Shown in pieces: positions 1 through 64,000 of a stretch of DNA of 64,000 bases. Numbering within the stretch: the first letter of the stretch is position 1; each line of letters begins with the position of its first letter. Source of the stretch: Sphingomonas sp. CROZ-RG-20F-R02-07 (GTDB lineage Bacteria > Pseudomonadota > Alphaproteobacteria > Sphingomonadales > Sphingomonadaceae); the NCBI RefSeq assembly GCF_022662335.1, contig NZ_JAKNQJ010000002.1:248001-312000 (forward strand), read 5' to 3'. The notes beneath the pieces are model-generated. The model was not told the DNA's origin. It worked only from the letters and a program-made list of their open reading frames with translations, and made no database searches. A program made the position numbers and the translations under genes.

Positions 1-126
1 GGCGCCGTTCTCGAACTGGTGGGCGGCCGCACCGCGGAACTCGGCATCGCAGAGGGCGACACCGTGTCATGGCCCGGCGGACCGCCGCCACGATCCGCGG
101 TTGAAGGCGGGCGCGCGGCGCGGTAA
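1..126 (+). CDS. 3' end of a DUF192-like protein (partial)
   Basis: Only the last 41 codons lie in the window, ending TAA at 124-126. The translation GAVLELVGGRTAELGIAEGD resembles the C-terminal strand of DUF192 proteins, small secreted or periplasmic proteins of unknown function in which a VLELPAGT-like stretch precedes a GD turn. The gene sits ten bases before the NDUFA12-type gene, the order I know from other Sphingomonadales. The Arg/Gly-rich last 15 residues are probably a lineage-specific tail. The family call rests on a short stretch and on context. Confidence 0.5.
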   Translation, partial: GAVLELVGGRTAELGIAEGDTVSWPGGPPPRSAVEGGRAAR

Positions 127-136
127 GCGGGCGTCC

Positions 137-529
137 ATGGGCATCAACCTCAATCCCTTCACCTGGTGGAACGGCGCCACGATCGGCACCTGGTTCGGCC
201 TGCGCGGCAAGGCGCAGGTCGGCGAGGATTCGATCGGCAACACCTATTGGCAGGGCGGTGCCGACACCGCCGGCAATCCGCGCCGCTGGGTGATCTACAA
301 CGGATCGAACGACGCCAGCCGGGTGCCGCCCGAATGGTTCAGCTGGTTGCACCACCAGGTCGATGCCGTTCCCGAGAAGGCGCTGCCCGCGCCACGCGCC
401 TGGCAAAAGCCCGCCATCCCCAACATGACCGGCACCGCGCTCGCCTATCGCCCCCCGGGTGCGCTCGAAATGGGTGGCAAGCGCGCGATGGCGACGGGCG
501 ACTACGAAGCCTGGTCGCCGGACGCGTGA
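137..529 (+). CDS. NADH:ubiquinone oxidoreductase 17.2 kDa subunit family (NDUFA12) protein
   Basis: A 130-residue protein of the NDUFA12 family, an accessory subunit or assembly factor of respiratory complex I in mitochondria and alphaproteobacteria. Family hallmarks are visible: NPFTWWNGATIGTWF at residues 6-20, then VGEDSIGNTYWQ and RRWVIYNG, followed by PPEWFSWLHH. The ATG at 137 is preferred over an upstream in-frame ATG at 101, because the upstream one lies inside the previous gene and the family begins near this point. The stop overlaps the GTG of the DUF2155 gene, so the two are probably translationally coupled. Confidence 0.9.
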   Translation: MGINLNPFTWWNGATIGTWFGLRGKAQVGEDSIGNTYWQGGADTAGNPRRWVIYNGSNDASRVPPEWFSWLHHQVDAVPEKALPAPRAWQKPAIPNMTGTALAYRPPGALEMGGKRAMATGDYEAWSPDA

Positions 530-1173
530 TCCGCCGCGGGATCGCCGCGGCGGTGATCGCCGCGGTGCTGATCGTCGGCGGCTGGTTCGGCTATCGCGCG
601 CTTCATGGCGATGACGCGCCCGTGGCGACGACCGGCCCGGTGGTGCAGGCGGTGCCGAGCGCAGCCGGTACTGACGGCGTGGAGACGGTCGATACCGGCG
701 ACGCCGCGACCGCAGGCGGCGGTACGCCGATGGCGCAGCGGGTGGCGGTCCTCGGGCTGCTCAACAAGCGAAACGGCGTCGCGCGCGATCTCACGTTGAA
801 GCCGGGTCAGGCGGTGCGGGTCGGCGATGCGGTGGTGCGGCTGCGGGCCTGCGAGGAAACCGCGCCCTGGGAGGCCGATCATCTGACCGGCGCCTTCGTG
901 CAGCTCGACGTGCGCGGACCCGACCGGCATTGGCGGCGCGGCTTTTCGGGATGGCTGTACAAGGAGCGCCCGTCGCTGAACGTCGTCCAGCATCCGATCT
1001 ACGACGTGTGGATCAAAAGCTGCGCGATGGCTTTTCCCGACAAGGGGCCCGACACCGTCTCGCTTTCCGATCCCGCGCCGCGATCGAGCGCGAAGAAGTC
1101 GCCGGAGGCCGATGCCGGTGCGGATGCCGCGCCGATCACGCCCGACAGCGCTTCGGACAACAGCACCATGTAA
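526..1173 (+). CDS. DUF2155 domain-containing membrane-anchored protein
   Basis: 215 residues from a GTG that overlaps the NDUFA12 stop codon (GTGA). Residues 3-22 form a hydrophobic N-terminal helix, so the protein is probably exported or anchored with the rest in the periplasm. The DUF2155 core runs from about residue 80: VAVLGLLNKRNG, then the central RLRACEETAPWE, FSGWLYKERPSLN and YDVWIKSCA. The last 35 residues are low-complexity Ser/Ala/Asp. Molecular function is unknown. The 3' 175 bases are shared tail-to-tail with aat on the other strand, and both frames look real. Confidence 0.85.
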   Translation: MIRRGIAAAVIAAVLIVGGWFGYRALHGDDAPVATTGPVVQAVPSAAGTDGVETVDTGDAATAGGGTPMAQRVAVLGLLNKRNGVARDLTLKPGQAVRVGDAVVRLRACEETAPWEADHLTGAFVQLDVRGPDRHWRRGFSGWLYKERPSLNVVQHPIYDVWIKSCAMAFPDKGPDTVSLSDPAPRSSAKKSPEADAGADAAPITPDSASDNSTM

Positions 1174-1715
1174 TCGGCACGGTCGATCTCGACCGTGCCC
1201 ATCGATGCCAGATGATCGGTCTGGAATTGGCAGTCGAGGAGCGTGAAGCCGCCGGCCCTCAGCCTCGCGACCAGCCAGGCCAGCGCGACCTTGGAGGCAT
1301 CGGTAGCGCGGCTGACCATGCTCTCGCCGAAGAACGCGCGGCCCAGCGCCAGACCGTAAAGGCCGCCGACCAGCGTCTCGCCGTCCCAGCATTCGACCGA
1401 ATGCGCAAAGCCCATCCGGTGGAGCTGCACGAACACATCCTCGATCGCATGGTTGATCCACGTCTCGGGCCGGTCCGCCGCACCCTCCGCGCACAGCCGC
1501 AGGACGCGCCGGAACGCGGTGTCCGCCGTCACGCGAAACCGGTCGTTGCGCAGCGTCTTGCGAAGCGAGTGCGAGGGGCGGAACGCCTCGATCGGGAGGA
1601 TGGCGCGGCGCTTCGGCTCCACCCAGAAGACGCTGTCGGCCTCGCGCGCGTCCGACATAGGGAACACGCCCACCGCATAGGCGCCGAGCACGAGCTGCGG
1701 GTCCAGCGGCGGCAT
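999..1715 (-). CDS. aat: leucyl/phenylalanyl-tRNA--protein transferase
   Basis: 238 residues, close to the E. coli enzyme (234). Aat transfers Leu or Phe from aminoacyl-tRNA to proteins with N-terminal Arg or Lys, marking them for ClpS/ClpAP degradation in the cytoplasm. Visible motifs are the N-terminal GVFPMSD (residues 16-22), WVEPKRRAILP, the SVECWDGETLVGGLYGLALG core, FFGESMVSRATDASK and LLDCQFQTDHLASMG. The start ATG overlaps the stop of the upstream ParA gene by one base, indicating a two-gene operon. Its 3' end overlaps the convergent DUF2155 gene by 175 bases. Confidence 0.96.
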   Translation of the reverse strand: MPPLDPQLVLGAYAVGVFPMSDAREADSVFWVEPKRRAILPIEAFRPSHSLRKTLRNDRFRVTADTAFRRVLRLCAEGAADRPETWINHAIEDVFVQLHRMGFAHSVECWDGETLVGGLYGLALGRAFFGESMVSRATDASKVALAWLVARLRAGGFTLLDCQFQTDHLASMGTVEIDRADYMVLLSEALSGVIGAASAPASASGDFFALDRGAGSESETVSGPLSGKAIAQLLIHTS

Positions 1716-2425
1716 CAGGCGGCGAGCTGGCGCTCCACGGCTCGCCACAGCCCGTCGAACGCGACGGCGGCCGCCGATCGCGGCGCGAACGCGCCGACGG
1801 GTTCGCGGCGAACGGTCATTTCCTCGATCACGCTCGCCATCGGGATCACCGGCCAGTCGGGGTTGCGCGAGAGGGCGGCCGCATGAAGGCTGCGCCGGCG
1901 ATCGACCATGACATGCACGGGCATCAGCGCGGTGCGATCGCCCAGATGCGCCTTCACCGCGGCGAAGGCGCGTTCGGAAAGTGGGGAGGGGATGACGGGC
2001 ACCACGATCACGTCCGCGGCACGCATCACCTGATCTGCCGTGTCGGTCAGGCCGGGCGGGCAATCCAGCAACACCCGGTCATAGCCTTTCAAGCCGCCCA
2101 GCAGCTTGGCCAGGCGCTTCTTCTTGTCGAGATCCTGGAAGAGCCGGTCGAGCCCGCGCAGCGAACCGTCCGCCGGGATCAGGTCGAGCCGCGGCCACGC
2201 CGTTGCGATGGCGCGGGTGGCGAGCGGCACGTCGCGCGAGAAGATCGCCTGCGCATCGTTCGAGGGGGTGCCGTGCGCGAGCACCCAGCTGCTCGCCGCC
2301 TGCGGATCGAGATCCCAGAGCAATGTCCGCCGGGCCGAGCGCGTCGCCGCGCACCAGGCCAGATTGACGCTGAGTGTCGTCTTACCGACACCGCCCTTCA
2401 AGCTGTAGATCGCGATGGTGGCCAT
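1715..2425 (-). CDS. orphan ParA-family ATPase
   Basis: 236 residues. A deviant Walker A box, KGGVGKTT, spans residues 10-17; DLDPQAAS follows as the A' box, and LLDCPPGL as the Walker B region. It is therefore a ParA/MinD-type ATPase, probably dimerising on ATP and binding DNA or membrane. No parB, parS array or MinC/E gene is near, and the protein is shorter than a chromosomal ParA, so its cargo is unknown. An in-frame upstream ATG at 2500 would add 25 unrelated residues; the start at 2425 puts MATIAIYSLKGG at the N-terminus as in the family. Co-transcribed with aat. Confidence 0.88.
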   Translation of the reverse strand: MATIAIYSLKGGVGKTTLSVNLAWCAATRSARRTLLWDLDPQAASSWVLAHGTPSNDAQAIFSRDVPLATRAIATAWPRLDLIPADGSLRGLDRLFQDLDKKKRLAKLLGGLKGYDRVLLDCPPGLTDTADQVMRAADVIVVPVIPSPLSERAFAAVKAHLGDRTALMPVHVMVDRRRSLHAAALSRNPDWPVIPMASVIEEMTVRREPVGAFAPRSAAAVAFDGLWRAVERQLAA

Positions 2426-2504
2426 GCGCGCAAGATTGGCGCGACAGGCCGGCCAACGCAAGTGGATATGGCGGGGAGAAGAAGGCCAGCCTTGCCGCAT
2501 GGCC

Positions 2505-2541
2505 GAAAGGAAACGGGCTGACGAATCGCTCCGCCAGCCCG
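2505..2541 (-). terminator. Rho-independent terminator of the lipoprotein gene
   Basis: Read on the minus strand, CGGGCTG (2541-2535) pairs with CAGCCCG (2520-2514) around a 14-base loop, and a T-rich run TTTCCTTTC follows. It lies 24 bases past the stop of the lipoprotein gene and about 90 bases before the ParA start, so it separates the two minus-strand units. Confidence 0.6.
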
Positions 2542-2564
2542 CTCCGAGTAAAAAGTCTACTGAA

Positions 2565-2948
2565 TCAAGACTTGCAGGTGAGCTCGCCCTTGCCGGGCTG
2601 AGTCAGGGTGACGCTGTCGGGGCCGCCCGTCATCTTCCAGCCGCCATCGGCGACATAGGGATCGCCCGACTTCGCGGCGATCAGCTTGGTGGCGGTGCCG
2701 CCTTCCTTGGTGCGGACGGTGGCCTGCTTCTCGCCCTGGAAGAAGGTGACATAGACGAGGCTGTTGTCCTTGCAGCGCAGCGTCTTGTCGGCCTTGATCG
2801 CGGGCGGCAGCTCGACCGGGGGGGCGTTCTTCAGGGCGTTGGCCATCGGATCCGGGTTGGCGTCGACCACTTCGGCCTTGGGCTGGGAGTTGCAGGCAGC
2901 CAGCGCAAGCAGCGTGGCCAGGGCGGCGGTGGGGAGGAGGCGTGTCAT
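2565..2948 (-). CDS. small lipoprotein of unknown function
   Basis: 127 residues with a lipoprotein signal peptide: MTRLL, a hydrophobic segment and a lipobox LAAC with the acylated Cys at residue 19. The mature part holds a repeated-strand domain: LRCKDNSLVYVTF, then GEKQATVRTKEGG, then WKMTGGPDSVTL, ending in LTCKS. Two cysteines (in LRCKD and LTCKS) could form a disulphide. The fold recalls MliC-type lysozyme inhibitors (small lipoproteins that begin with a Cys-containing strand), but that is inference only. The ATG at 2948 was chosen because it places the signal peptide directly at the N-terminus. A terminator follows. Confidence 0.8.
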   Translation of the reverse strand: MTRLLPTAALATLLALAACNSQPKAEVVDANPDPMANALKNAPPVELPPAIKADKTLRCKDNSLVYVTFFQGEKQATVRTKEGGTATKLIAAKSGDPYVADGGWKMTGGPDSVTLTQPGKGELTCKS

Positions 2949-3022
2949 AGCGATCCGGGCTTCGCGCATGCAGCATAGGGCGTCAAGGCGCGCGCGACGA
3001 GGCGTGGTGGAAATCGCCGCTT

Positions 3023-3056
3023 GCCGGCGGCAAAGCGACGCTCGCTTGCCGCCGGC
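3023..3056. repeat. inverted repeat in the divergent lipoprotein/cysK promoter region
   Basis: GCCGGCGGCAA pairs with TTGCCGCCGGC, extended inward by GCG/CGC past a single bulged A, with a five-base loop ACGCT. It lies in the 132-base gap between two divergent genes, 24 bases before the cysK start. It could be an operator or a 5' UTR hairpin. No clear -10/-35 pair stands out around it. Confidence 0.55.
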
Positions 3057-3080
3057 GCACGCACTATCCATCTATGGGCG

Positions 3081-4049
3081 ATGCATATCATTCCCGACAC
3101 GCTGGGCCTTATCGGCAACACCCCTCTCGTCCGACTGAAGGGCCCGAGCGCGGAAAGCGGCGCCGAGATCTTCGGCAAATGCGAGTTCGCCAATCCCGGT
3201 GCTTCGGTGAAGGATCGTGCGGCGCTGGGCATCGTCGAGGATGCGGAGGCGCGGGGCGTTCTGAAGCCGGGCGGTACGATCGTGGAGGGCACGGCGGGCA
3301 ACACCGGCATCGGCCTCGCGCTCGTGGGCAATGCCAAGGGCTATCGCACGATCATCGTGATGCCCGAAACGCAAAGCCGCGAAAAGATGGACACGCTGCG
3401 CGCGCTGGGCGCCGAACTCGTTCTCGTCCCCGCCGCGCCCTATTCGAGCGCCTGCCACTTCGTCCACACGTCCCGACGGATCGCCGAGGAGACGGAGGGC
3501 GCGATCTGGGCGAACCAGTTCGACAATATCGCCAATCGCCGCGCGCACATCACCGGCACTGCGGAGGAAATCTGGGCGCAGATGGACGGCCGGATCGACG
3601 GCTTCACCTGCGCGGCCGGCACCGGCGGAACGATCGCGGGCGTGGGGCTGGGGCTGAAGGCGCGGGACGAATCGGTGACGATCGCGCTCACCGATCCGCA
3701 TGGCGCCGCGCTCTATGAATATTATGCGCATGGCGAGTTGAAGTCGGAAGGGTCTTCGGTGGCGGAGGGGATCGGGCAGGGGCGGATCACCGCCAATCTG
3801 GAGGGCGCGCCGATCGACACCCAATTCCGCATCTCCGATCAGGAGGGCTGGTATTGGGTGCGTCGCCTGCTCGATGAGGAGGGGCTGTGTCTCGGCTTGT
3901 CGTCGGGTATCAACGTGGCCGGCGCGGTGCGGCTGGGGCAGCGGCTGGGCGCGGGCACGCGCGTTGCGACGATCCTGTGCGACACCGGATTCCGTTATCT
4001 CTCGACGCTCCACGATCCCGCCTGGCGCGAGGCCAAGGGTCTGGCGTGA
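3081..4049 (+). CDS. cysK: cysteine synthase (O-acetylserine sulfhydrylase family)
   Basis: 322 residues of the fold-type II PLP family that makes cysteine from O-acetylserine and sulfide in the cytoplasm. Visible are IGNTPLVRLKG (residues 11-21), the PLP lysine in NPGASVKDRAALG (K44), the substrate loop EGTAGNTGIGLA, the phosphate-binding loop GTGGTIAG and the C-terminal GLSSGINVAGA. An in-frame ATG at 3021 would add 20 residues read through the upstream hairpin; the start at 3081 matches the family N-terminus. Some relatives act as cystathionine beta-synthase-like or CysM enzymes, so the exact sulfur donor is not settled. Confidence 0.92.
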   Translation: MHIIPDTLGLIGNTPLVRLKGPSAESGAEIFGKCEFANPGASVKDRAALGIVEDAEARGVLKPGGTIVEGTAGNTGIGLALVGNAKGYRTIIVMPETQSREKMDTLRALGAELVLVPAAPYSSACHFVHTSRRIAEETEGAIWANQFDNIANRRAHITGTAEEIWAQMDGRIDGFTCAAGTGGTIAGVGLGLKARDESVTIALTDPHGAALYEYYAHGELKSEGSSVAEGIGQGRITANLEGAPIDTQFRISDQEGWYWVRRLLDEEGLCLGLSSGINVAGAVRLGQRLGAGTRVATILCDTGFRYLSTLHDPAWREAKGLA

Positions 4050-4095
4050 CGCGAATCGACAGAGGCGTGCCGATCCGGTACGTCAAATTGGCGTC

Positions 4096-4365
4096 ATGAA
4101 GCCCAAGCCCGATCCCCAACAATCGATGCAACGCGTGAAGGTCGGCATGATCGGCCTCGCTGTCGTGATCCTGCTCATCGGCCTGGCCAGTGCGATCATC
4201 GGTTCCGCCACCCACGAGCGGCCGCTGCCGTCGATCGGCGCCCCCCATGCCGATGTCATGGCCAACATGGCGCTCGCCAACGAAGCCGCCGCGGGGCCGC
4301 TTGCCGAACTGGGTGTCGCCCCCAGCGCCGACAATGTCCAGCCGGCGGCGGGAGGCGCGCCGTGA
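4096..4365 (+). CDS. small single-pass membrane protein of unknown function
   Basis: 89 residues. A basic N-terminus (KPKPDPQQSMQRVKVG) precedes one strong membrane helix at about residues 17-37 (MIGLAVVILLIGLASAIIGSA). The short remainder is Ala/Pro-rich and ends in PAAGGAP. The orientation is probably cytoplasmic N-terminus, periplasmic tail. It lies between cysK and the dcw promoter, 46 bases after cysK. I do not recognise a named family. Length, RBS-proximal ATG and a good membrane segment make it a credible gene. Confidence 0.7.
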   Translation: MKPKPDPQQSMQRVKVGMIGLAVVILLIGLASAIIGSATHERPLPSIGAPHADVMANMALANEAAAGPLAELGVAPSADNVQPAAGGAP

Positions 4366-4371
4366 GCCGTC

Positions 4372-4386
4372 GGGGATTTCCGGGGA
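4372..4386 (+). promoter_or_regulatory. two GGGGA boxes ten bases apart, possible distal MraZ sites
   Basis: GGGGA at 4372 and again at 4382, separated by five bases. The spacing matches the repeat period of the larger array at 4464-4507 but in the opposite orientation. Just past the stop of the small membrane protein. Two copies could occur by chance in this GC-rich sequence. Confidence 0.3.
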
Positions 4387-4463
4387 TCGCGGTTCCTGCG
4401 GTTCTTGTGTGACGGGCGACGTGCCCGCGCTGCCACCGGATCGGCACCATTATCCGGCGTGAT

Positions 4464-4507
4464 TCCCCGGCCATCCCCAAAAATCCCGTTGCGTCCCCGG
4501 CGCTCCC
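4464..4507 (-). promoter_or_regulatory. five-copy ten-base direct repeat, probable MraZ operator of the dcw cluster
   Basis: TCCC begins at 4464, 4474, 4484, 4494 and 4504 on the + strand, i.e. GGGA boxes every ten bases on the - strand; three of the five read TCCCC. E. coli MraZ binds direct repeats of TGGGN separated by five bases in front of its own gene, the same ten-base period. The array lies 117 bases before the mraZ start, where autoregulation is expected. A GANTC site (GATTC, 4461-4465) overlaps the first box. Confidence 0.7.
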
Positions 4508-4623
4508 TTGGTAACCAGCGTTAACACAGGGGCAGGCTTTACCGTTCGTGAAAAACGATCCGGTGGGCGGCGATCAGCCGCCTTCCGGGCGGTCGGGTCG
4601 TGCACGCCAAACGCGAGGTCGGC

Positions 4624-5124
4624 GTGTCGGACAGGGAGTATTATCAGGGCGATGGCATCGGTCTTGTCGACGACAAGGGCCGGGTCGCGATCCCTGCATC
4701 CCTGAGATCGGTTCTGGCGACCAACGCGCCCAAGGCGAATGGCAAGGACGGGGGCACGATCGTGATCGGCGCCCATCAGAAGAACCGCTGCCTCGTTGCC
4801 TATGATCCCGGCTTCGTCGCGATCCTGGCCGAACGGCTGGGGCGACGCGAGGCGGAGAACACCCGCGACGATGGTGAATTCGACTATAACATCAAGCGTC
4901 GTGCGTCCTCGGGCGAGGCGGTGCCTTTCGACGGATCGGGGCGCTTCATCATGCCGGCATTTCCGCGCTTCTATGCCGGCATCAAGGGCCATGCCTTCTT
5001 CTATGGCGTGCTCGACTATATCGAGATCTGGGATCCGGCGACGTTGATCGCGACGCCCGACATGCCCGACGTCGTCAAGGAGATGGCGCGCTTCTACATG
5101 GCGGAAAAGGGTGTGGCGTTGTGA
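4624..5124 (+). CDS. mraZ: transcriptional regulator MraZ
   Basis: 166 residues with two SpoVT-AbrB-like halves, each marked by its conserved turn: [13 protein letters not shown] near residues 16-28 and [13 protein letters not shown] near 105-117. MraZ binds DNA as a ring-shaped oligomer at tandem repeats and controls the dcw cluster it heads. The GTG at 4624 is chosen over an in-frame ATG at 4600 because GAGG sits five bases before it; either is possible. The gene overlaps rsmH by four bases. The ten-base repeat array upstream is its likely target. Confidence 0.95.
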
Positions 5125-6068
5125 GCCAATTCCCGCATATCCCCGTTCTGCTCGACGAAGTCGTCGCCGCGCTCGCGCCGGCCCCCGGCGAGACGATGGT
5201 GGACGCCACCTTCGGTGCCGGCGGCTACACGCGGGCGTTGCTTGCGCGCGGCGCCTGCGTGGTCGCGTTCGATCGCGATCCGGACGCGATCGCGGCGGGG
5301 CGTGCGCTCGAGGCCGAGGAGGACGGTCTGCGTCTCGTGGCGGCGGATTTCTCGCGGCTGGAGGCGGCGCTCGATCGGCCCGTCGACGGCGTCACGATGG
5401 ATATCGGCGTGTCGTCGATGCAGCTCGACCAGGCCGGGCGCGGCTTCTCGTTCCAGGCGGATGGCCCGCTCGACATGCGGATGGCGCAAGTGGGCATGTC
5501 CGCGGCGGACTTCCTGAACGAGGCCGACGAAGAGGCGATCGCCGACATCCTCTATCGCTATGGCGACGAGCCCAAGTCGCGCCGCGTCGCGCGGGCGATC
5601 GTCGCCGCGCGGCCGCTGACGCGCACGTCCGAGCTGGCGAGCGTCGTTCGTCGTGCGCTCGGCCACCGCCCGCACGACAAGAAGGATCCCGCGACGCGCG
5701 CGTTCCAGGCGATCCGCATCCATGTGAACCGCGAGCTGGACGAGCTGGCCGAAGGGCTCGCTGCCGCCGAGCGCGTGCTGAAGCCCGGCGGCCGGCTGGC
5801 GATCGTGACGTTCCACAGCCTGGAGGACCGGATGGTCAAGCGCTTCCTGCGCGACCGTTCGGGCGGGGCGCCGGCGGGCTCGCGCCATCTGCCGCAGGCG
5901 GATGCGGGTGCGGCCGCCAGTTTCGAGAATGTCGGTCGCGCGGTGCGCGCCGGCGAGGACGAGGTCGCGCGCAATCCCCGCGCACGATCGGCGACGCTCA
6001 GGACGGCGCGGCGGACCGCGGCCCCTTCCTGGACGAACACACCCTGGGCGAACGAGGTGACGGCATGA
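5121..6068 (+). CDS. rsmH: 16S rRNA (cytosine(1402)-N4)-methyltransferase
   Basis: 315 residues. RsmH (MraW) methylates C1402 in the ribosomal P site using S-adenosylmethionine. The N-terminal [13 protein letters not shown], the SAM loop [14 protein letters not shown] (about residues 28-41), [25 protein letters not shown] and, near the C-terminus, [18 protein letters not shown] are all family signatures. Translation starts at a GTG within a GTGA overlap with mraZ, and the stop overlaps ftsL as ATGA. It is the usual second gene of the dcw cluster. Confidence 0.97.
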
Positions 6069-6712
6069 CGGCGGCGTATCGGTTGAAGGGCTTCGGCTGG
6101 TTCGCCAGCGGCGTGGGCGTGGTGCTCGCCTTCTATCTGGTCTCGCTCCAGGTCGCGACCGAGCGCAAGAAGCTGGAGGCGGTCAACGGCCACATCCTGG
6201 CGGCGCAGCGCGACATCCGCGCGCTGGAGACCGAATTCGATACGCGTGCAAACCTCGCGCAGCTCGAACGGTGGAACGGCGACACGCTGGCGCTGGCCGC
6301 GCCCACCGCCGGGCAGTTCGTGGCCGATGCGGATCAATTGGCGGCGCTCGACGTGAACGCTTTGCCGTCGGACGATGCCAAGGTGCAGACCGCCGCGCTG
6401 GTGGTGCCCTCCGCACCCGGTGCGATGCCCGCACCGATCACCTCCGCGCCCGCGATCGCCGCGCCGGTATCTGCGCCATCATCCGCGCCGGCGGTACAGG
6501 TCGCCGCGGTGCAGATGGCCAAGGTGGCGGCCAGCCCGCGCGTGATCCGCGCCGCCGCGATCCACATCGTGGAGGCCGCCCATGCGCCGACGGTGCATGC
6601 GGCGCATGCCAAGCCGCAGGCGATGGCCATGCTCGATCGCAAGCTCCTGTCCGACACCACGCTCGGCGATATTCTGAGCGGCGCGCGCGCCGAGGCGGGT
6701 CACCGGCGTTGA
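6065..6712 (+). CDS. ftsL: cell division protein FtsL with long Ala/Pro-rich extension
   Basis: 215 residues, roughly twice a typical FtsL (about 100-120). Residues 12-30 form the single membrane helix ([19 protein letters not shown]). A short heptad-like periplasmic region follows ([26 protein letters not shown]), then [17 protein letters not shown], a typical alphaproteobacterial FtsL ending. After about residue 100 comes an Ala/Pro/Val-rich tail. FtsL joins FtsB and FtsQ to activate FtsWI at the septum. Identity rests on position between rsmH and ftsI and on this topology, since sequence is poorly conserved. ATGA overlap with rsmH, TTGA overlap with ftsI. Confidence 0.8.
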
Positions 6713-8430
6713 CCGCCGTCGTCGCCCGGCCGCTCCAGGGGCCACGGCGCACCGCGGGTCAGCGCCACCAGCTGGTCGCGACCGCGCATATGCGCCTGAT
6801 GATGCTGATGGTGCTGTTCGCCGCGGCGGTGCTGCTGGTGATCGGGCGGCTGGCGATGCTGGCGATCGTGTCGGGGCCGGCGGACGCCGCCGCGCGCACC
6901 GCGACGCTCGCCGCACGCGGCGACATCGTCGATCGCAACGGCGCACCGCTCGCGCGGACGATCGACGCCTGGACGATCGCGATTCATCCCGGCAAGCTGA
7001 TCGGCGATCCGATGGACATCGCCGCGCGCCTCGCCGCGCTGATGCCGGACGGCGGCAATCAGGCGCATTATTACGCGCTGCTCACCAGCCACGCGAACTT
7101 CGTCTATCTCCAGCGGCGGGCGTCGCCGGCGCTGGTCGAGCAGGTCAACGCGATCGGCGAACCCGGGATCGTGTTCGACCGCGAGACGCAGCGGCTTTAT
7201 CCGCAATCGGCGATGGCGGCGCATGCGCTCGGCTTCCTGTCTACCGACGGCCACGGGATGAGCGGCATGGAACGCGTGCTCGACGCGCGGCTGCTCGATC
7301 CGGCGAATGCGGGCAAGCCCATCGCGCTGTCGATCGACACGCGCGTGCAGGCGGCGATGGAAAGCGAACTCGGTCACGCCGCCGCCACCTTCCAGACGCG
7401 CAGCGCCGCGGGCGTGGTGCTCGACGTCCACACCGGCGAGGTGATCGCGATGGCGTCGCTGCCGATCTTCAACCCCAACCGGGTCGGGATGGCGGGCAGC
7501 GAACAGTTGCGCAACACCGTCACGCAGAGCGTCTACGAGCTCGGCTCGACGTTCAAGCCGATCACGATGGCGGCGGCGATCGACGGCGGCGTCGTCACGT
7601 CGATGGCGCGCCGCTTCGATGCGACCGCCCCGCTGCGGGTGGGCAGCTATACGATCCATGACGAGCGCGGCGATCCCAAGCGCTGGCTCAACATCCCCGA
7701 AACGCTGATCTATTCCTCCAACGTCGCCACCGCCCGGATCGCCGACGAGGTGGGGCCGCAGCGGATGCAGGCGATGTTCCGCAAACTCGGCTTCGATACC
7801 AAGCCGGATATCGAACTGCGCGAGAAGGGCCATCCGCTCTGGCCGAAATATTGGGCCCGCACGACGGTGATGACGACGGCTTACGGCCACGGCATCGCGG
7901 TGACGCCGCTGCATCTCGCCAGCGCCTATGCCGCGCTCGTCAACGGTGGCATCTGGCGGCCGGCAACGCTGCTGAAGGTGCCCGCGGGCCAGGCGCCGCA
8001 GGGCCGCCGCGTCATCAGCGAGGCGACCAGCGCGCGGATGCGCCAGTTGCTGCGGCTGATCGTGCTGCGCGGCACCGGCCGCAAGGGCGACGCCCCCGGC
8101 TACCGCGTCGGCGGCAAGACCGGCACCGCCGAGGCGGCGGTCGCGGGCGGCTACGACCATCACCGCAACGTCGCAACCTTCGCCGCGGCGTTCCCGATGG
8201 ACGCCCCGCGCTATGTCGTGCTCGCCATGCTCGATTCGCCGATCGGCACGAAGGAGACCTTCGGCTGGAAGACCGCCGCATGGAACGCCGCGCCCGTCGT
8301 CGGGCGGACCGTGTCGCGGATCGGCGCGATTCTGGGTGTGATCCCCGACACCCGCCGCGACGTCGATGTGTCGGACATCACGCCCTTGCTGTGGCAGGCG
8401 CCCGGCGAGAAGCAGGTGGATGGGCGATGA
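6709..8430 (+). CDS. ftsI: septal peptidoglycan transpeptidase, penicillin-binding protein 3
   Basis: 573 residues. One N-terminal membrane helix (about residues 28-52) is followed by the non-catalytic pedestal beginning RGDIVDRNGAPLART, then the transpeptidase domain. Catalytic motifs are in order: SxxK as S280-T-F-K283, SxN as S336-S-N338 (second motif YSSN) and KTG at K470-T-G. The enzyme crosslinks septal murein in the periplasm as the partner of FtsW, encoded in the same cluster. The start is a TTG overlapping the ftsL stop; the next in-frame ATG (6790) would cut off 27 residues of the cytoplasmic leader, so TTG is preferred but not certain. Confidence 0.96.
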   Translation: MTAVVARPLQGPRRTAGQRHQLVATAHMRLMMLMVLFAAAVLLVIGRLAMLAIVSGPADAAARTATLAARGDIVDRNGAPLARTIDAWTIAIHPGKLIGDPMDIAARLAALMPDGGNQAHYYALLTSHANFVYLQRRASPALVEQVNAIGEPGIVFDRETQRLYPQSAMAAHALGFLSTDGHGMSGMERVLDARLLDPANAGKPIALSIDTRVQAAMESELGHAAATFQTRSAAGVVLDVHTGEVIAMASLPIFNPNRVGMAGSEQLRNTVTQSVYELGSTFKPITMAAAIDGGVVTSMARRFDATAPLRVGSYTIHDERGDPKRWLNIPETLIYSSNVATARIADEVGPQRMQAMFRKLGFDTKPDIELREKGHPLWPKYWARTTVMTTAYGHGIAVTPLHLASAYAALVNGGIWRPATLLKVPAGQAPQGRRVISEATSARMRQLLRLIVLRGTGRKGDAPGYRVGGKTGTAEAAVAGGYDHHRNVATFAAAFPMDAPRYVVLAMLDSPIGTKETFGWKTAAWNAAPVVGRTVSRIGAILGVIPDTRRDVDVSDITPLLWQAPGEKQVDGR

Positions 8431-8440
8431 GGGCGGTCCC

Positions 8441-9856
8441 ATGAAGCTCGGTGCGCTGACCGGCGGCGACGAGCCCGAAACCGTCACCGGCTTCGCGATC
8501 GATCACCGCAAGGTCGCGCCGGGCACCATCTTCGGCGCGTTCGTCGGCGCCCGCGCGAACGGCGAGGATCATATCCGCGACGCGGTGAAGGCCGGCGCGA
8601 TCGCGGTCGTTGCCCGGCCGGAGGCGGTGGTGGAGGGCGCGGTGCACATCGCCGATGCCGATCCCCGCCGCGCGTTCGCGCGTGCCGCTGCCGCTTTCTT
8701 CGCGCCGTTCCCGAAGGTGAACGTCGCGGTGACGGGCACCAACGGCAAGACATCCTGCGTCGAGATGGTGCGCCAGCTCTGGCGGATGGCGGGGCACCAT
8801 GCCGCCTCGATCGGCACGCTGGGCGTCACCACCGCGGACGAGCGCACGCATACCGGGCTGACCACGCCCGACGTGGTGACGTTCCTGTCGAACGTCGCCG
8901 GCCTGGCGCGCGAAGGTGTGACCCATCTGGCCTTCGAGGCGTCGAGCCACGGGCTGACCCAATATCGCACCGAGGGCCTGGACGTGATGGCGGCCGCCTT
9001 CACCAATCTCAGCCGCGATCATCTCGATTATCATGGGACGATGGACGCCTATCTGGCGGCCAAGCTGCGGCTGTTCGCCGAGGTGCTGCGGCCCGGCGGC
9101 ACCGCGGTCGTCTGGGCGGACGACGATCACGCCGCCGACGTGATCGCCATCGCGCAGGGACGGGGCCAGCGGCTGCTGAGCGTCGGCACGCGTGGCGAGA
9201 CGCTGCGGCTGGTGGAGCGCAGTCCCACCCTGCTGGGGCAGCGGCTGACGATCGCGGCGGAGGGCGCGAGCCACCGGGTCGATCTGCCGCTGATCGGCGC
9301 CTATCAGGCGGCGAACGCGCTGGTGGCGGCGGGGCTGGCCATCGCGACCGGCGCCGCCGTCGCGCCGACGCTCGCTGCACTCGCGCGGCTGCAGCCGGTG
9401 CCGGGGCGGCTCGAACGCGCCGCGATCACGCGCGCCGGCGCACCCGTCTATGTCGATTACGCGCATACCCCCGACGCGCTGGAGGCGGCGATCGCCGCGC
9501 TGCGTCCCCATGCCGGCGGCCGGCTGATCCTGGTGTTCGGCGCCGGTGGCGACCGCGATGCCGGCAAGCGCGCCGCGATGGGCGCGGTCGCCGTCGCGCA
9601 GGCCGATCGCGTGATCGTCACCGACGACAATCCGCGCACCGAGGACGCCGCCGCCATTCGCGCGCACGTGCTGGCGGGGGCGACGGACGCCACCGAGATC
9701 GCCGACCGCCGCGCCGCGATCGCCGCGGCTGTGCGCGGGGCGGGCGCGGACGACATCGTGCTGATCGCGGGCAAGGGGCATGAACAGGGCCAGATCGTGG
9801 GCGACATGACGCTGCCGTTCGACGATGTGGCGGTCGCACGGGAGAGCGTGGGATGA
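8441..9856 (+). CDS. murE: UDP-MurNAc-tripeptide synthetase (meso-diaminopimelate-adding)
   Basis: 471 residues. MurE adds the third residue to UDP-MurNAc-Ala-Glu in the cytoplasm. The ATP loop TGTNGKTS is at residues 98-105, EASSHGL and NLSRDHLDYHG follow, and DNPR at 396-399 is the signature of enzymes that use meso-diaminopimelate rather than lysine. The C-terminal GKGHE is present. The start at 8441 has GAGGG about ten bases upstream and lies ten bases after ftsI; an in-frame ATG at 8420 would overlap the ftsI end. The stop overlaps the ATG of a small ORF. Confidence 0.97.
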   Translation: MKLGALTGGDEPETVTGFAIDHRKVAPGTIFGAFVGARANGEDHIRDAVKAGAIAVVARPEAVVEGAVHIADADPRRAFARAAAAFFAPFPKVNVAVTGTNGKTSCVEMVRQLWRMAGHHAASIGTLGVTTADERTHTGLTTPDVVTFLSNVAGLAREGVTHLAFEASSHGLTQYRTEGLDVMAAAFTNLSRDHLDYHGTMDAYLAAKLRLFAEVLRPGGTAVVWADDDHAADVIAIAQGRGQRLLSVGTRGETLRLVERSPTLLGQRLTIAAEGASHRVDLPLIGAYQAANALVAAGLAIATGAAVAPTLAALARLQPVPGRLERAAITRAGAPVYVDYAHTPDALEAAIAALRPHAGGRLILVFGAGGDRDAGKRAAMGAVAVAQADRVIVTDDNPRTEDAAAIRAHVLAGATDATEIADRRAAIAAAVRGAGADDIVLIAGKGHEQGQIVGDMTLPFDDVAVARESVG

Positions 9857-10005
9857 ACGAAGCACGCAAGTCCGACGACCCGACGTTCGTCGTAGGCGAA
9901 GACGCGGGCGGACAGGGGCGAAATCCCCCGCAACCTCCGCGTGAACGGCGGCGGCTCGGCCTGCGCTATGGCGCGGGGGCGGATGCCAAGGGAGAGCGTC
10001 CATGA
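9853..10005 (+). CDS. candidate 50-residue small ORF tiled between murE and murF
   Basis: MNEARKSDDPTFVVGEDAGG starts at an ATG that overlaps the murE stop (ATGA), and the frame ends in a TGA that overlaps the murF ATG (ATGA). It therefore fills the 145-base gap exactly, in the style of its neighbours. The product is hydrophilic: an acidic first half and a Pro/Arg-rich second half (PPQPPRERRRLGLRYG). I recognise no family. Bases 9934-9946 (CCTCCGCGTGAAC) match one arm of an intergenic repeat found at 27624-27649, so part of the frame may be decayed repeat. It may act only to couple murF translation to murE. Confidence 0.4.
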   Translation: MNEARKSDDPTFVVGEDAGGQGRNPPQPPRERRRLGLRYGAGADAKGERP

Positions 10006-11372
10006 GCGAAGCGCTCTGGACGGCCGCCGACATCGCCGCGGCGACCGGCGGGACCGCCTTCGGCGACTTCACCGCCGATGGCATCGCCTTCGATTCGCGC
10101 GAAGTCGGCCCCGGCGACCTGTTCGTGGCGCTGACCGGCGAAACCACCGATGGCCATCGCTTCCTCGATCAGGCTTTCGCGCAAGGGGCTGCCGGGGCGA
10201 TCGTCTCGGAGGACGCTGCCAGGCCGCGGATTCGCGTGGGGGACACCTTCGCGGCGCTGCGCGATCTCGCCCGTGCGGCCCGCACCCGCACCGCGGCGAC
10301 GATCGTCGGCGTGACCGGATCGGTCGGCAAGACGAGCGCCAAGGAGGCGCTGTTCGCGGCGCTCGACCGATCGATGCCGGGCGCGGTGCACCGCTCGGTC
10401 AAAAGCTACAACAACCATACTGGCGTGCCGCTCAGCCTGGCGCGGATGCCCGCGTCGACGCGCGTCGGCGTGTTCGAGATGGGGATGAACCATGCGGGCG
10501 AACTCGCCGACCTGACGCGGCTGGTCCGCCCGCATGTCGCGCTCGTCACCGCCATTGCGCCCGCGCATACCGCCTTCTTCGCGGGCGAAGAGGCGATCGC
10601 GGATGCGAAGGGGGAGATTTTCCAGGGGTTGCAGCCCGGCGGCACCGCGATCGTCCCTTTCGACAGCCCGCACCGCGACCGGCTGATCGCGGCGGCGCGG
10701 CCCTATGCCGCGCGGATCGTGACGTTCGGGATGAAGGAGGGGGCCGATGTCCGCTCGCTGGAGGCGATGCGCCTGCCGACCGGCACCTTCGTCACCGCGC
10801 GTGTCGGCGAGCGGGAACTGAGCTTCACGATGGCGCAGCCGGGCATGCACTGGGTATCGAACGCGCTCGCGGTGCTGGCGGCGGTCGATGCGGTGGGAGC
10901 GGATCTCGGCCTCGCCGGGCTGGCGCTGGCCGAGATGGGCGGACTTGCCGGGCGCGGGGCGCGGATGCCCGTGTCGCTCGCGGAAGGCGAGGCGCTGCTG
11001 ATCGACGAAAGCTACAACGCCAATCCCGCTTCGATGCGCGCGACGCTCGCCGTGCTGGGGCACGAACCGGGCCGCCATGTCGCGGTGCTGGGCGAAATGC
11101 GCGAACTCGGCGACGATTCCGCGACCTACCACGCATCGCTCGCCGAGCCGATCGCGGCCGCGCGCGTCGAAGCGGTGGTGCTCGTCGGCGAAGCGATGGC
11201 GCCGCTTGCCGCCGCGCTTGAGGGGCACACCGAATTGGTCCATGTGATGGCCGCCGCGGACGCCCTCGCAGCACTTCGGTCGATGCTGGCACCGGGGGAC
11301 GCGGTGCTCATCAAGGGATCGAATGGAGTCGGGCTGTCGCGCGTCGTCGCAGGCCTGGCGGACGGGGCTTAG
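10002..11372 (+). CDS. murF: UDP-MurNAc-tripeptide--D-alanyl-D-alanine ligase
   Basis: 456 residues. MurF adds D-Ala-D-Ala to UDP-MurNAc-tripeptide, the last cytoplasmic step before the membrane stage. The ATP loop TGSVGKTS is at residues 105-112; [21 protein letters not shown] and the C-terminal-domain motif [11 protein letters not shown] are all typical. It takes its dipeptide from Ddl, encoded later in the cluster. The ATG lies in an ATGA overlap with the small ORF upstream; mraY starts one base after its stop. Confidence 0.97.
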
Positions 11373-11373
11373 C

Positions 11374-12444
11374 ATGTTCTACTGGATCGCGGAGCATCTG
11401 GGCTTTCCGAGCCTTCTCAATCTGATCCGCTATCAGACGTTCCGCACGGGCGCCGCTGTGGCCAGCGCGCTCGTAATCGGGCTCATCATCGGCCCGCGCT
11501 TCATCGGATGGCTGCGCCTGCGCCAGGGCAAAGGGCAGCCGATTCGCGCCGACGGGCCGCAGACACATCTGGCCAAGCGCGGCACGCCGACGATGGGCGG
11601 CCTGATGATCCTCACCTCGATGGGGCTGTCGATCTTCGCGTGGATGGATCTGAGCAACCCCTATGTCTGGGCGTGCCTCTTCGTGACGCTCGGCTTCGGC
11701 GCGATCGGCTTCATGGACGATTACGACAAGGTGAAGAAGGCGAGCACCGCGGGCGTCTCGGGCCGCGTGCGGCTGTTGCTGGAATTCGCGATTGCCGGGA
11801 TCGCCGCGGCGGTCATCATGCATTCGAACGGTCCGCATCTCTATCTGCCGTTCACGACGCGCGTGTATCTCGACCTCGGCTATGCCTATCCGCTGTTCGC
11901 CGCCTTCACGATCGTGGCGTTCGGCAATGCGGTGAACCTCACCGACGGGCTGGATGGTCTCGCGACGATGCCCGTCATCATCGCCAGCGTCGCGTTCATG
12001 GTGATCGTATATCTCGTCGGAAACGTGAAGTTCGCCACCTATCTCGGCATCCCGCACGTGCCCGGCGCGGGCGAACTCGCCATCTTCTGCGGCGCGGTGG
12101 TGGGTGCAGGGCTCGCCTTCCTGTGGTTCAACGCACCGCCCGCCGCGGTGTTCATGGGCGACACCGGCAGCCTCGCGCTGGGCGGCGCGCTCGGCACCAT
12201 CGCGGTGGTCGCGCATCACGAGATCGTGCTCGGGATCATCGGCGGCCTCTTCGTCGTGGAGGCGATGTCGGTCATCATCCAGGTGTTCTTCTACAAGCGC
12301 ACCGGCAAGCGCGTGTTCCGGATGGCGCCGATCCACCATCATTTCGAACAGCTCGGCTGGAGCGAGCCGACCGTGGTGATCCGCTTCTGGATCATCGCGC
12401 TGGTGCTGGCGCTCGCCGGCCTGTCGACGTTGAAGCTGCGGTGA
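11374..12444 (+). CDS. mraY: phospho-N-acetylmuramoyl-pentapeptide transferase
   Basis: 356 residues, about ten membrane helices. MraY transfers phospho-MurNAc-pentapeptide to undecaprenyl phosphate, making lipid I. Catalytic and signature residues are visible: the DDY motif D115-D116-Y117, NLTDGLDG at 188-195, the [11 protein letters not shown] loop and the histidine cluster [12 protein letters not shown] near the C-terminus. The start at 11374 follows the murF stop by one base. An in-frame upstream ATG lies inside murF and is ignored. The stop overlaps the murD GTG. Confidence 0.98.
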
Positions 12445-13736
12445 TCGTCGCGCGCGCCTGGGGGGGCAAGCGCTATGCGGTGCTCGGTCTGGCGCGATCG
12501 GGTGCCGCGACGGTGCGCGCGCTGCTGGCGGGTGGCGCCCGCGTCGTGGCATGGGATGCCGACGAGACGAAGCGCAACGCCTTTCTCCCCGCCACGGGTG
12601 ACGACCTGACGATCGCGCCGCTCGACGATCTCGCCGGGTTCGATGCATTGGTGGTGTCCCCCGGCGTGCCGCTCAATACCCATCCGCTCGCCGCTCCGGC
12701 GCGCGCGGCGGGCGTGCCCGTCATCGGCGACATCGAACTCTTCGCGCAGGCCCGCGGCGATTTGCCGGCGCACCGCGTCGTCGGCATCACCGGCACCAAC
12801 GGCAAGTCGACCACCACCGCGCTCGTCCACCACATGCTGCAAGGCACCGGGGTGCCGAGCCTGATGGGCGGCAATATCGGCCTGCCGATCCTGGGCGAGG
12901 ATCCGCTGTCTCCGGGCGGCGTCTATGTGCTCGAACTGTCGAGTTACCAGATCGATCTGACGCAAAGCCTCGACTGCGACGTCGCGGTGCTGCTGAACGT
13001 CACGCCGGACCATCTCGACCGCTATGACGGCTTCGACGCCTATGCCGCGAGCAAGGCGCGGCTTTTCGCGATGCAATCGATCGGGCACGCCGCGGTGATC
13101 GGGATTGGCGATGCGTCGTCGGCGGCGATCGCGCGGTCCCTTGACGATCGCGGCGCGCCGGTGACGAAGATCGCGCCGGGCCAGTGCATGGACCAGTCGC
13201 GCTGGCCGGCGCTTCAGGGGCCGCACAACGCCCAGAACGCGCTGGCCGCGATCGCCGTGGCGCGGGCGTTGGGCATCGCGGCGGCGGAGATCGACCGCGC
13301 GCTGGCAAGCTTCACCGGCTTGCCGCACCGGATGCAGACGATCGCGCAGCGCGGCGGTGTGGCGTTCGTGGACGACAGCAAGGCGACCAACCCCGAATCG
13401 ACCGCCCCGGCGCTGGGCGCGTTCGGGCGGATCCACTGGATCGTCGGTGGCCGGCCCAAGGGCGACGATCTCGACGCCTGCGCGCCCTTTTTCGGCAACG
13501 TCGCCGCGGCCTATACGATCGGGGAGGCCGCAGCGCGCTTCGCCGAGATCCTGCGCGGCCAGGTGCCGGTGGTGGAACAGGCCGGCACGGTCGAGGCCGC
13601 GGTGCGCGATGCCGCGGCGGCGGCGCGGCCGGGCGATACCGTGCTGCTGTCGCCGGCCTGCGCCTCGTTCGACCAGTTCCGCGATTACGAGGCGCGGGCC
13701 GCCGCGTTCCGCACCGCCGTGGAGGGGCTGGCATGA
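12441..13736 (+). CDS. murD: UDP-MurNAc-L-alanine--D-glutamate ligase
   Basis: 431 residues. MurD adds D-glutamate to UDP-MurNAc-L-Ala. The N-terminal Rossmann loop [17 protein letters not shown], the ATP loop TGTNGKST at residues 117-124, [26 protein letters not shown] and the late [11 protein letters not shown] are all family features. The start is a GTG in a GTGA overlap with mraY. The stop overlaps the ftsW ATG. Confidence 0.97.
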
Positions 13737-14968
13737 CCGACACCCGCGCGAATTCGGGCGCACAGCCGGGCGGGATCGTCGCGCGCATGAAGCAGCGCGG
13801 CGGTCGCGGCGACCGGTCGCCGCTCGGCACCTGGTTCTGGGACATCGACCGGATGCTGCTGCTGCTCACCCTGTTCCTGATCGCGATCGGGCTGGTGGCG
13901 GTGGCGGCGGCGAGCCCGGCCAGCGCGGTCCGCTATTCGGGCGATCACCACAAGATCGCGCCGCTCTATTATTTCTGGCGCCAGCTCATGTGGGTCGGCG
14001 TGTCGCTGCCGGTGCTGTTCGGCGTGTCGATGATGCCCGTGGCCGCGGCGCGGCGGATGGCGATCGGCGGCGCGATCCTCTTCGTCGCGCTGCTGGTGCT
14101 CACCCCGCTTGTGGGCGTGCAGGTGAACGGCGCGCGGCGCTGGATCGGCTATGGCTTCGCCCAGTTCCAGCCTTCCGAATTCCTGAAGCCGATGTTCATC
14201 GTGACGACGGCGTGGCTGTTGTCGCTGAAGGCCAAGGAGCCCGACCTGCCGACCGTGCCGATCACCTTCGTGATGACCGGCGGCGTCGCGTTCCTGCTGA
14301 TGCTCCAGCCCGATTTCGGCCAGACGGTGATCTTCTGCACCGTCTGGCTCGCGCTCCTCATGATCGCGGGCACGCCGACGCGCGTGCTGGTCGGCATCGT
14401 CGCGATGGTGCCGGCGGGGCTCGGCGCAGCCTATGTCTTCTACGGCGTGGCGCGGGCGCGGATCGACGCGTTTCTGTTTCCGAGCGTGGAGGGCGAGGGC
14501 GCGGCGGACCATTTCCAGACCAACGCCGCGCACGCCACGCTGACGGCAGGCGGCTGGACGGGCACCGGCCCCGGCGCCGGCGTCGCAAAGTTCGGCCTTC
14601 CCGAGGCGCATACCGACTATGTGTTCTCGGTGATCGGCGAAGAGTTCGGGCTAATGGCCTGTTCGATCGTCGCGCTGGTGTTTCTTGCGATCGTCGTGCG
14701 CGTGTTCGTCAAGCTGCTCGACGAGCAGGACGAGTTCAAGCTGCTCGCCGCCTCGGGCCTCGCGGTGCAGTTCGGCGCGCAGGCGCTGGTGAGCATGGCG
14801 GTGAATACGGGGCTCGCACCCTCCAAGGGCATGACGCTGCCGTTCATCAGCTATGGCGGATCGTCGATGATCGCGCTGTCGATCGGCATGGGGTTGCTCC
14901 TCGCATTCACCCGGCGCAATCCGTTCCTCACGCGGAGCCCGTACGTCGTCCGCTGGAGTGGTGAATGA
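13733..14968 (+). CDS. ftsW: septal peptidoglycan glycosyltransferase FtsW (SEDS family)
   Basis: 411 residues with about ten membrane helices after a basic cytoplasmic leader of some 40 residues. FtsW polymerises lipid II into glycan strands at the septum together with FtsI. SEDS hallmarks include GARRWIGYGFAQFQPSEFLK, the LQPDFGQT segment carrying the catalytic Asp, DYVFSVIGEEFG, and the C-terminal PFISYGGSSMIA. ATGA overlaps join it to murD and murG. Confidence 0.97.
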   Translation: MTDTRANSGAQPGGIVARMKQRGGRGDRSPLGTWFWDIDRMLLLLTLFLIAIGLVAVAAASPASAVRYSGDHHKIAPLYYFWRQLMWVGVSLPVLFGVSMMPVAAARRMAIGGAILFVALLVLTPLVGVQVNGARRWIGYGFAQFQPSEFLKPMFIVTTAWLLSLKAKEPDLPTVPITFVMTGGVAFLLMLQPDFGQTVIFCTVWLALLMIAGTPTRVLVGIVAMVPAGLGAAYVFYGVARARIDAFLFPSVEGEGAADHFQTNAAHATLTAGGWTGTGPGAGVAKFGLPEAHTDYVFSVIGEEFGLMACSIVALVFLAIVVRVFVKLLDEQDEFKLLAASGLAVQFGAQALVSMAVNTGLAPSKGMTLPFISYGGSSMIALSIGMGLLLAFTRRNPFLTRSPYVVRWSGE

Positions 14969-16107
14969 CGAAGCATTTCGTATTGGCGGCCGGTGGCACC
15001 GGCGGCCACATGGTTCCCGCCGCCGCGCTCGCGGCGGAGCTGACGCGACGCGGCCACCGCGTGGCGCTGGTCAGCGATGCGCGCGGGGTGCGCTTCCCCG
15101 GCCTGTTCGAGGGCATCCAGACTCATGTCCTGCCCGCCGGGCGGTTTCAGATGAAGCGCCCGCTCGGCTGGCCGTCGGCGGCGCGCGAGATGTGGCGCGG
15201 CCGGGCGATGGCGCGCGAACTCTATGCCACGTTCAAGCCCGCCGCCGTGATCGGCTTCGGCGGCTATCCCGCGCTGCCAGCGCTGCTCGCGGCCTTCGCC
15301 GCGCGGATCCCCACCGCGGTGCACGAACAGAATGCGGTGCTCGGCCGGGTCAACCGGCTGGTGGCGGGGCGTGTCGATGCCATCGCCACTTCCTATGACC
15401 GCACGGAGCGGCTGGCGGCGAAGCTGGCGGGCAAGACGCACCGGGTGGGGAACCCGGTGCGCGAGGCGGTACTGGCGCTACGCGACCGGCCCTATCCGCT
15501 GCTGGAGGAGGACGGCATCTTCCGCGTTCTCGTCACCGGCGGCAGCCAGGGCGCGAGCATTCTGAGCCAGGTGGTGCCCGACGGGCTGGCGATGCTGCCC
15601 GTGACGTTCCGCCGGCGGTTGCAGGTGACGCATCAGGCGCGGATCGAGGATATCGATGCGGTGCGCGCGCAATATGCCGAGCATCAGATCCCGGCCGAAC
15701 TCGCCACCTATCTGCCCGACATGCCCGAGCAGCTCGCCTGGGCGCATCTGGTGATCGCGCGGGCGGGGGCCTCGACGATCGCGGAACTGACCGCCGCGGG
15801 GCGCCCGGCGATCCTGGTGCCGCTGCCCTCGGCGATGGACGACCACCAGACCGTCAACGCCCGCGAGATCACGCAGGCGGGCGGCGCGCGGACGATCGCG
15901 CAAGGCGAGTTCACCGCGGTGGAACTCGCCAAGCAGATGCAGAAGCTGGGGCTCGACCCCGCCGCGCTGGAGAATGCCGCGGCGCGTGCCCGGAGTGTGG
16001 GGCGGCCGGACGCGGTCGGCGATCTGGCGGATTTGGTCGAGAGCCTCGATGCCCCGGTCGCCCGGCTGCCCGTCGCCGCACCCGCCCGCAAGGAGGCACT
16101 GGCGTGA
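14965..16107 (+). CDS. murG: UDP-GlcNAc:lipid I N-acetylglucosaminyltransferase
   Basis: 380 residues of a GT28, GT-B-fold enzyme that adds GlcNAc to lipid I on the cytoplasmic face to give lipid II. The first glycine loop AGGTGGHM is at residues 9-16, [14 protein letters not shown] and [14 protein letters not shown] follow, and the second half carries VTGGSQGA, the donor site [14 protein letters not shown] and [18 protein letters not shown] overlap with ftsW; the murC GTG overlaps its stop. Confidence 0.97.
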
Positions 16108-17534
16108 GAGGTGTCGCAATTGACATCGGCACGATCCATTTCGTCGGCATCGGCGGGATCGGCATGTCGGGCATCGCCGAGGTGATGAAGAATCTGGGCT
16201 ATGCGGTGCAGGGCTCGGATGTTGGCGAAGGTTACGTGGTTCAAGGGCTTCGCGGTAAGGGAATACCCGTCACGATCGGCCATGCCGCCGAGAATCTGGG
16301 CGACGCGGCGGTCGTCGTCGTCTCCACCGCGATCGTGCGCAGCAATCCCGAGGTGGAGGCCGCGCTCGAGCGCCGCATCCCCGTGGTGCGCCGTGCCGAG
16401 ATGCTGGCCGAGCTGATGCGGCTGAAATCCACGGTGGCGGTAGCGGGCACGCACGGCAAGACGACGACGACGTCGATGGTCGCCGCGATCCTCGATGCCG
16501 GCGGCGTCGATCCCACCGTCATCAACGGCGGGATCATCAACAGCTATGGCTCGAACGCGCGGCTGGGTGCGTCGGACTGGATGGTGGTGGAGGCCGACGA
16601 GAGCGACGGCAGCTTCCTGCGGCTGGACGGCACGATCGCCGTCGTCACCAACATCGACCCCGAACATCTCGATCATTATGGCAGCTTCGATGCCGTGAAG
16701 GACGCTTTCGTCGCCTTCATCGAGAACGTGCCCTTTTACGGCGCGGCGCTGCTGTGCCTCGACCACCCGGAGGTGCAGGGCATCCTGCCGCGGGTGCGTG
16801 ACCGGCGGGTCGTCACCTATGGCTTTTCGGCGCAGGCCGACGTTCGCGGCGTGAACGTCACGCCGATTCCCGGCGGCAGCCGCTTCGAATGCCTCGTCCG
16901 CGCGCGCGACGGCGCGGTGCGCTCGATCGAGGGGATCGAGCTGCCGATGCCGGGCCGGCACAACGTCCAGAACGCGCTGGCCGCGATCGGCGTCGCGCTC
17001 GAACTGGGGCTGGACGATGCGACGATCCAGCAGGGCTTCGCCAAGTTCGGCGGCGTGAAGCGGCGCTTTACTAAAGTAGGCGAGGTGCCGCTGGGCGAGG
17101 GCACGGCGACGATCATCGACGATTACGGCCACCACCCGGTCGAGATCCGCGCCGTGCTGGCTGCGGCGCGCGAGGGCGCGCAGAGCACGGGCGGCAAGGG
17201 GCGGGTGATCGCGGTGGTGCAGCCGCACCGCTATTCGCGGCTCGGCAATCTGATGGAGGATTTCCAGACCGCGTTCAACGACGCCGACCGCGTGCTGGTG
17301 ACGCCCGTCTATGCCGCGGGCGAGGCCCCGGTGGCCGGCGTCGATTCGGAGGTGCTGGTCGAGGGGCTGAAGCGTCGTGGCCACCGCTCGGCCGCTTTGG
17401 TCGCCGATGCCGATGCGCTGGCGGACGAACTCGCCGCGATGCTGCGCGCCGACGACATGGTGGTGTGCCTGGGCGCGGGCGACATCACCCGGTGGGCGGC
17501 GGGCCTGGCCGACGCGATCGGGGCGCGGGCATGA
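16104..17534 (+). CDS. murC: UDP-MurNAc--L-alanine ligase
   Basis: 476 residues. MurC adds the first L-Ala to UDP-MurNAc. The N-terminal [14 protein letters not shown], the ATP loop [11 protein letters not shown] near residue 115, [22 protein letters not shown] and the C-terminal [10 protein letters not shown] plus QPHRYSRL are diagnostic. The GTG start lies in a GTGA overlap with murG. It precedes murB, whose product makes UDP-MurNAc, so enzyme and substrate supplier are co-translated. Confidence 0.98.
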
Positions 17535-18439
17535 GCGCGCCCGCGCGGGAATTTGGGGGCGACGGCGCGTTCCGGGGCACGATCGAGGGCGGCGGCAGCC
17601 TGGCGGACTTCATCTGGTTCCGCACCGGCGGCCCGGCGGAATGGCTGGTGCGGCCGGCCGATACCCACGATCTCGCGGGCCTGCTGCGCGCGCTCGATCC
17701 GGCGATCCCGGTGCTGCCGATCGGGGTCGGATCGAACCTGATCGTCCGCGACGGCGGCGTGCCCGGCATCGTCGTGCGGCTGCCCAAGGCGATGGCGCGG
17801 GTGAGCATCGAGAATGGCCGCGTCCGCGCCGGCGCCGCGGCGATGGGCATCACCGTGGCGAGTGCGGCGCGCGATGCGGGCATCGCCGGCATGGAGTTCC
17901 TGCGCGGCATTCCCGGCACGGTGGGCGGCGCGGTGCGGATGAACGCGGGCGCCTATGGCAGCGATGCGAGCGACATCCTGGTCGAGGCGACGATCGTCAC
18001 CCGCGACGGCACGGTGGAGGTGTGGCCGGCGGAGCGGCTCGGCTATACCTATCGCCATTCGGACGTGCCGGCGGGCGCGATCGTGGTGGAGGCGGTGTTT
18101 CGCGGTATGCCGGGCGAACCCGCGATCATCGGCGCGGAGATGGACCGGATCGCCGCCGAGCGCGAAGCGTCGCAGCCGCTGCGCAGCCGCACCGGCGGAT
18201 CGACCTTCAAGAACCCGCCGGGCCACAAGGCCTGGGCGCTGATCGACGCCGCCGGCTGTCGCGGCCTGACGCGTGGCGATGCGCAGGTGAGCGAGAAACA
18301 CTGCAATTTCCTGCTGAACCTCGGCAGCGCCTCCAGCGCCGAGATCGAAGCGCTGGGCGAAGAGGTGCGCCAGAGGGTGAAGGCGCATTCGGGCGTGACG
18401 CTCGAATGGGAAATCCAGCGCGTGGGAGTGGCAGGGTGA
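17531..18439 (+). CDS. murB: UDP-N-acetylenolpyruvoylglucosamine reductase
   Basis: 302 residues of the FAD-dependent type II (no-insert) MurB family, which reduces UDP-GlcNAc-enolpyruvate to UDP-MurNAc with NADPH. The FAD-binding [49 protein letters not shown], the serine-bearing [12 protein letters not shown] (proton donor) and the C-terminal [10 protein letters not shown] are visible. The ATG at 17531 overlaps the murC stop. The next gene, ddl, starts at a GTG overlapping its stop. Confidence 0.97.
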
Positions 18440-19386
18440 GCGTGGACGGTCTGCATATCGTGGTGCTGATGGGTGGCTGGTCGGCCGAGCGCGAGGTTTC
18501 GCTGCTGTCGGGCAAGGGCGTGGCCGAAGCGCTCGAATCGCTCGGCCACCGCGTCACCCGGATCGACATGGGCCGCGACGTCGCCGCCCGGCTCGCGGAG
18601 GCGGCGCCCGATCTCGTGTTCAACGCGTTGCACGGCACGCCCGGCGAGGACGGCTCGGTGCAAGGCATGCTCGACCTGATGGGCCTGCGCTACACGCATT
18701 CGGGGCTCGCCACCTCGGTGATCGCGATCGACAAGGTGCTGACGAAGCAGGCGCTGGTGCCCGCCGGCATCCCGATGCCCGGCGGCCGGATCGTGCGCAG
18801 CGAAGACCTGTATGCGGGCGATCCGCTGCCCCGCCCCTATGTGCTCAAGCCCGTCAACGAGGGATCGTCGGTGGGCGTGGCGATCGTGACCGAGGGCGGC
18901 AATCACGGCAACCCGATCGCGCGCGGATCGGCGGGCCCCTGGGCGGAGTTCGACGAGCTGCTGGCCGAGCCCTATATCCGCGGGCGCGAGCTGACGACCG
19001 CGGTGCTGGGCGGCCCGCAAGGTCCCTGGGCGTTGGGCGTCACCGAACTGAAGCCCAAAAGCGGCTGGTATGATTACGACGCCAAATATACCGACGGCAT
19101 GACCGAGCATGTTTGCCCCGCCGACATCCCGGACGCGATCGCCGCCGCCTGCCGTACGCTGGCGCTCGACGCGCATCGCGTGCTCGGCTGCAAGGGCGCG
19201 AGCCGCAGCGATTTCCGCTGGGACGACGAGCGCGGCGTCGACGGGCTGTTCCTGCTGGAGGTGAACACCCAGCCGGGGATGACGCCGCTCAGCCTCGTTC
19301 CCGAACAGGCGCGGCATCTGGGCATGAGCTATGCCGAACTCGTCCAGCGGATCGTCGACGATGCAATGGACGGCGGCAGCCCGTGA
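18436..19386 (+). CDS. ddl: D-alanine--D-alanine ligase
   Basis: 316 residues of the ATP-grasp fold, joining two D-alanines for MurF. HIVVLMGGWSAEREVSL at residues 6-22, NALHGTPGEDGSVQG, PYVLKPVNEGSSVGV and the metal-site EVNTQPGMTPLSLVPEQA are family signatures. It starts at a GTG in a GTGA overlap with murB and overlaps ftsQ in the same way. The DdlB-type position between murB and ftsQ is the usual dcw order. Confidence 0.97.
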   Translation: MSVDGLHIVVLMGGWSAEREVSLLSGKGVAEALESLGHRVTRIDMGRDVAARLAEAAPDLVFNALHGTPGEDGSVQGMLDLMGLRYTHSGLATSVIAIDKVLTKQALVPAGIPMPGGRIVRSEDLYAGDPLPRPYVLKPVNEGSSVGVAIVTEGGNHGNPIARGSAGPWAEFDELLAEPYIRGRELTTAVLGGPQGPWALGVTELKPKSGWYDYDAKYTDGMTEHVCPADIPDAIAAACRTLALDAHRVLGCKGASRSDFRWDDERGVDGLFLLEVNTQPGMTPLSLVPEQARHLGMSYAELVQRIVDDAMDGGSP

Positions 19387-20318
19387 GCCGCACGATCAAG
19401 CGCGGGCCCCCGCCCAAGCGCCCCGCACCGCGCAAGAAACAGCCGGTCGCCAAGGTGTCGATCATGGACCGGCTCGTCGGCATGCTGCCGGTGAGCGAGG
19501 AGACGCTCGCGAAGATCGTCACCTGGACCTTCACCGGCGCGGCGGCGGCGGCCGTGCTGGGCGCGGCGATCTGGTTCGGCGTGCCCGGCCTGATCGGCGG
19601 CGCGATCGCGCAAGGGGCGGGCAAGGCCGGTTTCCGCGTCGAGCAGATCGAGGTGACGGGGCTGAAGCGGATGGACCGGATGTCGGTCTATGCGGTGGCG
19701 CTGGAGGACAAGCAGAACGAGACGTCGATGCTGTCGGTCGATCTCGACGCGATCCGCACGCGGCTGCTGCGCTATGGCTGGATCGCCGACGCGCATGTCT
19801 CGCGCCGCCTGCCCGACACGCTGCTGATCGACATCGTCGAGAGGAAGCCCGCCGCGGTGTGGCAGGACAATGGGCAATTGACGCTGATCGATTCGACGGG
19901 TGTGCTGCTCGAGCCGGTGCAGGCGGACGCCATCCCCAATCTGCCGCTGGTGATCGGCCCCGGGGCGGATCGGCAGGAGGCGGCCTATCAGACGCTGCTG
20001 TCCGCCGCGCCCGCGCTGAAGCCGCGGATCACCGCCGCCACATGGGTCGGCAACCGGCGATGGGACTTGACGTTCGAATCGGGAGAGACTCTGCTGCTGC
20101 CCGAGGATGGCGCGCCCGGCGCGCTGGTGAAGTTCGCCGAGCTGGACGGGGCGCGGCCGTTGCTCGGCCGGGGCTGGCTCCGGTTCGACATGCGCGATCC
20201 GGACAAGCTGGTCGCGCGCAAGCCGGGATCGAACGTCGCGCATGCGGTGGCCGATCCGGGGGATGCACCAAAGGGGCAGCCGTCCGGCATCGCGGCGGCA
20301 TCGGGTAGGGAAGGCTGA
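19383..20318 (+). CDS. ftsQ: cell division protein FtsQ
   Basis: 311 residues. A Lys/Pro-rich cytoplasmic leader (about residues 1-40) leads to one membrane helix near 45-65. A POTRA domain follows, beginning FRVEQIEVTGLKRMD, and then the FtsQ domain with LPDTLLIDIVERKPAAVWQ. FtsQ links early and late division proteins through FtsL/FtsB. The last 40 residues are low-complexity. The start is a GTG overlapping the ddl stop. Five bases separate it from ftsA, whose own ribosome-binding site (GAGG) lies in the ftsQ end. Confidence 0.94.
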   Translation: MSRTIKRGPPPKRPAPRKKQPVAKVSIMDRLVGMLPVSEETLAKIVTWTFTGAAAAAVLGAAIWFGVPGLIGGAIAQGAGKAGFRVEQIEVTGLKRMDRMSVYAVALEDKQNETSMLSVDLDAIRTRLLRYGWIADAHVSRRLPDTLLIDIVERKPAAVWQDNGQLTLIDSTGVLLEPVQADAIPNLPLVIGPGADRQEAAYQTLLSAAPALKPRITAATWVGNRRWDLTFESGETLLLPEDGAPGALVKFAELDGARPLLGRGWLRFDMRDPDKLVARKPGSNVAHAVADPGDAPKGQPSGIAAASGREG

Positions 20319-20323
20319 GGGGC

Positions 20324-21586
20324 ATGGCGAAGGCGGCACCGGAAGGACTCATCACCGCGCTGGACATCGGATCGTCCAAGGTCTCCGCGATGATCGCGCA
20401 GAAGGGCGATGGCGGCGAGCTGATCGTGCTCGGCACCGGCCAGCGCGAGAGCCGCGGCGTCAAGCGCGGCTATATCGCCGACATGGGCGCGACCGAGGCG
20501 GCGGTGCGCGAGGCGGTGGAGCAGGCCGAGCGGATCGCCGGGATCAACATCGAGAATGTCTGGGTCGGCTTTTCCGCGGGCGGCCTCGTCAGCGACGTGG
20601 CCGAGGTGGAGTTCGAACTGGGTGGCCACCGCGTCGAACAGGGCGATATCGATGCGCTGCTGGCGGCAGGGCGAGGCTCGATCGATCCGCAGGGGCGGAT
20701 GGTGCTGCACGCGCAGCCCGCGCTTTATACGCTCGACGGGCTGACCGGGGTGAAGAAGCCGTTGGGGCTCCACGCCGATCGCCTCGGCGTGCACATCCAT
20801 GTCGTGGCCGCGGACGGATCGCCGGTGCGCAACCTCGATCTGTGCGTGCGGTCGGCGCATCTGGAGGTGAAGTCGATCATCGCCTCGCCCGTCGCCACCG
20901 GGCTTGCCTGCCTCAGCGACGAGGAGCGCGAACTGGGGGTCGCGCTGGTCGAGATGGGGGCGGGGATCACCAACGTTTCGCTGTTCGCGGGCGGCATGCT
21001 CGTCGGGCTTACTTCGATCCCGATGGGCGCGGCGGACATCACCGACGACATCGCCTCGGCCTTCGGCACCCGGCGCCAGCAGGCGGAGCGGATGAAGTGT
21101 TTCCACGGCTCCGCCAACGCCTCCCCGCGCGACAATCACGACATGATCCCGGTGACGCCGATCTCGGCCGAGGACGGCGCGGGCGACGGCACGCAGATCA
21201 CCAAGGCGCAGCTGATCGGCGTGATCCGCCAGCGGCTGGAGCATCAGATGGGCGAGGTGCGCCAGGCGCTCGCGCGGCTGAAGTTCGAAGGGCCGGTGGG
21301 GCGGCAGGTGGTGCTGACCGGCGGCGGCGCCGAGCTGAAGGGCGTGGCGGATTATGCGCAGCAGGCGCTCGGGCGATCGGTGCGGATCGGGCGCCCGCGC
21401 GGGCTGACCGCGCTGCCGGAGGCGCATGCCGGGCCGGCCTTCGCGACGCTGGCTGGGCTCGCCTTCTATGCGGCGACCGATCCCATCGACCTGCGCGGGC
21501 TCGCGCCGCAGCAGCAGGTGGTGCACCGCACCCGCGGCATGGGTCTGTTCCGCAAGCTGGTTCAGGCGGCGCGCGCGAATTATTAA
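20324..21586 (+). CDS. ftsA: cell division protein FtsA
   Basis: 420 residues of the actin-like ATPase that tethers FtsZ to the membrane. The phosphate-1 motif ALDIGSSKVSAMIA begins at residue 14, the SHS2 (1C) domain lies about 85-165, the second phosphate loop is EMGAGITNVSLF, and the adenosine loop is VVLTGGGAELKGV. The C-terminal MGLFRKLVQAARANY is the amphipathic membrane-targeting helix. A 111-base gap with a hairpin separates it from ftsZ. Confidence 0.97.
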   Translation: MAKAAPEGLITALDIGSSKVSAMIAQKGDGGELIVLGTGQRESRGVKRGYIADMGATEAAVREAVEQAERIAGINIENVWVGFSAGGLVSDVAEVEFELGGHRVEQGDIDALLAAGRGSIDPQGRMVLHAQPALYTLDGLTGVKKPLGLHADRLGVHIHVVAADGSPVRNLDLCVRSAHLEVKSIIASPVATGLACLSDEERELGVALVEMGAGITNVSLFAGGMLVGLTSIPMGAADITDDIASAFGTRRQQAERMKCFHGSANASPRDNHDMIPVTPISAEDGAGDGTQITKAQLIGVIRQRLEHQMGEVRQALARLKFEGPVGRQVVLTGGGAELKGVADYAQQALGRSVRIGRPRGLTALPEAHAGPAFATLAGLAFYAATDPIDLRGLAPQQQVVHRTRGMGLFRKLVQAARANY

Positions 21587-21594
21587 GCTTTTGT

Positions 21595-21623
21595 CCCGCC
21601 AACGCATTGTTTGCGCTGGCGGG
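21595..21623 (+). repeat. hairpin in the ftsA-ftsZ intergenic region
   Basis: CCCGCCA pairs with TGGCGGG, and after one A/C mismatch CGCA pairs with TGCG around the loop TTGTT. It starts eight bases past the ftsA stop, 75 bases before ftsZ. There is no T run after it on either strand, so it does not look like a simple terminator. It could be an RNA-processing or stability element that sets the ftsA:ftsZ ratio. Confidence 0.6.
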
Positions 21624-21697
21624 GCGCGAGACGATCGGGCACAAAGGTTAATCAGGGGCCGGGGCGCGTAACTCCCGGAACGGCGGAGATACAGGCG

Positions 21698-23224
21698 ATG
21701 AGCATCGAATTCCTCACACCCGAAGTCGACGAGCTGACGCCGCGCATCGCGGTGATCGGCGTGGGCGGGGCCGGCGGCAACGCCATCGCCAACATGATGC
21801 GCGCCGAAGTGCAGGGCGTCGATTTCCTGGTCGCCAACACCGACGCGCAGGCGCTCAAGCAGTCGATCGCGCCGCAGCGCATCCAGCTCGGCGCGAAGAT
21901 CACGCAGGGGCTGGGCGCGGGCAGCCGGCCCGAGATCGGCCGGGCCGCGGCCGAAGAGACGATCGACAGCCTCGCCAAGCAGCTCGAGGGCGCGCACATG
22001 GTGTTCATCGCCGCGGGCATGGGCGGCGGCACGGGCACCGGCGCGGCACCGGTGATCGCCAAGGCGGCGCGCGACATGGGCATCCTGACCGTGGGCGTCG
22101 TGACCAAGCCGTTCAGCTTCGAGGGCAACCGCCGCGCCAAGAGCGCCGATGCGGGCATCGAGGAGCTGCAGAAATATGTCGATACGCTGATCGTCATCCC
22201 CAACCAGAACCTGTTCCTGATCGCCAATGCGAACACCACCTTCAAGGAGGCGTTCAGCATGGCGGACGAGGTGCTGCAGCAGGGCGTGCGCGGCATCACC
22301 GACCTGATGGTGATGCCGGGCCTCATCAACCTCGACTTCGCCGACGTGCGTTCGGTGATGCAGGAGATGGGCAAGGCGATGATGGGCACTGGCGAGGCGA
22401 CCGGCGACAACCGCGCGCTGGAAGCCGCGCAGAAGGCGATCGCCAACCCGCTGCTCGACGGCGTGTCGATGCAGGGCGCCAAGGGCGTCATCATCTCGAT
22501 CACCGGCGGCGACGACATGCGCCTGCTCGAGGTGGACGAGGCCGCGAACCACATCCGCGACCTGGTCGATCCCGATGCCAACATCATCTGGGGATCGGCG
22601 TTCAACCCCGAGCTGGAGGGCCGCATCCGCGTGTCCGTCGTGGCTACCGGGATCGAGGCGGACGCCGCCCCCGCCGCGGCACCCGCCGAGCCGACGCGCA
22701 GCTTCAGCTTCGGCGCCCGCAAGACCGACGACACCACCTCGTTCCGCCCCAGCGAACCGCAGCAGCAGGCGCAGCCCGTCGCGGCGACGCCGGCACCCGC
22801 TCCCGTGACGCCGGCACCGGTCGCGGCACCCGCCCCCCAGCCGCGCGACGAAGCCGCCGCGGCCGACGCCGCACCGTCCACTGCGGATGCCGCGGACGAA
22901 GAACTGGTGCTGGGCGCCGAGACGATCGTCTCCAGCCCGCCGCGAGCCTATGACGATGGCGCGTTCGGTACGCCGACGCCGGCCCCCGCGCCCGTCGCGC
23001 CCACTCCGGCCGCAGACGAGGGCGGCGCGCGCCGCCGCTGGCTCGCGCCCGGCAGCGAGGCAGCGACGCCCGAGTTCGCCCCGGCAGCACCGCGCGTGAA
23101 GCTGGGCGGCACGCTGTTCGAACGCATGTCCAACGCCGCGCGCGGCAACGCCAAGGACGACGCCACCGGCGAGGACGCGCCCGTCGACATCCCCCGCTTC
23201 CTGCACCGGCAGAACAACCAATAG
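21698..23224 (+). CDS. ftsZ: cell division GTPase FtsZ
   Basis: 508 residues. The tubulin-like GTPase that forms the Z-ring. [14 protein letters not shown] near residue 18, the signature loop GMGGGTGTG at 107-115, and the T7-loop [11 protein letters not shown] are all present. A long disordered Pro/Ala linker (about residues 320-480) is typical of alphaproteobacteria. The C-terminal peptide [12 protein letters not shown] is the binding site for FtsA and other partners. The ATG at 21698 is preferred over an in-frame ATG at 21611, which lies on the hairpin. Confidence 0.98.
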
Positions 23225-23229
23225 GCTGT

Positions 23230-23326
23230 TTCCCGGCGCAGGCGGGGGCCCAGTTGGAAGGCCGTTATAACGGAGCGATTCCCCGTTACCGTCGCACCCC
23301 AACTGGGCCCGGCCTTTGCCGGGGAA
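23230..23326. repeat. large imperfect palindrome after ftsZ (GGCCTTxGCCGGGGAA repeat family)
   Basis: The left arm at 23230-23257 (TTCCCGGCG to CAGTTGG) is the reverse complement, with a few mismatches, of the right arm at 23299-23326 (CCAACTGGGCCC to CCGGGGAA). Inside, TAACGG and CCGTTA form a further stem. A second copy of the family is at 36320-36420. It may act as a bidirectional barrier or terminator-like structure after ftsZ, but has no U-tract. Confidence 0.75.
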
Positions 23327-23374
23327 CATGCCTCCGCGGGAAGCATGTCTCCGCCGGGGAACATGCGCTCCGCT
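23321..23374. repeat. three tandem 17-19-base copies of GGGGAACATG(N)CTCCGC
   Basis: Copies start at 23321, 23338 and 23356, each reading GGG(G)AA(C/G)CATG followed by CTCCGC or a variant. The first copy grows out of the right arm of the preceding palindrome (GGGGAACATG also follows an arm at 36347-36356). It lies between ftsZ and uvrC. Confidence 0.6.
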
Positions 23375-23442
23375 GGTGAACAGCCCCGGCGTGACCCACC
23401 GAATGCTGGCGCGAACCCGCTGGAATCCCTAGATCGGCGGCG

Positions 23443-25365
23443 ATGTCGACGCCCAACGCCCCCGATCGGTTCAACGAGGACAAATCCACCTTCGCGGTCA
23501 GGGGATCGGATACGCCCGATCTCGCCGCGGGGGTGGCGGCGATCCGCAACGTGCTCGCCACCTTGCCCGCGCGGCCCGGCGTGTACCGGATGCACGATGC
23601 GCGCGGCGACGTGCTCTATGTCGGCAAGGCGCGGGCGCTGCGCCAGCGCGTCGTCAACTACACGCAGGTCGATCGGCTGACCAAGCGGCTGCAGCGGATG
23701 GTGGCGCAGACGCGGTCGATGACGATCGTAACGACCAACAACGAGGCCGAGGCGCTGCTGCTCGAAGCACAGCTCATCAAGCGCTATCGCCCGGCCTACA
23801 ATGTGCTGCTGCGCGACGACAAGAGCTTCCCCTTCATCCTGCTTCGCCAAGATCACGACTTTCCGCGGATCCAGAAGCATCGCGGCGCGCGGCGCGCCAA
23901 GGGCGATTATTATGGCCCCTTCGCCAGCGCGGGATCGGTCAACAACACGCTGAACGCGCTCCAGAAACTATTCCTGCTGCGCTCCTGCACCGACGGCTTC
24001 TTCAAGACGCGCGACCGGCCGTGCCTGCTCTACCAGATCAAGCGCTGCTCGGCGCCGTGCGTCGGCCGGATCGACGCGGCCGGCTATGCCGAGCTGGTGG
24101 GCGACGCCAAGAACTTCCTGGCCGGCAAGGCGACCGACGTTCAGGCCAAGCTCGGCGCGCAGATGCAGGCCGCCGCCGAGAATATGGATTTCGAGCTTGC
24201 CGCGCTGCTGCGCGACCGGCTGAAGGCGCTCACCTTCATCCAGGGTACGCAGTTCATCAACGCCGAGGGGATCGGCGACGCCGACATCTTCGCGATGGCG
24301 AGCAAGGACGGCGTGATCGGGATCGAGGCGTTCTTCATCCGCGGCGGCCAGAATTGGGGGCATCGCAGCTTCTTTCCCGGCCATGTCGCGGACGTGCCCG
24401 AGGACGAAGTGCTGTCGTCGTTCCTCACCCAATTCTACGAGGAGGTGCCGCCCGCGCGCACCGTGTTCGTCGATCGGGAGCTGCCCGAGGCGGCGTTGCT
24501 CGCCGAGGTGATGGGCACGCAGGCCGGGCGCAAGGTGGATCTGAGCGTGCCCCAGCGCGGCACCCGCCGCCGCCTGCTCGATCAGGCCAAGCGCAACGCC
24601 GAGGAGGCGCTCGACCGGCGGCTGGCGGAAAGCACGACCCAGGCCCGGCTGCTGCGCGAGGTGGCCGAACTGTTCGAACTGCCCGAGCCGCCCGACCGGA
24701 TCGAGGTGTATGACAACAGCCATATCCAGGGCACCAACGCACTGGGCGCGATGGTCGTCGCCGGGCCCGAGGGATTTCGCAAGGGCCAGTATCGCAAGTT
24801 CAACATCAAGGGGAACGAAGCGGCGACCGACGACGATTTCGGCATGATGCGCGAGGTCTTCCGGCGCCGGTTCGCGCGGCAGCTCGACGAGGCGCCCGAC
24901 CGCGACGACGCGACCTGGCCCGATCTGGTGCTGATCGACGGCGGTCGCGGCCAGTTGAACGCGGCCAAGGCGGTGCTGGAGGATCTGGGGATCGAGGATG
25001 TGTGCCTGGTCGGCGTGGCCAAGGGGCCGAACCATGGGCGCGAGGGGCGGGAGGTGTTCCACATGCTCGATGGCCGCGAATTCCAATTGCCGGTGAACGC
25101 GCCCGTGCTGTTCTACCTCCAGCGGCTGCGCGACGAGGTGCACCGGTTCGCGATCGGCGCGCATCGCGACAAGCGCAGCAAGGCGATCGGCGCCAGCCCG
25201 CTCGACGACGTGCCGGGCATCGGCCCCGCGCGGAAGAAGGCGCTGCTGATGCATTTCGGCACCGCGCGCGCGGTGCGCAACGCCAGCCTGGAGGATCTGC
25301 AAAAGGCGCCGGGCGTCTCGCGGACGATGGCGCAGGGGCTGTACGACTTCTTCCACGCGCGGTGA
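23443..25365 (+). CDS. uvrC: excinuclease ABC subunit C
   Basis: 640 residues. UvrC makes both incisions in nucleotide excision repair with UvrA and UvrB. Domains in order are the GIY-YIG nuclease (RPGVYRMHDARGDVLYVGKA near residue 45), a Cys-containing region (RSCTDGFFKTRDRPC, then RCSAPCVGRI), the UVR motif that binds UvrB (MDFELAALLRDRLKAL, about 247-262), the RNase H-like nuclease (EVYDNSHIQGTN and LVLIDGGRGQLNAA) and a C-terminal helix-hairpin-helix pair (DDVPGIGPARKKALL). The 50-residue leader before the nuclease domain is longer than in E. coli. Confidence 0.97.
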   Translation: MSTPNAPDRFNEDKSTFAVRGSDTPDLAAGVAAIRNVLATLPARPGVYRMHDARGDVLYVGKARALRQRVVNYTQVDRLTKRLQRMVAQTRSMTIVTTNNEAEALLLEAQLIKRYRPAYNVLLRDDKSFPFILLRQDHDFPRIQKHRGARRAKGDYYGPFASAGSVNNTLNALQKLFLLRSCTDGFFKTRDRPCLLYQIKRCSAPCVGRIDAAGYAELVGDAKNFLAGKATDVQAKLGAQMQAAAENMDFELAALLRDRLKALTFIQGTQFINAEGIGDADIFAMASKDGVIGIEAFFIRGGQNWGHRSFFPGHVADVPEDEVLSSFLTQFYEEVPPARTVFVDRELPEAALLAEVMGTQAGRKVDLSVPQRGTRRRLLDQAKRNAEEALDRRLAESTTQARLLREVAELFELPEPPDRIEVYDNSHIQGTNALGAMVVAGPEGFRKGQYRKFNIKGNEAATDDDFGMMREVFRRRFARQLDEAPDRDDATWPDLVLIDGGRGQLNAAKAVLEDLGIEDVCLVGVAKGPNHGREGREVFHMLDGREFQLPVNAPVLFYLQRLRDEVHRFAIGAHRDKRSKAIGASPLDDVPGIGPARKKALLMHFGTARAVRNASLEDLQKAPGVSRTMAQGLYDFFHAR

Positions 25366-25674
25366 TCGGGCGCGTCGCCGTCTTCGCGAACGGGAAGACG
25401 CTCGTTCACCCACCCCGTTCGCCCTGGGCTTGTCGAGGGGCCAGTCCTGCATGCAACGGCGCCCTTGTCGTCGCACACCAAGTCATGAGGATGCCGGAGA
25501 TGCCGGAGATGCCGGAGATGCCGGAGATGCCGGAGAAGCCGGTATTGCCGACCGGTCGAAGCACCGATGAGCCTCGAAACCCCCTATTGGGATCCGGCCG
25601 AAGAATCGACAGTCGGATCGGCTTGGAGCACCGAACCAGAACCGCACGCTTTCTTCACGCGACGCGGTTATGAC
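25366..25674. other. non-coding stretch with repeat fragments before the deacetylase gene
   Basis: This 309-base stretch holds a degenerate copy of the CCGTTCGTGC/CTTGTCGA repeat family (25403-25440: CCCACCCCGTTCGCC then CTTGTCGAGGGG) and the nine-base tandem array described separately. If the deacetylase begins at its upstream ATG (25567), the last 108 bases are coding. No RNA gene is apparent. Confidence 0.5.
25491..25535 (+). repeat. five perfect tandem copies of ATGCCGGAG
   Basis: The nine-base unit ATGCCGGAG repeats exactly five times, then decays to AAGCCGG. It reads as Met-Pro-Glu repeats in one frame, but that frame has no other protein-like features and is not the frame of either neighbour. 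Expect length variation between strains by slippage. Confidence 0.9.
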
Positions 25675-26640
25675 ATGAGCATGCCGACGCCCGTGTTCCT
25701 CACGATCGACACCGAATATGCCTGGCGTCACCATCGCGCAGGGCTGGACGGCGCGGCGATCCATGCGCGCTCGATCGAGCCGGCGGGGGTGGGGATCGGC
25801 TATCAGCTCGCGGTGCTGCAGCGGCATGGCCTGAAGGCGTGTTTCTTCGTCGATCCGATGCCCGCGCTGCTCTTCGGCATCGCGCCGATCGCGCGGCTGG
25901 TGGAGGCGATCCTGGCGGCGGGGCAGGAGGTGCAGCTTCATCTCCATGCCAATTGGTCGGGCGCGACGGCGGGCGATCGCGGCCGATCGCATGCGCGCTT
26001 CGAGTTGTTCGACTATGATGCCGGCGAGCAGGTCGCGTTGATCGCGCAGGCGACCGAACTGCTGATCGCGGCCGGCGCGCCGCCGCCGATCGCGTTTCGT
26101 GCGGGAAGCTATGCCGCGGACGATGCCACGCTCGCCGCGCTCGATCGGCTGGGCTTCGTCTATGACAGCAGTCACAATGGCGCGGAGGCGCCGCGGTTCA
26201 GCCGGATCGGCCTGCCCGCGAACCGGATCGCACCGCTGCGCCGCGGGGTGATCGAGCTGCCCGTCACGACGATCGAGGATGGGGCGGGCCGGCTTCGCAC
26301 CTTCCAGCTTTGCGCGCTGTCTACCGACGAGGCGCGCGCCGCGCTCGACCATGCAGTGCGCCGGGGCCATGCCGCGGTGACGATCGTCAGCCATGGCTTC
26401 GAACTCGCGAACCGCGCGGGCACGCGGCCGAATGCGGTGCATGTCCGCCGGTTCGACGCGCTGTGCCGCATGCTCGCGGCGCGGCGCGCGGTGCTGCCGA
26501 CGGTGCATTTCGCCGATCGCCCCGCCTTGCCGCTCGACCGCGACGACCGGCCGCTGCCGCCCCGCGCGGTGCGCCGCCGCTTGCGTCAGGCGGAGCAGCT
26601 CTGGTCCAATTGGGTGTCCGAGCGCCGATGGTCGCGCTGA
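25675..26640 (+). CDS. polysaccharide deacetylase family protein
   Basis: 321 residues from the ATG at 25675. VFLTIDTEYAW at the N-terminus is the NodB-type motif 1 with the Asp pair replaced by D-T-E. HLHANW holds the histidines of motif 2, and IAFRAGSYAADDATLAAL is the motif 3 arginine region. C-terminally IVSHGFELAN carries the late histidine. The family removes N- or O-acetyl groups from polysaccharides in a metal-dependent way; no signal peptide is visible, so the site may be cytoplasmic. An ATG at 25567 would add 36 residues with no family similarity that I can see; neither start has a good ribosome-binding site. The next gene overlaps its end by 13 bases. Confidence 0.8.
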   Translation: MSMPTPVFLTIDTEYAWRHHRAGLDGAAIHARSIEPAGVGIGYQLAVLQRHGLKACFFVDPMPALLFGIAPIARLVEAILAAGQEVQLHLHANWSGATAGDRGRSHARFELFDYDAGEQVALIAQATELLIAAGAPPPIAFRAGSYAADDATLAALDRLGFVYDSSHNGAEAPRFSRIGLPANRIAPLRRGVIELPVTTIEDGAGRLRTFQLCALSTDEARAALDHAVRRGHAAVTIVSHGFELANRAGTRPNAVHVRRFDALCRMLAARRAVLPTVHFADRPALPLDRDDRPLPPRAVRRRLRQAEQLWSNWVSERRWSR

Positions 26641-27485
26641 AATTCCAGATCGGCGCACGGACGTTCGCGCGCGTCGAGCGCCGGCTGGCGCGCGTGCCGC
26701 TGTCGCTCGCCGATGTGCTCGCCGGCGTCGTGCCCGTCCTTCCGCCGCTGGATGGTGCGGACGGCTATCTGGTGACGTCGCTCCGCGCCGATCTTGCCGC
26801 AGCGCTAAACACGCACGGGCTGCTCGCTACAGTTCGGCAACGCTATCGCCGCTATCATGTCGATCTGGTGGACGAACCCGCCTGGTTCGCGGGATTGTCC
26901 GGCAACGTCCGCTCGGGGCTCGGGCGCAAGACGCGCAAGCTCCGCGGCGAGGTGCGCGCCTATCGCACACCGCACGAGGTCGCCGCCTTTCATCCGCTCG
27001 CCCGCGCGGTATCGGCGACGACCTATCAGGAGCGGTTGCTCGGATCGGGGCTGCCGCAGGATCCGGCGCCCCTGCTGTCGCTGGCGGCCGAAGACCGGGT
27101 GCGGGCATGGCTGATGGTGGTGGAGGGCGTGCCCGCCGCCTATCTGTGCTGCACCGCCGATGGCGACGTGCTTCGCTACGATCATGTCGGCCATGATCCC
27201 GCCTTTTCCGATCGTTCGCCCGGTGCGGTGCTGCAGATGGCGGCGCTGCGGGATCTCTTCGCCGATCGCTTCACGCATTTCGATTTCACCGAAGGCGAGG
27301 GGCAGCACAAGCGCCAGCTCGCCAGCGGGAGCACCGATTGCGTCGACCTGCTGCTGCTGCGCCCGACGCTTGCCAACCGCGGCCTGCTCGCGGCGCTGTC
27401 CGGGTTCGATCGCGCGGTCGGCTGGGCGAAGCGCCGGGCGGCGTCGCCGCGCCTGGCCGCGCTGGCACGGCGGGTGCGGCGTTAG
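26628..27485 (+). CDS. GNAT/FemAB-like (BioF2-type) acyltransferase
   Basis: 285 residues. The middle part (ERLLGSGLP, WLMVVEGVPAAYLCCTADGDVLRYDHVGHDPAFSDRSPGAVLQMAALRDLF) has the layout of the BioF2-like/CelD acetyltransferases, with an Asp/Gly-rich substrate strand and the FTEGEGQHKRQLAS ending typical of that group. It lacks a classical GNAT R/QxxGxG/A loop. Reaction and substrate are unknown. The ATG overlaps the end of the deacetylase gene by 13 bases, so the two are probably one translational unit acting on the same glycan. Confidence 0.72.
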   Translation: MVALKFQIGARTFARVERRLARVPLSLADVLAGVVPVLPPLDGADGYLVTSLRADLAAALNTHGLLATVRQRYRRYHVDLVDEPAWFAGLSGNVRSGLGRKTRKLRGEVRAYRTPHEVAAFHPLARAVSATTYQERLLGSGLPQDPAPLLSLAAEDRVRAWLMVVEGVPAAYLCCTADGDVLRYDHVGHDPAFSDRSPGAVLQMAALRDLFADRFTHFDFTEGEGQHKRQLASGSTDCVDLLLLRPTLANRGLLAALSGFDRAVGWAKRRAASPRLAALARRVRR

Positions 27486-27535
27486 GGGGGATGACGTCAG
27501 CTTGGCCGGATCAAAGTAACGTCATCAAACTTGAG

Positions 27536-27649
27536 AGTTCGCGCGGAGGCGCGGAGAAGTGGACGCGGCCGTACCCCGGCCCTTCATCCCAGATTGTGGG
27601 GGATGAGCGCTGCCGCGCTCGAACCATCTCCGCGCCTCCGCGTGAACCT
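27536..27649. repeat. inverted repeat, TTCxCGCGGAGGCGCGGAG family
   Basis: The left arm at 27536-27560 (AGTTCGCGCGGAGGCGCGG) and right arm at 27624-27649 (CCGCGCCTCCGCGTGAAC) are reverse complements with one or two changes, about 63 bases apart. A separate short inverted pair, ATGACGT (27491-27497) and ACGTCAT (27519-27525), lies just before. It fills the gap between the acyltransferase and recO. Partial copies sit at 34339-34362 and 9934-9946. Confidence 0.7.
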
Positions 27650-27716
27650 CCACCTTCGTGCCGCTACCCACCGGCGCCACCTATGCCCGACCCCCGATCC
27701 CACCTAGAACCGCGCG

Positions 27717-28448
27717 ATGCACATCGTCGCCGAAGCCATCGTCCTGGCCGTCCGCCTGCATGGCGAAAACGGTGCGGTGGTGCGTGCGCTAACCCGCGAT
27801 GACGGGTTGCAGCCCGGCTATGTGCGCGGCGGCCGGTCGCGCCAGTTGCGGCCGGTGCTGCTGCCCGCCAACCTGATCCGGGGCGAATGGCGCGCGCGTA
27901 CCGGGGAGCAGCTTGCCGGCCTCGTTCCCGAACTGCTCGTCAGCCGCGCGGCGCTTCATGGCGAGCCGCTCGCCGCCGATGCGATCGCCTGGGCCTGCGC
28001 GCTGACGGCGGCGGTGTTGCCCGAGGCGCAGCGTTATCCGCGCGTGTACGACGCGCTGGGCGGCCTGCTGGACGCGGTGGCCGCGGCGCCCGCCGCACGC
28101 GACTGGGCCGCGGCGCTGGCGCGGTACGAATTGCTGCTGCTCGCCGAGCTGGGCTTCGGGCTGGATCTCGATTCCTGCGTGGCGACCGGCGCGACCAGCG
28201 ATCTCGCTTATGTCAGCCCCCGGAGCGGCGCGGCGGTCAGCGCAGGGGCCGCGATGGGCTATGAGGCGAAGCTGTTGCCGCTTCCCGATTTTCTGCGGCT
28301 GGGCGGCGCGGCGGACTGGCCCGCGATCTTCGCAGCGCTGCGCATCACCGGCCATTTCCTCGAACGCGACCTGTTGATCGAGCGCCAGGCCCGCGTGGCC
28401 GCCGGCCGTGCCCGGCTGATCGATCGGCTGAAGAGGGCGGTTGCGTGA
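27717..28448 (+). CDS. recO: DNA repair protein RecO
   Basis: 243 residues. RecO loads RecA onto SSB-coated gaps with RecR and RecF. An N-terminal OB fold begins EAIVLAVRLHGENGAVVRALTR and contains GYVRGGRSRQLRP; the middle is helical, with ELLLLAELGFGLDLDSCVATG; and YVSPRSGAAVS is the family C-terminal motif. A single Cys is left of the CxxC pairs that bind zinc in many RecO proteins, so zinc is unlikely here. It starts a run of + strand genes, with leuB 28 bases downstream. Confidence 0.93.
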   Translation: MHIVAEAIVLAVRLHGENGAVVRALTRDDGLQPGYVRGGRSRQLRPVLLPANLIRGEWRARTGEQLAGLVPELLVSRAALHGEPLAADAIAWACALTAAVLPEAQRYPRVYDALGGLLDAVAAAPAARDWAAALARYELLLLAELGFGLDLDSCVATGATSDLAYVSPRSGAAVSAGAAMGYEAKLLPLPDFLRLGGAADWPAIFAALRITGHFLERDLLIERQARVAAGRARLIDRLKRAVA

Positions 28449-28476
28449 TTCGGGTGCGCCCGGCAAGGCATGATCC

Positions 28477-29520
28477 ATGACCCTGATCGCGATCCTGGCC
28501 GGCGACGGCATCGGCCCCGAAGTCACCGCCGCGGCGCGCCGCGTGCTCGACACGCTCGACCTCGGGTTGGTCTTCGAGGCGGCGCCCGTGGGCGGCGCGG
28601 CGTACCGCGCTGCGGGGCATCCGCTGCCGCCCGCGACGCTCGCGCTCGCGCACCGCGCCGATGCGGTGCTGTTCGGCGCGGTGGGCGATCCGGCATTCGA
28701 CGGGCTGGAACGCGCGCTGCGGCCTGAACAGGCGATCCTCGGCCTGCGCAAGGAACTCGGCCTGTTCGCCAATCTGCGCCCCGCCAAGCTGTTCGCGGGG
28801 CTGGAGGACGCCTCGGCGCTCAAGCCCGCCATCGCGCGGACGATCGACATGGTGATCGTCCGCGAGCTGACCGGTGACGTGTATTTCGGCGAGAAGGGCC
28901 GTCGCACCCTGGCGGACGGGCTGCGCGAGGGATACGACCTGATGCGCTATGACGAGGCCGAGGTGGCGCGGATCGCACGCGTCGGGTTCGAGACCGCGCG
29001 CACGCGCAAAGGGCGGCTGCTGTCGGTCGACAAGGCGAACGTGCTCGAGACGTCGCAATTGTGGCGCGACGTGGTGATCGAGACGGCCGCGCAATATCCC
29101 GACATCGCCCTGTCACATATGTACGTCGATAACGCCGCCATGCAGCTCGTTCGCGATCCCGGCCAGTTCGACGTCATCGTCACCGGCAATCTGTTCGGCG
29201 ACATCCTGTCGGACCAGGCGTCGATGTGCGCCGGCTCGATCGGGATGCTGCCCTCGGCCGCGCTCGATGGATCGGGCAAGGGCCTGTACGAGCCGATCCA
29301 CGGCAGCGCGCCCGATATCGCCGGGCGGGGCCTGGCCAATCCCTGCGCCGCGATCCTGTCGGCGGCGATGATGTTGCGGCACTCGCTCGACCGGGCGGAT
29401 GCGGCGGACTGGATCGAGGCGGCGGTGGCGATGGCGATCCGCGGCGGCGCGCGGACGGCGGATCTGGGTGGCGCGCTTTCCACCGATGCGATGACCGACG
29501 CGGTGCTCCAGGGCTTGTGA
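28477..29520 (+). CDS. leuB: 3-isopropylmalate dehydrogenase
   Basis: 347 residues. LeuB oxidises and decarboxylates 3-isopropylmalate with NAD+ in leucine synthesis. [17 protein letters not shown] at the N-terminus, [16 protein letters not shown], the substrate-site [34 protein letters not shown], and [23 protein letters not shown] with the NAD-binding loop are all present. leuA, C and D are not in this window. The stop overlaps the GTG of the next gene, an unusual coupling to a glycosyltransferase. Confidence 0.96.
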
Positions 29521-30614
29521 GCGGACTGCTCGAACTCGCGGTCGTTATCCCGACGTTCAACGAATCGGGCAATGTGGCGACCTTGGTCGCGAGGCTCGAT
29601 CAGGCGCTCGCCGGCCGGCGGTGGGAAGCGATCTTCGTCGACGACGACAGCCCCGACGGAACCGCGGATGCCGCGCGCACGATCGGCCGGGTCGATGCGC
29701 GGGTGCGGGTGATCCAGCGGATCGGCCGCCGCGGCCTGTCCTCCGCCTGTGTCGAGGGGATGTGCGCCACCGCGGCGCCCGTTGTCGCGGTGATCGATGG
29801 CGATCTCCAGCATGACGAGACGCTGCTGCCGCGGATGCTCGATCTGCTGCAGGGCGAGCCCGCGCTCGATCTGGTGGTCGGCTCGCGCTTCGTCCCGGGT
29901 GGCGGCACGGGCGAGTGGGACCGCGACCGCGTCGCCAAATCGGCATTGGCGACAAGGCTTTCGCGGCGGGTGCTCAAAGCCGATCTCACCGATCCGATGA
30001 GCGGTTTCTTCATGATCCGCACGCCTGTCGTGCGCCGCCTGGTGCCCAAGATCGCAGCGATCGGTTTCAAGATCCTGCTCGACATCATGACCGCGGCGCC
30101 GCAGCCGCTCGCCTTCGCCGAGCTGCCCTACACCTTCCGCGTGCGCACGGAGGGGGAGAGCAAGCTCGATCACGTCGTCGCGATGGAATATCTCATCGCG
30201 CTTTACGATCGCAAGTTCGGCCGCTTCGTGCCGGTCCGCTTTGCGATGTTCTCGGCGATCGGGGTGCTCGGCATCGGCGTGCACATGGGCGTGCTGGGCG
30301 CGGCGATGCTGCTGGGCAGCGCGTTCCTGCCGGCGCAGATCCTGGGCGCGATGGCGGCGATGACGTTCAATTTCTTCCTGAACAACATGCTGACCTATCG
30401 CGATCGCCGGCTGAAGGGCGCGCGGGCGCTGTTCGACGGGTGGATCTCCTTCTGCGCGGTGTGCGCGGTGGGCGTGGTCGCCAATATCGGGATAGCGGCG
30501 TTCCTCTACGACGCGCGCGACGGCACCGCGGCGACGTCGGCGCTGGCCGGCATCCTGATCGGCGCGGTGTGGAATTACGTGCTGTCGTCCAAATTTACCT
30601 GGGGCCGTTATTAG
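29517..30614 (+). CDS. polyprenyl-phosphate sugar synthase (GT2) fused to a GtrA domain
   Basis: 365 residues. Residues 1-230 are a dolichol-phosphate-mannose-synthase-like GT2 domain: [23 protein letters not shown] with the metal-binding Asp, [17 protein letters not shown] and SGFFMIRT. Residues about 240-365 are a GtrA domain with four membrane helices ([21 protein letters not shown] to [14 protein letters not shown]), a family linked to moving lipid-linked sugars across the membrane. It probably makes and presents polyprenyl-phosphate mannose or a similar hexose. The GTG start overlaps the leuB stop; the 3' end overlaps the PMT-like gene by four bases. Confidence 0.85.
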
Positions 30615-31843
30615 ACCCAGGATCCGAACCACATCCAGCGGTGGAACGCCTGCGGGCCGGCGAGCGGCGCGGCGGACAGGATGGGGTAGAAGTGGATGAA
30701 CAGCACCGCCGCCGCCAGCACGAACGCCTCGTCCCAATAGCCCCCGTTCGCACGCTCGCGATCGAACGCGGCGGCGATGGCGAGCGGCAGCCAGATGCTC
30801 GGCAGATAGTAATAATAATAGAATCCCAGGGACTTGGGGATGATCGCCCAGATCAGATAGGAGCCGAGCCACAACAGACCGATCGCCCCGGCCTTGCCGT
30901 TCCCGCGCCACCCCGCCCACAGGCAGGCGGCCACCGCGACGAGACCGCCCCACATCACCGCTGGATTGCCCAGCAGCAGGATGCCGCGCTGCGCGCCGTC
31001 GGCCACTTCGTAGAAATACCAGATCGGCCGGAGCATCAGCGGCCAGCCATACCAGGCGGATTGGTAGACATGATGCGGCAGCACCTGCACCTGCTGCGCG
31101 TACATCGTCGCCTGGAACGGGATCAGCGTCGCGAGCGTCAGCGGTTCGTCGGCATAGAAGAAGGCGGGCGCGAAGGTGAGGAGGTACCCCACCCCGCTCG
31201 CCACCCCCAGCAGCGCGAGCGCGGTGAGCGTCGGCAGCCCCGGCCATGCCGCGGGGTGGCGCCGGCGCACCGCCACGAACGCCGCCGCGGCGAAGGCGAG
31301 ATAGGGCACCGCCGCCCATTTGCACGCGACCGCCAGGCCCAGCAGAATCGCGCCCAGCACCCAGCGCCACCACACTGCCGCGCCCTTGCCCCGCGCGCTC
31401 CAGAGCATCGCCGCGATCGCCAGCACGACGAAGGCGGCAAGAAATCCGTCGAGCATCGCGATCCGCGCCTGCACGAACACGGTGAAGTTGAGCATCACCA
31501 ACAAGGCGCCGATCGTCGCGGTGCGCAGCCGATGGAACACCAGCCAGAGGATGGCGAAGCTGCCCGTCACGACCGCGCTGGCGGCGACGGTCGACAGGAT
31601 CCGCCAGCCGAGCGGCCCGTCGCCGAACAGCCGAATGCCGAGCGCGATCAGGATCTTGCCGAGCAGCGGATGCTCGATGTTGGCAGGATGTCCGAGCGTC
31701 AGCAGCGTGCGCGCGGCGGGCACATAATGGATCTCGTCGAACACGAGCTGGTGCGGCGTGGTCAGCCGCCAGCAGAACAGCGCCTGCGCGATCAGGCCGA
31801 TCGCCAGCGCGGCGGGCAGGGGGCGGCGGAGGAAGCGGGGCAC
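30611..31843 (-). CDS. PMT/ArnT-like integral membrane glycosyltransferase (GT-C)
   Basis: 410 residues with about ten to eleven membrane helices. The first periplasmic loop carries FDEIHYVPAARTLL, the Asp-Glu pair that is catalytic in protein O-mannosyltransferases, and EHPLLGKILIALG follows as in that family. Such enzymes move a sugar from a polyprenyl-phosphate carrier onto proteins or lipids on the outer face of the inner membrane. The facing gene encodes a likely donor synthase, and the two overlap tail-to-tail by four bases. The target is unknown. A 77-base gap separates its start from the divergent metZ. Confidence 0.82.
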   Translation of the reverse strand: MPRFLRRPLPAALAIGLIAQALFCWRLTTPHQLVFDEIHYVPAARTLLTLGHPANIEHPLLGKILIALGIRLFGDGPLGWRILSTVAASAVVTGSFAILWLVFHRLRTATIGALLVMLNFTVFVQARIAMLDGFLAAFVVLAIAAMLWSARGKGAAVWWRWVLGAILLGLAVACKWAAVPYLAFAAAAFVAVRRRHPAAWPGLPTLTALALLGVASGVGYLLTFAPAFFYADEPLTLATLIPFQATMYAQQVQVLPHHVYQSAWYGWPLMLRPIWYFYEVADGAQRGILLLGNPAVMWGGLVAVAACLWAGWRGNGKAGAIGLLWLGSYLIWAIIPKSLGFYYYYYLPSIWLPLAIAAAFDRERANGGYWDEAFVLAAAVLFIHFYPILSAAPLAGPQAFHRWMWFGSWV

Positions 31844-31920
31844 CGCGCCCTTGTTCCTGCATCCGCGCTCGGCGGCAAGCTCCCTTGCAGCCGTCCGTGC
31901 GAGCGGGCAAAGCGCGTGGC

Positions 31921-33132
31921 ATGAAGCGCAAGACCGGCCAGGACCGCGAAATCACCCGCCAGTGGCACCCTGCGACGCAGGCGATCCGCGGCGGCACCGC
32001 CCGCAGCGAGTATGGCGAAACGTCGGAGGCGTTGTTCCTCACCTCGGGCTATGCCTATGATTGCGCGGGCGACGCCGCCGCGCGTTTCGCGGGCGAGCAG
32101 GCGGGAATGACCTATTCGCGCCTTCAGAACCCCACGGTCGAGATGCTCGAGGAGCGGATCGCGCTGCTGGAGGGGGCCGAGGCGTGCCGTACGATGGCGA
32201 GCGGCATGGCCGCGATGACGGCGGCGCTGCTGTGCCAGCTCCAGACCGGGGACCATCTCGTCGGCGGCCGCGCCGCCTTCGGCTCGTGCCGCTGGCTGAC
32301 CGACACGCTGCTGCCCAAATTCGGCATCGGTACCACGATCGTGGACGCGCGCGACCCGCAGGCGTTCATCGATGCCGTCCGGCCCGAGACCAAAGTGTTC
32401 TTCTTCGAGACGCCCGCCAACCCCACGATGGACATCGCCGATCTGGCCGCGGTGTGCGCGATCGCGCGCGAACGCGGGATCGTCACCGTGGTCGACAACG
32501 CCTTCGCCACGCCCGCGCTGCAGCGGCCGATGGATTTCGGCGCGGACGTGACGGCCTATAGCGCGACCAAGATGATGGATGGGCAGGGCCGCGTGCTGGC
32601 CGGCGCGGTGTGCGGGACGAGGGATTTCATCGACAACACGCTGCTGCCCTTCACGCGCAACACCGGGCCGACGCTATCCGCGTTCAACGCCTGGGTGGTG
32701 CTGAAGGGGCTGGAGACGCTCGACTTGCGCATCCGCCGCCAGTCCGAGAACGCGATGGCGGTGGCGAGCTTCCTCGAACAGCGCGTGCCGCGCGTGCTCT
32801 ATCCCGGCCTCGCCAGCCATCCGCAGCATGCGATCGCGGCGCGGCAGATGCTGGGCGCCTATGGGCCGATCCTTGCGATCGAGGTGCCCGGCGGGCGCGC
32901 CCAGGCGCATGCGCTGCTCGACGCGCTCGAACTCGTCGATATCTCGAATAATATCGGCGATTCGCGCTCGCTGATGACTCACCCGGCCTCGACCACGCAT
33001 GCGGGCGTCGCCGAGGACAAGCGGCTGGAGATGGGCGTGACCGAGGGGCTGCTGCGCCTCAATGTCGGGCTGGAGGATGTGCGCGACACGATCGCCGATC
33101 TCGACCAGGCGCTGACGGTCGCGGGGCTGTGA
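31921..33132 (+). CDS. metZ: O-succinylhomoserine sulfhydrylase
   Basis: 403 residues of the Cys/Met-metabolism PLP family. LFLTSGYAYD, YSRLQNPTVEMLEERIA, ASGMAAMTAAL, FETPANPTMDIADL and the PLP lysine in YSATKMMDGQGR (K217) are visible, with THPASTTHAG near the C-terminus. MetZ makes homocysteine directly from O-succinylhomoserine and sulfide. Assignment over MetB or MetC rests on the MMDGQGR environment and general resemblance to alphaproteobacterial MetZ. The ATG at 31921 fits the family; an in-frame ATG 36 bases up does not add recognisable sequence. The apaG GTG overlaps its stop. Confidence 0.88.
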   Translation: MKRKTGQDREITRQWHPATQAIRGGTARSEYGETSEALFLTSGYAYDCAGDAAARFAGEQAGMTYSRLQNPTVEMLEERIALLEGAEACRTMASGMAAMTAALLCQLQTGDHLVGGRAAFGSCRWLTDTLLPKFGIGTTIVDARDPQAFIDAVRPETKVFFFETPANPTMDIADLAAVCAIARERGIVTVVDNAFATPALQRPMDFGADVTAYSATKMMDGQGRVLAGAVCGTRDFIDNTLLPFTRNTGPTLSAFNAWVVLKGLETLDLRIRRQSENAMAVASFLEQRVPRVLYPGLASHPQHAIAARQMLGAYGPILAIEVPGGRAQAHALLDALELVDISNNIGDSRSLMTHPASTTHAGVAEDKRLEMGVTEGLLRLNVGLEDVRDTIADLDQALTVAGL

Positions 33133-33527
33133 AGGCGCTCTTTCCCCATGCGCAGACGACGCGCGGGGTGACGGTGCGCGTGTCGGTCAGCTATCTGCCC
33201 GAGCAGTCCGAGCCCGATCGCGGCCGCTGGTTCTGGGCCTATCACGTCCGCCTCGAAAACGACGGTGCGGGCGCGGTGCAGTTGCTGACGCGGCACTGGG
33301 TCATCACCGACGGCCGCGGCGCGCGCCACACCGTGGAGGGCGAGGGCGTGGTCGGCGAACAGCCGCTCGTCGAGCCCGGCGCCAGCTTCGACTATGTCTC
33401 GGGCTGCCCGCTCGCCACGCCGACGGGCGCGATGCAGGGCAGCTATCGCATGGTGGACGAGCGCGGCGACGTGTTCGATGTCGAGATTCCGCGGTTCGCC
33501 CTGCTCGCGCCTGCGGTGACCCCGTGA
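33129..33527 (+). CDS. apaG: ApaG-domain protein
   Basis: 132 residues, close to the E. coli ApaG length (125). It has the FN3-like fold of the family: VSVSYLPEQSEPDRGRWFWAYHVRLEN, VQLLTRHWVITDGRG, VEGEGVVGEQPLVEPGASFDYVSGCPL and GSYRM. ApaG has been linked to cobalt/magnesium efflux and diadenosine tetraphosphate levels, but the biochemical role is unclear. The GTG lies in a GTGA overlap with metZ and its stop overlaps the LysR gene, making a three-gene operon. Confidence 0.93.
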   Translation: MKALFPHAQTTRGVTVRVSVSYLPEQSEPDRGRWFWAYHVRLENDGAGAVQLLTRHWVITDGRGARHTVEGEGVVGEQPLVEPGASFDYVSGCPLATPTGAMQGSYRMVDERGDVFDVEIPRFALLAPAVTP

Positions 33528-34309
33528 AACGGACTCACCTGCCGCTGAACGGGATGCGAGTCTTCGATGCGGCGGCGCGGCACCTGTCGTTCACGCGGGC
33601 GGCGGACGAACTCGCGGTCACGCCTGCGGCGGTAGGGCAGCAGATTCGCGCGCTGGAAGATACGCTGGGCGTGGTCCTGTTCCGCCGCACTACGCGTGGG
33701 CTGGAACTGACGCCCGAGGCGGAGGGTGGCCTGCCGGCACTGCGCGGTGGGTTCCTCCAGTTCGAGGAAGCGGTGCGCGCGATGCAGGCGGGGCAATCGT
33801 CCAAGTCGCTGACGATCGCGGCGCCGCGCGACGTGACCGAGAAGTGGCTGATGCCGCGGCTCGCGGCGATCGCGGCGGCGGATCCCGATCTGCGCTTCGT
33901 GTTGCTGAGCGCGGACGAGGGCGTCGATTTCACCGAAGCCAATCTCGATCTGGCGATCCGCTGGGGCGAGGGACCGGGCGGGCATGAGGGCGAGGCGATT
34001 GCCTCCGAAGGCCTGGTGACGGTCGCGCGGCCGGGTGGCGCGGATGCGGCCATTGCCTGGATCGGCGGGCCGGACGAGGCGGCGGCGCTGGTGCATGTCG
34101 CCGATGCGGGGTTGGCGATCGACGCGGCGACCGCGGGGCTGGGCCGGGCGACGGTGCCGGAATTGCTCGCCGCGCCCGATCTGGCTGCGGGACGGCTGAT
34201 CGCGATCGGCGAACCGCGCCCGTCGCGCAGCGGCTATTGGCTGGTCGCGCCGCTGCCGCAGTGGCGCCAGAAGAAGGTGCGCGCACTGGTGGATGCGCTG
34301 ACGGGCTGA
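33524..34309 (+). CDS. LysR-family transcriptional regulator (GcvA-like)
   Basis: 261 residues, somewhat shorter than most LysR proteins (about 300). The winged helix-turn-helix covers residues 6-64 (LPLNGMRVFDAAARHLSFTRAAD, then LAVTPAAVGQQIRALED and LFRRTTRGLELT), close to the GcvA/AmpR group. The effector domain follows from about residue 90 (LTIAAPRDVTEKWLMPRLAAI). The overlap with apaG puts it in the metZ-apaG operon, whereas LysR genes are usually divergent from their target. The inducer is unknown. Confidence 0.9.
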   Translation: MKRTHLPLNGMRVFDAAARHLSFTRAADELAVTPAAVGQQIRALEDTLGVVLFRRTTRGLELTPEAEGGLPALRGGFLQFEEAVRAMQAGQSSKSLTIAAPRDVTEKWLMPRLAAIAAADPDLRFVLLSADEGVDFTEANLDLAIRWGEGPGGHEGEAIASEGLVTVARPGGADAAIAWIGGPDEAAALVHVADAGLAIDAATAGLGRATVPELLAAPDLAAGRLIAIGEPRPSRSGYWLVAPLPQWRQKKVRALVDALTG

Positions 34310-34338
34310 ACCTCCGGGGCGAGGCCGCGTGGGGCGTG

Positions 34339-34362
34339 GTTCACGCGGAGGCGCGGAAGTGG
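34339..34362. repeat. single arm of the TTCACGCGGAGGCGCGG repeat
   Basis: GTTCACGCGGAGGCGCGGAA matches the arms at 27536-27560 and, reversed, 27624-27649. No second arm is near, so this copy is truncated. Confidence 0.7.
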
Positions 34363-34434
34363 CGCGCGTTCGGGAGTGCTCGCTCTAACCGCCGGTGATC
34401 GGAGCGGGATGACGACCACTTGATCCCATCACCC

Positions 34435-34532
34435 ACTCCGTTCGTGCCGAGCTTGTCGAAGCACGCTTTGCGCATCCGTGCGTTTGCGTATGGCACAGGC
34501 CCTTCGACAGGCTCGGGGCGAACGGGGTGAGG
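34435..34532. repeat. paired inverted element, CCGTTCGTGCxGAGC...GCTCGGGGCGAACGG family
   Basis: The left arm at 34435-34466 (CCGTTCGTGCCGAGCTTGTCG) and the right arm at 34499-34532 (CCTTCGACAGGCTCGGGGCG, then AACGG) are inverted copies with a 32-base centre. A second, nearly same-sized copy is at 43335-43429, and a worn one near 25403. This type of palindrome is widespread in sphingomonad and some other proteobacterial genomes. Confidence 0.85.
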
Positions 34533-34612
34533 TAAGGTCCCGATGGTGCGCCAGGCGCACCTGCTCCGCGTCCTCCGCCTGACCACATCCATCAGCGCGA
34601 TAGCAATCCCGC

Positions 34613-35464
34613 CTAGTTCTTCAGCTTCCACCCGCCGCGAAGGGCGGCATAGACCACGCCGCCCAGCACCAGATCGGCCACCAGGATCGCCACGCCGCCC
34701 AGCATCACGGGCGAATCGGCGATGCCGAGAAAGCCGTAGCGAAAGCCCGAGATGATGTAGAAGAACGGGTTGAGGTGGCTCGCTACGCGGAAGGCGGGGG
34801 CCAGCCGGTCGACCGAATAGAAGGTGCCCGACAGCAGGGTGAGCGGCGCGATCACGAAATTCTGCACCGCGGCGGCATGGTCGAACTTGTCGGCCCAGAT
34901 CGAGGTGAGGATGCCGACGAGCGCCAGGAACACCGACCCGAGCAGCCCGAACCACAGGATCGCGAACGGCGCATGCGGCGTGACGTGCACGCCCGGCCAG
35001 ATCGCCATCGCCAGCCACACCGCGGCGCCGACGCAGAACGCCCGCGTCACCGCGCCCGCCACGAGCGCGAACAGCAGTTCGGCGGACGAGAGCGGCGGCA
35101 TCAGATAATCGACGATCGTGCCCTGGATCTTGCCGACGAGCAGCGAGAAGCTGGAATTGGCGAAGCTGTTCTGCAGCATGCCCATCACGATCAGGCCGGG
35201 CGCGATGAAATCGGCGAACGGCACCTGATAGCCGCCGACGAAGACCGGCCGCTTGCCCCCGGTGGCGACCGTGAAGATCACCAGATAGAGCAGCGTGGTG
35301 ATGGCGGGCGCCCACACCGTCTGGAGGTGGACCTTGAAGAACCGGCGCACCTCCTTGATATAGAGCGTACGAAGGCCGCCCCAGTTCACGTTGCGGATGA
35401 CGGGCACGCCGGGGGCGGAACGCACCGCCGACTGCAATTCGCCGATTTGGGGTTGGCTGCTCAT
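34613..35464 (-). CDS. ABC-2 type transporter permease
   Basis: 283 residues with six predicted membrane helices from about residue 60. The arrangement LYIKEVRRFFKVHLQTVWAP, then FADFIAPGLIVMGMLQNSFANSSFSL, and late FYSVDRLAPAFRVASHLNPFFYIISGFRYGFLG is typical of YadH/NodJ-like ABC-2 permeases. These usually pair with an ATPase subunit, which is not next to it here, so the partner must lie elsewhere. The substrate is unknown. The ATG at 35464 precedes an acidic cytoplasmic leader; an upstream ATG at 35563 would run into the divergent gcrA promoter region. Confidence 0.88.
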   Translation of the reverse strand: MSSQPQIGELQSAVRSAPGVPVIRNVNWGGLRTLYIKEVRRFFKVHLQTVWAPAITTLLYLVIFTVATGGKRPVFVGGYQVPFADFIAPGLIVMGMLQNSFANSSFSLLVGKIQGTIVDYLMPPLSSAELLFALVAGAVTRAFCVGAAVWLAMAIWPGVHVTPHAPFAILWFGLLGSVFLALVGILTSIWADKFDHAAAVQNFVIAPLTLLSGTFYSVDRLAPAFRVASHLNPFFYIISGFRYGFLGIADSPVMLGGVAILVADLVLGGVVYAALRGGWKLKN

Positions 35465-35528
35465 GAAGATGGGCGGTAATCGCTGCCGCTGCCGCCCGCA
35501 AGGCGACGAAAGACGAGGAATGACGACG

Positions 35529-36203
35529 ATGTCGTGGACGGACGAGCGGATCGATACGCTCAAGACGATGTGGGAGGGCGGGCAGACCGCGAGTCAGATC
35601 GCCGAGGCACTTGGCGGCGTCAGCCGCAACGCGGTGATCGGCAAGGCGCACCGGCTGGGCCTCCAGTCGCGCCCGTCGCCAGTGAAGTCGAACGAGCCCG
35701 AGGCAAAGCCGGTCGCGGCCGAACCCGCGCCGCCGCCGGTCGTGGTGCCACCCCCGCCACCCGAACCCGAGCCGGAACCGGTCCGCGCCGCGCCGGCGCC
35801 GGTCGCGGCACCCCCCGCCGACGAGGACATGGACGCCGAGGAGCCCGCACCCGTGCGGCCCCCGCAACCGATCCTCCGCTCGGTCGGCCCCGGCGGCTTC
35901 CTGCGCCAGGCGCCCGGCGAGCAACAGCCCCCCAGCACGCCCGCGCCGCCGCGCCGTCTCGTGCCGGCCAAGCCCTCGGCCGACATGGCGGGCAAGACGA
36001 GCCTGCTCGATCTGAACGATCGCATCTGCAAATGGCCGCTCGGCCATCCCGGCGAGCCCGATTTCCATTTTTGCGGCGACAAGGTGAATCCGGGCTTCCC
36101 GTACTGCGTGGATCATTGCGGCCATGCCTATCAGGCGCAGCTCCCCCGCCGCGACCGCCGCCCGCCGCCGCCGCTCCCGTTCGGCGGACCGCGCGTACGG
36201 TAA
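35529..36203 (+). CDS. gcrA: cell cycle regulator GcrA
   Basis: 224 residues. The N-terminal helix-turn-helix, WTDERIDTLKTMWEGGQTAS then ALGGVSRNAVIGKAHRLGL, is the signature of GcrA, which binds GANTC sites methylated by CcrM and recruits sigma-70 RNA polymerase. A long Pro/Ala/Glu linker follows (about residues 55-150). The C-terminal RNA-polymerase-binding domain has CKWPLGHPGEPDFHFCG and FPYCVDHC. Caulobacter GcrA is about 173 residues; the linker accounts for the extra length. ATG 35529 is preferred over 35520 because GAGGA lies nine bases before it. Divergent from the ABC permease. Confidence 0.93.
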   Translation: MSWTDERIDTLKTMWEGGQTASQIAEALGGVSRNAVIGKAHRLGLQSRPSPVKSNEPEAKPVAAEPAPPPVVVPPPPPEPEPEPVRAAPAPVAAPPADEDMDAEEPAPVRPPQPILRSVGPGGFLRQAPGEQQPPSTPAPPRRLVPAKPSADMAGKTSLLDLNDRICKWPLGHPGEPDFHFCGDKVNPGFPYCVDHCGHAYQAQLPRRDRRPPPPLPFGGPRVR

Positions 36204-36292
36204 AGCCCAAGGCTTTGCCGACGCATAGCGGCGGTCCGCCTGGCCGGCGCGGCCGAAAGCCGCGTCCGACATCATGGGCTTTGCCCATGATG
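36199..36292 (+). repeat. serial hairpins downstream of gcrA
   Basis: Three stems follow the gcrA stop. GGTAAAGCC/GGCTTTGCC (36199-36219) starts on the stop codon itself and has one wobble pair. CGCGGC/GCCGCG (36248-36264) has a five-base loop. CATCATGGGC/GCCCATGATG (36270-36292) is a perfect ten-base stem with a TTT loop. None has a proper T-run. They may protect or terminate the gcrA mRNA, or mark a repeat insertion. Confidence 0.7.
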
Positions 36293-36319
36293 CGTGGTGG
36301 AGAGCCCGTGGCACCCCTG

Positions 36320-38485
<2,166 letters not shown>

Positions 38486-38528
38486 GGTGTTGATTCGCGG
38501 GTGCGATCGCCCGTATTGAACGGCTTCG

Positions 38529-38560
38529 GGGCGGTCCTCCACGGGCCGCCCTTTTCGTTT
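38529..38560 (+). terminator. Rho-independent terminator after parE
   Basis: GGGCGGTCC (38529-38537) pairs over nine positions, including one T-G wobble, with GGGCCGCCC (38543-38551), loop TCCAC. TTTTCGTTT follows at once. It lies 44 bases past the parE stop and ends 17 bases before the argD start. Confidence 0.85.
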
Positions 38561-38577
38561 CGAGGAAGGAAGCGCCC

Positions 38578-39774
38578 GTGGCCATCACCCCGCTCATGCC
38601 CGTCTATCCGCGGTGCGGCGTGCGTCCGGTGCGCGGCGAGGGCTGTCACCTGATCGGCGAGGACGGCACGCGCTATCTCGACATGGCGGCGGGCATCGCG
38701 GTCAACGCGCTGGGCCACGGCCATCCGCATCTGGTGAAGGCGATCGCCGAACAGGCCGCCACGCTGATGCACGTCTCCAACCTGTACGGCAGCCCGCAGG
38801 GCGAGGCGCTGGCTGAGCGGATCGTCGCCAACAGCTTCGCCGACACGGTGTTCTTCACCAATTCGGGCACCGAGGCGGTGGAATGCGCGATCAAGACCGC
38901 GCGCCGCTTCCATTTCGCGGAAGGCAATCCGCAGCGCCACACGATCATCACGTTCGAGAACGCGTTTCACGGGCGGACGATGGGCGCGATCTCGGCGACC
39001 AACCAGTCCAAGATGCGCGACGGCTTCGAGCCGCTGCTGCCCGGCTTCGCCTATGCGCCGTTCAACGATCTGGCGGCCGCCTTGGCGCTGATCGACGACG
39101 AGACCGCCGGCTTCATGGTCGAGACGATCCAGGGCGAGGGCGGCGTCTCGGTTGCCACGCCCGAATTCATCCAGGGCCTGCGTCGGGTGTGCGACGAGCA
39201 TGGCCTGTTGCTGATCCTCGACGAGGTGCAGTGCGGCTATGGCCGGACGGGCAAGATGTGGGCCTATGAGCATTACGGCATCGAACCCGACATCATGCCC
39301 ATCGCCAAGGGCATCGGTGGCGGCTTTCCGCTGGGCGCCTGCCTCGCCACCGAACGCGCGGCCAAGGGCATGGTGATCGGCACCCACGGCTCTACGTATG
39401 GCGGCAATCCGCTGGCGATGGCGGCGGGGCAGGCGGTGCTCGACGTGATGCTCGAAGACGGCTTCCTCGCGCAGGTCGAGGCGATGGGCGAGCGGCTGCG
39501 CGGCGGGTTGGAGCAACTGATCCCCAATCACGACCATGTGTTCGAGGGCGTGCGCGGGCGCGGGCTGATGCTGGGGCTGAAGCTGAAGGCGGGCGTCGAG
39601 CCGCGCGATTTCGTGGCGCATGCGCGCGACAACCATCAGTTACTGCTGGTCGCGGCGGGCGGGAACGTCGTGCGCATCCTGCCCCCGCTGGTGATCGACG
39701 AGCGCCATGTCGTCGAATGCCTCGACAAGCTGGCCACCGCCGCGCGCGTCTATGTGCCGGCGGCGGACGACTGA
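38578..39774 (+). CDS. argD: acetylornithine/aspartate aminotransferase family (ArgD)
   Basis: 398 residues of class III PLP aminotransferases. ArgD converts N-acetylglutamate semialdehyde to N-acetylornithine, and often also serves lysine synthesis. [21 protein letters not shown] near the N-terminus, [34 protein letters not shown]-like [22 protein letters not shown] and the PLP-lysine stretch [14 protein letters not shown] are visible. The start is a GTG with GAGGAAGG about nine bases upstream. A terminator just before it gives it its own promoter; argF follows after 103 bases, so the two probably form an arginine operon. Confidence 0.95.
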
Positions 39775-39877
39775 GAACGACAGGCTCCGATGCGGGGAGC
39801 GACGAAGCGGACCGTCGCGAGCGGGCGCCGCCGGGCAGGGCGGCGTGATCCCCGGTCGTCATGGGGGGAGAATTGAG

Positions 39878-40795
39878 ATGCGCCATTTCCTGAACCTGTC
39901 CGATGCGGGGCCGGACGGCATCGCGGCGATGCTGGCCGATGCAATCGATCGCAAGGCCGCGCGCGCCGGCTGGCCCAAGGGGCGCGCCGATGCCGACGCG
40001 CCACTCGCCGGCCATACGCTCGCGATGGTGTTCGAAAAGAGCTCGACCCGCACCCGCGTGTCGTTCGACATGGCGATCCGTCAGCTCGGCGGATCGAGCA
40101 TCGTCATGGATGCCGGCACCATGCAGCTGGGACGCGGCGAAAGCGTCGCGGATACCGCACGCGTGCTGTCGGGCTATTGCGACGCGATCATGATCCGCAC
40201 CGACGATCACGCCAAGCTGGACGAGATGGCGCATCACGCCGGCGTCCCCGTCATCAACGGGCTGACCGATGCCTCGCATCCCTGCCAGATCATGGCCGAC
40301 CTGTTGACGATCGTGGAGCGCGGCAAGGCGCTGCCCGGCCTGAAGGTTGCGTGGCTGGGCGACGGCAACAACGTGCTCGCTTCGATCGTCGAGGCCGCGG
40401 GGCTGATGCATTTCGACGTGGTCGCCGCCTGCCCGCAGGGGTTCCAGCCCGAGGAGGAGGCGGTGATCGCCGGCCGGGGGCGTGCGCGGATCGTCGCGGA
40501 TCCGCGCGAGGCGGTGGAGGGCGCCGACATCGTCGTCACCGACACCTGGATCTCGATGGGCCAGGCGCATGCCGACACGAAGCTGGCGGCGATGATGCCC
40601 TATCAGGTGACGCCCGCGCTGATGGCGGCGGCCAAGCCCGATGCGGCGTTCCTCCATTGCCTGCCCGCGCATCGTGGCGAAGAGGTGACGGCGGACGTGA
40701 TCGACGGCCCGCAATCGCTGATCTGGGCGGAGGCGGAGAACCGGCTCCACGCGCAGAAGAGCGTGCTGCGCTGGTGCTTCGGCCAGATCGGTTGA
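39878..40795 (+). CDS. argF: ornithine carbamoyltransferase
   Basis: 305 residues. It makes citrulline from ornithine and carbamoyl phosphate. The carbamoyl phosphate loop [12 protein letters not shown], the HPCQ element of [11 protein letters not shown], the ornithine-side DTWISMGQ and the catalytic-cysteine motif [12 protein letters not shown] are all in place. The ATG at 39878 is preceded by GGGGGGAG. The 103-base spacer after argD holds no recognisable gene or terminator, so it is probably co-transcribed with argD. Confidence 0.97.
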
Positions 40796-40818
40796 TCGGG
40801 GAGCGTATCTCCCTATCT

Positions 40819-40904
40819 CCGTCATGCCCGCGAACGCGGGTATTCCGCTGCTCGACGCGGCGGTGAAGGAAGAAGCGGGATCCCCGCTTTCGCGGGGATG
40901 ACGG
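40819..40904. repeat. REP-like palindrome CCGTCATxCCCGCGAAxGCGGG abutting hslO
   Basis: The left arm at 40819-40849 (CCGTCATGCCCGCGAACGCGGG) and the right arm at 40874-40904 (CCCCGCTTTCGCGGGGATGACGG) are inverted copies; each arm is itself a hairpin. The right arm ends on the base before the hslO ATG, so the repeat supplies the whole leader of that gene, including the GGGGA that could serve as its ribosome-binding site. Confidence 0.85.
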
Positions 40905-41816
40905 ATGGACGGACCGATTACCGATGACACCGATCGCGCGCTCGGCTTCGCGATCCCGCTGCGCCATGCGCGGGGGCGGATCGTTCGGCTGGGGCCGACG
41001 CTCGACACGATCCTGTCGGCGCACGCCTATCCGCCCGCGATCGAGGCGCTGCTCGCCGAGGCGCTGACCTTGTGCGCGCTGATCGGATCGACGTTGAAGG
41101 ACGCCGCCGGCCAGTTGACGATGCAGACGCGCAGCGACAGCGGCGTCGTCCAGTTGCTCGTCTGCGACTATCGCGGCGGCGAGCTGCGCGGCTATATCCA
41201 ATATGACGCGGACAAGCTGGCCGAGGCGCCCGAGAACCCCACGCTCTTCGCGCTGTTCGGCCAGGGCTATCTCGCGATCACGTTCGACATGGAAACCAGC
41301 GGCGAGCGCTATCAGGGCATCGTACCGCTCGACGGCGAGACGCTGTCGGCGGCGGCACAAAGCTATTTTATCCAGTCCGAACAGATCCCCAGCCTCGTCC
41401 GCGTCGGTATCGACAAGCGCGCCGACGGCACCACGATCGCGGGCGGCCTGTTCCTCCAGCATCTGCCCGAAGGCGAGGATGGCCGCGAGCGGCTGCACAC
41501 CAAGCTCGATCATCCCGAATGGGAGCATGTCGCCGCCCTGGGCCTCACCATGGGCGCGGACGAGCTCGCAGCGCCCGAGATCGCGCTCGAAACGCTCGTG
41601 TGGCGGCTGTTCAACGAGGAGGATGTCCGCGTGCTCGCCACGACCGGGCTGGCGCGCGGGTGCCGCTGCACCGCCGAGCATATCGCGGGCGTGCTGGCCA
41701 AGTTCGGCGTCGAGGAACGGCGCGAGATGGCGGATGCGGACGGCATGATCCGCGTCGACTGCGCCTTTTGCGCCAGCGTCTTTCCGGTGCCGGCGGAGGA
41801 AGTGGGCGTTTCGTAA
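40905..41816 (+). CDS. hslO: redox-regulated chaperone Hsp33
   Basis: 303 residues. Hsp33 is a cytoplasmic holdase switched on by oxidation and unfolding. The N-terminal substrate-binding domain (GRIVRLGPTLDTILSAHAYPP, then LTMQTRSDSGVVQLLVCDYRGGELRGY) leads to the zinc switch: CRC in RGCRC near residue 248, and CAFC in VDCAFCASVF near 285, giving the four zinc cysteines (CxC and CxxC). The start codon directly follows a REP-like palindrome. A terminator-like region lies past its stop. Confidence 0.95.
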   Translation: MDGPITDDTDRALGFAIPLRHARGRIVRLGPTLDTILSAHAYPPAIEALLAEALTLCALIGSTLKDAAGQLTMQTRSDSGVVQLLVCDYRGGELRGYIQYDADKLAEAPENPTLFALFGQGYLAITFDMETSGERYQGIVPLDGETLSAAAQSYFIQSEQIPSLVRVGIDKRADGTTIAGGLFLQHLPEGEDGRERLHTKLDHPEWEHVAALGLTMGADELAAPEIALETLVWRLFNEEDVRVLATTGLARGCRCTAEHIAGVLAKFGVEERREMADADGMIRVDCAFCASVFPVPAEEVGVS

Positions 41817-41831
41817 CGCGTCCTTTACCTT

Positions 41832-41923
41832 CCTCTGCAACAGAGGGGTGGTGCTTTCGGCACGCTTTTCTCCCAATCGGCCGCAAGGCCTGCCTTAGGC
41901 CGCCACCGTGCGGCCCTTTTTTT
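41832..41923 (+). terminator. three-hairpin region with a final terminator between hslO and queC
   Basis: CCTCT/AGAGG (41832-41846), GTGC/GCAC (41851-41863) and GGCCGC/GCGGCC (41898-41915, loop CACCGT) are followed by seven T at 41917-41923. The last stem is a good Rho-independent terminator, probably for hslO. A second GGCCGC at 41879-41884 could pair with the same 3' arm, so alternative folding and attenuation of queC, whose ATG is 41 bases on, is conceivable. Confidence 0.7.
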
Positions 41924-41964
41924 GTTTGCGATGGCGGCGGAGCGGGCCTAGCGGCGTGGGGATC

Positions 41965-42657
41965 ATGACATCTCCCAAGCTCCTTGCGGTCGCGCTCGTG
42001 TCGGGCGGGCTCGACTCGATGGTGTCCGCCGCCTCCGCGGTGGCGGACGGTTACCGCCTGCTCGCGCTCTCGGTCGATTACAACCAGCGCCACCGGGTCG
42101 AACTCGCCGCCGCGGCGCGCGTCGCCGAGGCGATCGGTGCCGAGCGGCACATCGTCCTGCCGCTCGATCTGTCGGCATTCGGCGGCTCCGCGCTCACCGC
42201 CGACATTGCGGTGCCCAAGGAGGGCGTGCAGCCGGGCATCCCCGTCACCTATGTGCCCGCGCGCAACACGATCTTTCTCAGCCTCGCGCTCGGCTGGGCG
42301 GAGGCGGCTGGGGCGCACGACCTGTTCATCGGCGTCAATGCGCTCGATTATTCGGGCTATCCCGATTGCCGGCCCGAGTTCATCGCCGGCTTCGAGGCGC
42401 TGGCCGAACTGGCCACCAAGGCGGGCGTCGAGGGCGAGCCCTTCCGCATCCGGGCGCCGCTGCAGATGATGAGCAAAGCCGATATCGTACGCGAGGGGCA
42501 GCGGCTCGGGCTCGACATGGGGCTGAGCTGGTCGTGCTACGATCCGACGCCGGCGGGCGAGCATTGCGGGCTGTGCGACAGCTGCCGGCTGCGCGCGCGC
42601 GGCTTCGAGGAAGCGGGCGTGGCCGATCCCACGGTCTACGCCGTTCGGCCGGATTGA
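41965..42657 (+). CDS. queC: 7-cyano-7-deazaguanine synthase
   Basis: 230 residues. QueC turns 7-carboxy-7-deazaguanine into preQ0 with ATP and ammonia, in the queuosine pathway. The PP-loop VSGGLDS is near residue 12, SVDYNQRHR follows, and [19 protein letters not shown] and [17 protein letters not shown] are typical. C-terminal CYDP plus HCGLCDSC hold the four zinc cysteines. The ATG at 41965 has GGGGA five bases upstream. Seven bases separate it from queE, which makes its substrate. Confidence 0.96.
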
Positions 42658-42664
42658 GGGCCCC

Positions 42665-43297
42665 GTGAGCTATGCCGTCAAGGAGATGTTCCTGACGCTC
42701 CAGGGCGAGGGCGTGAACGCCGGCGCCCGCGCGGTGTTCGTGCGCTTTGCCGGTTGCAACCTGTGGTCGGGCCGCGAACAGGACCGCGCGACCGCGATCT
42801 GCCGCTTCTGCGACACCGATTTCGTCGGCACCGATGGCCTAGGCGGCGGCAAGTTCGCCGATGCCGCCGGGCTGGTCGCCGATGTGGTGCGACACTGGGG
42901 CGATGGCGGTACGAACCGATTCGTCGTGCTCACCGGGGGCGAGCCGATGCTCCAGATCGACGATGCGCTGGTCGATGCGCTCCACGCCTCCGGGTTCCGG
43001 ATCGCGATCGAGACCAACGGCACGTTGCCGGCGCATCCGGGGATCGACTGGGTCTGCGTCAGCCCCAAGGCGGGCAGCGTGGTCGTGCAGCGCCGGGGCG
43101 ACGAGCTGAAGCTCGTCTGGCCGCAGGCGGGCAGCGATCTCGATGCGGCGGAGCGCTGGGATTTCACCCACCGGCTGATCCAGCCGATGGACGATGCGAA
43201 CGGTGCGGCAAATGTGGCGGCGGCGATCGCGCTGGTGATGGACCGGCCGCAATGGCGGCTGTCGCTCCAGACGCACAAGATGCTCGGGCTGCGCTGA
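42665..43297 (+). CDS. queE: 7-carboxy-7-deazaguanine synthase
   Basis: 210 residues. A radical SAM enzyme that contracts 6-carboxytetrahydropterin to 7-carboxy-7-deazaguanine. The 4Fe-4S cysteines are C31 (in FAGCNL), then after 14 residues C46, then FC at 49: the CX14CX2C pattern of the long-insert QueE type rather than the CX3CX2C of most radical SAM proteins. TLQGEGVNAG, LTGGEPMLQ and ETNGT are further signatures. It starts at GTG. queD is not present in the window. Confidence 0.95.
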   Translation: MSYAVKEMFLTLQGEGVNAGARAVFVRFAGCNLWSGREQDRATAICRFCDTDFVGTDGLGGGKFADAAGLVADVVRHWGDGGTNRFVVLTGGEPMLQIDDALVDALHASGFRIAIETNGTLPAHPGIDWVCVSPKAGSVVVQRRGDELKLVWPQAGSDLDAAERWDFTHRLIQPMDDANGAANVAAAIALVMDRPQWRLSLQTHKMLGLR

Positions 43298-43334
43298 GCC
43301 TGAAGCGGATGGCATTGGCTTGACCGGATCACGA

Positions 43335-43429
43335 GATCCGTTCGTGCTGAGCCTGTCGAGGCACGCTCTCCGCAGGCGCGCCTTCGCATTCTGAACAGGC
43401 CCTTCGACATGCTCGGGGCGAACGGATCG
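43335..43429. repeat. copy of the CCGTTCGTGCTGAGC paired inverted element
   Basis: The left arm 43335-43366 (CCGTTCGTGCTGAGCCTGTCG) and right arm 43398-43429 (CCCTTCGACATGCTCGGGGCG, then AACGG) are inverted, with a 31-base centre. Size and arm layout match the element at 34435-34532. It fills most of the gap between queE and the convergent secreted-protein gene. Confidence 0.85.
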
Positions 43430-43488
43430 AAGTAAGCTCATCGAACTCCGCCCCCATCTCCGCCGGTGCGGGGATGGGGGCGGGGGGC

Positions 43489-44223
43489 TTATTGCGACGC
43501 CACCGCATTCGCCGGCGCCGCCACGGCGACCGCGGCCGGTGCCATGGCGGGTGGCCAGTTGATCGGGCCGCACTTCTTCTCGACCCAATTGGCCTTCTTG
43601 TCCCAGCAGATCGCATCGAGCCGAGGCAGCTTCACCTGCGCGGTGTCGCGGCCGATATAGCGCGGAAAGCGCTGCTCGCCCCAGGGCGTCAGGCTGTTGC
43701 GCAGCTCGCGCATCCGCCCCTCGACCAGCGCGCCGAGCTGGCCGCGCGGCGTGAAGATCGCCTCGCGGCCGATCGAATTGGCGGTCTGGCAGAAATTATA
43801 CTGCGCGTTGACCGTGGCATAGGCCGAATAGCTGCGCGTGTTGAACTGGTCGAACGCGTCCTGACCGGCCTTCTTGGTCTTGGCCATGCGCGTGTAATAT
43901 TTGCTCACGCCGTCCATGGCGGTCTTCAGTTCGTCCTTGTGATCGGTGAGCAGCGCGTTGTAGTTCGACACGACGAGCAGGGTGGGCTCGAACTGGCATT
44001 GCAGCGCGGCGACGTTCAGCGCCGAACGCATCGTCCAGATCATCGCCGCGCGCTGTTCGGCGGCCGTCGCGCCCGGCATGTTGAGCCCGATATCGGCCTC
44101 GTCGCCGCGCACCGGCTGGCCGCTCATGTCGTGCGGTTGAAGAAAGAACTGGGCGGAGGCGGAATTCGCCGTCGTCGCCATCACCAATGCAGCCGATATG
44201 GCCGCCGAACGCACGTTACGCAT
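43489..44223 (-). CDS. secreted protein of unknown function
   Basis: 244 residues. A Sec signal peptide (MRNVRSAAISAALVMATTAN, cut near ASAQF) points to the periplasm. The mature protein is mostly helical, with Cys in LQCQF, FCQTAN, AICWDKK and KKCGPINW, so four cysteines that could form two disulphides. It ends in an Ala/Pro/Val tail. The segment PRYIGRDTAQVKLPRLDAICW and the Trp-rich end recall nothing I can name. The ATG at 44223 has GGGAGGG nine bases before it. It is on the minus strand with two further genes after a terminator. Confidence 0.8.
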   Translation of the reverse strand: MRNVRSAAISAALVMATTANSASAQFFLQPHDMSGQPVRGDEADIGLNMPGATAAEQRAAMIWTMRSALNVAALQCQFEPTLLVVSNYNALLTDHKDELKTAMDGVSKYYTRMAKTKKAGQDAFDQFNTRSYSAYATVNAQYNFCQTANSIGREAIFTPRGQLGALVEGRMRELRNSLTPWGEQRFPRYIGRDTAQVKLPRLDAICWDKKANWVEKKCGPINWPPAMAPAAVAVAAPANAVASQ

Positions 44224-44362
44224 CTTACCCTCCCCGGGAACCGGGGTGGAATCTAAGGCATTTCGCGCGACGGCCCAAATGCTTTTTAACCACGATCCGT
44301 CGCAGCGGGGGCTCGGAACGGCGCTACGCCTGCGCAACGATCCGGCGGGAATGCGGCGCACG

Positions 44363-44394
44363 AAAAAAGGGCCGCCCGGTCGCCCGGTCGGCCC
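44363..44394 (-). terminator. Rho-independent terminator of the methionine-rich lipoprotein gene
   Basis: On the minus strand GGGCCG and CGGCCC pair, extended by CCGG/CCGG past a mismatch around a GCGA loop, and TTTTTT follows. It lies 38 bases past the stop of the lipoprotein gene, whose transcript it must end before the secreted-protein gene begins. Confidence 0.85.
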
Positions 44395-44432
44395 CTTTCC
44401 GTCCGAAGACGCGATCAACCCTGGCGGGTTGA

Positions 44433-44711
44433 TTACATCGCGTTCGTGGTCGTGGTGTTGGTGGTCGTCATGGTGCTGTTCGCCATCATGCCGCCATTGC
44501 CCATCGTGTCGTTCGCCATCATGCCGCCGTTCGACGCACCGTCGACCGCCGTCATGTTGTCCGACATCGTGTCCATGCCCTCGGTCGAGTTCATGTCGGT
44601 GACCATCGTGTTCTCGGTGGTCGTGTCGGTCTTCGGGCCGCAAGCCGAAACCGCGAGTGCCGCACCGGCGATCATCGAACCGGTCAGGACCTTGGAAATG
44701 AGTGCACGCAT
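44433..44711 (-). CDS. methionine-, threonine- and asparagine-rich lipoprotein
   Basis: 92 residues. The signal peptide MRALISKVLTGSMIAGAALA ends in a lipobox AVSAC with the acylated Cys at residue 24. The 68 residues after it contain 12 methionines and are otherwise Thr, Asn, Asp and Gly, with no aromatic residue. A ten-residue unit, NGGMMAN(D/S)TM, is repeated; in DNA a 30-base direct repeat lies at 44469-44528. It is surely disordered. Met-rich stretches can bind Cu(I) or scavenge oxidants, but that is inference. A good GGGAG lies before the ATG at 44711, and a terminator follows the stop. Confidence 0.82.
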   Translation of the reverse strand: MRALISKVLTGSMIAGAALAVSACGPKTDTTTENTMVTDMNSTEGMDTMSDNMTAVDGASNGGMMANDTMGNGGMMANSTMTTTNTTTTNAM

Positions 44712-44804
44712 TGGATAGCTCCCTTGGATAGAGGATTTGGACGGCGCGGGTCGCCCCTTTAATACCCAAATCACAGTGGACATTAAACCGAAGCGCTTCC
44801 GCCC

Positions 44805-45470
44805 TCAAGCCTCGTTTTGTCGCGACGAAGAAAGAGTTTCGATGAAGTGGCCTGCATTGGCCGCCAGCGCCGCGTCGAACGCCGCCAGATCCGCATCCCG
44901 GCCGAGTGCGGCAAGACTGGTGACCGGGAATTCGGCGAGGCCGCACGGCACGATCCCGCCGAAATGCGACAAATCGGGCGCGACGTTCACCGCAAAGCCG
45001 TGGAGCGTCACCCAGCGCTTCACCCGCACGCCGATCGCACCGATCTTGGCCTCCGCGCCGCCGTCGCGCGTCCAGATGCCGACGCGGCCGGGCACGCTGA
45101 ACGCGGTCACGCCCAGTTCGCCCAGCGCGGCGATCACCCAATCCTCGAGCGCATGGACGAACCCGCGCACGTCACGCCCCCGCCGCCCGAGATCGAGCAC
45201 GAGATAGCCGACGCGCTGGCCGGGCCCATGATAGGTGTAGCGCCCGCCGCGCCCGGTCTCGACGACGGGAAAGCGCGGATCGATCAGCTCGGCGGCGTCC
45301 GCGCTGGTGCCGCCGGTATAGACGGGGGGGTGTTCGAGCAGCCAGACAAGCTCGCGCTGCTCGCCCACCGCGACCGCGGCGGCGCGCGCCTCCATCGCCG
45401 CCAGCGATTCGGCATACGGGATCAGCCCTGGGCTGATGCGCCATTCGGGATCGGCGATGGGATCGGTCAC
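44805..45470 (-). CDS. lipB: lipoyl(octanoyl) transferase
   Basis: 221 residues from the GTG at 45470. LipB moves octanoate from acyl carrier protein to lipoyl domains. [32 protein letters not shown], the core [22 protein letters not shown], the catalytic lysine region [23 protein letters not shown] and the cysteine in [15 protein letters not shown] are visible. The start is uncertain: an open frame continues to 45563, but its first 30 residues ([12 protein letters not shown]) come from a 12-base tandem repeat. GTGs at 45470 or 45476 are the likely starts; no good ribosome-binding site is seen. Confidence 0.9.
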
Positions 45471-45502
45471 GACCACGCATCTGCGCACGAAGCGGGGCGC
45501 TT

Positions 45503-45550
45503 GCAAGCGTCGGGGCAAGCGTGGGGGCAAGCGTGGGGGCAAGCGCAGGG
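45503..45550. repeat. four tandem copies of GCAAGCGTGGGG
   Basis: A 12-base unit at 45503, 45515, 45527 and 45539: GCAAGCGTCGGG, GCAAGCGTGGGG twice, and GCAAGCGCAGGG. It lies in the gap between divergent lipB and the first of two membrane-protein genes, so it could affect both promoters and vary in copy number. Confidence 0.9.
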
Positions 45551-45616
45551 CTCGCTTTGGCACGCCGCTTCGACTAGCATGCCAAGCGAGGTCGCGGCGA
45601 AAACGGGGGCAATCGC

Positions 45617-46435
45617 ATGGTGAGCATCGGACGGGTCTGGGACCGTACCACCGAGGTGCTCGGCGGACGCGGCGGCACGCTGGCGGGCATCGCCGCGCTC
45701 GCCATCTTCCTGCCCACGGTCGTCCGTACCGCGTTCACCGCCTATACCGCCTATGGCGCGGTCACGCCGAGCCATTCCGGGATCGTCGCGCTGATCGCGA
45801 TCGTGGCGGCGTTGGCGACGATCTGGGGGCAACTCGCGATCGTGGCGCTGTCGTCCGATCCCGCCGTCACGCGCGACGATGCGACCCGGATCGCGGCGCG
45901 GCGCCTGCCCGCCGCGATCGGCATCGTCCTGCTGCTCGGCATCGCGCTCGCAGTGCTTCTCGTGCCGTGCATGGTCGCGCTTGGCGCGGCGCTCGGGCCG
46001 TCGTCGCTGGTGCTGATGCAGGCGGGCGTGATGCCCCGGATCGCGCCCGGTGCCGCGCTCTTCGTCACGCTCTATATCCTCGCGCTCGCGATCGTCTTTC
46101 TCGTGCTGGGGGCGCGGCTGTTCCTGCTGAACCCGGTGATCGTCAACGAAAGGCTCGGGCTGCGTTCGATCCCGCGCGCCTTCCGCCTGACGCGCGGGCT
46201 GACGTGGAAGCTGATCGGGCTGCTGATCCTCTATGCCATCGTGCTGCTCGTCGGGATGATCGCCGCGCAGGCGGTGGTCGGCATCGTCTTCCGCCTGATC
46301 CTCGGCGCCGGCGTCACCGCGGCGTTTCTGGGCGGGGTCGCGGGGGCGGCGGTGACCACGGCCCTGTCGGTTGTGGCCACGGTCTTCGCCTCGCAACTCT
46401 ATGTCGCCGCCAGGGACGCCGCCTTCACCGAATGA
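45617..46435 (+). CDS. six-helix membrane protein, GDPD-membrane-domain-like
   Basis: 272 residues with about six membrane helices. The stretch [38 protein letters not shown] between helices is the pattern of the membrane domain named after glycerophosphoryl diester phosphodiesterase (a paralogous family of uncharacterised proteins). No phosphodiesterase catalytic domain is attached. Function is unknown; roles in membrane homeostasis have been suggested for relatives. The ATG of the next gene overlaps its stop, and the two are related. Confidence 0.75.
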
Positions 46436-47190
46436 AAATCGAAACGATGCGCGTCCTGCGCGATGCCTGGGCGCTGTTCCGCCGCGACGCGGACCTGTTG
46501 CTGCGGATCGCGGGGCCTTTCCTGTTCCTGCCCGCCTTCGCGCTCGCGCTGCTGGTGCCGGGTCCCCCCGCCGCCACCGCGGAGTCCGGCGCGGGCGATG
46601 CGCAGACGCTCGCCTGGATCCAGTCGGTTTCGGATTGGGCGGGCACCTATGGCGGCTGGTATGTCGCGGCATATCTGATCGGCTATCTCGGCACCGCGAC
46701 GATCCTCGCGCTCTATCTGGAGACGCCGCGGCCTGATGCCGGCCAGGCGCTGCGCCGCGCGGCGCGGATCTTTCCCCGTTTCGCGCTCGCGACCGTCGTG
46801 GGATCGCTGCCGGCAGGGGCGGGGCTGTTGCTCTGGGTGCTGCCGGGCCTCTATGTGCTCGGGCGGCTGCTACCGGTGGGGCCCATCCTGCTGGCCGAGG
46901 CGCCGATCGGTGCCTGGGCCGCGATCCGGCGCAGCCTGGCGCTGACGCGCGGATCGGGGCTGGCGCTGACCGGTCTTTCCGCCTTCGCCTATCTCAGCGG
47001 CTGGCTGATCGGCACGCCGTTCCTCGAGGCGGACCGGATCCTGCGCGAGGGCGGGCAGGGCAGCCCGGCGCTGATCGCGCTGGTCGATGCCGGCGCCGCC
47101 ATCGCGGCGATGGGTTCGGGGCTGGCCACCGCGCTGATCGCGCTCGTTGCCTATCGCGGGCTGACGCGGCAGCATCGTGCGCGGGAATGA
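46432..47190 (+). CDS. membrane protein related to its upstream neighbour
   Basis: 252 residues with about six membrane helices, starting in an ATGA overlap. It shares the interhelical motif: LPVGPILLAEAPIGAWAAIR then RSLALTRGSGLALTGLS resembles the [22 protein letters not shown] element of the preceding protein. They are thus paralogues that probably work together, perhaps as a hetero-oligomer. An aspartate-rich loop follows helix 1 (GPPAATAESGAGDAQT). Function is unknown. Confidence 0.75.
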   Translation: MKIETMRVLRDAWALFRRDADLLLRIAGPFLFLPAFALALLVPGPPAATAESGAGDAQTLAWIQSVSDWAGTYGGWYVAAYLIGYLGTATILALYLETPRPDAGQALRRAARIFPRFALATVVGSLPAGAGLLLWVLPGLYVLGRLLPVGPILLAEAPIGAWAAIRRSLALTRGSGLALTGLSAFAYLSGWLIGTPFLEADRILREGGQGSPALIALVDAGAAIAAMGSGLATALIALVAYRGLTRQHRARE

Positions 47191-47194
47191 CGGC

Positions 47195-48913
47195 ATGACG
47201 CGGGAGACCGGAGTGACGGACGGGGATCGGGTGACGGTGCGCCCGCGCGGCTGGCGGCTGCTGGCGGTGGCGCTGCGCACGCGCAAATCGGCGACGATGC
47301 TGGCGTTCGGCTTCTCGTCGGGGCTGCCGTTCGCGCTGCTGATCGGCACGCTGAACGCATGGCTCGGCGAGGCGAAGGTGAACCTTGCCACGATCGGCGT
47401 GCTGTCGTGGATCGGGCTGGCCTATGCGTTCAAGTTCCTCTGGTCGCCGCTGGTCGACCGGCTGGAGCTGCCGGTGCTCGGCCGGTTCGGGCGGCGCAAG
47501 AGCTGGATCATGCTGTGCCAGGCGGTAATGGCGGCGGCGTTCGTCGCGCTCGCGCTGACCGATCCGGCGACGCATCTCGGCCAGTTCGCGATCTTCGCCG
47601 TGGTGGCCGCGATCGCTTCGGCGACGCAGGACATCGCGGTCGACGCGTGGCGGATCGACGTGGCGGACGAAGCGACGCCGGTGGAATTGCTGTCGGCCAT
47701 CTATCAGTTCGGTTACCGGATCGCGAGCATCGTCGGGGGCGCGTTCGCGCTGTTCCTCGCCGCGCGGATCTCGTGGGAGGCGGTGTATCTGCTGATGGCG
47801 GGTTTCGTCGGCCTGATGATCGTGGCAGCGTCACTCGCGCCCGACACCGCCCGGCCGCCGAGCGGGGCGCTGCACGCGCTGCTCGCGCAACCGGGCGAGC
47901 TGAGCCCGCGGGCACGCGCCGTCGCGCTGCTGGTCGTGGGCGCGAGTTGGGTATGGGCGATCGCGGCGATCGCGCGCTTCATGGTGGCGATGCTCGAGGA
48001 GTTGCCGCCGGGCGCTGTGCGGCCTTCGGCGGCGGATTTCATGCGCTATACCGGCCCGTGGATCGTGATCGCGACGATCCTCGTGCCGCTCGCGGTGGCG
48101 GCGACGATCAACCGGTTGCGCGCGCGGGGGCGCTATGTGCAGCAGGCGGCGGATCCGGTGCGATCGGGCGTGCGGACCTTCGCCAACCATCTCTACGGGG
48201 CGCTGATCGCGCCGCTCGCCGATCTGGTGGCGCGTCTCGGCTGGGGCGTGCTCGGCGTGATCGGGCTGATCCTCACCTATTCGCTCTGCTACAATCTCTG
48301 GTCGTCCTTCGCCTTTCCCTTCTATCTCGATTATCTTCACTACACGAAGGACGAGGTGGCGTTCGCGTCGAAGGTCTTCGGTATCGTGATGACGATCCTG
48401 GGCATCGCCACCGGCGGCTATCTGTTCGCGCGGATCGGCCGTTTTCCAACGGTGATGCTGGGCGCGGTGCTGCCGATCTTCGGCAATTTCGTCTATGCCG
48501 ATCTGGCCGAAGGCGGCACGCATCTCGACATCGTGGCGCACCTGCTACGGCTCGACGTGCTGGCGAGCGCCATGGGTAGCGACGAACGGATGGTTCGGCT
48601 GTTGCTCGCGATCTCGGGGGAAAACATCGCGACGGGCATCTCGGGCGCGGCGTTCGTGGCCTATGTGTCGGGGATCGTGAGCAAGCGGTTCGCCGCCGTG
48701 CAATATGCGTTGCTGTCGTCGCTCACCTTCCTGATCGGGTCGCTCGGGCGCGGCGTGGCAGGCGAGATGTTCGATGCCTATGGCTATGCGCCGGTGTTCC
48801 GCTGGGTGGCGGCGGCGGGGTTGGTGGCGGTGCTGTTCGTCGGGCTGGAATGGTGGCGCTCGACCCGTATGGGCGCACGCGGCGAGCCGGGGCATACGGG
48901 CGAGGCGGCCTAG
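47195..48913 (+). CDS. AmpG-like MFS transporter (probable muropeptide permease)
   Basis: 572 residues with about 12-14 membrane helices. FGFSSGLPFALLIGTLNAWL, the LSWIGLAYAFKFLWSPLVDR motif, LGRFGRRKSWIMLCQ and DIAVDAWRIDVADE are typical of AmpG, which brings anhydromuropeptides into the cytoplasm for recycling and beta-lactamase sensing. Some AmpG-like proteins carry acetyl-CoA or other substrates. A large central insertion (about residues 255-330) matches alphaproteobacterial relatives. The ATG at 47195 lies just past the stop of the previous gene; a GTG at 47177 inside that gene is the alternative. Confidence 0.85.
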   Translation: MTRETGVTDGDRVTVRPRGWRLLAVALRTRKSATMLAFGFSSGLPFALLIGTLNAWLGEAKVNLATIGVLSWIGLAYAFKFLWSPLVDRLELPVLGRFGRRKSWIMLCQAVMAAAFVALALTDPATHLGQFAIFAVVAAIASATQDIAVDAWRIDVADEATPVELLSAIYQFGYRIASIVGGAFALFLAARISWEAVYLLMAGFVGLMIVAASLAPDTARPPSGALHALLAQPGELSPRARAVALLVVGASWVWAIAAIARFMVAMLEELPPGAVRPSAADFMRYTGPWIVIATILVPLAVAATINRLRARGRYVQQAADPVRSGVRTFANHLYGALIAPLADLVARLGWGVLGVIGLILTYSLCYNLWSSFAFPFYLDYLHYTKDEVAFASKVFGIVMTILGIATGGYLFARIGRFPTVMLGAVLPIFGNFVYADLAEGGTHLDIVAHLLRLDVLASAMGSDERMVRLLLAISGENIATGISGAAFVAYVSGIVSKRFAAVQYALLSSLTFLIGSLGRGVAGEMFDAYGYAPVFRWVAAAGLVAVLFVGLEWWRSTRMGARGEPGHTGEAA

Positions 48914-48961
48914 ATCGGACGCTATCCCGTCTTCGGTGACGGAACCCTCTTTCTTGCCGCC

Positions 48962-49390
48962 TTAGGCGATGATCGGCCGTCCCTCGTCGGCGAAGGCCGC
49001 CGCCACCGCCGCCGCGCTCGCCAGCACGCCGTCGACCTGGCGGATGCCGAGCAGATCCGCCATCAGCAGCCGTGCCGCTTCGGGGGCGGTTTCGACCCGC
49101 GCGAGGACGGTCAGCAGCGCCTGTTCGGACGCGGTCATGCGCGCGCAGCAGCACGGCGCGATCGCGATCCGCCCCGCCGCGCTGCCCGAGACATCCGCCA
49201 TCAGCGCGCGGAGCAGCAGCAGCGGCCGGCGAAACCCCTCGCCGAACGCGGTGAACAGCGCGTGCGAGGCGCGCGCGTCGCAAAGCCCGTGCGCGCCCAT
49301 TCTTCGGATCGCGAACAGGGCGAGCCGCGCATCGGGGCAGCCGGGCTGGAGGTGGGGGAGGATGGCGGTGGCGGTATGCGTATCGGACAT
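48962..49390 (-). CDS. DUF6628-like protein
   Basis: 142 residues, no signal peptide or membrane helix. RLALFAIRRMGAHGLCDARASHALFTAFGEGFRRPLLLLRALMADV and the cysteine motif APCCCARMT match what I recall of the Sphingomonadales-specific DUF6628 family, of unknown function. The protein is Ala/Leu-rich and helical. The triple Cys could bind metal. It stands alone downstream of folC, separated by 58 bases, and ends convergent with the AmpG-like gene. Confidence 0.65.
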   Translation of the reverse strand: MSDTHTATAILPHLQPGCPDARLALFAIRRMGAHGLCDARASHALFTAFGEGFRRPLLLLRALMADVSGSAAGRIAIAPCCCARMTASEQALLTVLARVETAPEAARLLMADLLGIRQVDGVLASAAAVAAAFADEGRPIIA

Positions 49391-49448
49391 GGGGAACTCC
49401 GCTTCGGTGCCCCATGGTCGCTTGACCGTTATTGCAAGTCAATAGCAA

Positions 49449-50762
49449 CTAGGCCGGCGGCTCGTCATTTGCGGCGAGCACCACGCCGGCGAGGTAGAGC
49501 GAGCCTGCGATCAGCACGGTGACGGGCGCGGCCGCCTTCGCGATGTCGGCCATCGCGCCCTCGGTATCCGGCGCCGTGGCCGCGTCGGTGCCGAACGACC
49601 GCGCCAGGGCGGCGAGCGATTCGGGCGCGTGATGCGCATGGCCGGGCACGGGCACCGCGATCACGCGCGAGGCGGCGGAAGCGAGCAGGCGCAGCACCGC
49701 GCTCGCGTCCTTGTTGGCGAGCATGCCGATTACCAGCGCCACGGGCTGGCCGCGCGCCACGCTGCGCAGCGTGCGCGCCACGGGCGCGGCGGCGCTCGGG
49801 TTGTGCGCGCCGTCCAGCCAGGCGGTGCTGCCCGGCGGCAGGCGGTCGACCAGCGGCCCCGACGCCAGCCTTTGCATGCGCGCGGGCCATTGCGCCCAGT
49901 CCGCCGCGGCGCGCATCGCCGCCTCGGGCACGCTCACCGCGCCCTGATGACGCAGCATCGCGAGGGCGAGGCCGAGATTGCGCGACTGATGGGCGCCCAC
50001 GAGCCGCGGCCGGGGCGTCACCACCGAGAAACCCCGATCGGCATAACACAGCGTGGTCCGCGCGGCCTCGGTCGTCCAGGCGGTGCCGCGTGCATGCACC
50101 GGCGCGCCGGCCGACTCGGCGACGGCGGCGATCGCGGTGCGGATCGGGCGCGCATAGTCCATCGTCACCAGCGGCACGCCGCGCTTGGCGATCCCCGCCT
50201 TCTCGCGCGCGATCGCGGTGAGCGTGGCGCCCAGAAACGTCTCGTGATCCATGCCCAGCGCCGCGATCCCCGTCACCGCCGGCGTGACGACGTTGGTGGC
50301 ATCGAGCCGTCCGCCGAGCCCCACCTCGACGATCGTGGCAGCGGCGGGCGTGCGCGCGAACGCCAGGAACGCCGCGGCGGTCGTCACCTCGAAAAAACTC
50401 GCGCCGATTCCGTCCGCCCGGTCGAGCACCTCGCCCAGCAGTGCGGCGAGCGGTTCGTCCTCGATCAGCCGCCCGGCGATGCGGATCCGTTCGTTGAAGC
50501 GGACGAGATGCGGCGAGGAATAGACATGGACCGCATGGCCCGCCGCCTCCAGCGCGGCGCGCAGGAAGGCGCAGGTCGAGCCCTTGCCGTTGGTGCCAGC
50601 GACATGGAAAACGGGGGGCAGCGCGTGCTGCGGATCACCCAGCCGCCCGAGCAGTTTGGTGATCCGCTCCAGCCCCAGCACGTCGGCGCCGGGCGACAGC
50701 GCCCAGAGCCGGTCGAGCTGCGCCTGCACGGCGGGATGCGCGGAGATGGCGTGATCGGGCAT
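49449..50762 (-). CDS. folC: dihydrofolate synthase / folylpolyglutamate synthase
   Basis: 437 residues. FolC adds glutamate to dihydropteroate and to folates. The ATP loop HVAGTNGKGSTCAFL, HLVRFNERIRI, TAAAFLAFA, EVGLGGRLDATNV and GMDHETFLG are visible in the N-terminal domain, and WLDGAHNPSAA in the C-terminal one. It belongs to the Mur ligase superfamily, as do four enzymes of the dcw cluster in this window. It follows accD by 38 bases, as in many alphaproteobacteria. Confidence 0.96.
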   Translation of the reverse strand: MPDHAISAHPAVQAQLDRLWALSPGADVLGLERITKLLGRLGDPQHALPPVFHVAGTNGKGSTCAFLRAALEAAGHAVHVYSSPHLVRFNERIRIAGRLIEDEPLAALLGEVLDRADGIGASFFEVTTAAAFLAFARTPAAATIVEVGLGGRLDATNVVTPAVTGIAALGMDHETFLGATLTAIAREKAGIAKRGVPLVTMDYARPIRTAIAAVAESAGAPVHARGTAWTTEAARTTLCYADRGFSVVTPRPRLVGAHQSRNLGLALAMLRHQGAVSVPEAAMRAAADWAQWPARMQRLASGPLVDRLPPGSTAWLDGAHNPSAAAPVARTLRSVARGQPVALVIGMLANKDASAVLRLLASAASRVIAVPVPGHAHHAPESLAALARSFGTDAATAPDTEGAMADIAKAAAPVTVLIAGSLYLAGVVLAANDEPPA

Positions 50763-50800
50763 GGTGCGTCCTCCTTCGCAGATGGAGGGGAGCGGCCGCT

Positions 50801-51652
50801 CTATGCCGCCTGCTTCGTGCCCAGATAGCCGATCGTCCGCGCCAGCGTCTCGCGCAGATCGCGGCGATGAACCACCATGTCGAGCATGCCGTGATCGAGC
50901 AGATATTCCGCGCGCTGGAACCCCTCGGGCAGCTTTTCGCGGATCGTGCTTTCGATTACGCGCTGGCCGGCGAAGCCGATCAGCGCGTTGGGCTCGGCGA
51001 TCTGCACGTCGCCCAGCATCGCATAGCTGGCGGTTACGCCGCCCGTGGTCGGGTCGGTCAGCACGACGATATAGGGCAGGCCGGCGTCGTGGAGCATCTG
51101 GATCGCCACCGTCGCGCGCGGCATCTGCATCAGCGACAGGATACCCTCCTGCATTCGCGCGCCGCCCGCCGCAGTGAAGATGACATAGGGCGCGCCGTCC
51201 GCGATCGCCGCTTCGACGCCGCGCACGAACGCCTCGCCGACCGCCAAGCCCATCGATCCGCCCATGAAGGCGAAATCCTGCACGCCGACCACCGCCGGGC
51301 GGCCGAGGATCGTGCCGCGCGCGTTGATGAGCGCGTCGCCCTCGCCGGTGGCGGTGCGGGCGGCCTTGATCCGATCGGCATAGCGTTTCGAATCGCGGAA
51401 CTTCAGCGGATCCTCGGGCACCTTGGGGGTGGGCAGCTCGGCCATGCTGCCGGCGTCGAACACCTGTTCGAACCGCACCTTGGGGCCGATCCGCTCATGA
51501 TGGTCGCAGCGCGGGCAGACGGAGAGATTTTCCTCCAGCTCCTTGGTGAACACCATCTGCCCGCAGCCCTTGCACTTGTGCCAGAGATTCTCGGGCGTCG
51601 TCTTCTTGGCGACGAACGGGATGGCGTTGCGGACGCTGTTGAGCCAGCTCAT
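50801..51652 (-). CDS. accD: acetyl-CoA carboxylase carboxyltransferase subunit beta
   Basis: 283 residues. AccD and AccA transfer the carboxyl group from biotin to acetyl-CoA in fatty acid synthesis. The N-terminal zinc ribbon is CKGCGQMVF with [10 protein letters not shown], followed by the crotonase-like carboxyltransferase domain: [48 protein letters not shown] and [10 protein letters not shown]. The ATG overlaps the trpA stop (ATGA). Confidence 0.98.
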
Positions 51653-52452
51653 GCGGTTACCTTTCGGGCGGCGGCGACGGCATCCGCCAAAGTCCGGATA
51701 TAGGCGCGGACGGGCCCGGCCGCATCCGCACCATGCTGCGCGACGAGCTCGACGATCGCCGAGCCGACCACCACACCGTCCGCGACGCGCGCCACGGCGG
51801 CGGCCTGTTCGGGGGTGCGGATGCCGAAACCCACCGCGATCGGCAGGTCGGTCGCCGCCTTCAGCCGCGCCACCGCTTCGTCGATCGAGGCCTGTTGCGC
51901 CTGCTGCTTGCCGGTGATCCCTGCGACCGAGACATAATAGACGAAGCCGCTCGCGCCGGCCAGCACGGTCGGCAGCCGGGCCGCGTCGGTGGTGGGGGTG
52001 GCGAGGCGGATCGGATCGATCCCGGCGGCGCGCAGCTGGGGGCCGAGCGCATCGTCCTCCTCGGGCGGCACGTCGACGCAGATGACGCCGTCGACGCCCG
52101 CGTCGCTTGCGGCGGCGGCGAACCAGTCGGCGCCGCGGCGGAGCATGGGGTTGCCATAGCCCATCAGCACCAGCGGCACCTGGGGGTGGCGCGCGCGGAA
52201 ATCGCCGGCGATGCGCAGGATGTCCGCGGTGGTGGTGCCCGCGCCGAGGCTGCGGATATTGGCCGCCTGGATCGCCGGGCCGTCCGCCATCGGATCGGTG
52301 AAGGGCATGCCGAGTTCGATCACGTCGGCGCCGCCGTCCACCAGCGCGTCGAGGATCGCGGGCGTCGCGGCGGCGGTCGGATCGCCCGCGGTGACGAACG
52401 CGACGAGCGCGGGACGCGGCTTGGCGAAGGCGGCGGCGAGACGGGCTGTCAT
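51649..52452 (-). CDS. trpA: tryptophan synthase alpha subunit
   Basis: 267 residues of a TIM barrel that cleaves indole-3-glycerol phosphate. [10 protein letters not shown], the catalytic Glu in [27 protein letters not shown] with the second catalytic acid, and the phosphate-binding GFGIRTPEQ and GVVVGSAIV are present. ATGA overlaps join it to trpB upstream and accD downstream. Confidence 0.98.
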
Positions 52453-53678
52453 ATCGCCACCCCCAGCGCCTCGGCGACGGTGAAGATGTCCTTGTCGCCG
52501 CGCCCGCACAGATTGGCGAGGATGATTTGGTCCTCGCGCATCTCTCGCGCCTTGCGCGCGACCGCGGCGATGGCGTGCGAGGGCTCGAGCGCGGGGATGA
52601 TGCCTTCCGTCCGGCACAGCAATTGGAACGCGTCGAGCGCCTCGACATCGGTGGCGCTGTCATACTGCACGCGGCCGATGTCGCGCAGCCAGGCATGCTC
52701 GGGGCCGATGCCGGGATAGTCGAGCCCCGCCGAGATCGAATGCGCCTCGGTGATCTGGCCGTCCTCGTCCTGCAGCAGATAGGTCTTGTTGCCGTGGAGC
52801 ACGCCGGGGGCGCCGCCCGCCAGGCTCGCCGCATGCGCCTTGTCGAGCCCGTGGCCCGCCGCCTCGACGCCCAGCATCGCGACGTCGGGATCGTCGAGAA
52901 ACGGGTGGAACAGCCCGATCGCGTTCGATCCGCCGCCGATCGCCGCCACCAGCAGATCGGGCAGGCGATCGATCCGCGCCAGCATCTGCGCGCGCGCCTC
53001 CTTGCCGATCACCGACTGGAAATCGCGGACCAGCTCGGGATAGGGATGCGGGCCGGCGGCCGTGCCGATGATGTAGAAAGTGTCGTGGACGTTCGCGACC
53101 CAGTCGCGCATGCCCTCGTTCATCGCGTCCTTCAGCGTGTGCGCGCCGCTGGTGACGGGGCGGACCTCGGCGCCGAGCAGCTTCATGCGGAACACGTTGG
53201 GCGCCTGCCGCTCGACGTCCTTGGCGCCCATATAGATCACGCACGGCAGGCCGAAGCGCGCGCAGACCGTCGCGGTGGCCACGCCATGCTGGCCCGCGCC
53301 CGTCTCGGCGATGATCCGCGTCTTGCCCATCCGCATCGCCAGCAGGATCTGGCCGATGCAGTTGTTGATCTTGTGCGCGCCGGTATGGTTCAGTTCGTCG
53401 CGCTTGAACCACACTTGCGCGCCCATCCCCGCGGGCGCGGATTCGCGCAGCGCCGCGGTCAGCCGCTCGGCATAATAAAGCGGGCTGGGGCGACCGACAT
53501 AATGTTCGAGCAGATCGTCGAACTGCGCCTGGAAGGCGGGATCGGCCTTGGCCGCGCGATATTCGCGGTCGAGGTCCAGCACCAGCGGCATCAGCGTCTC
53601 GGCGACGTAGCGGCCGCCGAAATCGCCGAAATGGCCGCGCTCGTCGGGCTGGTTGCGGAAGGAATTGGGGGCGTTCAT
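52449..53678 (-). CDS. trpB: tryptophan synthase beta subunit
   Basis: 409 residues of the PLP enzyme that joins indole and serine. [14 protein letters not shown], the PLP lysine in [26 protein letters not shown], the phosphate loop CGGGSNA-like IGGGSNAIG and EPSHAIA are all present. The ATG has no overlap upstream: 59 bases with a short GGCGGGC/GCCCGGC hairpin separate it from trpF. Its stop overlaps trpA. Confidence 0.98.
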
Positions 53679-53737
53679 GCCGGATCGTCTAGCAGTTCGG
53701 AAAGCGCTGTCACCCCTTGGCGGGCAAAGCCCGGCCG

Positions 53738-54373
53738 CTACGCCGCGACGGCCGCCAGAAACGCCGCGATCTTCGCTGTGTCCTTCACGCCGGGCGCGCT
53801 CTCGACGCCCGAGGATATGTCGACGGTTTCCGCGCCCGTGCGCCGGATCGCCTCGCGGACGTTTGCGGGATCGAGCCCGCCGGACAAGGCCCAGGGAAGC
53901 GGGTGGGCAAAGCCGTCCAGCAGCGACCAGTCGAACCGCACGCCCATGCCGCCCGGCAGTGCCGCGCCCTCAGGCGTCTTGGCGTCGTAGAGGATCCGGT
54001 CCGCCGCGCCGATAAAGCCGCGCGCGGCGTCCAGATCGGCGCGCGTCTTCACCGCGACCGCCGCCCATAGCGCGCGATCGAACCGCGCGCGGATCGCGGC
54101 GGCGCGGGCGGGGGGCGTCTTGTGCAGCTGCACCGCCGCCAGCCGCCCGGCCTCGATCGCGCGCGCCAGCAATTCGTCGTCGGGATCGACGAACACGCCG
54201 ACGCGGTCGATATGGCCCGGCACCCTTTCGGCCAGTTGGGCGGCGCGATCGAAGGACAGGTTGCGGGGCGAGGGACTGAAGAAGACAAATCCCACATGCG
54301 CCGCGCCGCCGCCGATCGCGGCGTCCAGCGTAGCGGGGGTCGACAGCCCGCAGATCTTGACGGCGACGGTCAT
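53738..54373 (-). CDS. trpF: phosphoribosylanthranilate isomerase
   Basis: 211 residues, TIM barrel. The N-terminal [15 protein letters not shown] with the catalytic Cys, [36 protein letters not shown], the catalytic Asp stretch [28 protein letters not shown] and [14 protein letters not shown] are typical. The ATG overlaps the stop of the GNAT gene by four bases. The order trpF-trpB-trpA-accD-folC is common in alphaproteobacteria. Confidence 0.97.
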
Positions 54374-54885
54374 GCGGCCAGCGGCTTTTCGAGGACGGTG
54401 AGGAACAGCGGCGGATCAAGGGCGATCGGAAATGGCCGGACTTCGCCGGTCGGAGCATAGCCGCGGCGGGCATAATAGTCGATGAGCGCGCCGCGCATCG
54501 AGATGACGGTCATCTCCATCCGCCTGGCCTCGAACGTCTCGCGCGCGGTCGCTTCGGCGGCGGCGATCAGTCGCTTGCCATGGCCGCCCGCCTGGATCAG
54601 CGGATCGACGCACAGGAGCCCAAGATGGGCCAGGCCATGATCCGCGTGCGCGATGCGGACATGCCCGATCAGCCGATCGCCCAGCCACCCCGCCAGCAGG
54701 CGCTCCTTTGGATCGGCCAGCATCGTGCGGAGGTCGTCGAGGGTGATCCGTTCGCCCTCGGGAATGAGGTCGGCCTCGTGCGTCCAGCCCCCGCGTGACG
54801 TCTCGCCGCGATAGGCACGCTGGATCAGCGCCTGGAGCGGGACGAGATCGGTGTCGGTCGCGGGACGGATGGCGAGGTCGGACAT
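54370..54885 (-). CDS. GNAT-family N-acetyltransferase
   Basis: 171 residues. IRPATDTDLVPLQALIQRAYRG at the N-terminus, then GHVRIAHADHGLAHLGLLCVDP, then the acetyl-CoA loop LIQAGGHGKRLIAAAEATA (R/QxxGxG type), and ALIDYYARRGY before a C-terminal FPIALDPPLFLTVLEKPL. The substrate is unknown. It sits between pyrF and trpF, with a four-base overlap into trpF, which is not its usual neighbour in other bacteria that I know. Confidence 0.88.
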   Translation of the reverse strand: MSDLAIRPATDTDLVPLQALIQRAYRGETSRGGWTHEADLIPEGERITLDDLRTMLADPKERLLAGWLGDRLIGHVRIAHADHGLAHLGLLCVDPLIQAGGHGKRLIAAAEATARETFEARRMEMTVISMRGALIDYYARRGYAPTGEVRPFPIALDPPLFLTVLEKPLAA

Positions 54886-54920
54886 TGGTAGCGCCGTAGC
54901 ATGGTGCGCGCGGCCGGCAA

Positions 54921-55595
54921 CTACAGCGTCGCGCCGATCGCGCGGGCGGCGGCGTCGGGATCGTCGGCGGCGGTGATCGGGCGGCCGATCACCAGGATCG
55001 AGGCGCCCGCATCGGCCGCGGCGCGGGGGGTGACGACGCGTTTCTGGTCGCCGACATCGTCGTCGGCGAGGCGGACGCCGGGCACCACGAAGAAGCCGTG
55101 CGGCCACGCCGCCCTGGCCGCGGCAACTTCCGCGCCCGAGCAGACGATGCCGTCCACGCCGCTTTCGCGCGCGAGTTCGGCGAGGCGGACGACGTGATCG
55201 TGCGCCGATCCGCCCACGCCCGTCGCCGCGAGATCGGCCGCGTCGAGGCTGGTGAGCATCGTGACGGCGACGACTTTGGTGGCGGGGGGGGCGGCGGCCT
55301 TCGCATCCTCCAGCATCGCGCGGCCGCCCGCGGCATGGACGGTGAGGATGGCGGGTTCGAGCGGCGCCAGCGCCTGCACCGCCTTGGCCACGGTGTTCGG
55401 GATGTCGTGAAGCTTCAGATCGAGAAAGATCGGCAACCCCAGCGCCGCCATCTCGCGAACGCCGGCCGGGCCGTGCGCCGTGAAGAATTCGAGCCCGAGC
55501 TTCAGCCCGCCGACATGATGGCGCACGCGCTTGGCCAGCGCCTTGGCGCGGGCGAGATCGGGCGTGTCGATCGCGACATAGATGCGGCTCGGCAT
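54921..55595 (-). CDS. pyrF: orotidine 5'-phosphate decarboxylase
   Basis: 224 residues, TIM barrel, last step of UMP synthesis. YVAIDTPDLARAKALA, the substrate lysine in GGLKLGLEFF, the catalytic DLKLHDIPNTVAKAV (Lys-Asp pairs), TVHAAGG, VPGVRLA and VIGRPITAADDP are characteristic. The start lies one base after the lapA stop, so they are co-translated. Confidence 0.97.
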   Translation of the reverse strand: MPSRIYVAIDTPDLARAKALAKRVRHHVGGLKLGLEFFTAHGPAGVREMAALGLPIFLDLKLHDIPNTVAKAVQALAPLEPAILTVHAAGGRAMLEDAKAAAPPATKVVAVTMLTSLDAADLAATGVGGSAHDHVVRLAELARESGVDGIVCSGAEVAAARAAWPHGFFVVPGVRLADDDVGDQKRVVTPRAAADAGASILVIGRPITAADDPDAAARAIGATL

Positions 55596-55596
55596 G

Positions 55597-55932
55597 TCAG
55601 AGCAGCGTCCCGGCCGTCGGCGCCGGCCGGTCGCCCAGGTCCGCGACGATCACGGGTTCGGCGACCGGCACGGGCACCGCGATCGCGCGCGCGTCCGCGA
55701 TCATCCGCTCGCAGGTGGCGAGCCGCTGGCGCAACCGCCAGCGCACCGCATGATGGTACATCAGCATCGGCAGCCAGCCGACCAGAAAGGCGACGAGCAG
55801 CAGCAGCGGCAGGTTCACGTCCGCCACCATGCCGCCCCACAGATGGATCTCCACCCGGTCCCAATTGCCATAGGTGAAGATCGCCGCGAGGAAGGTGAGC
55901 AGGCACCAAAAGAGGATCTTCAGGAACTGCAT
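55597..55932 (-). CDS. lapA: LapA-domain (DUF1049-like) inner-membrane protein
   Basis: 111 residues with two membrane helices (about 3-22 and 42-62). The arrangement FLKILFWCLLTFLAAIFTYGNWDRVEIHLWGG, then VNLPLLLLVAFLVGWLPMLMYHHAVRWRLRQRLATCE, is that of LapA-domain proteins, linked in E. coli to lipopolysaccharide assembly with LapB. The C-terminal part is a short cytoplasmic helix and tail. It heads the pyrF-trp cluster, its usual place in sphingomonads. Confidence 0.85.
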   Translation of the reverse strand: MQFLKILFWCLLTFLAAIFTYGNWDRVEIHLWGGMVADVNLPLLLLVAFLVGWLPMLMYHHAVRWRLRQRLATCERMIADARAIAVPVPVAEPVIVADLGDRPAPTAGTLL

Positions 55933-56010
55933 CGGCGGGGGCTCACTCCATGAAAGCGCAAAGGCTACCGCGTCGGTGCGCTTTTGGCCAGCCTCCGGGC
56001 GGCGGAAGCG

Positions 56011-58290
56011 TCAGCCGACCTCGCGCCGCAGCGTTTCGAACAGCGCGGCGATGCTCGTCAGCCGCGGTTGCTCCTCGTCGAGGATCGCGCGAAAGGCGGC
56101 GCGCTTGATCGCCGCGACGCGGCCGGGGCGCAGCCGCGCGCGGGCGGCCAGGGTGGAGACGGTGATGTCGATCATCCGCTCCGCGCTGTGGAGCCGCCCC
56201 CAGAGATAGTCGTTCTCGCGGTAAGCGCGGCTGAAGAACGCGCCGAAGCTGTTGAACTGGATGCCCTTCAGCGTCGCCTCGGCGCCGCCTGCGCGGATCG
56301 ATGCGGCATCGTCGGGAGCGATCCGGTCGACCTTGATCGGGTCGAACTCGTCGAGCCCTTCGCCCTGCAGCAAAGGCAGCGTGGCGGCATCGAAATAGGG
56401 GAAGCCGAGATAGCTCATCAGCAGCGGCCGGCGCAGCGGCTTGGCGAGCCCTGCCAGCGCCTCGGCCAGCCGCACGTCCGTTTCGGCATCGAGCCCCGTG
56501 AGGTCGAGCGAGGTCGCCAGCGCGTCGAGCAGCGGCCCGCCGTCGCCGCGCACCGCTGCGATCAGCCGCCGCAGCGGCGCATGCGCATCCGCGCGCTGCC
56601 GGTCGAGATAGGCGGACAGCGAATGGTAGATCGCCGCGCGCATTGCGGCGAGCGCGTCGTCGCCCGTGTCGTCGCCCACGTCGGCGTCGATATCGGCCAG
56701 CCGCCGGGCCAGCAGGCGAAGGCGGCGGATGCGAAAGCCCAGATCGAAGGTGCGCAGGAAATCGATCGTTGCGGCGTCGCCGGCGCCGTCCGGCATTCGT
56801 GCCGCCACCGCCGCCTCGATCGCGGCGCGAATCCGGCGCCAGCGCTGGGTGCCGGGCTCGCCGCCGGCGTGGTAGAGAAGCGTGGCGACGCTCTCCACGA
56901 CGGCCGCCACCTTCCAATGGCCATAGGCGGCATAGCTATAGCCCGCGCGTGCCGCGGCGCCCTCCTGCGCGCGGCGGCGCCAAGCGAACAGCCGCTTGGG
57001 CGTGGGCGAATCGAGGAACAGCGTGCGCCCGAACAGCGAATCGATCTCCGCCTCCACTTCCGGGCGGATCGCATCGACGATGCCGCGCATCCGGTCGATC
57101 CGGCGCGAGCGTTCGGCGATGGCGTCGAGATTGTCGCGGATCGGCTGCTGACGCGGCAATTCGCTGATCGCCGCCAGGATCGTCTGGAAGAATCCCGGCG
57201 TCTCCCCGCCGCGCCCCAGCCGGATCTTCAGCCCCGGCGAGGGATCGATATAGATGAAGCGCCGGTCGATCTGCCGTCGCGCCGGTCGCTCGCGCAACGC
57301 CTCGATCGCGGGGCGGAACGGCGCGTTGGCGAGCACCGATCCGTCGATCAGCACCACCTGCTCCACTTGCCCGGCCGAGAATTGCCGCGGCAGGACGCGC
57401 TTGAGGAAGCTGCCCCGGCCGGGCCAGCCGATCCGGCGGCGCTTCAGCACCGAATCGAGCTCGCCGACGCGGAACGGCGGAAAGGCGCCGGGAAAGCTCG
57501 ACGTGGCGCGTGCGGCGAAGGCGAGTTCAGGAATGGCCGCCAGCGTTTCGGCGGGTTCGCCATGATCGCTGAACCCGACGACCAGCCGGTGTTCGGTCTC
57601 CACCACCTCGGGCGGCGAGTTGATGCGCAGGCGTTCGGGATGGCCGGTGAAATCGGTAACCGTCACGAACAGGTCGAGCGGCTGGCCGGGCGGCAGCAGG
57701 CGGGGGCCGCGCGCGCCCTTCGCCATCGTCGCGAAGGCATCGAGCAGCAGGCCGACGAACGTCTCGCCGCCGAAAGGCGGTTCGAACCAGCGCGAGCGGA
57801 TGAAGTGCGACAGCTTCGCGCGCACCTCGTCGCGCGTCGGGGCGTCGAGCGCCTCCACCGTATCGGCGCTGCGCCCGGCCGCCATCCACGCGATCGGCAG
57901 CGCCCACAGCTTAGAAAAACGCGAGGCCGGGCGCGCCTCGGGGCCGATCAGCGCCTCGACATCGGCGGAGGTGAGCCACAGATCGGTGAGCGGATCGAGG
58001 CTCTGCCCGGTGGCGATCGCTTGCGCGAGAAAGATGCCGTTGATCCCGCCCGCGCTCGCGCCCGCGACGATATCGGCCAGCACGCGCACCTTGGTGCCGC
58101 CCTGTTCGGCCATTTCGGCCAGCAGCGCATGATAGACGGCGGCGGTGGCACCCTCTGCGGCCACGCCGTCGTGGAACGCGCGAGACGCGCGGGCGAGATG
58201 CCAGATCTCCTTGGTGATGCCGTGCATGTAGACCGCCAGGCTGATCCCGCCATAGCAGACGAGCGCCAGCCGCAGCTCCTTCTCGCGCAT
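56011..58290 (-). CDS. patatin-like lipid hydrolase with a long C-terminal region (DUF3376 type)
   Basis: 759 residues. The N-terminal patatin domain has CYGGISLAVYMHGITKEIW, a nucleophile elbow GASAG (G77-A-S79-A-G81) and the catalytic dyad Asp in LIDGSVLANAPF (D316). The remaining 400 residues match the general layout of long patatin-like proteins that carry a DUF3376 region, with GFPYFDAATLPL and FSRAYRENDYLWGRLHSAERMIDI near the end. No signal peptide is seen. Probable substrate is a phospholipid or other acyl ester. Its ATG overlaps the stop of the phosphatase-fold gene (ATGA), so they form one operon. Confidence 0.85.
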   Translation of the reverse strand: MREKELRLALVCYGGISLAVYMHGITKEIWHLARASRAFHDGVAAEGATAAVYHALLAEMAEQGGTKVRVLADIVAGASAGGINGIFLAQAIATGQSLDPLTDLWLTSADVEALIGPEARPASRFSKLWALPIAWMAAGRSADTVEALDAPTRDEVRAKLSHFIRSRWFEPPFGGETFVGLLLDAFATMAKGARGPRLLPPGQPLDLFVTVTDFTGHPERLRINSPPEVVETEHRLVVGFSDHGEPAETLAAIPELAFAARATSSFPGAFPPFRVGELDSVLKRRRIGWPGRGSFLKRVLPRQFSAGQVEQVVLIDGSVLANAPFRPAIEALRERPARRQIDRRFIYIDPSPGLKIRLGRGGETPGFFQTILAAISELPRQQPIRDNLDAIAERSRRIDRMRGIVDAIRPEVEAEIDSLFGRTLFLDSPTPKRLFAWRRRAQEGAAARAGYSYAAYGHWKVAAVVESVATLLYHAGGEPGTQRWRRIRAAIEAAVAARMPDGAGDAATIDFLRTFDLGFRIRRLRLLARRLADIDADVGDDTGDDALAAMRAAIYHSLSAYLDRQRADAHAPLRRLIAAVRGDGGPLLDALATSLDLTGLDAETDVRLAEALAGLAKPLRRPLLMSYLGFPYFDAATLPLLQGEGLDEFDPIKVDRIAPDDAASIRAGGAEATLKGIQFNSFGAFFSRAYRENDYLWGRLHSAERMIDITVSTLAARARLRPGRVAAIKRAAFRAILDEEQPRLTSIAALFETLRREVG

Positions 58291-58988
58291 CAGGCGCGGG
58301 GCTCCACCATGGCCCAGATCGGCAGATGATCCGACGTCTTGCGCGCCTGCGCGCTGGCGTGCACGCCGCAGCCGGTGACAGCGAGATCGCGCGAGACCAT
58401 GATCCGGTCGAGCCGCCCCACCGGCCGGCGTGCATGGAAGCTGGGGCCGGTCTCCGCGCAGGCATAGTCGCGCGCGAAATCGCGCAGGCACCCCGCCGCC
58501 GCGGTCCATTCGTTCAGATCGCCCATCAGCACCGTCGGATAGGCGCGCGTGCTGGCCGCGACATGGGTGATGATCGCCGCCGCCTGGCGCCGCCGCCATA
58601 GCCCCGAGAGATCGAGATGCATGCCGACGACCCGCACCACGCCGCCGGCGGTGCGCACGTCGGCGACGACCGCGCCGCGCGGTTCGAGTGCAGGCAGGTG
58701 GATCGTCTCGGCGGCTAGGATCTCGGCCGATTTGCGTACCAGGATGACGTTGCCGTGCCAGCCCATGCTGAGCCCGCGCATCCCGAAATCGACCGCCTTC
58801 CAATCGCTATGCTCGGCCAGCAGCGCGAGCGGCAGCACGCCGGCCTTCGCGCCGAAGCGCCGGTCCGCCTCCTGCAGCGCCACCACGTCCGCGTCGATCT
58901 CGCGCAGCACCTCGATCACGCGTTCGGGGTTGCGGCGCCGGTCCAGCCCGATGCCCTTGTGGATATTGTAGCTGGCGACCTTCAGCAT
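58290..58988 (-). CDS. endonuclease/exonuclease/phosphatase family protein
   Basis: 232 residues of the EEP (DNase I/sphingomyelinase) fold. The N-terminal VASYNIHKGIGLDRRR, ALQEADRRF with the metal Glu, the HLDLSG strand, MGDLNEW with the catalytic Asp/Asn pair, and the late SDHLPIWA are all there. EEP proteins include DNA nucleases, sphingomyelinases and inositol phosphatases, so the substrate cannot be read from the fold. A short cytoplasmic form without a signal peptide. Translationally coupled to the patatin gene; the lipid partner makes a phosphodiesterase on lipids conceivable. Confidence 0.87.
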   Translation of the reverse strand: MLKVASYNIHKGIGLDRRRNPERVIEVLREIDADVVALQEADRRFGAKAGVLPLALLAEHSDWKAVDFGMRGLSMGWHGNVILVRKSAEILAAETIHLPALEPRGAVVADVRTAGGVVRVVGMHLDLSGLWRRRQAAAIITHVAASTRAYPTVLMGDLNEWTAAAGCLRDFARDYACAETGPSFHARRPVGRLDRIMVSRDLAVTGCGVHASAQARKTSDHLPIWAMVEPRA

Positions 58989-59148
58989 CGACCCCCTCGT
59001 TCTCGGATCCGCCAACGCCGCAGGCCGGATGCCGGTTGCAGGACCCTGGGTCTCCATGCCGTGGGAGCCGCGCGGGGTCGAGTGGCGATGTCTCGCGTTG
59101 TCGCGCTCGAACGCGTCCGCCTCCGTGCAACAGAGCAGGTCCTTGCCC

Positions 59149-60138
59149 ATGATTTCCCTTCGCGCCCTTCTCGCCAGGACCGATCGCTTCCTGCTGCTGC
59201 TGATCGCCACCGTTGCGCTGGCCTCGATCCTGCCGGCGCGCGGTGCCGCGGTGCCGATCGTGGACCGGGGCACGATGCTGGCGGTGGCGTTGCTGTTCCT
59301 GCTGTATGGCGCTCGGCTGTCGCCGCGGGCGATCGGGGCGGGGCTCGCGCATTGGCGGCTGCAATCATTGGTGTTTGCCAGCACCTTCATCGCCTTTCCG
59401 CTCGTCGGGCTGGGCGTCACCGCGCTCGTCCGGCCCTGGCTGCCGCACGACGTGGTGACGGGGTTGCTCTATCTCTGCCTGCTACCCTCCACGGTGCAGT
59501 CGTCGATCGCCTTCACGTCCATCGCGCGCGGCAACGTGCCGGCGGCCTTGTGCAGCGCGTCGCTGTCGAACCTGCTGGGGGTGGTGCTCACCCCGCTGCT
59601 CGTCGCCCGGCTGCTCGCGGGCGCGAGCGGCGGCCTGTCGCTCCTGGCGCTGGAGGATATCGCGTCGCAGATCCTGCTGCCCTTCGTCGTCGGCCAGGCG
59701 ATCCGTCCGCTCGCGGGGCGATGGCTGCTCGCGCATCCCAAGCTTACCGCAGTGGTCGATCGCGGATCGGTGCTGGTCGTCGTGTACGCCGCGTTCAGCG
59801 CCGGCGTGGTCGCAGGGCTGTGGAGCGCGCTGTCGATCGCGAACATCGGCGCGATCCTGCTGTTCGATCTCGCCATCCTCGCCATCGTGATCGCGGGAAC
59901 CATGATCGCGAGCCGGCGGCTCGGCTTTTCGATCGAGGACCGGATCACCATCGTCTTCTGCGGCTCGAAGAAGAGCATGGCGAGCGGCATCCCGATGGCC
60001 GCCATCCTCTTTCCCGGCCGCGCCACCGGGCTGATCGTCCTGCCGTTGATGATCTTCCACCAGGCGCAGCTCTTCGTGTGCGCGGTGCTCGCCCGGCGCT
60101 ATGCGGCGCGCGCGGAACCGGAGTCCGCCGCGGCGTGA
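59149..60138 (+). CDS. bile acid:sodium symporter-like (YfeH-type SBF) transporter
   Basis: 329 residues with about ten membrane helices. FLLYGARLSPRAIGAGLAHWRLQ, VTGLLYLCLLPSTVQSSIAFTSIARGNVPAAL with the conserved SBF-like core, GVVLTPLLVARLL and FCGSKKSMASGIPMAAILFP are typical of the YfeH branch. Substrate unknown; bile acids are unlikely in this host. The ATG at 59149 is preceded by AGCAGGT; a longer frame to 59029 runs into the divergent promoter. 160 bases of shared upstream region separate it from the EEP gene. Confidence 0.85.
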   Translation: MISLRALLARTDRFLLLLIATVALASILPARGAAVPIVDRGTMLAVALLFLLYGARLSPRAIGAGLAHWRLQSLVFASTFIAFPLVGLGVTALVRPWLPHDVVTGLLYLCLLPSTVQSSIAFTSIARGNVPAALCSASLSNLLGVVLTPLLVARLLAGASGGLSLLALEDIASQILLPFVVGQAIRPLAGRWLLAHPKLTAVVDRGSVLVVVYAAFSAGVVAGLWSALSIANIGAILLFDLAILAIVIAGTMIASRRLGFSIEDRITIVFCGSKKSMASGIPMAAILFPGRATGLIVLPLMIFHQAQLFVCAVLARRYAARAEPESAAA

Positions 60139-60233
60139 TCGCCGGCATGAGTCACGCGCCCGTCATATGCCGGGGCTAGCGAACTTTCCATTCTGCCGTG
60201 GCGCATGCTGCGGCGGTCGGTGGGGGGTCGATC

Positions 60234-62396
60234 ATGAAGAATCGTTTGGGTTCAATCATTCTGTTGGCGCTGGGTGCGCTGCTTTCCGGTTGCGGGGGCG
60301 ATCATGCGCAGGTCGCGCCGGCACCTTCGCCGACGCCGACGCCCGGCCCGGTGCGCACGATCGTGATGGTGTGGGACGGCCTGCGCCCCGACGACGTGAG
60401 CGCGACCGACACGCCGAACCTGCTGGCACTCCAGCAGGGCGGGGTGAACTTCACCGACAACCACTCGACCTATCCCACCTTCACGATGATGAACGGATCG
60501 TCCTTCGCGACCGGATCCTTCCCCAAGACCTCCGGCTTCTACGGCAACACCTTCTGGACGCCGCCGCAGGGCATCGGCAACACCATTCCCGCCGGCAATT
60601 CGGCGGCGGGCACCGCGCAGGATTACCAGGATCCCGTCTTCACCGAGGATTATCAGGTCCTCACCACGCTCAACAATTATTACGGCGGCCAATTGCTGCT
60701 GGTGAAGAGCCTGTTCGCCACCGCGCAGGCGGCCGGCGTCGTCACCGCGACGGTCGGCAAGAGCGGCGCGGCCTATATCCAGGATCTGGGCAAGGGCGGC
60801 TATTTCCTCGACGAGAACACGGTGCAGCCGCGCAGCCTCGTCACCGAGCTTCAGGCGAACGGCACCGCGCTGCCCGCCAACACGGTGAACGGCTATTCGG
60901 GCACCAACGCGGTCACGCTCGCCGCCAACAACGGCAATCCCACGGCGCGTGCGGGCTATGTCACGTTCAACACCACGGCCTATGATCCCAACGGGCAGCT
61001 AACGGTCGCCGCGCGCGACTCGAGCGACACGACGCAGGGCGCGCCGGAGGATGCCGCCAACAAATATATGCTGTCGGTGTTCACCTCCTACATCCTGCCC
61101 AAGAAGAACCCGATGCTCTCGCTCATCTGGTTCCGCACGCCCGACAATGTCGAGCATGGCTATGGCCCCGGATCGGCGAACGCGCGGGCGGGCCTACGCT
61201 CGCAGGATGCGCGGCTGGGCGAGCTGATGGCGGCGCTGAAGGCGCAGGGGCTGGATACGACCACCAACGTCGTGGTCGTCTCGGATCACGCGCATTCCAG
61301 CGTCTCGGGGCCGCTCAGCCTCTATCCGCTGCGCGCGATCGCCGCCTCGGGCACCGCGCCCAACGGCACGCCGGTCAACGGCGCGACCAGCGGCACCAGC
61401 GCGGCGACGCTGGGCGGCGCGAGTTCGACGGGCTATTCCTTCTCGGGCGACGTCCGCTCCGCCGATCTGCTGACCTATCGCGGCTTCAAGGCCTATGACG
61501 GTAGCGGCTGCTCCACGAGCGCGATGTACGGCCTCGGCACGACGGGCACGCCGACGGTGCCGGTGCGCGCGGACGTCAGCGGCGCGCTGTGCGGCGCGGC
61601 CAACACCAAATATCAGGCGGTGAGCGCGACGCTCGCGGCCCCAGTCGCCAGCTTCAAGGTGCCCGCACCGGGCAGCCTGCCCACCAACGGCATCGTGGTC
61701 GCGGCCAATGGCGGCTCCGATTATTTCTACGTGCCGAGCCACGACCTGACGACGATCCGCAACCTCGTCCGCTTTCTCCAGCAGCGTGAGGAATATGGCG
61801 CGATCTTCGTCGACAGCCGGTACGGATCGATCCCCGGAACGCTCGCCATGTCGCAGGTGAACCTCGAAAACGCGACCCGGCGCGACAATGGCCAGCCCGA
61901 CGTCGTCGTTTCCTTCGCCTGGGACGACACGGTGTCGATCCAGGGCAAGACCGGGATCGAGTTCGAAAGCACCGGCGGCCAGCGCGGCATGCACGGCAGC
62001 TTTGGCACCACCGACGTGCACAACACGCTCATCGCCTCGGGCCCCTCGTTCCGCAAGGCGACGACGCTGACCACGCCGACCGGCAATGTCGACGTGGCTC
62101 CCACCGTCGCGTGGCTGCTCGGTCTGTCGATGCCGCAGGCGGACGGGCGCATCATCAACGAGGCGCTGGTCTATCCGCAGAGCGCGAGCACGGCGAGCGT
62201 CGCGGCCTCCGCGGTGACGCCGTCCGCCGGCAGCGCCACCGGCCTGTCGTTCGAGGTGCCGACCGATCCGACCGGCAACACGCGCGACGCGCTGTTCACC
62301 CGCGGCACCTATGCGATCACGCTTCAGGTCAAGGACCTGACGATCGACGGCAAGACCTATCGCTACTTCGATTATGCCAAGGCGACGCGCCAGTGA
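60234..62396 (+). CDS. alkaline phosphatase/nucleotide pyrophosphatase superfamily lipoprotein
   Basis: 720 residues. Signal peptide with lipobox LSGC (Cys20), then a Pro/Thr linker. The NPP/alkaline phosphatase-like catalytic domain follows: metal Asp in MVWDGLRPDDV (D48), the nucleophile Thr in the stretch YPTFTMMNGSSFATG (T84 by alignment with NPP), TPDNVEHGYGPG, VVSDHAHS, then GMHGSF with the late His. A large insert between (about residues 380-480) has no family name that I recognise. Probably a surface or periplasmic phosphodiesterase or phosphatase. GGGGGG lies before the ATG at 60234. Next gene overlaps its stop. Confidence 0.82.
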   Translation: MKNRLGSIILLALGALLSGCGGDHAQVAPAPSPTPTPGPVRTIVMVWDGLRPDDVSATDTPNLLALQQGGVNFTDNHSTYPTFTMMNGSSFATGSFPKTSGFYGNTFWTPPQGIGNTIPAGNSAAGTAQDYQDPVFTEDYQVLTTLNNYYGGQLLLVKSLFATAQAAGVVTATVGKSGAAYIQDLGKGGYFLDENTVQPRSLVTELQANGTALPANTVNGYSGTNAVTLAANNGNPTARAGYVTFNTTAYDPNGQLTVAARDSSDTTQGAPEDAANKYMLSVFTSYILPKKNPMLSLIWFRTPDNVEHGYGPGSANARAGLRSQDARLGELMAALKAQGLDTTTNVVVVSDHAHSSVSGPLSLYPLRAIAASGTAPNGTPVNGATSGTSAATLGGASSTGYSFSGDVRSADLLTYRGFKAYDGSGCSTSAMYGLGTTGTPTVPVRADVSGALCGAANTKYQAVSATLAAPVASFKVPAPGSLPTNGIVVAANGGSDYFYVPSHDLTTIRNLVRFLQQREEYGAIFVDSRYGSIPGTLAMSQVNLENATRRDNGQPDVVVSFAWDDTVSIQGKTGIEFESTGGQRGMHGSFGTTDVHNTLIASGPSFRKATTLTTPTGNVDVAPTVAWLLGLSMPQADGRIINEALVYPQSASTASVAASAVTPSAGSATGLSFEVPTDPTGNTRDALFTRGTYAITLQVKDLTIDGKTYRYFDYAKATRQ

Positions 62397-63064
62397 GGGT
62401 GACAATAGCCGGGATTGCGCTTCGATCGGCGGGGGCGGCCATGGCGATCATGGCCGCCGCGCCTCTCGCGGCGGTCGCCCCGGCCGCGTCGTTCGATCGG
62501 ATCTTCTCGGCGGCGGGCGAACCGGCGGCGCTGCGCTACGACGTGATGTTCATGGGCGACGGTCGCGTCCACCGCATGACGGTGTGGCGCGACGGGGATC
62601 GGCGGGTGAAGCGCGTCACCGACGACGCGCTCGTCAGCGTCGCCACGCACCGGCCGGGCGACGCCGCCTATGACCTGACCCTGCTCGACATGAAGCGGCG
62701 GATCAGCACGCGGATCGGTCGCTCCAACCTCTACCGTGTCGGCAATTTCACCGACTGGTTCGATCTGACGCACGGGCTGCGCCATCCCAAGGGCGCCTAT
62801 CGCCTGACGCCCGGCACGATGCCGGCGGGTCTGCCCAAGCCGGTGGCCGGCTGCCGCTGGTACGATCTCGCCCAGGGGCCGCGCGTCGATCATATCTGCT
62901 GGGATCCGGTCGCGCGCATCCCGCTGCTGATCGCCACGAAGGACGGCCGGCCGGTCTGGCGCGTCACCGCGATGTCGCGCGCCGCCATCGCGCCCTCCAC
63001 CTTCGCGATCGATGATCGCGGCTTCGTCCGCAACGACGCCAACCACGACATCGATCCGGATTGA
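62393..63064 (+). CDS. secreted protein of unknown function coupled to the phosphodiesterase
   Basis: 223 residues. GTG start in a GTGA overlap. A signal peptide (hydrophobic residues 3-30, cut near APAAS) sends it to the periplasm. The mature part reads as beta-rich: YDVMFMGDGRVHRMTVWRDGDRRVKRVTDDALVSVATHR, then YDLTLLDMKRR, GCRWYDL and CWDPVARIPLLIATKDGRPVWRV. Two Cys could bond. I do not recognise a family; the pattern recalls periplasmic beta-sheet proteins of the DUF-type outer-membrane assembly kind. Coupling suggests a shared role with the phosphodiesterase. Confidence 0.7.
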   Translation: MRVTIAGIALRSAGAAMAIMAAAPLAAVAPAASFDRIFSAAGEPAALRYDVMFMGDGRVHRMTVWRDGDRRVKRVTDDALVSVATHRPGDAAYDLTLLDMKRRISTRIGRSNLYRVGNFTDWFDLTHGLRHPKGAYRLTPGTMPAGLPKPVAGCRWYDLAQGPRVDHICWDPVARIPLLIATKDGRPVWRVTAMSRAAIAPSTFAIDDRGFVRNDANHDIDPD

Positions 63065-63089
63065 ACGATCCGGATCGAACACCGGCACC

Positions 63090-63117
63090 GTCATTCGTTC
63101 GGTCATGAAACCGACAC
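63090..63117 (+). promoter_or_regulatory. spaced GTCAT/GACAC repeats, possible Pho-box-like site
   Basis: GTCAT at 63090 and 63102, then GACAC at 63113, give start-to-start spacings of 12 and 11 bases. PhoB boxes in proteobacteria are repeats of a CTGTCAT-like half-site every 11 bases. The fit is partial, but the position, 63 bases before the TonB receptor start and after a phosphodiesterase gene, makes it worth testing. Confidence 0.25.
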
Positions 63118-63179
63118 GGCAGCGTAACGATCCCTGGTCATGGGTCCGCCGACGCCGCAGCGGCGCGAAGGGGAACATC

Positions 63180-64000
63180 ATGACCATCGTCCATCGCCTC
63201 ATGGCTGGCGTCGCTCTCGCCACGCTCTCGATCCCGCTGGCGGCCCATGCGCAGGTCGAGCCGGCAGCGCCGACGGCCACCGCGGACGCCACCGCCGCGG
63301 CCGCCGCCGCGGCGGACGACGCCGATTCGACGAAGGACATCGTGGTCCTCGGCTTCGGCCAGAGCCGCCAGGTGCAGAGCGTCACCGCCGCCGACCTCGC
63401 CCGGCTGACGCCGGGTTCGAGCCCGCTGAAGGCGATCGAGAAGCTGCCCGGCGTCAATTTCCAGGCGGCCGACCCGTTCGGCGCCTACGAATGGGCGGTG
63501 CGCATTTCGCTCCGCGGGTTCAACCAGAATCAGCTCGGCTTCACGCTCGACGGCGTTCCGCTCGGCGACATGAGCTATGGCAACGTCAACGGCCTGCACA
63601 TCAGCCGCGCGATCATCTCCGAAAACGTCGCGCGCACCGAAGTGGCGCAGGGCGCCGGTGCGCTGGGCACCGCGTCGACCAGCAATCTGGGTGGCACGAT
63701 CGAATTCTTCAGCGCGATGCCGCACGACACCGCCGCGATCACCGGCAGCGGCACCTATGGATCGGACAACACCTACCGCGCCTATGCCCGGCTCGACAGC
63801 GGCGATCTGGGCGGCGGGCTGAAGGGCTATCTCAGCTATGCCTATCTGACGACCGACAAGTGGAAGGGCTATGGCAGCCAGCGCCAGCACCAGGCCAATG
63901 CCAAGCTGGTCCAGGATCTGGGCAGCCTCGGCAGCATCTCGGCGTTCCTGAACTTCTCGGACCGGCGCGAGCAGGACTATCAGGATCTGAGCTACGACAT
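63180..64000 (+). CDS. TonB-dependent outer-membrane receptor (5' part)
   Basis: 273 codons are present; the gene runs off the window. Signal peptide MTIVHRLMAGVALATLSIPL, cut near AAHAQ. A TonB-box-like DIVVLG lies near residue 53, and the plug domain follows: LKAIEKLPGVNFQAADPFG, VRISLRGFNQNQLGFTLDGVPLGD and LGTASTSNLGGTIEFF. Beta-barrel strands begin near residue 185. The substrate is not readable. It lies 115 bases after the secreted-protein gene, probably in the same functional group as the phosphodiesterase. Confidence 0.9.
   Translation, partial: MTIVHRLMAGVALATLSIPLAAHAQVEPAAPTATADATAAAAAAADDADSTKDIVVLGFGQSRQVQSVTAADLARLTPGSSPLKAIEKLPGVNFQAADPFGAYEWAVRISLRGFNQNQLGFTLDGVPLGDMSYGNVNGLHISRAIISENVARTEVAQGAGALGTASTSNLGGTIEFFSAMPHDTAAITGSGTYGSDNTYRAYARLDSGDLGGGLKGYLSYAYLTTDKWKGYGSQRQHQANAKLVQDLGSLGSISAFLNFSDRREQDYQDLSYD

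Follow-up and report, generated by a model that had tools for sequence, protein, structure and literature searches.

What does the array of phased TCCC boxes directly upstream of mraZ do in Sphingomonas? The DNA analyzed here (hereafter, the window) is a stretch of 64,000 nucleotides from Sphingomonas sp. CROZ-RG-20F-R02-07. MraZ is a regulator conserved very widely among bacteria, and its role in the cell is not yet clear. The E. coli protein was reportedly found by Eraso et al. in 2014 to bind TGGGN repeats with a 10-base period, and a first-pass annotation of the window had suggested that the array is an operator of the same kind. Comparison with related genomes supports this reading: the array is very probably an MraZ operator because of its position, its 10-base phase, its uniqueness in the genome and its continuity with CCCAT arrays (ATGGG on the minus strand) across the class. 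The kind of operator is already known; the new parts are a variant with a changed core and a candidate leader RNA. The features discussed are summarized in Table 1.

Table 1. Features around the start of mraZ in the window. Counts out of 50 refer to anchored members of the genus.
Feature	Position	Strand	Remarks
Box 1	4464-4467	-	GGGA on minus strand; TCCC in 33/50, CCC in 39/50
Box 2	4474-4477	-	TCCC in 45/50
Box 3	4484-4487	-	Directly 5' of presumed -35; TCCC in 43/50; used as anchor, CCC present by construction
Box 4	4494-4497	-	Overlaps 3' end of presumed -35; TCCC in 39/50
Box 5	4504-4507	-	Inside -35/-10 spacer; not conserved (TCCC in 3/50, window included; CCC in 9/50)
Presumed -35, TTGCGT	4489-4494	+	By eye; TTG common in relatives
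Presumed -10, TAACCA	4512-4517	+	By eye, 17 nt after -35; TA common in relatives
Candidate structured mraZ leader RNA	4525-4626	+	Begins near the presumed transcription start, ends with the start codon; model R1, 73.8 bits; covariation
Hairpin P3 of leader	4560-4588	+	11 pairs in the model, all showing two-sided changes across the 53 matches
Possible hairpin P4	4603-4626	+	Shine-Dalgarno-like GCGAGG in loop, GTG start codon in stem; 99.2% of cells paired
mraZ	4624-5124	+	GTG start likelier than 4600; relatives converge on GTG 4624 by eye
rsmH (mraW)	5121-6068	+	PF01795, 292.6 bits

The phased array and its gene context

The five TCCC boxes start exactly ten bases apart (4464, 4474, 4484, 4494, and 4504), as had been annotated, and adjoin mraZ, the first gene of the division cluster, on its 5' side. 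The five-box pattern matched once in the window and not at all in 100 dinucleotide-preserving shuffles. Single TCCC-N6-TCCC pairs are less remarkable than the whole array: seven occur in the window, four of them inside the array, against 2.6 expected, and one shuffle in 100 reached seven. When both strands of the genome (3,897,669 bases) were searched, four TCCC at 10-base steps gave two overlapping matches and three such boxes gave three, all inside the array, so that even runs of three occur nowhere else in the 3.9 Mb. Controls with the reversed pattern yielded no match in the whole genome for either the three-box or the four-box search. The array thus has the 10-base direct repeats expected of an MraZ operator. 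The TGGG or GTG core, in contrast, is absent in register from the window boxes, which read G/C/A-GGGA on the minus strand; in box 2, a TGGGG occurs shifted by one base from the register. Between a small upstream open reading frame and the array lies a hairpin resembling a terminator, with a tail rich in T (4381-4398; one found versus 0.3 in shuffles).

The protein encoded behind the array is MraZ. In an hmmscan of the protein, Pfam PF02381 scored 35 bits, above its cut-off of 23; the NCBIfam MraZ models also matched, with scores below their equivalog cut-offs. The DxKGR-type loops of both MraZ halves (VDDKGR and FDGSGR) are invariant in 19 aligned sequences including that of the window. When the genome was searched in six frames with PF02381 at E 0.001, the window MraZ was nevertheless missed, although hmmscan passes the cut-off; sphingomonad MraZ is therefore divergent and can be wrongly scored as absent. 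The longest open reading frame starts at 4600, probably 24 bases too early. An AlphaFold model of the protein was discarded owing to its mean pLDDT of 46.7.

mraZ was detected in 59 of 61 genus genomes and in 110 of 118 genomes of the order. Among the ten genomes without a profile match, rsmH was found in four, all with a divergent mraZ before it by eye; no genome with rsmH but without mraZ, in which loss of the array could be compared with loss of the gene, was found among those searched. A second, divergent MraZ-like gene was seen in five inspected genomes (L135-L139, corresponding to G046, G057, G011, G004, and G106), and further genus genomes show weaker second matches. By eye, the upstream regions of these five copies lack the TCCC array, and a GAACGGTTCATCG motif is common to four of them. 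The mraZ-rsmH regions of L028 (Microvirga sp. SRT01) and L041 (Arthrobacter sp. TPD3018) group with Sphingomonas, and these assemblies are probably mislabelled.

For the comparison among relatives, 72 mraZ places at genus level and 111 at order level were located, and upstream DNA was read for 61 and 57 of them, respectively, in addition to that of the window. In total, 163 upstream regions were read and thinned to 125 non-redundant ones, the five second-copy regions having been dropped before counting. In these, TCCC pairs at spacings of 10, 20, and 30 bases numbered 192, 116, and 60; any other spacing from 4 to 30 reached at most 18, and mononucleotide shuffles gave 0.61 at spacing 10. Runs of at least three TCCC were found at period 10 in 54/125 regions, at period 5 in 3/125, and at periods 6-9 or 11-15 in none. 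The annotation had named loss of the 10-base spacing in relatives as evidence against its reading; in the mraZ upstream regions compared here the spacing is kept.

The individual boxes were counted in the 79 of 125 regions that could be anchored at the presumed -35, with an anchor that favours the TCCC-richest register. Runs of five boxes are confined to the window, L061, L111, and L112 among the 125 regions, and the conserved array consists of four boxes, the fifth (4504) not being a conserved part. Three off-phase controls for CCC at box 5 gave zero. The suggestion that five copies, compared with three in E. coli, confer special strength was not borne out, since the genus keeps only four of them and Burkholderia was already known to have four repeats (PMC7761207). 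In L083, L124-L127, and L129, a forward GTGGGG lies one register (10 bases) 5' of the first TCCC box, where TGGG occurs in 9/49 genus members; this GTGGGG is a canonical box of opposite orientation in the same phase as the array.

Relation to known MraZ operators

In E. coli, inspection of the sequence revealed a 10-base GTGGG array before mraZ on the strand opposite to that of the array described here. The two share 10-base direct repeats with a GGG core, directly before mraZ as the first gene of the cluster. The annotated likeness to E. coli TGGGN boxes holds for period and GGG core. It does not extend to the rest: the Sphingomonas array is inverted, has four conserved boxes, has mostly lost the TG in register, and surrounds the presumed -35 instead of following the -10, as the E. 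coli repeats do by eye and according to PMC7761207. Binding of E. coli MraZ to its operator is also mentioned in PMC8475190.

Binding of MraZ to 10-base repeats before mraZ is described for other bacteria as well (PMC7761207, PMC5282649). The Burkholderia cenocepacia promoter PmraBc carries four 7-nt repeats with 3-nt spacers, studied by EMSA (PMC7761207), and resembles the Sphingomonas array in period, repeat number, and position before mraZ. Its repeats contain a GTG motif, follow the -10, and overlap the transcription start, whereas the array here lies further upstream and is without GTG. The Mollicutes site, (AAAGTGKN3)3 (PMC5282649), likewise consists of period-10 repeats before mraZ, but its GTG core is A-rich and lies on the forward strand. 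In Alphaproteobacteria, mraZ is mentioned in several papers (e.g. PMC9275681, PMC10469942, PMC7240162). Among the titles and abstract openings searched, with subscription papers mostly outside, nothing concerned alphaproteobacterial MraZ boxes or a Sphingomonas mraZ leader, which is weak evidence of novelty.

A sample of the class, consisting of 70 of the 124 genomes with a match and lying entirely outside the order, connected the array to the canonical type. CCCA pairs at spacings 10, 20, and 30 numbered 134, 86, and 45 in the 70 regions (counts that retain at least 7 stretches inside mraZ, due to misplaced starts), while forward TGGG at spacing 10 occurred twice. In-register boxes read CCCAT, i.e. 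ATGGG on the minus strand, in 161/226 cases. CCCA was present in 201/226 in-register boxes of the class sample versus 20/275 in the genus. The class arrays thus consist of inverted ATGGG boxes with the known TGGG core and, judged by eye, overlap the promoter; in other families, again by eye, the phase spans the spacer, the -10, and the start. The array in the window would be the same element placed further upstream, over the presumed -35. In the family of the window, taken as Sphingomonadaceae, the core has mostly lost its TG, leaving C/G-GGGA on the minus strand. The promoter was not found by a sigma-70 consensus scan, and the elements listed in Table 1 are presumed to be those of mraZ-rsmH.

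The MraZ loop, competing explanations, and a proposed mechanism

The box core varies together with one residue of MraZ. Where a serine stands two residues after the arginine of DxKGR, CCCA was found in 256/286 boxes, whereas without this serine it was found in 39/364 (179 promoters, with a few loops misread by the parser). Among 13 loop positions, this one was the most informative, with 0.71 of 1.0 bit. Family lineages that keep the serine (g7, g12, g13, and, nested in the genus, the pair L081/L120) have mostly kept CCCA; L102 is an exception to the association. After reparsing of the set with RsmH, 110 promoters had all data, and 9 of these were discordant; in this set the register of the boxes can be misassigned, as in L050. 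In the RsmH tree, 5 changes of the loop residue and 11 of the box type are needed, with three independent pairs on supported branches and five on all branches; a phylogenetic sign test of the link was not significant (median p 1, range 0.5-1). The loss of TG in the family hence appears to coincide with a change from serine to alanine or valine in the DxKGR loop, a strong correlation with few independent events. The loop and box changes may be causally linked. With the phase retained, the core altered, and a candidate specificity residue at hand, MraZ-DNA recognition would become directly testable by swaps of residues and boxes among related bacteria.

These data bear on whether some other regulator of the division cluster binds the array in place of MraZ. 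The family has mostly lost the TG core that known MraZ boxes carry, and the product of the second MraZ-like gene in the five inspected genomes could bind instead. We consider this unlikely: the position and phase of the array are continuous with those of canonical MraZ-type boxes, the array is single-copy in the genome, its boxes covary with the MraZ loop residue, and by eye it is missing upstream of all five second copies.

Very unlikely is a G-quadruplex formed by the five minus-strand tracts of three to four G with loops of 6-7 bases, with this structure and not MraZ binding being selected and regulating transcription. A canonical quadruplex motif, defined by four tracts of at least three G and loops of no more than 7 bases, fits the window and 48/73 genus regions, and a quadruplex in the S. 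aureus mraZ promoter, with similar motifs in other bacteria, is described in PMC11796246. However, the motif is found in 9/27 regions of the family's other genera, 2/25 of the order's other families, and 31/70 of the class sample, while exact 10-base steps persist as by far the commonest step (52, 32, and 140, respectively). A quadruplex requires no fixed phase, and by eye the boxes degrade to ACCAT or GGCAT yet keep theirs. The rarity of the motif in the order's other families, where the 10-base step stays, favours a protein that reads the phase. Least credible is a purely contextual reading, in which a C-rich, phased promoter setting that serves DNA bending or sigma contacts has been conserved along with the -35 and no dedicated regulator is involved: the well-conserved boxes 3 and 4 do flank and overlap the presumed -35, but the phase reaches 25 bases upstream of it here and covers spacer, -10, and start in other families by eye, and even three such boxes are unique to this site in the genome.

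The best joint explanation, which we regard as probable, is that the array is an MraZ operator on the gene's own promoter, repressing mraZ-rsmH and the cluster, with a changed core and a leader RNA behind it. MraZ forms a ring that contacts DNA through a loop. At this operator, the ring would dock its DxKGR loops along one face of the DNA, one box after another every 10 bases; the docking sites would be the four conserved boxes, which read mostly C/G-GGGA on the minus strand. Docked MraZ would cover the presumed -35 and exclude RNA polymerase, which would repress mraZ-rsmH together with the cluster that follows. The operator type would be that of the inverted ATGGG boxes found in promoters across the class, moved further upstream in the family of the window and altered from a TG core to C/G-GGGA along with the loop change. 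The folded leader RNA following the operator would probably add a level of control, over how stable the mRNA is or how its translation starts.

A candidate leader RNA

The transcribed stretch between the presumed transcription start and the mraZ start codon is a candidate new leader RNA. Its structure was drawn on 22 closer, self-chosen genus sequences, with 20 pairs that were partly chosen by hand; in these sequences, 91.7% of cells were paired, versus 38-42% with the partners slid. At E up to 0.05, the resulting model matched 53 of 100 sources, once each. By coordinates, each match lies just 5' of mraZ; genus members account for 52, and the remaining one, L085, belongs to genus g12. In its own genome the model matched once, among 150 scored of 6873 first-look candidates, and in 85 sources outside the genus no match was obtained at E below 0.29.

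Two-sided changes were present in 19 of the 20 pairs among the 53 matches, and the covariation score was 0.597 versus 0.263 in shuffles and 0.08-0.11 with slid partners; both values come from an alignment fitted to the model and leaning towards it. A plain, sequence-only alignment of 64 leaders (9 of 73 having been dropped for a misplaced start) yielded no consensus pairs. The single-sequence fold is mildly stable (z -1.78), and 14 of 200 shuffles fold as well. No two-sided changes were seen in hairpin P4, which encloses the start codon; P4 is an alternative fold, compatible with the data and not proven. None of 4227 Rfam families matched the 64 kb at gathering level, and between 4300 and 4800, at E up to 5, the only match (15.6 bits, minus strand, 4300-4349) lies outside the leader.

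A structured, transcribed leader before mraZ has a counterpart in another alphaproteobacterium. In Rhodobacter sphaeroides, the dcw leader contains UpsM, an RNA of 206 nt with a terminator, within a 268-nt leader (PMC5089854). The same source describes the long terminator-bearing leader as exclusive to Rhodobacteraceae, with 70 nt or less in most other species. The Sphingomonas leader differs from that of R. sphaeroides: it is approximately 100 nt long, ends at the start codon, and contains no site resembling a terminator. It may act on mRNA stability or on the initiation of translation. Standing first in the division cluster, such a conserved leader would give cell division in a large environmental genus a further, so far unexplored, level of control.

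A more far-reaching version, tentative and somewhat doubtful in our view, combines the two elements. In Sphingomonadaceae, the core would have changed from ATGGGA to C/G-GGGA in step with the replacement of serine by alanine or valine, with MraZ reading a box that lacks TG, and a leader RNA, newly evolved and covarying, would provide a second, RNA-level control of the Sphingomonas division cluster at the mraZ start codon. Within the leader, GGGGCA near the 5' end pairs with the stretch before the start codon, spanning the length of the RNA.
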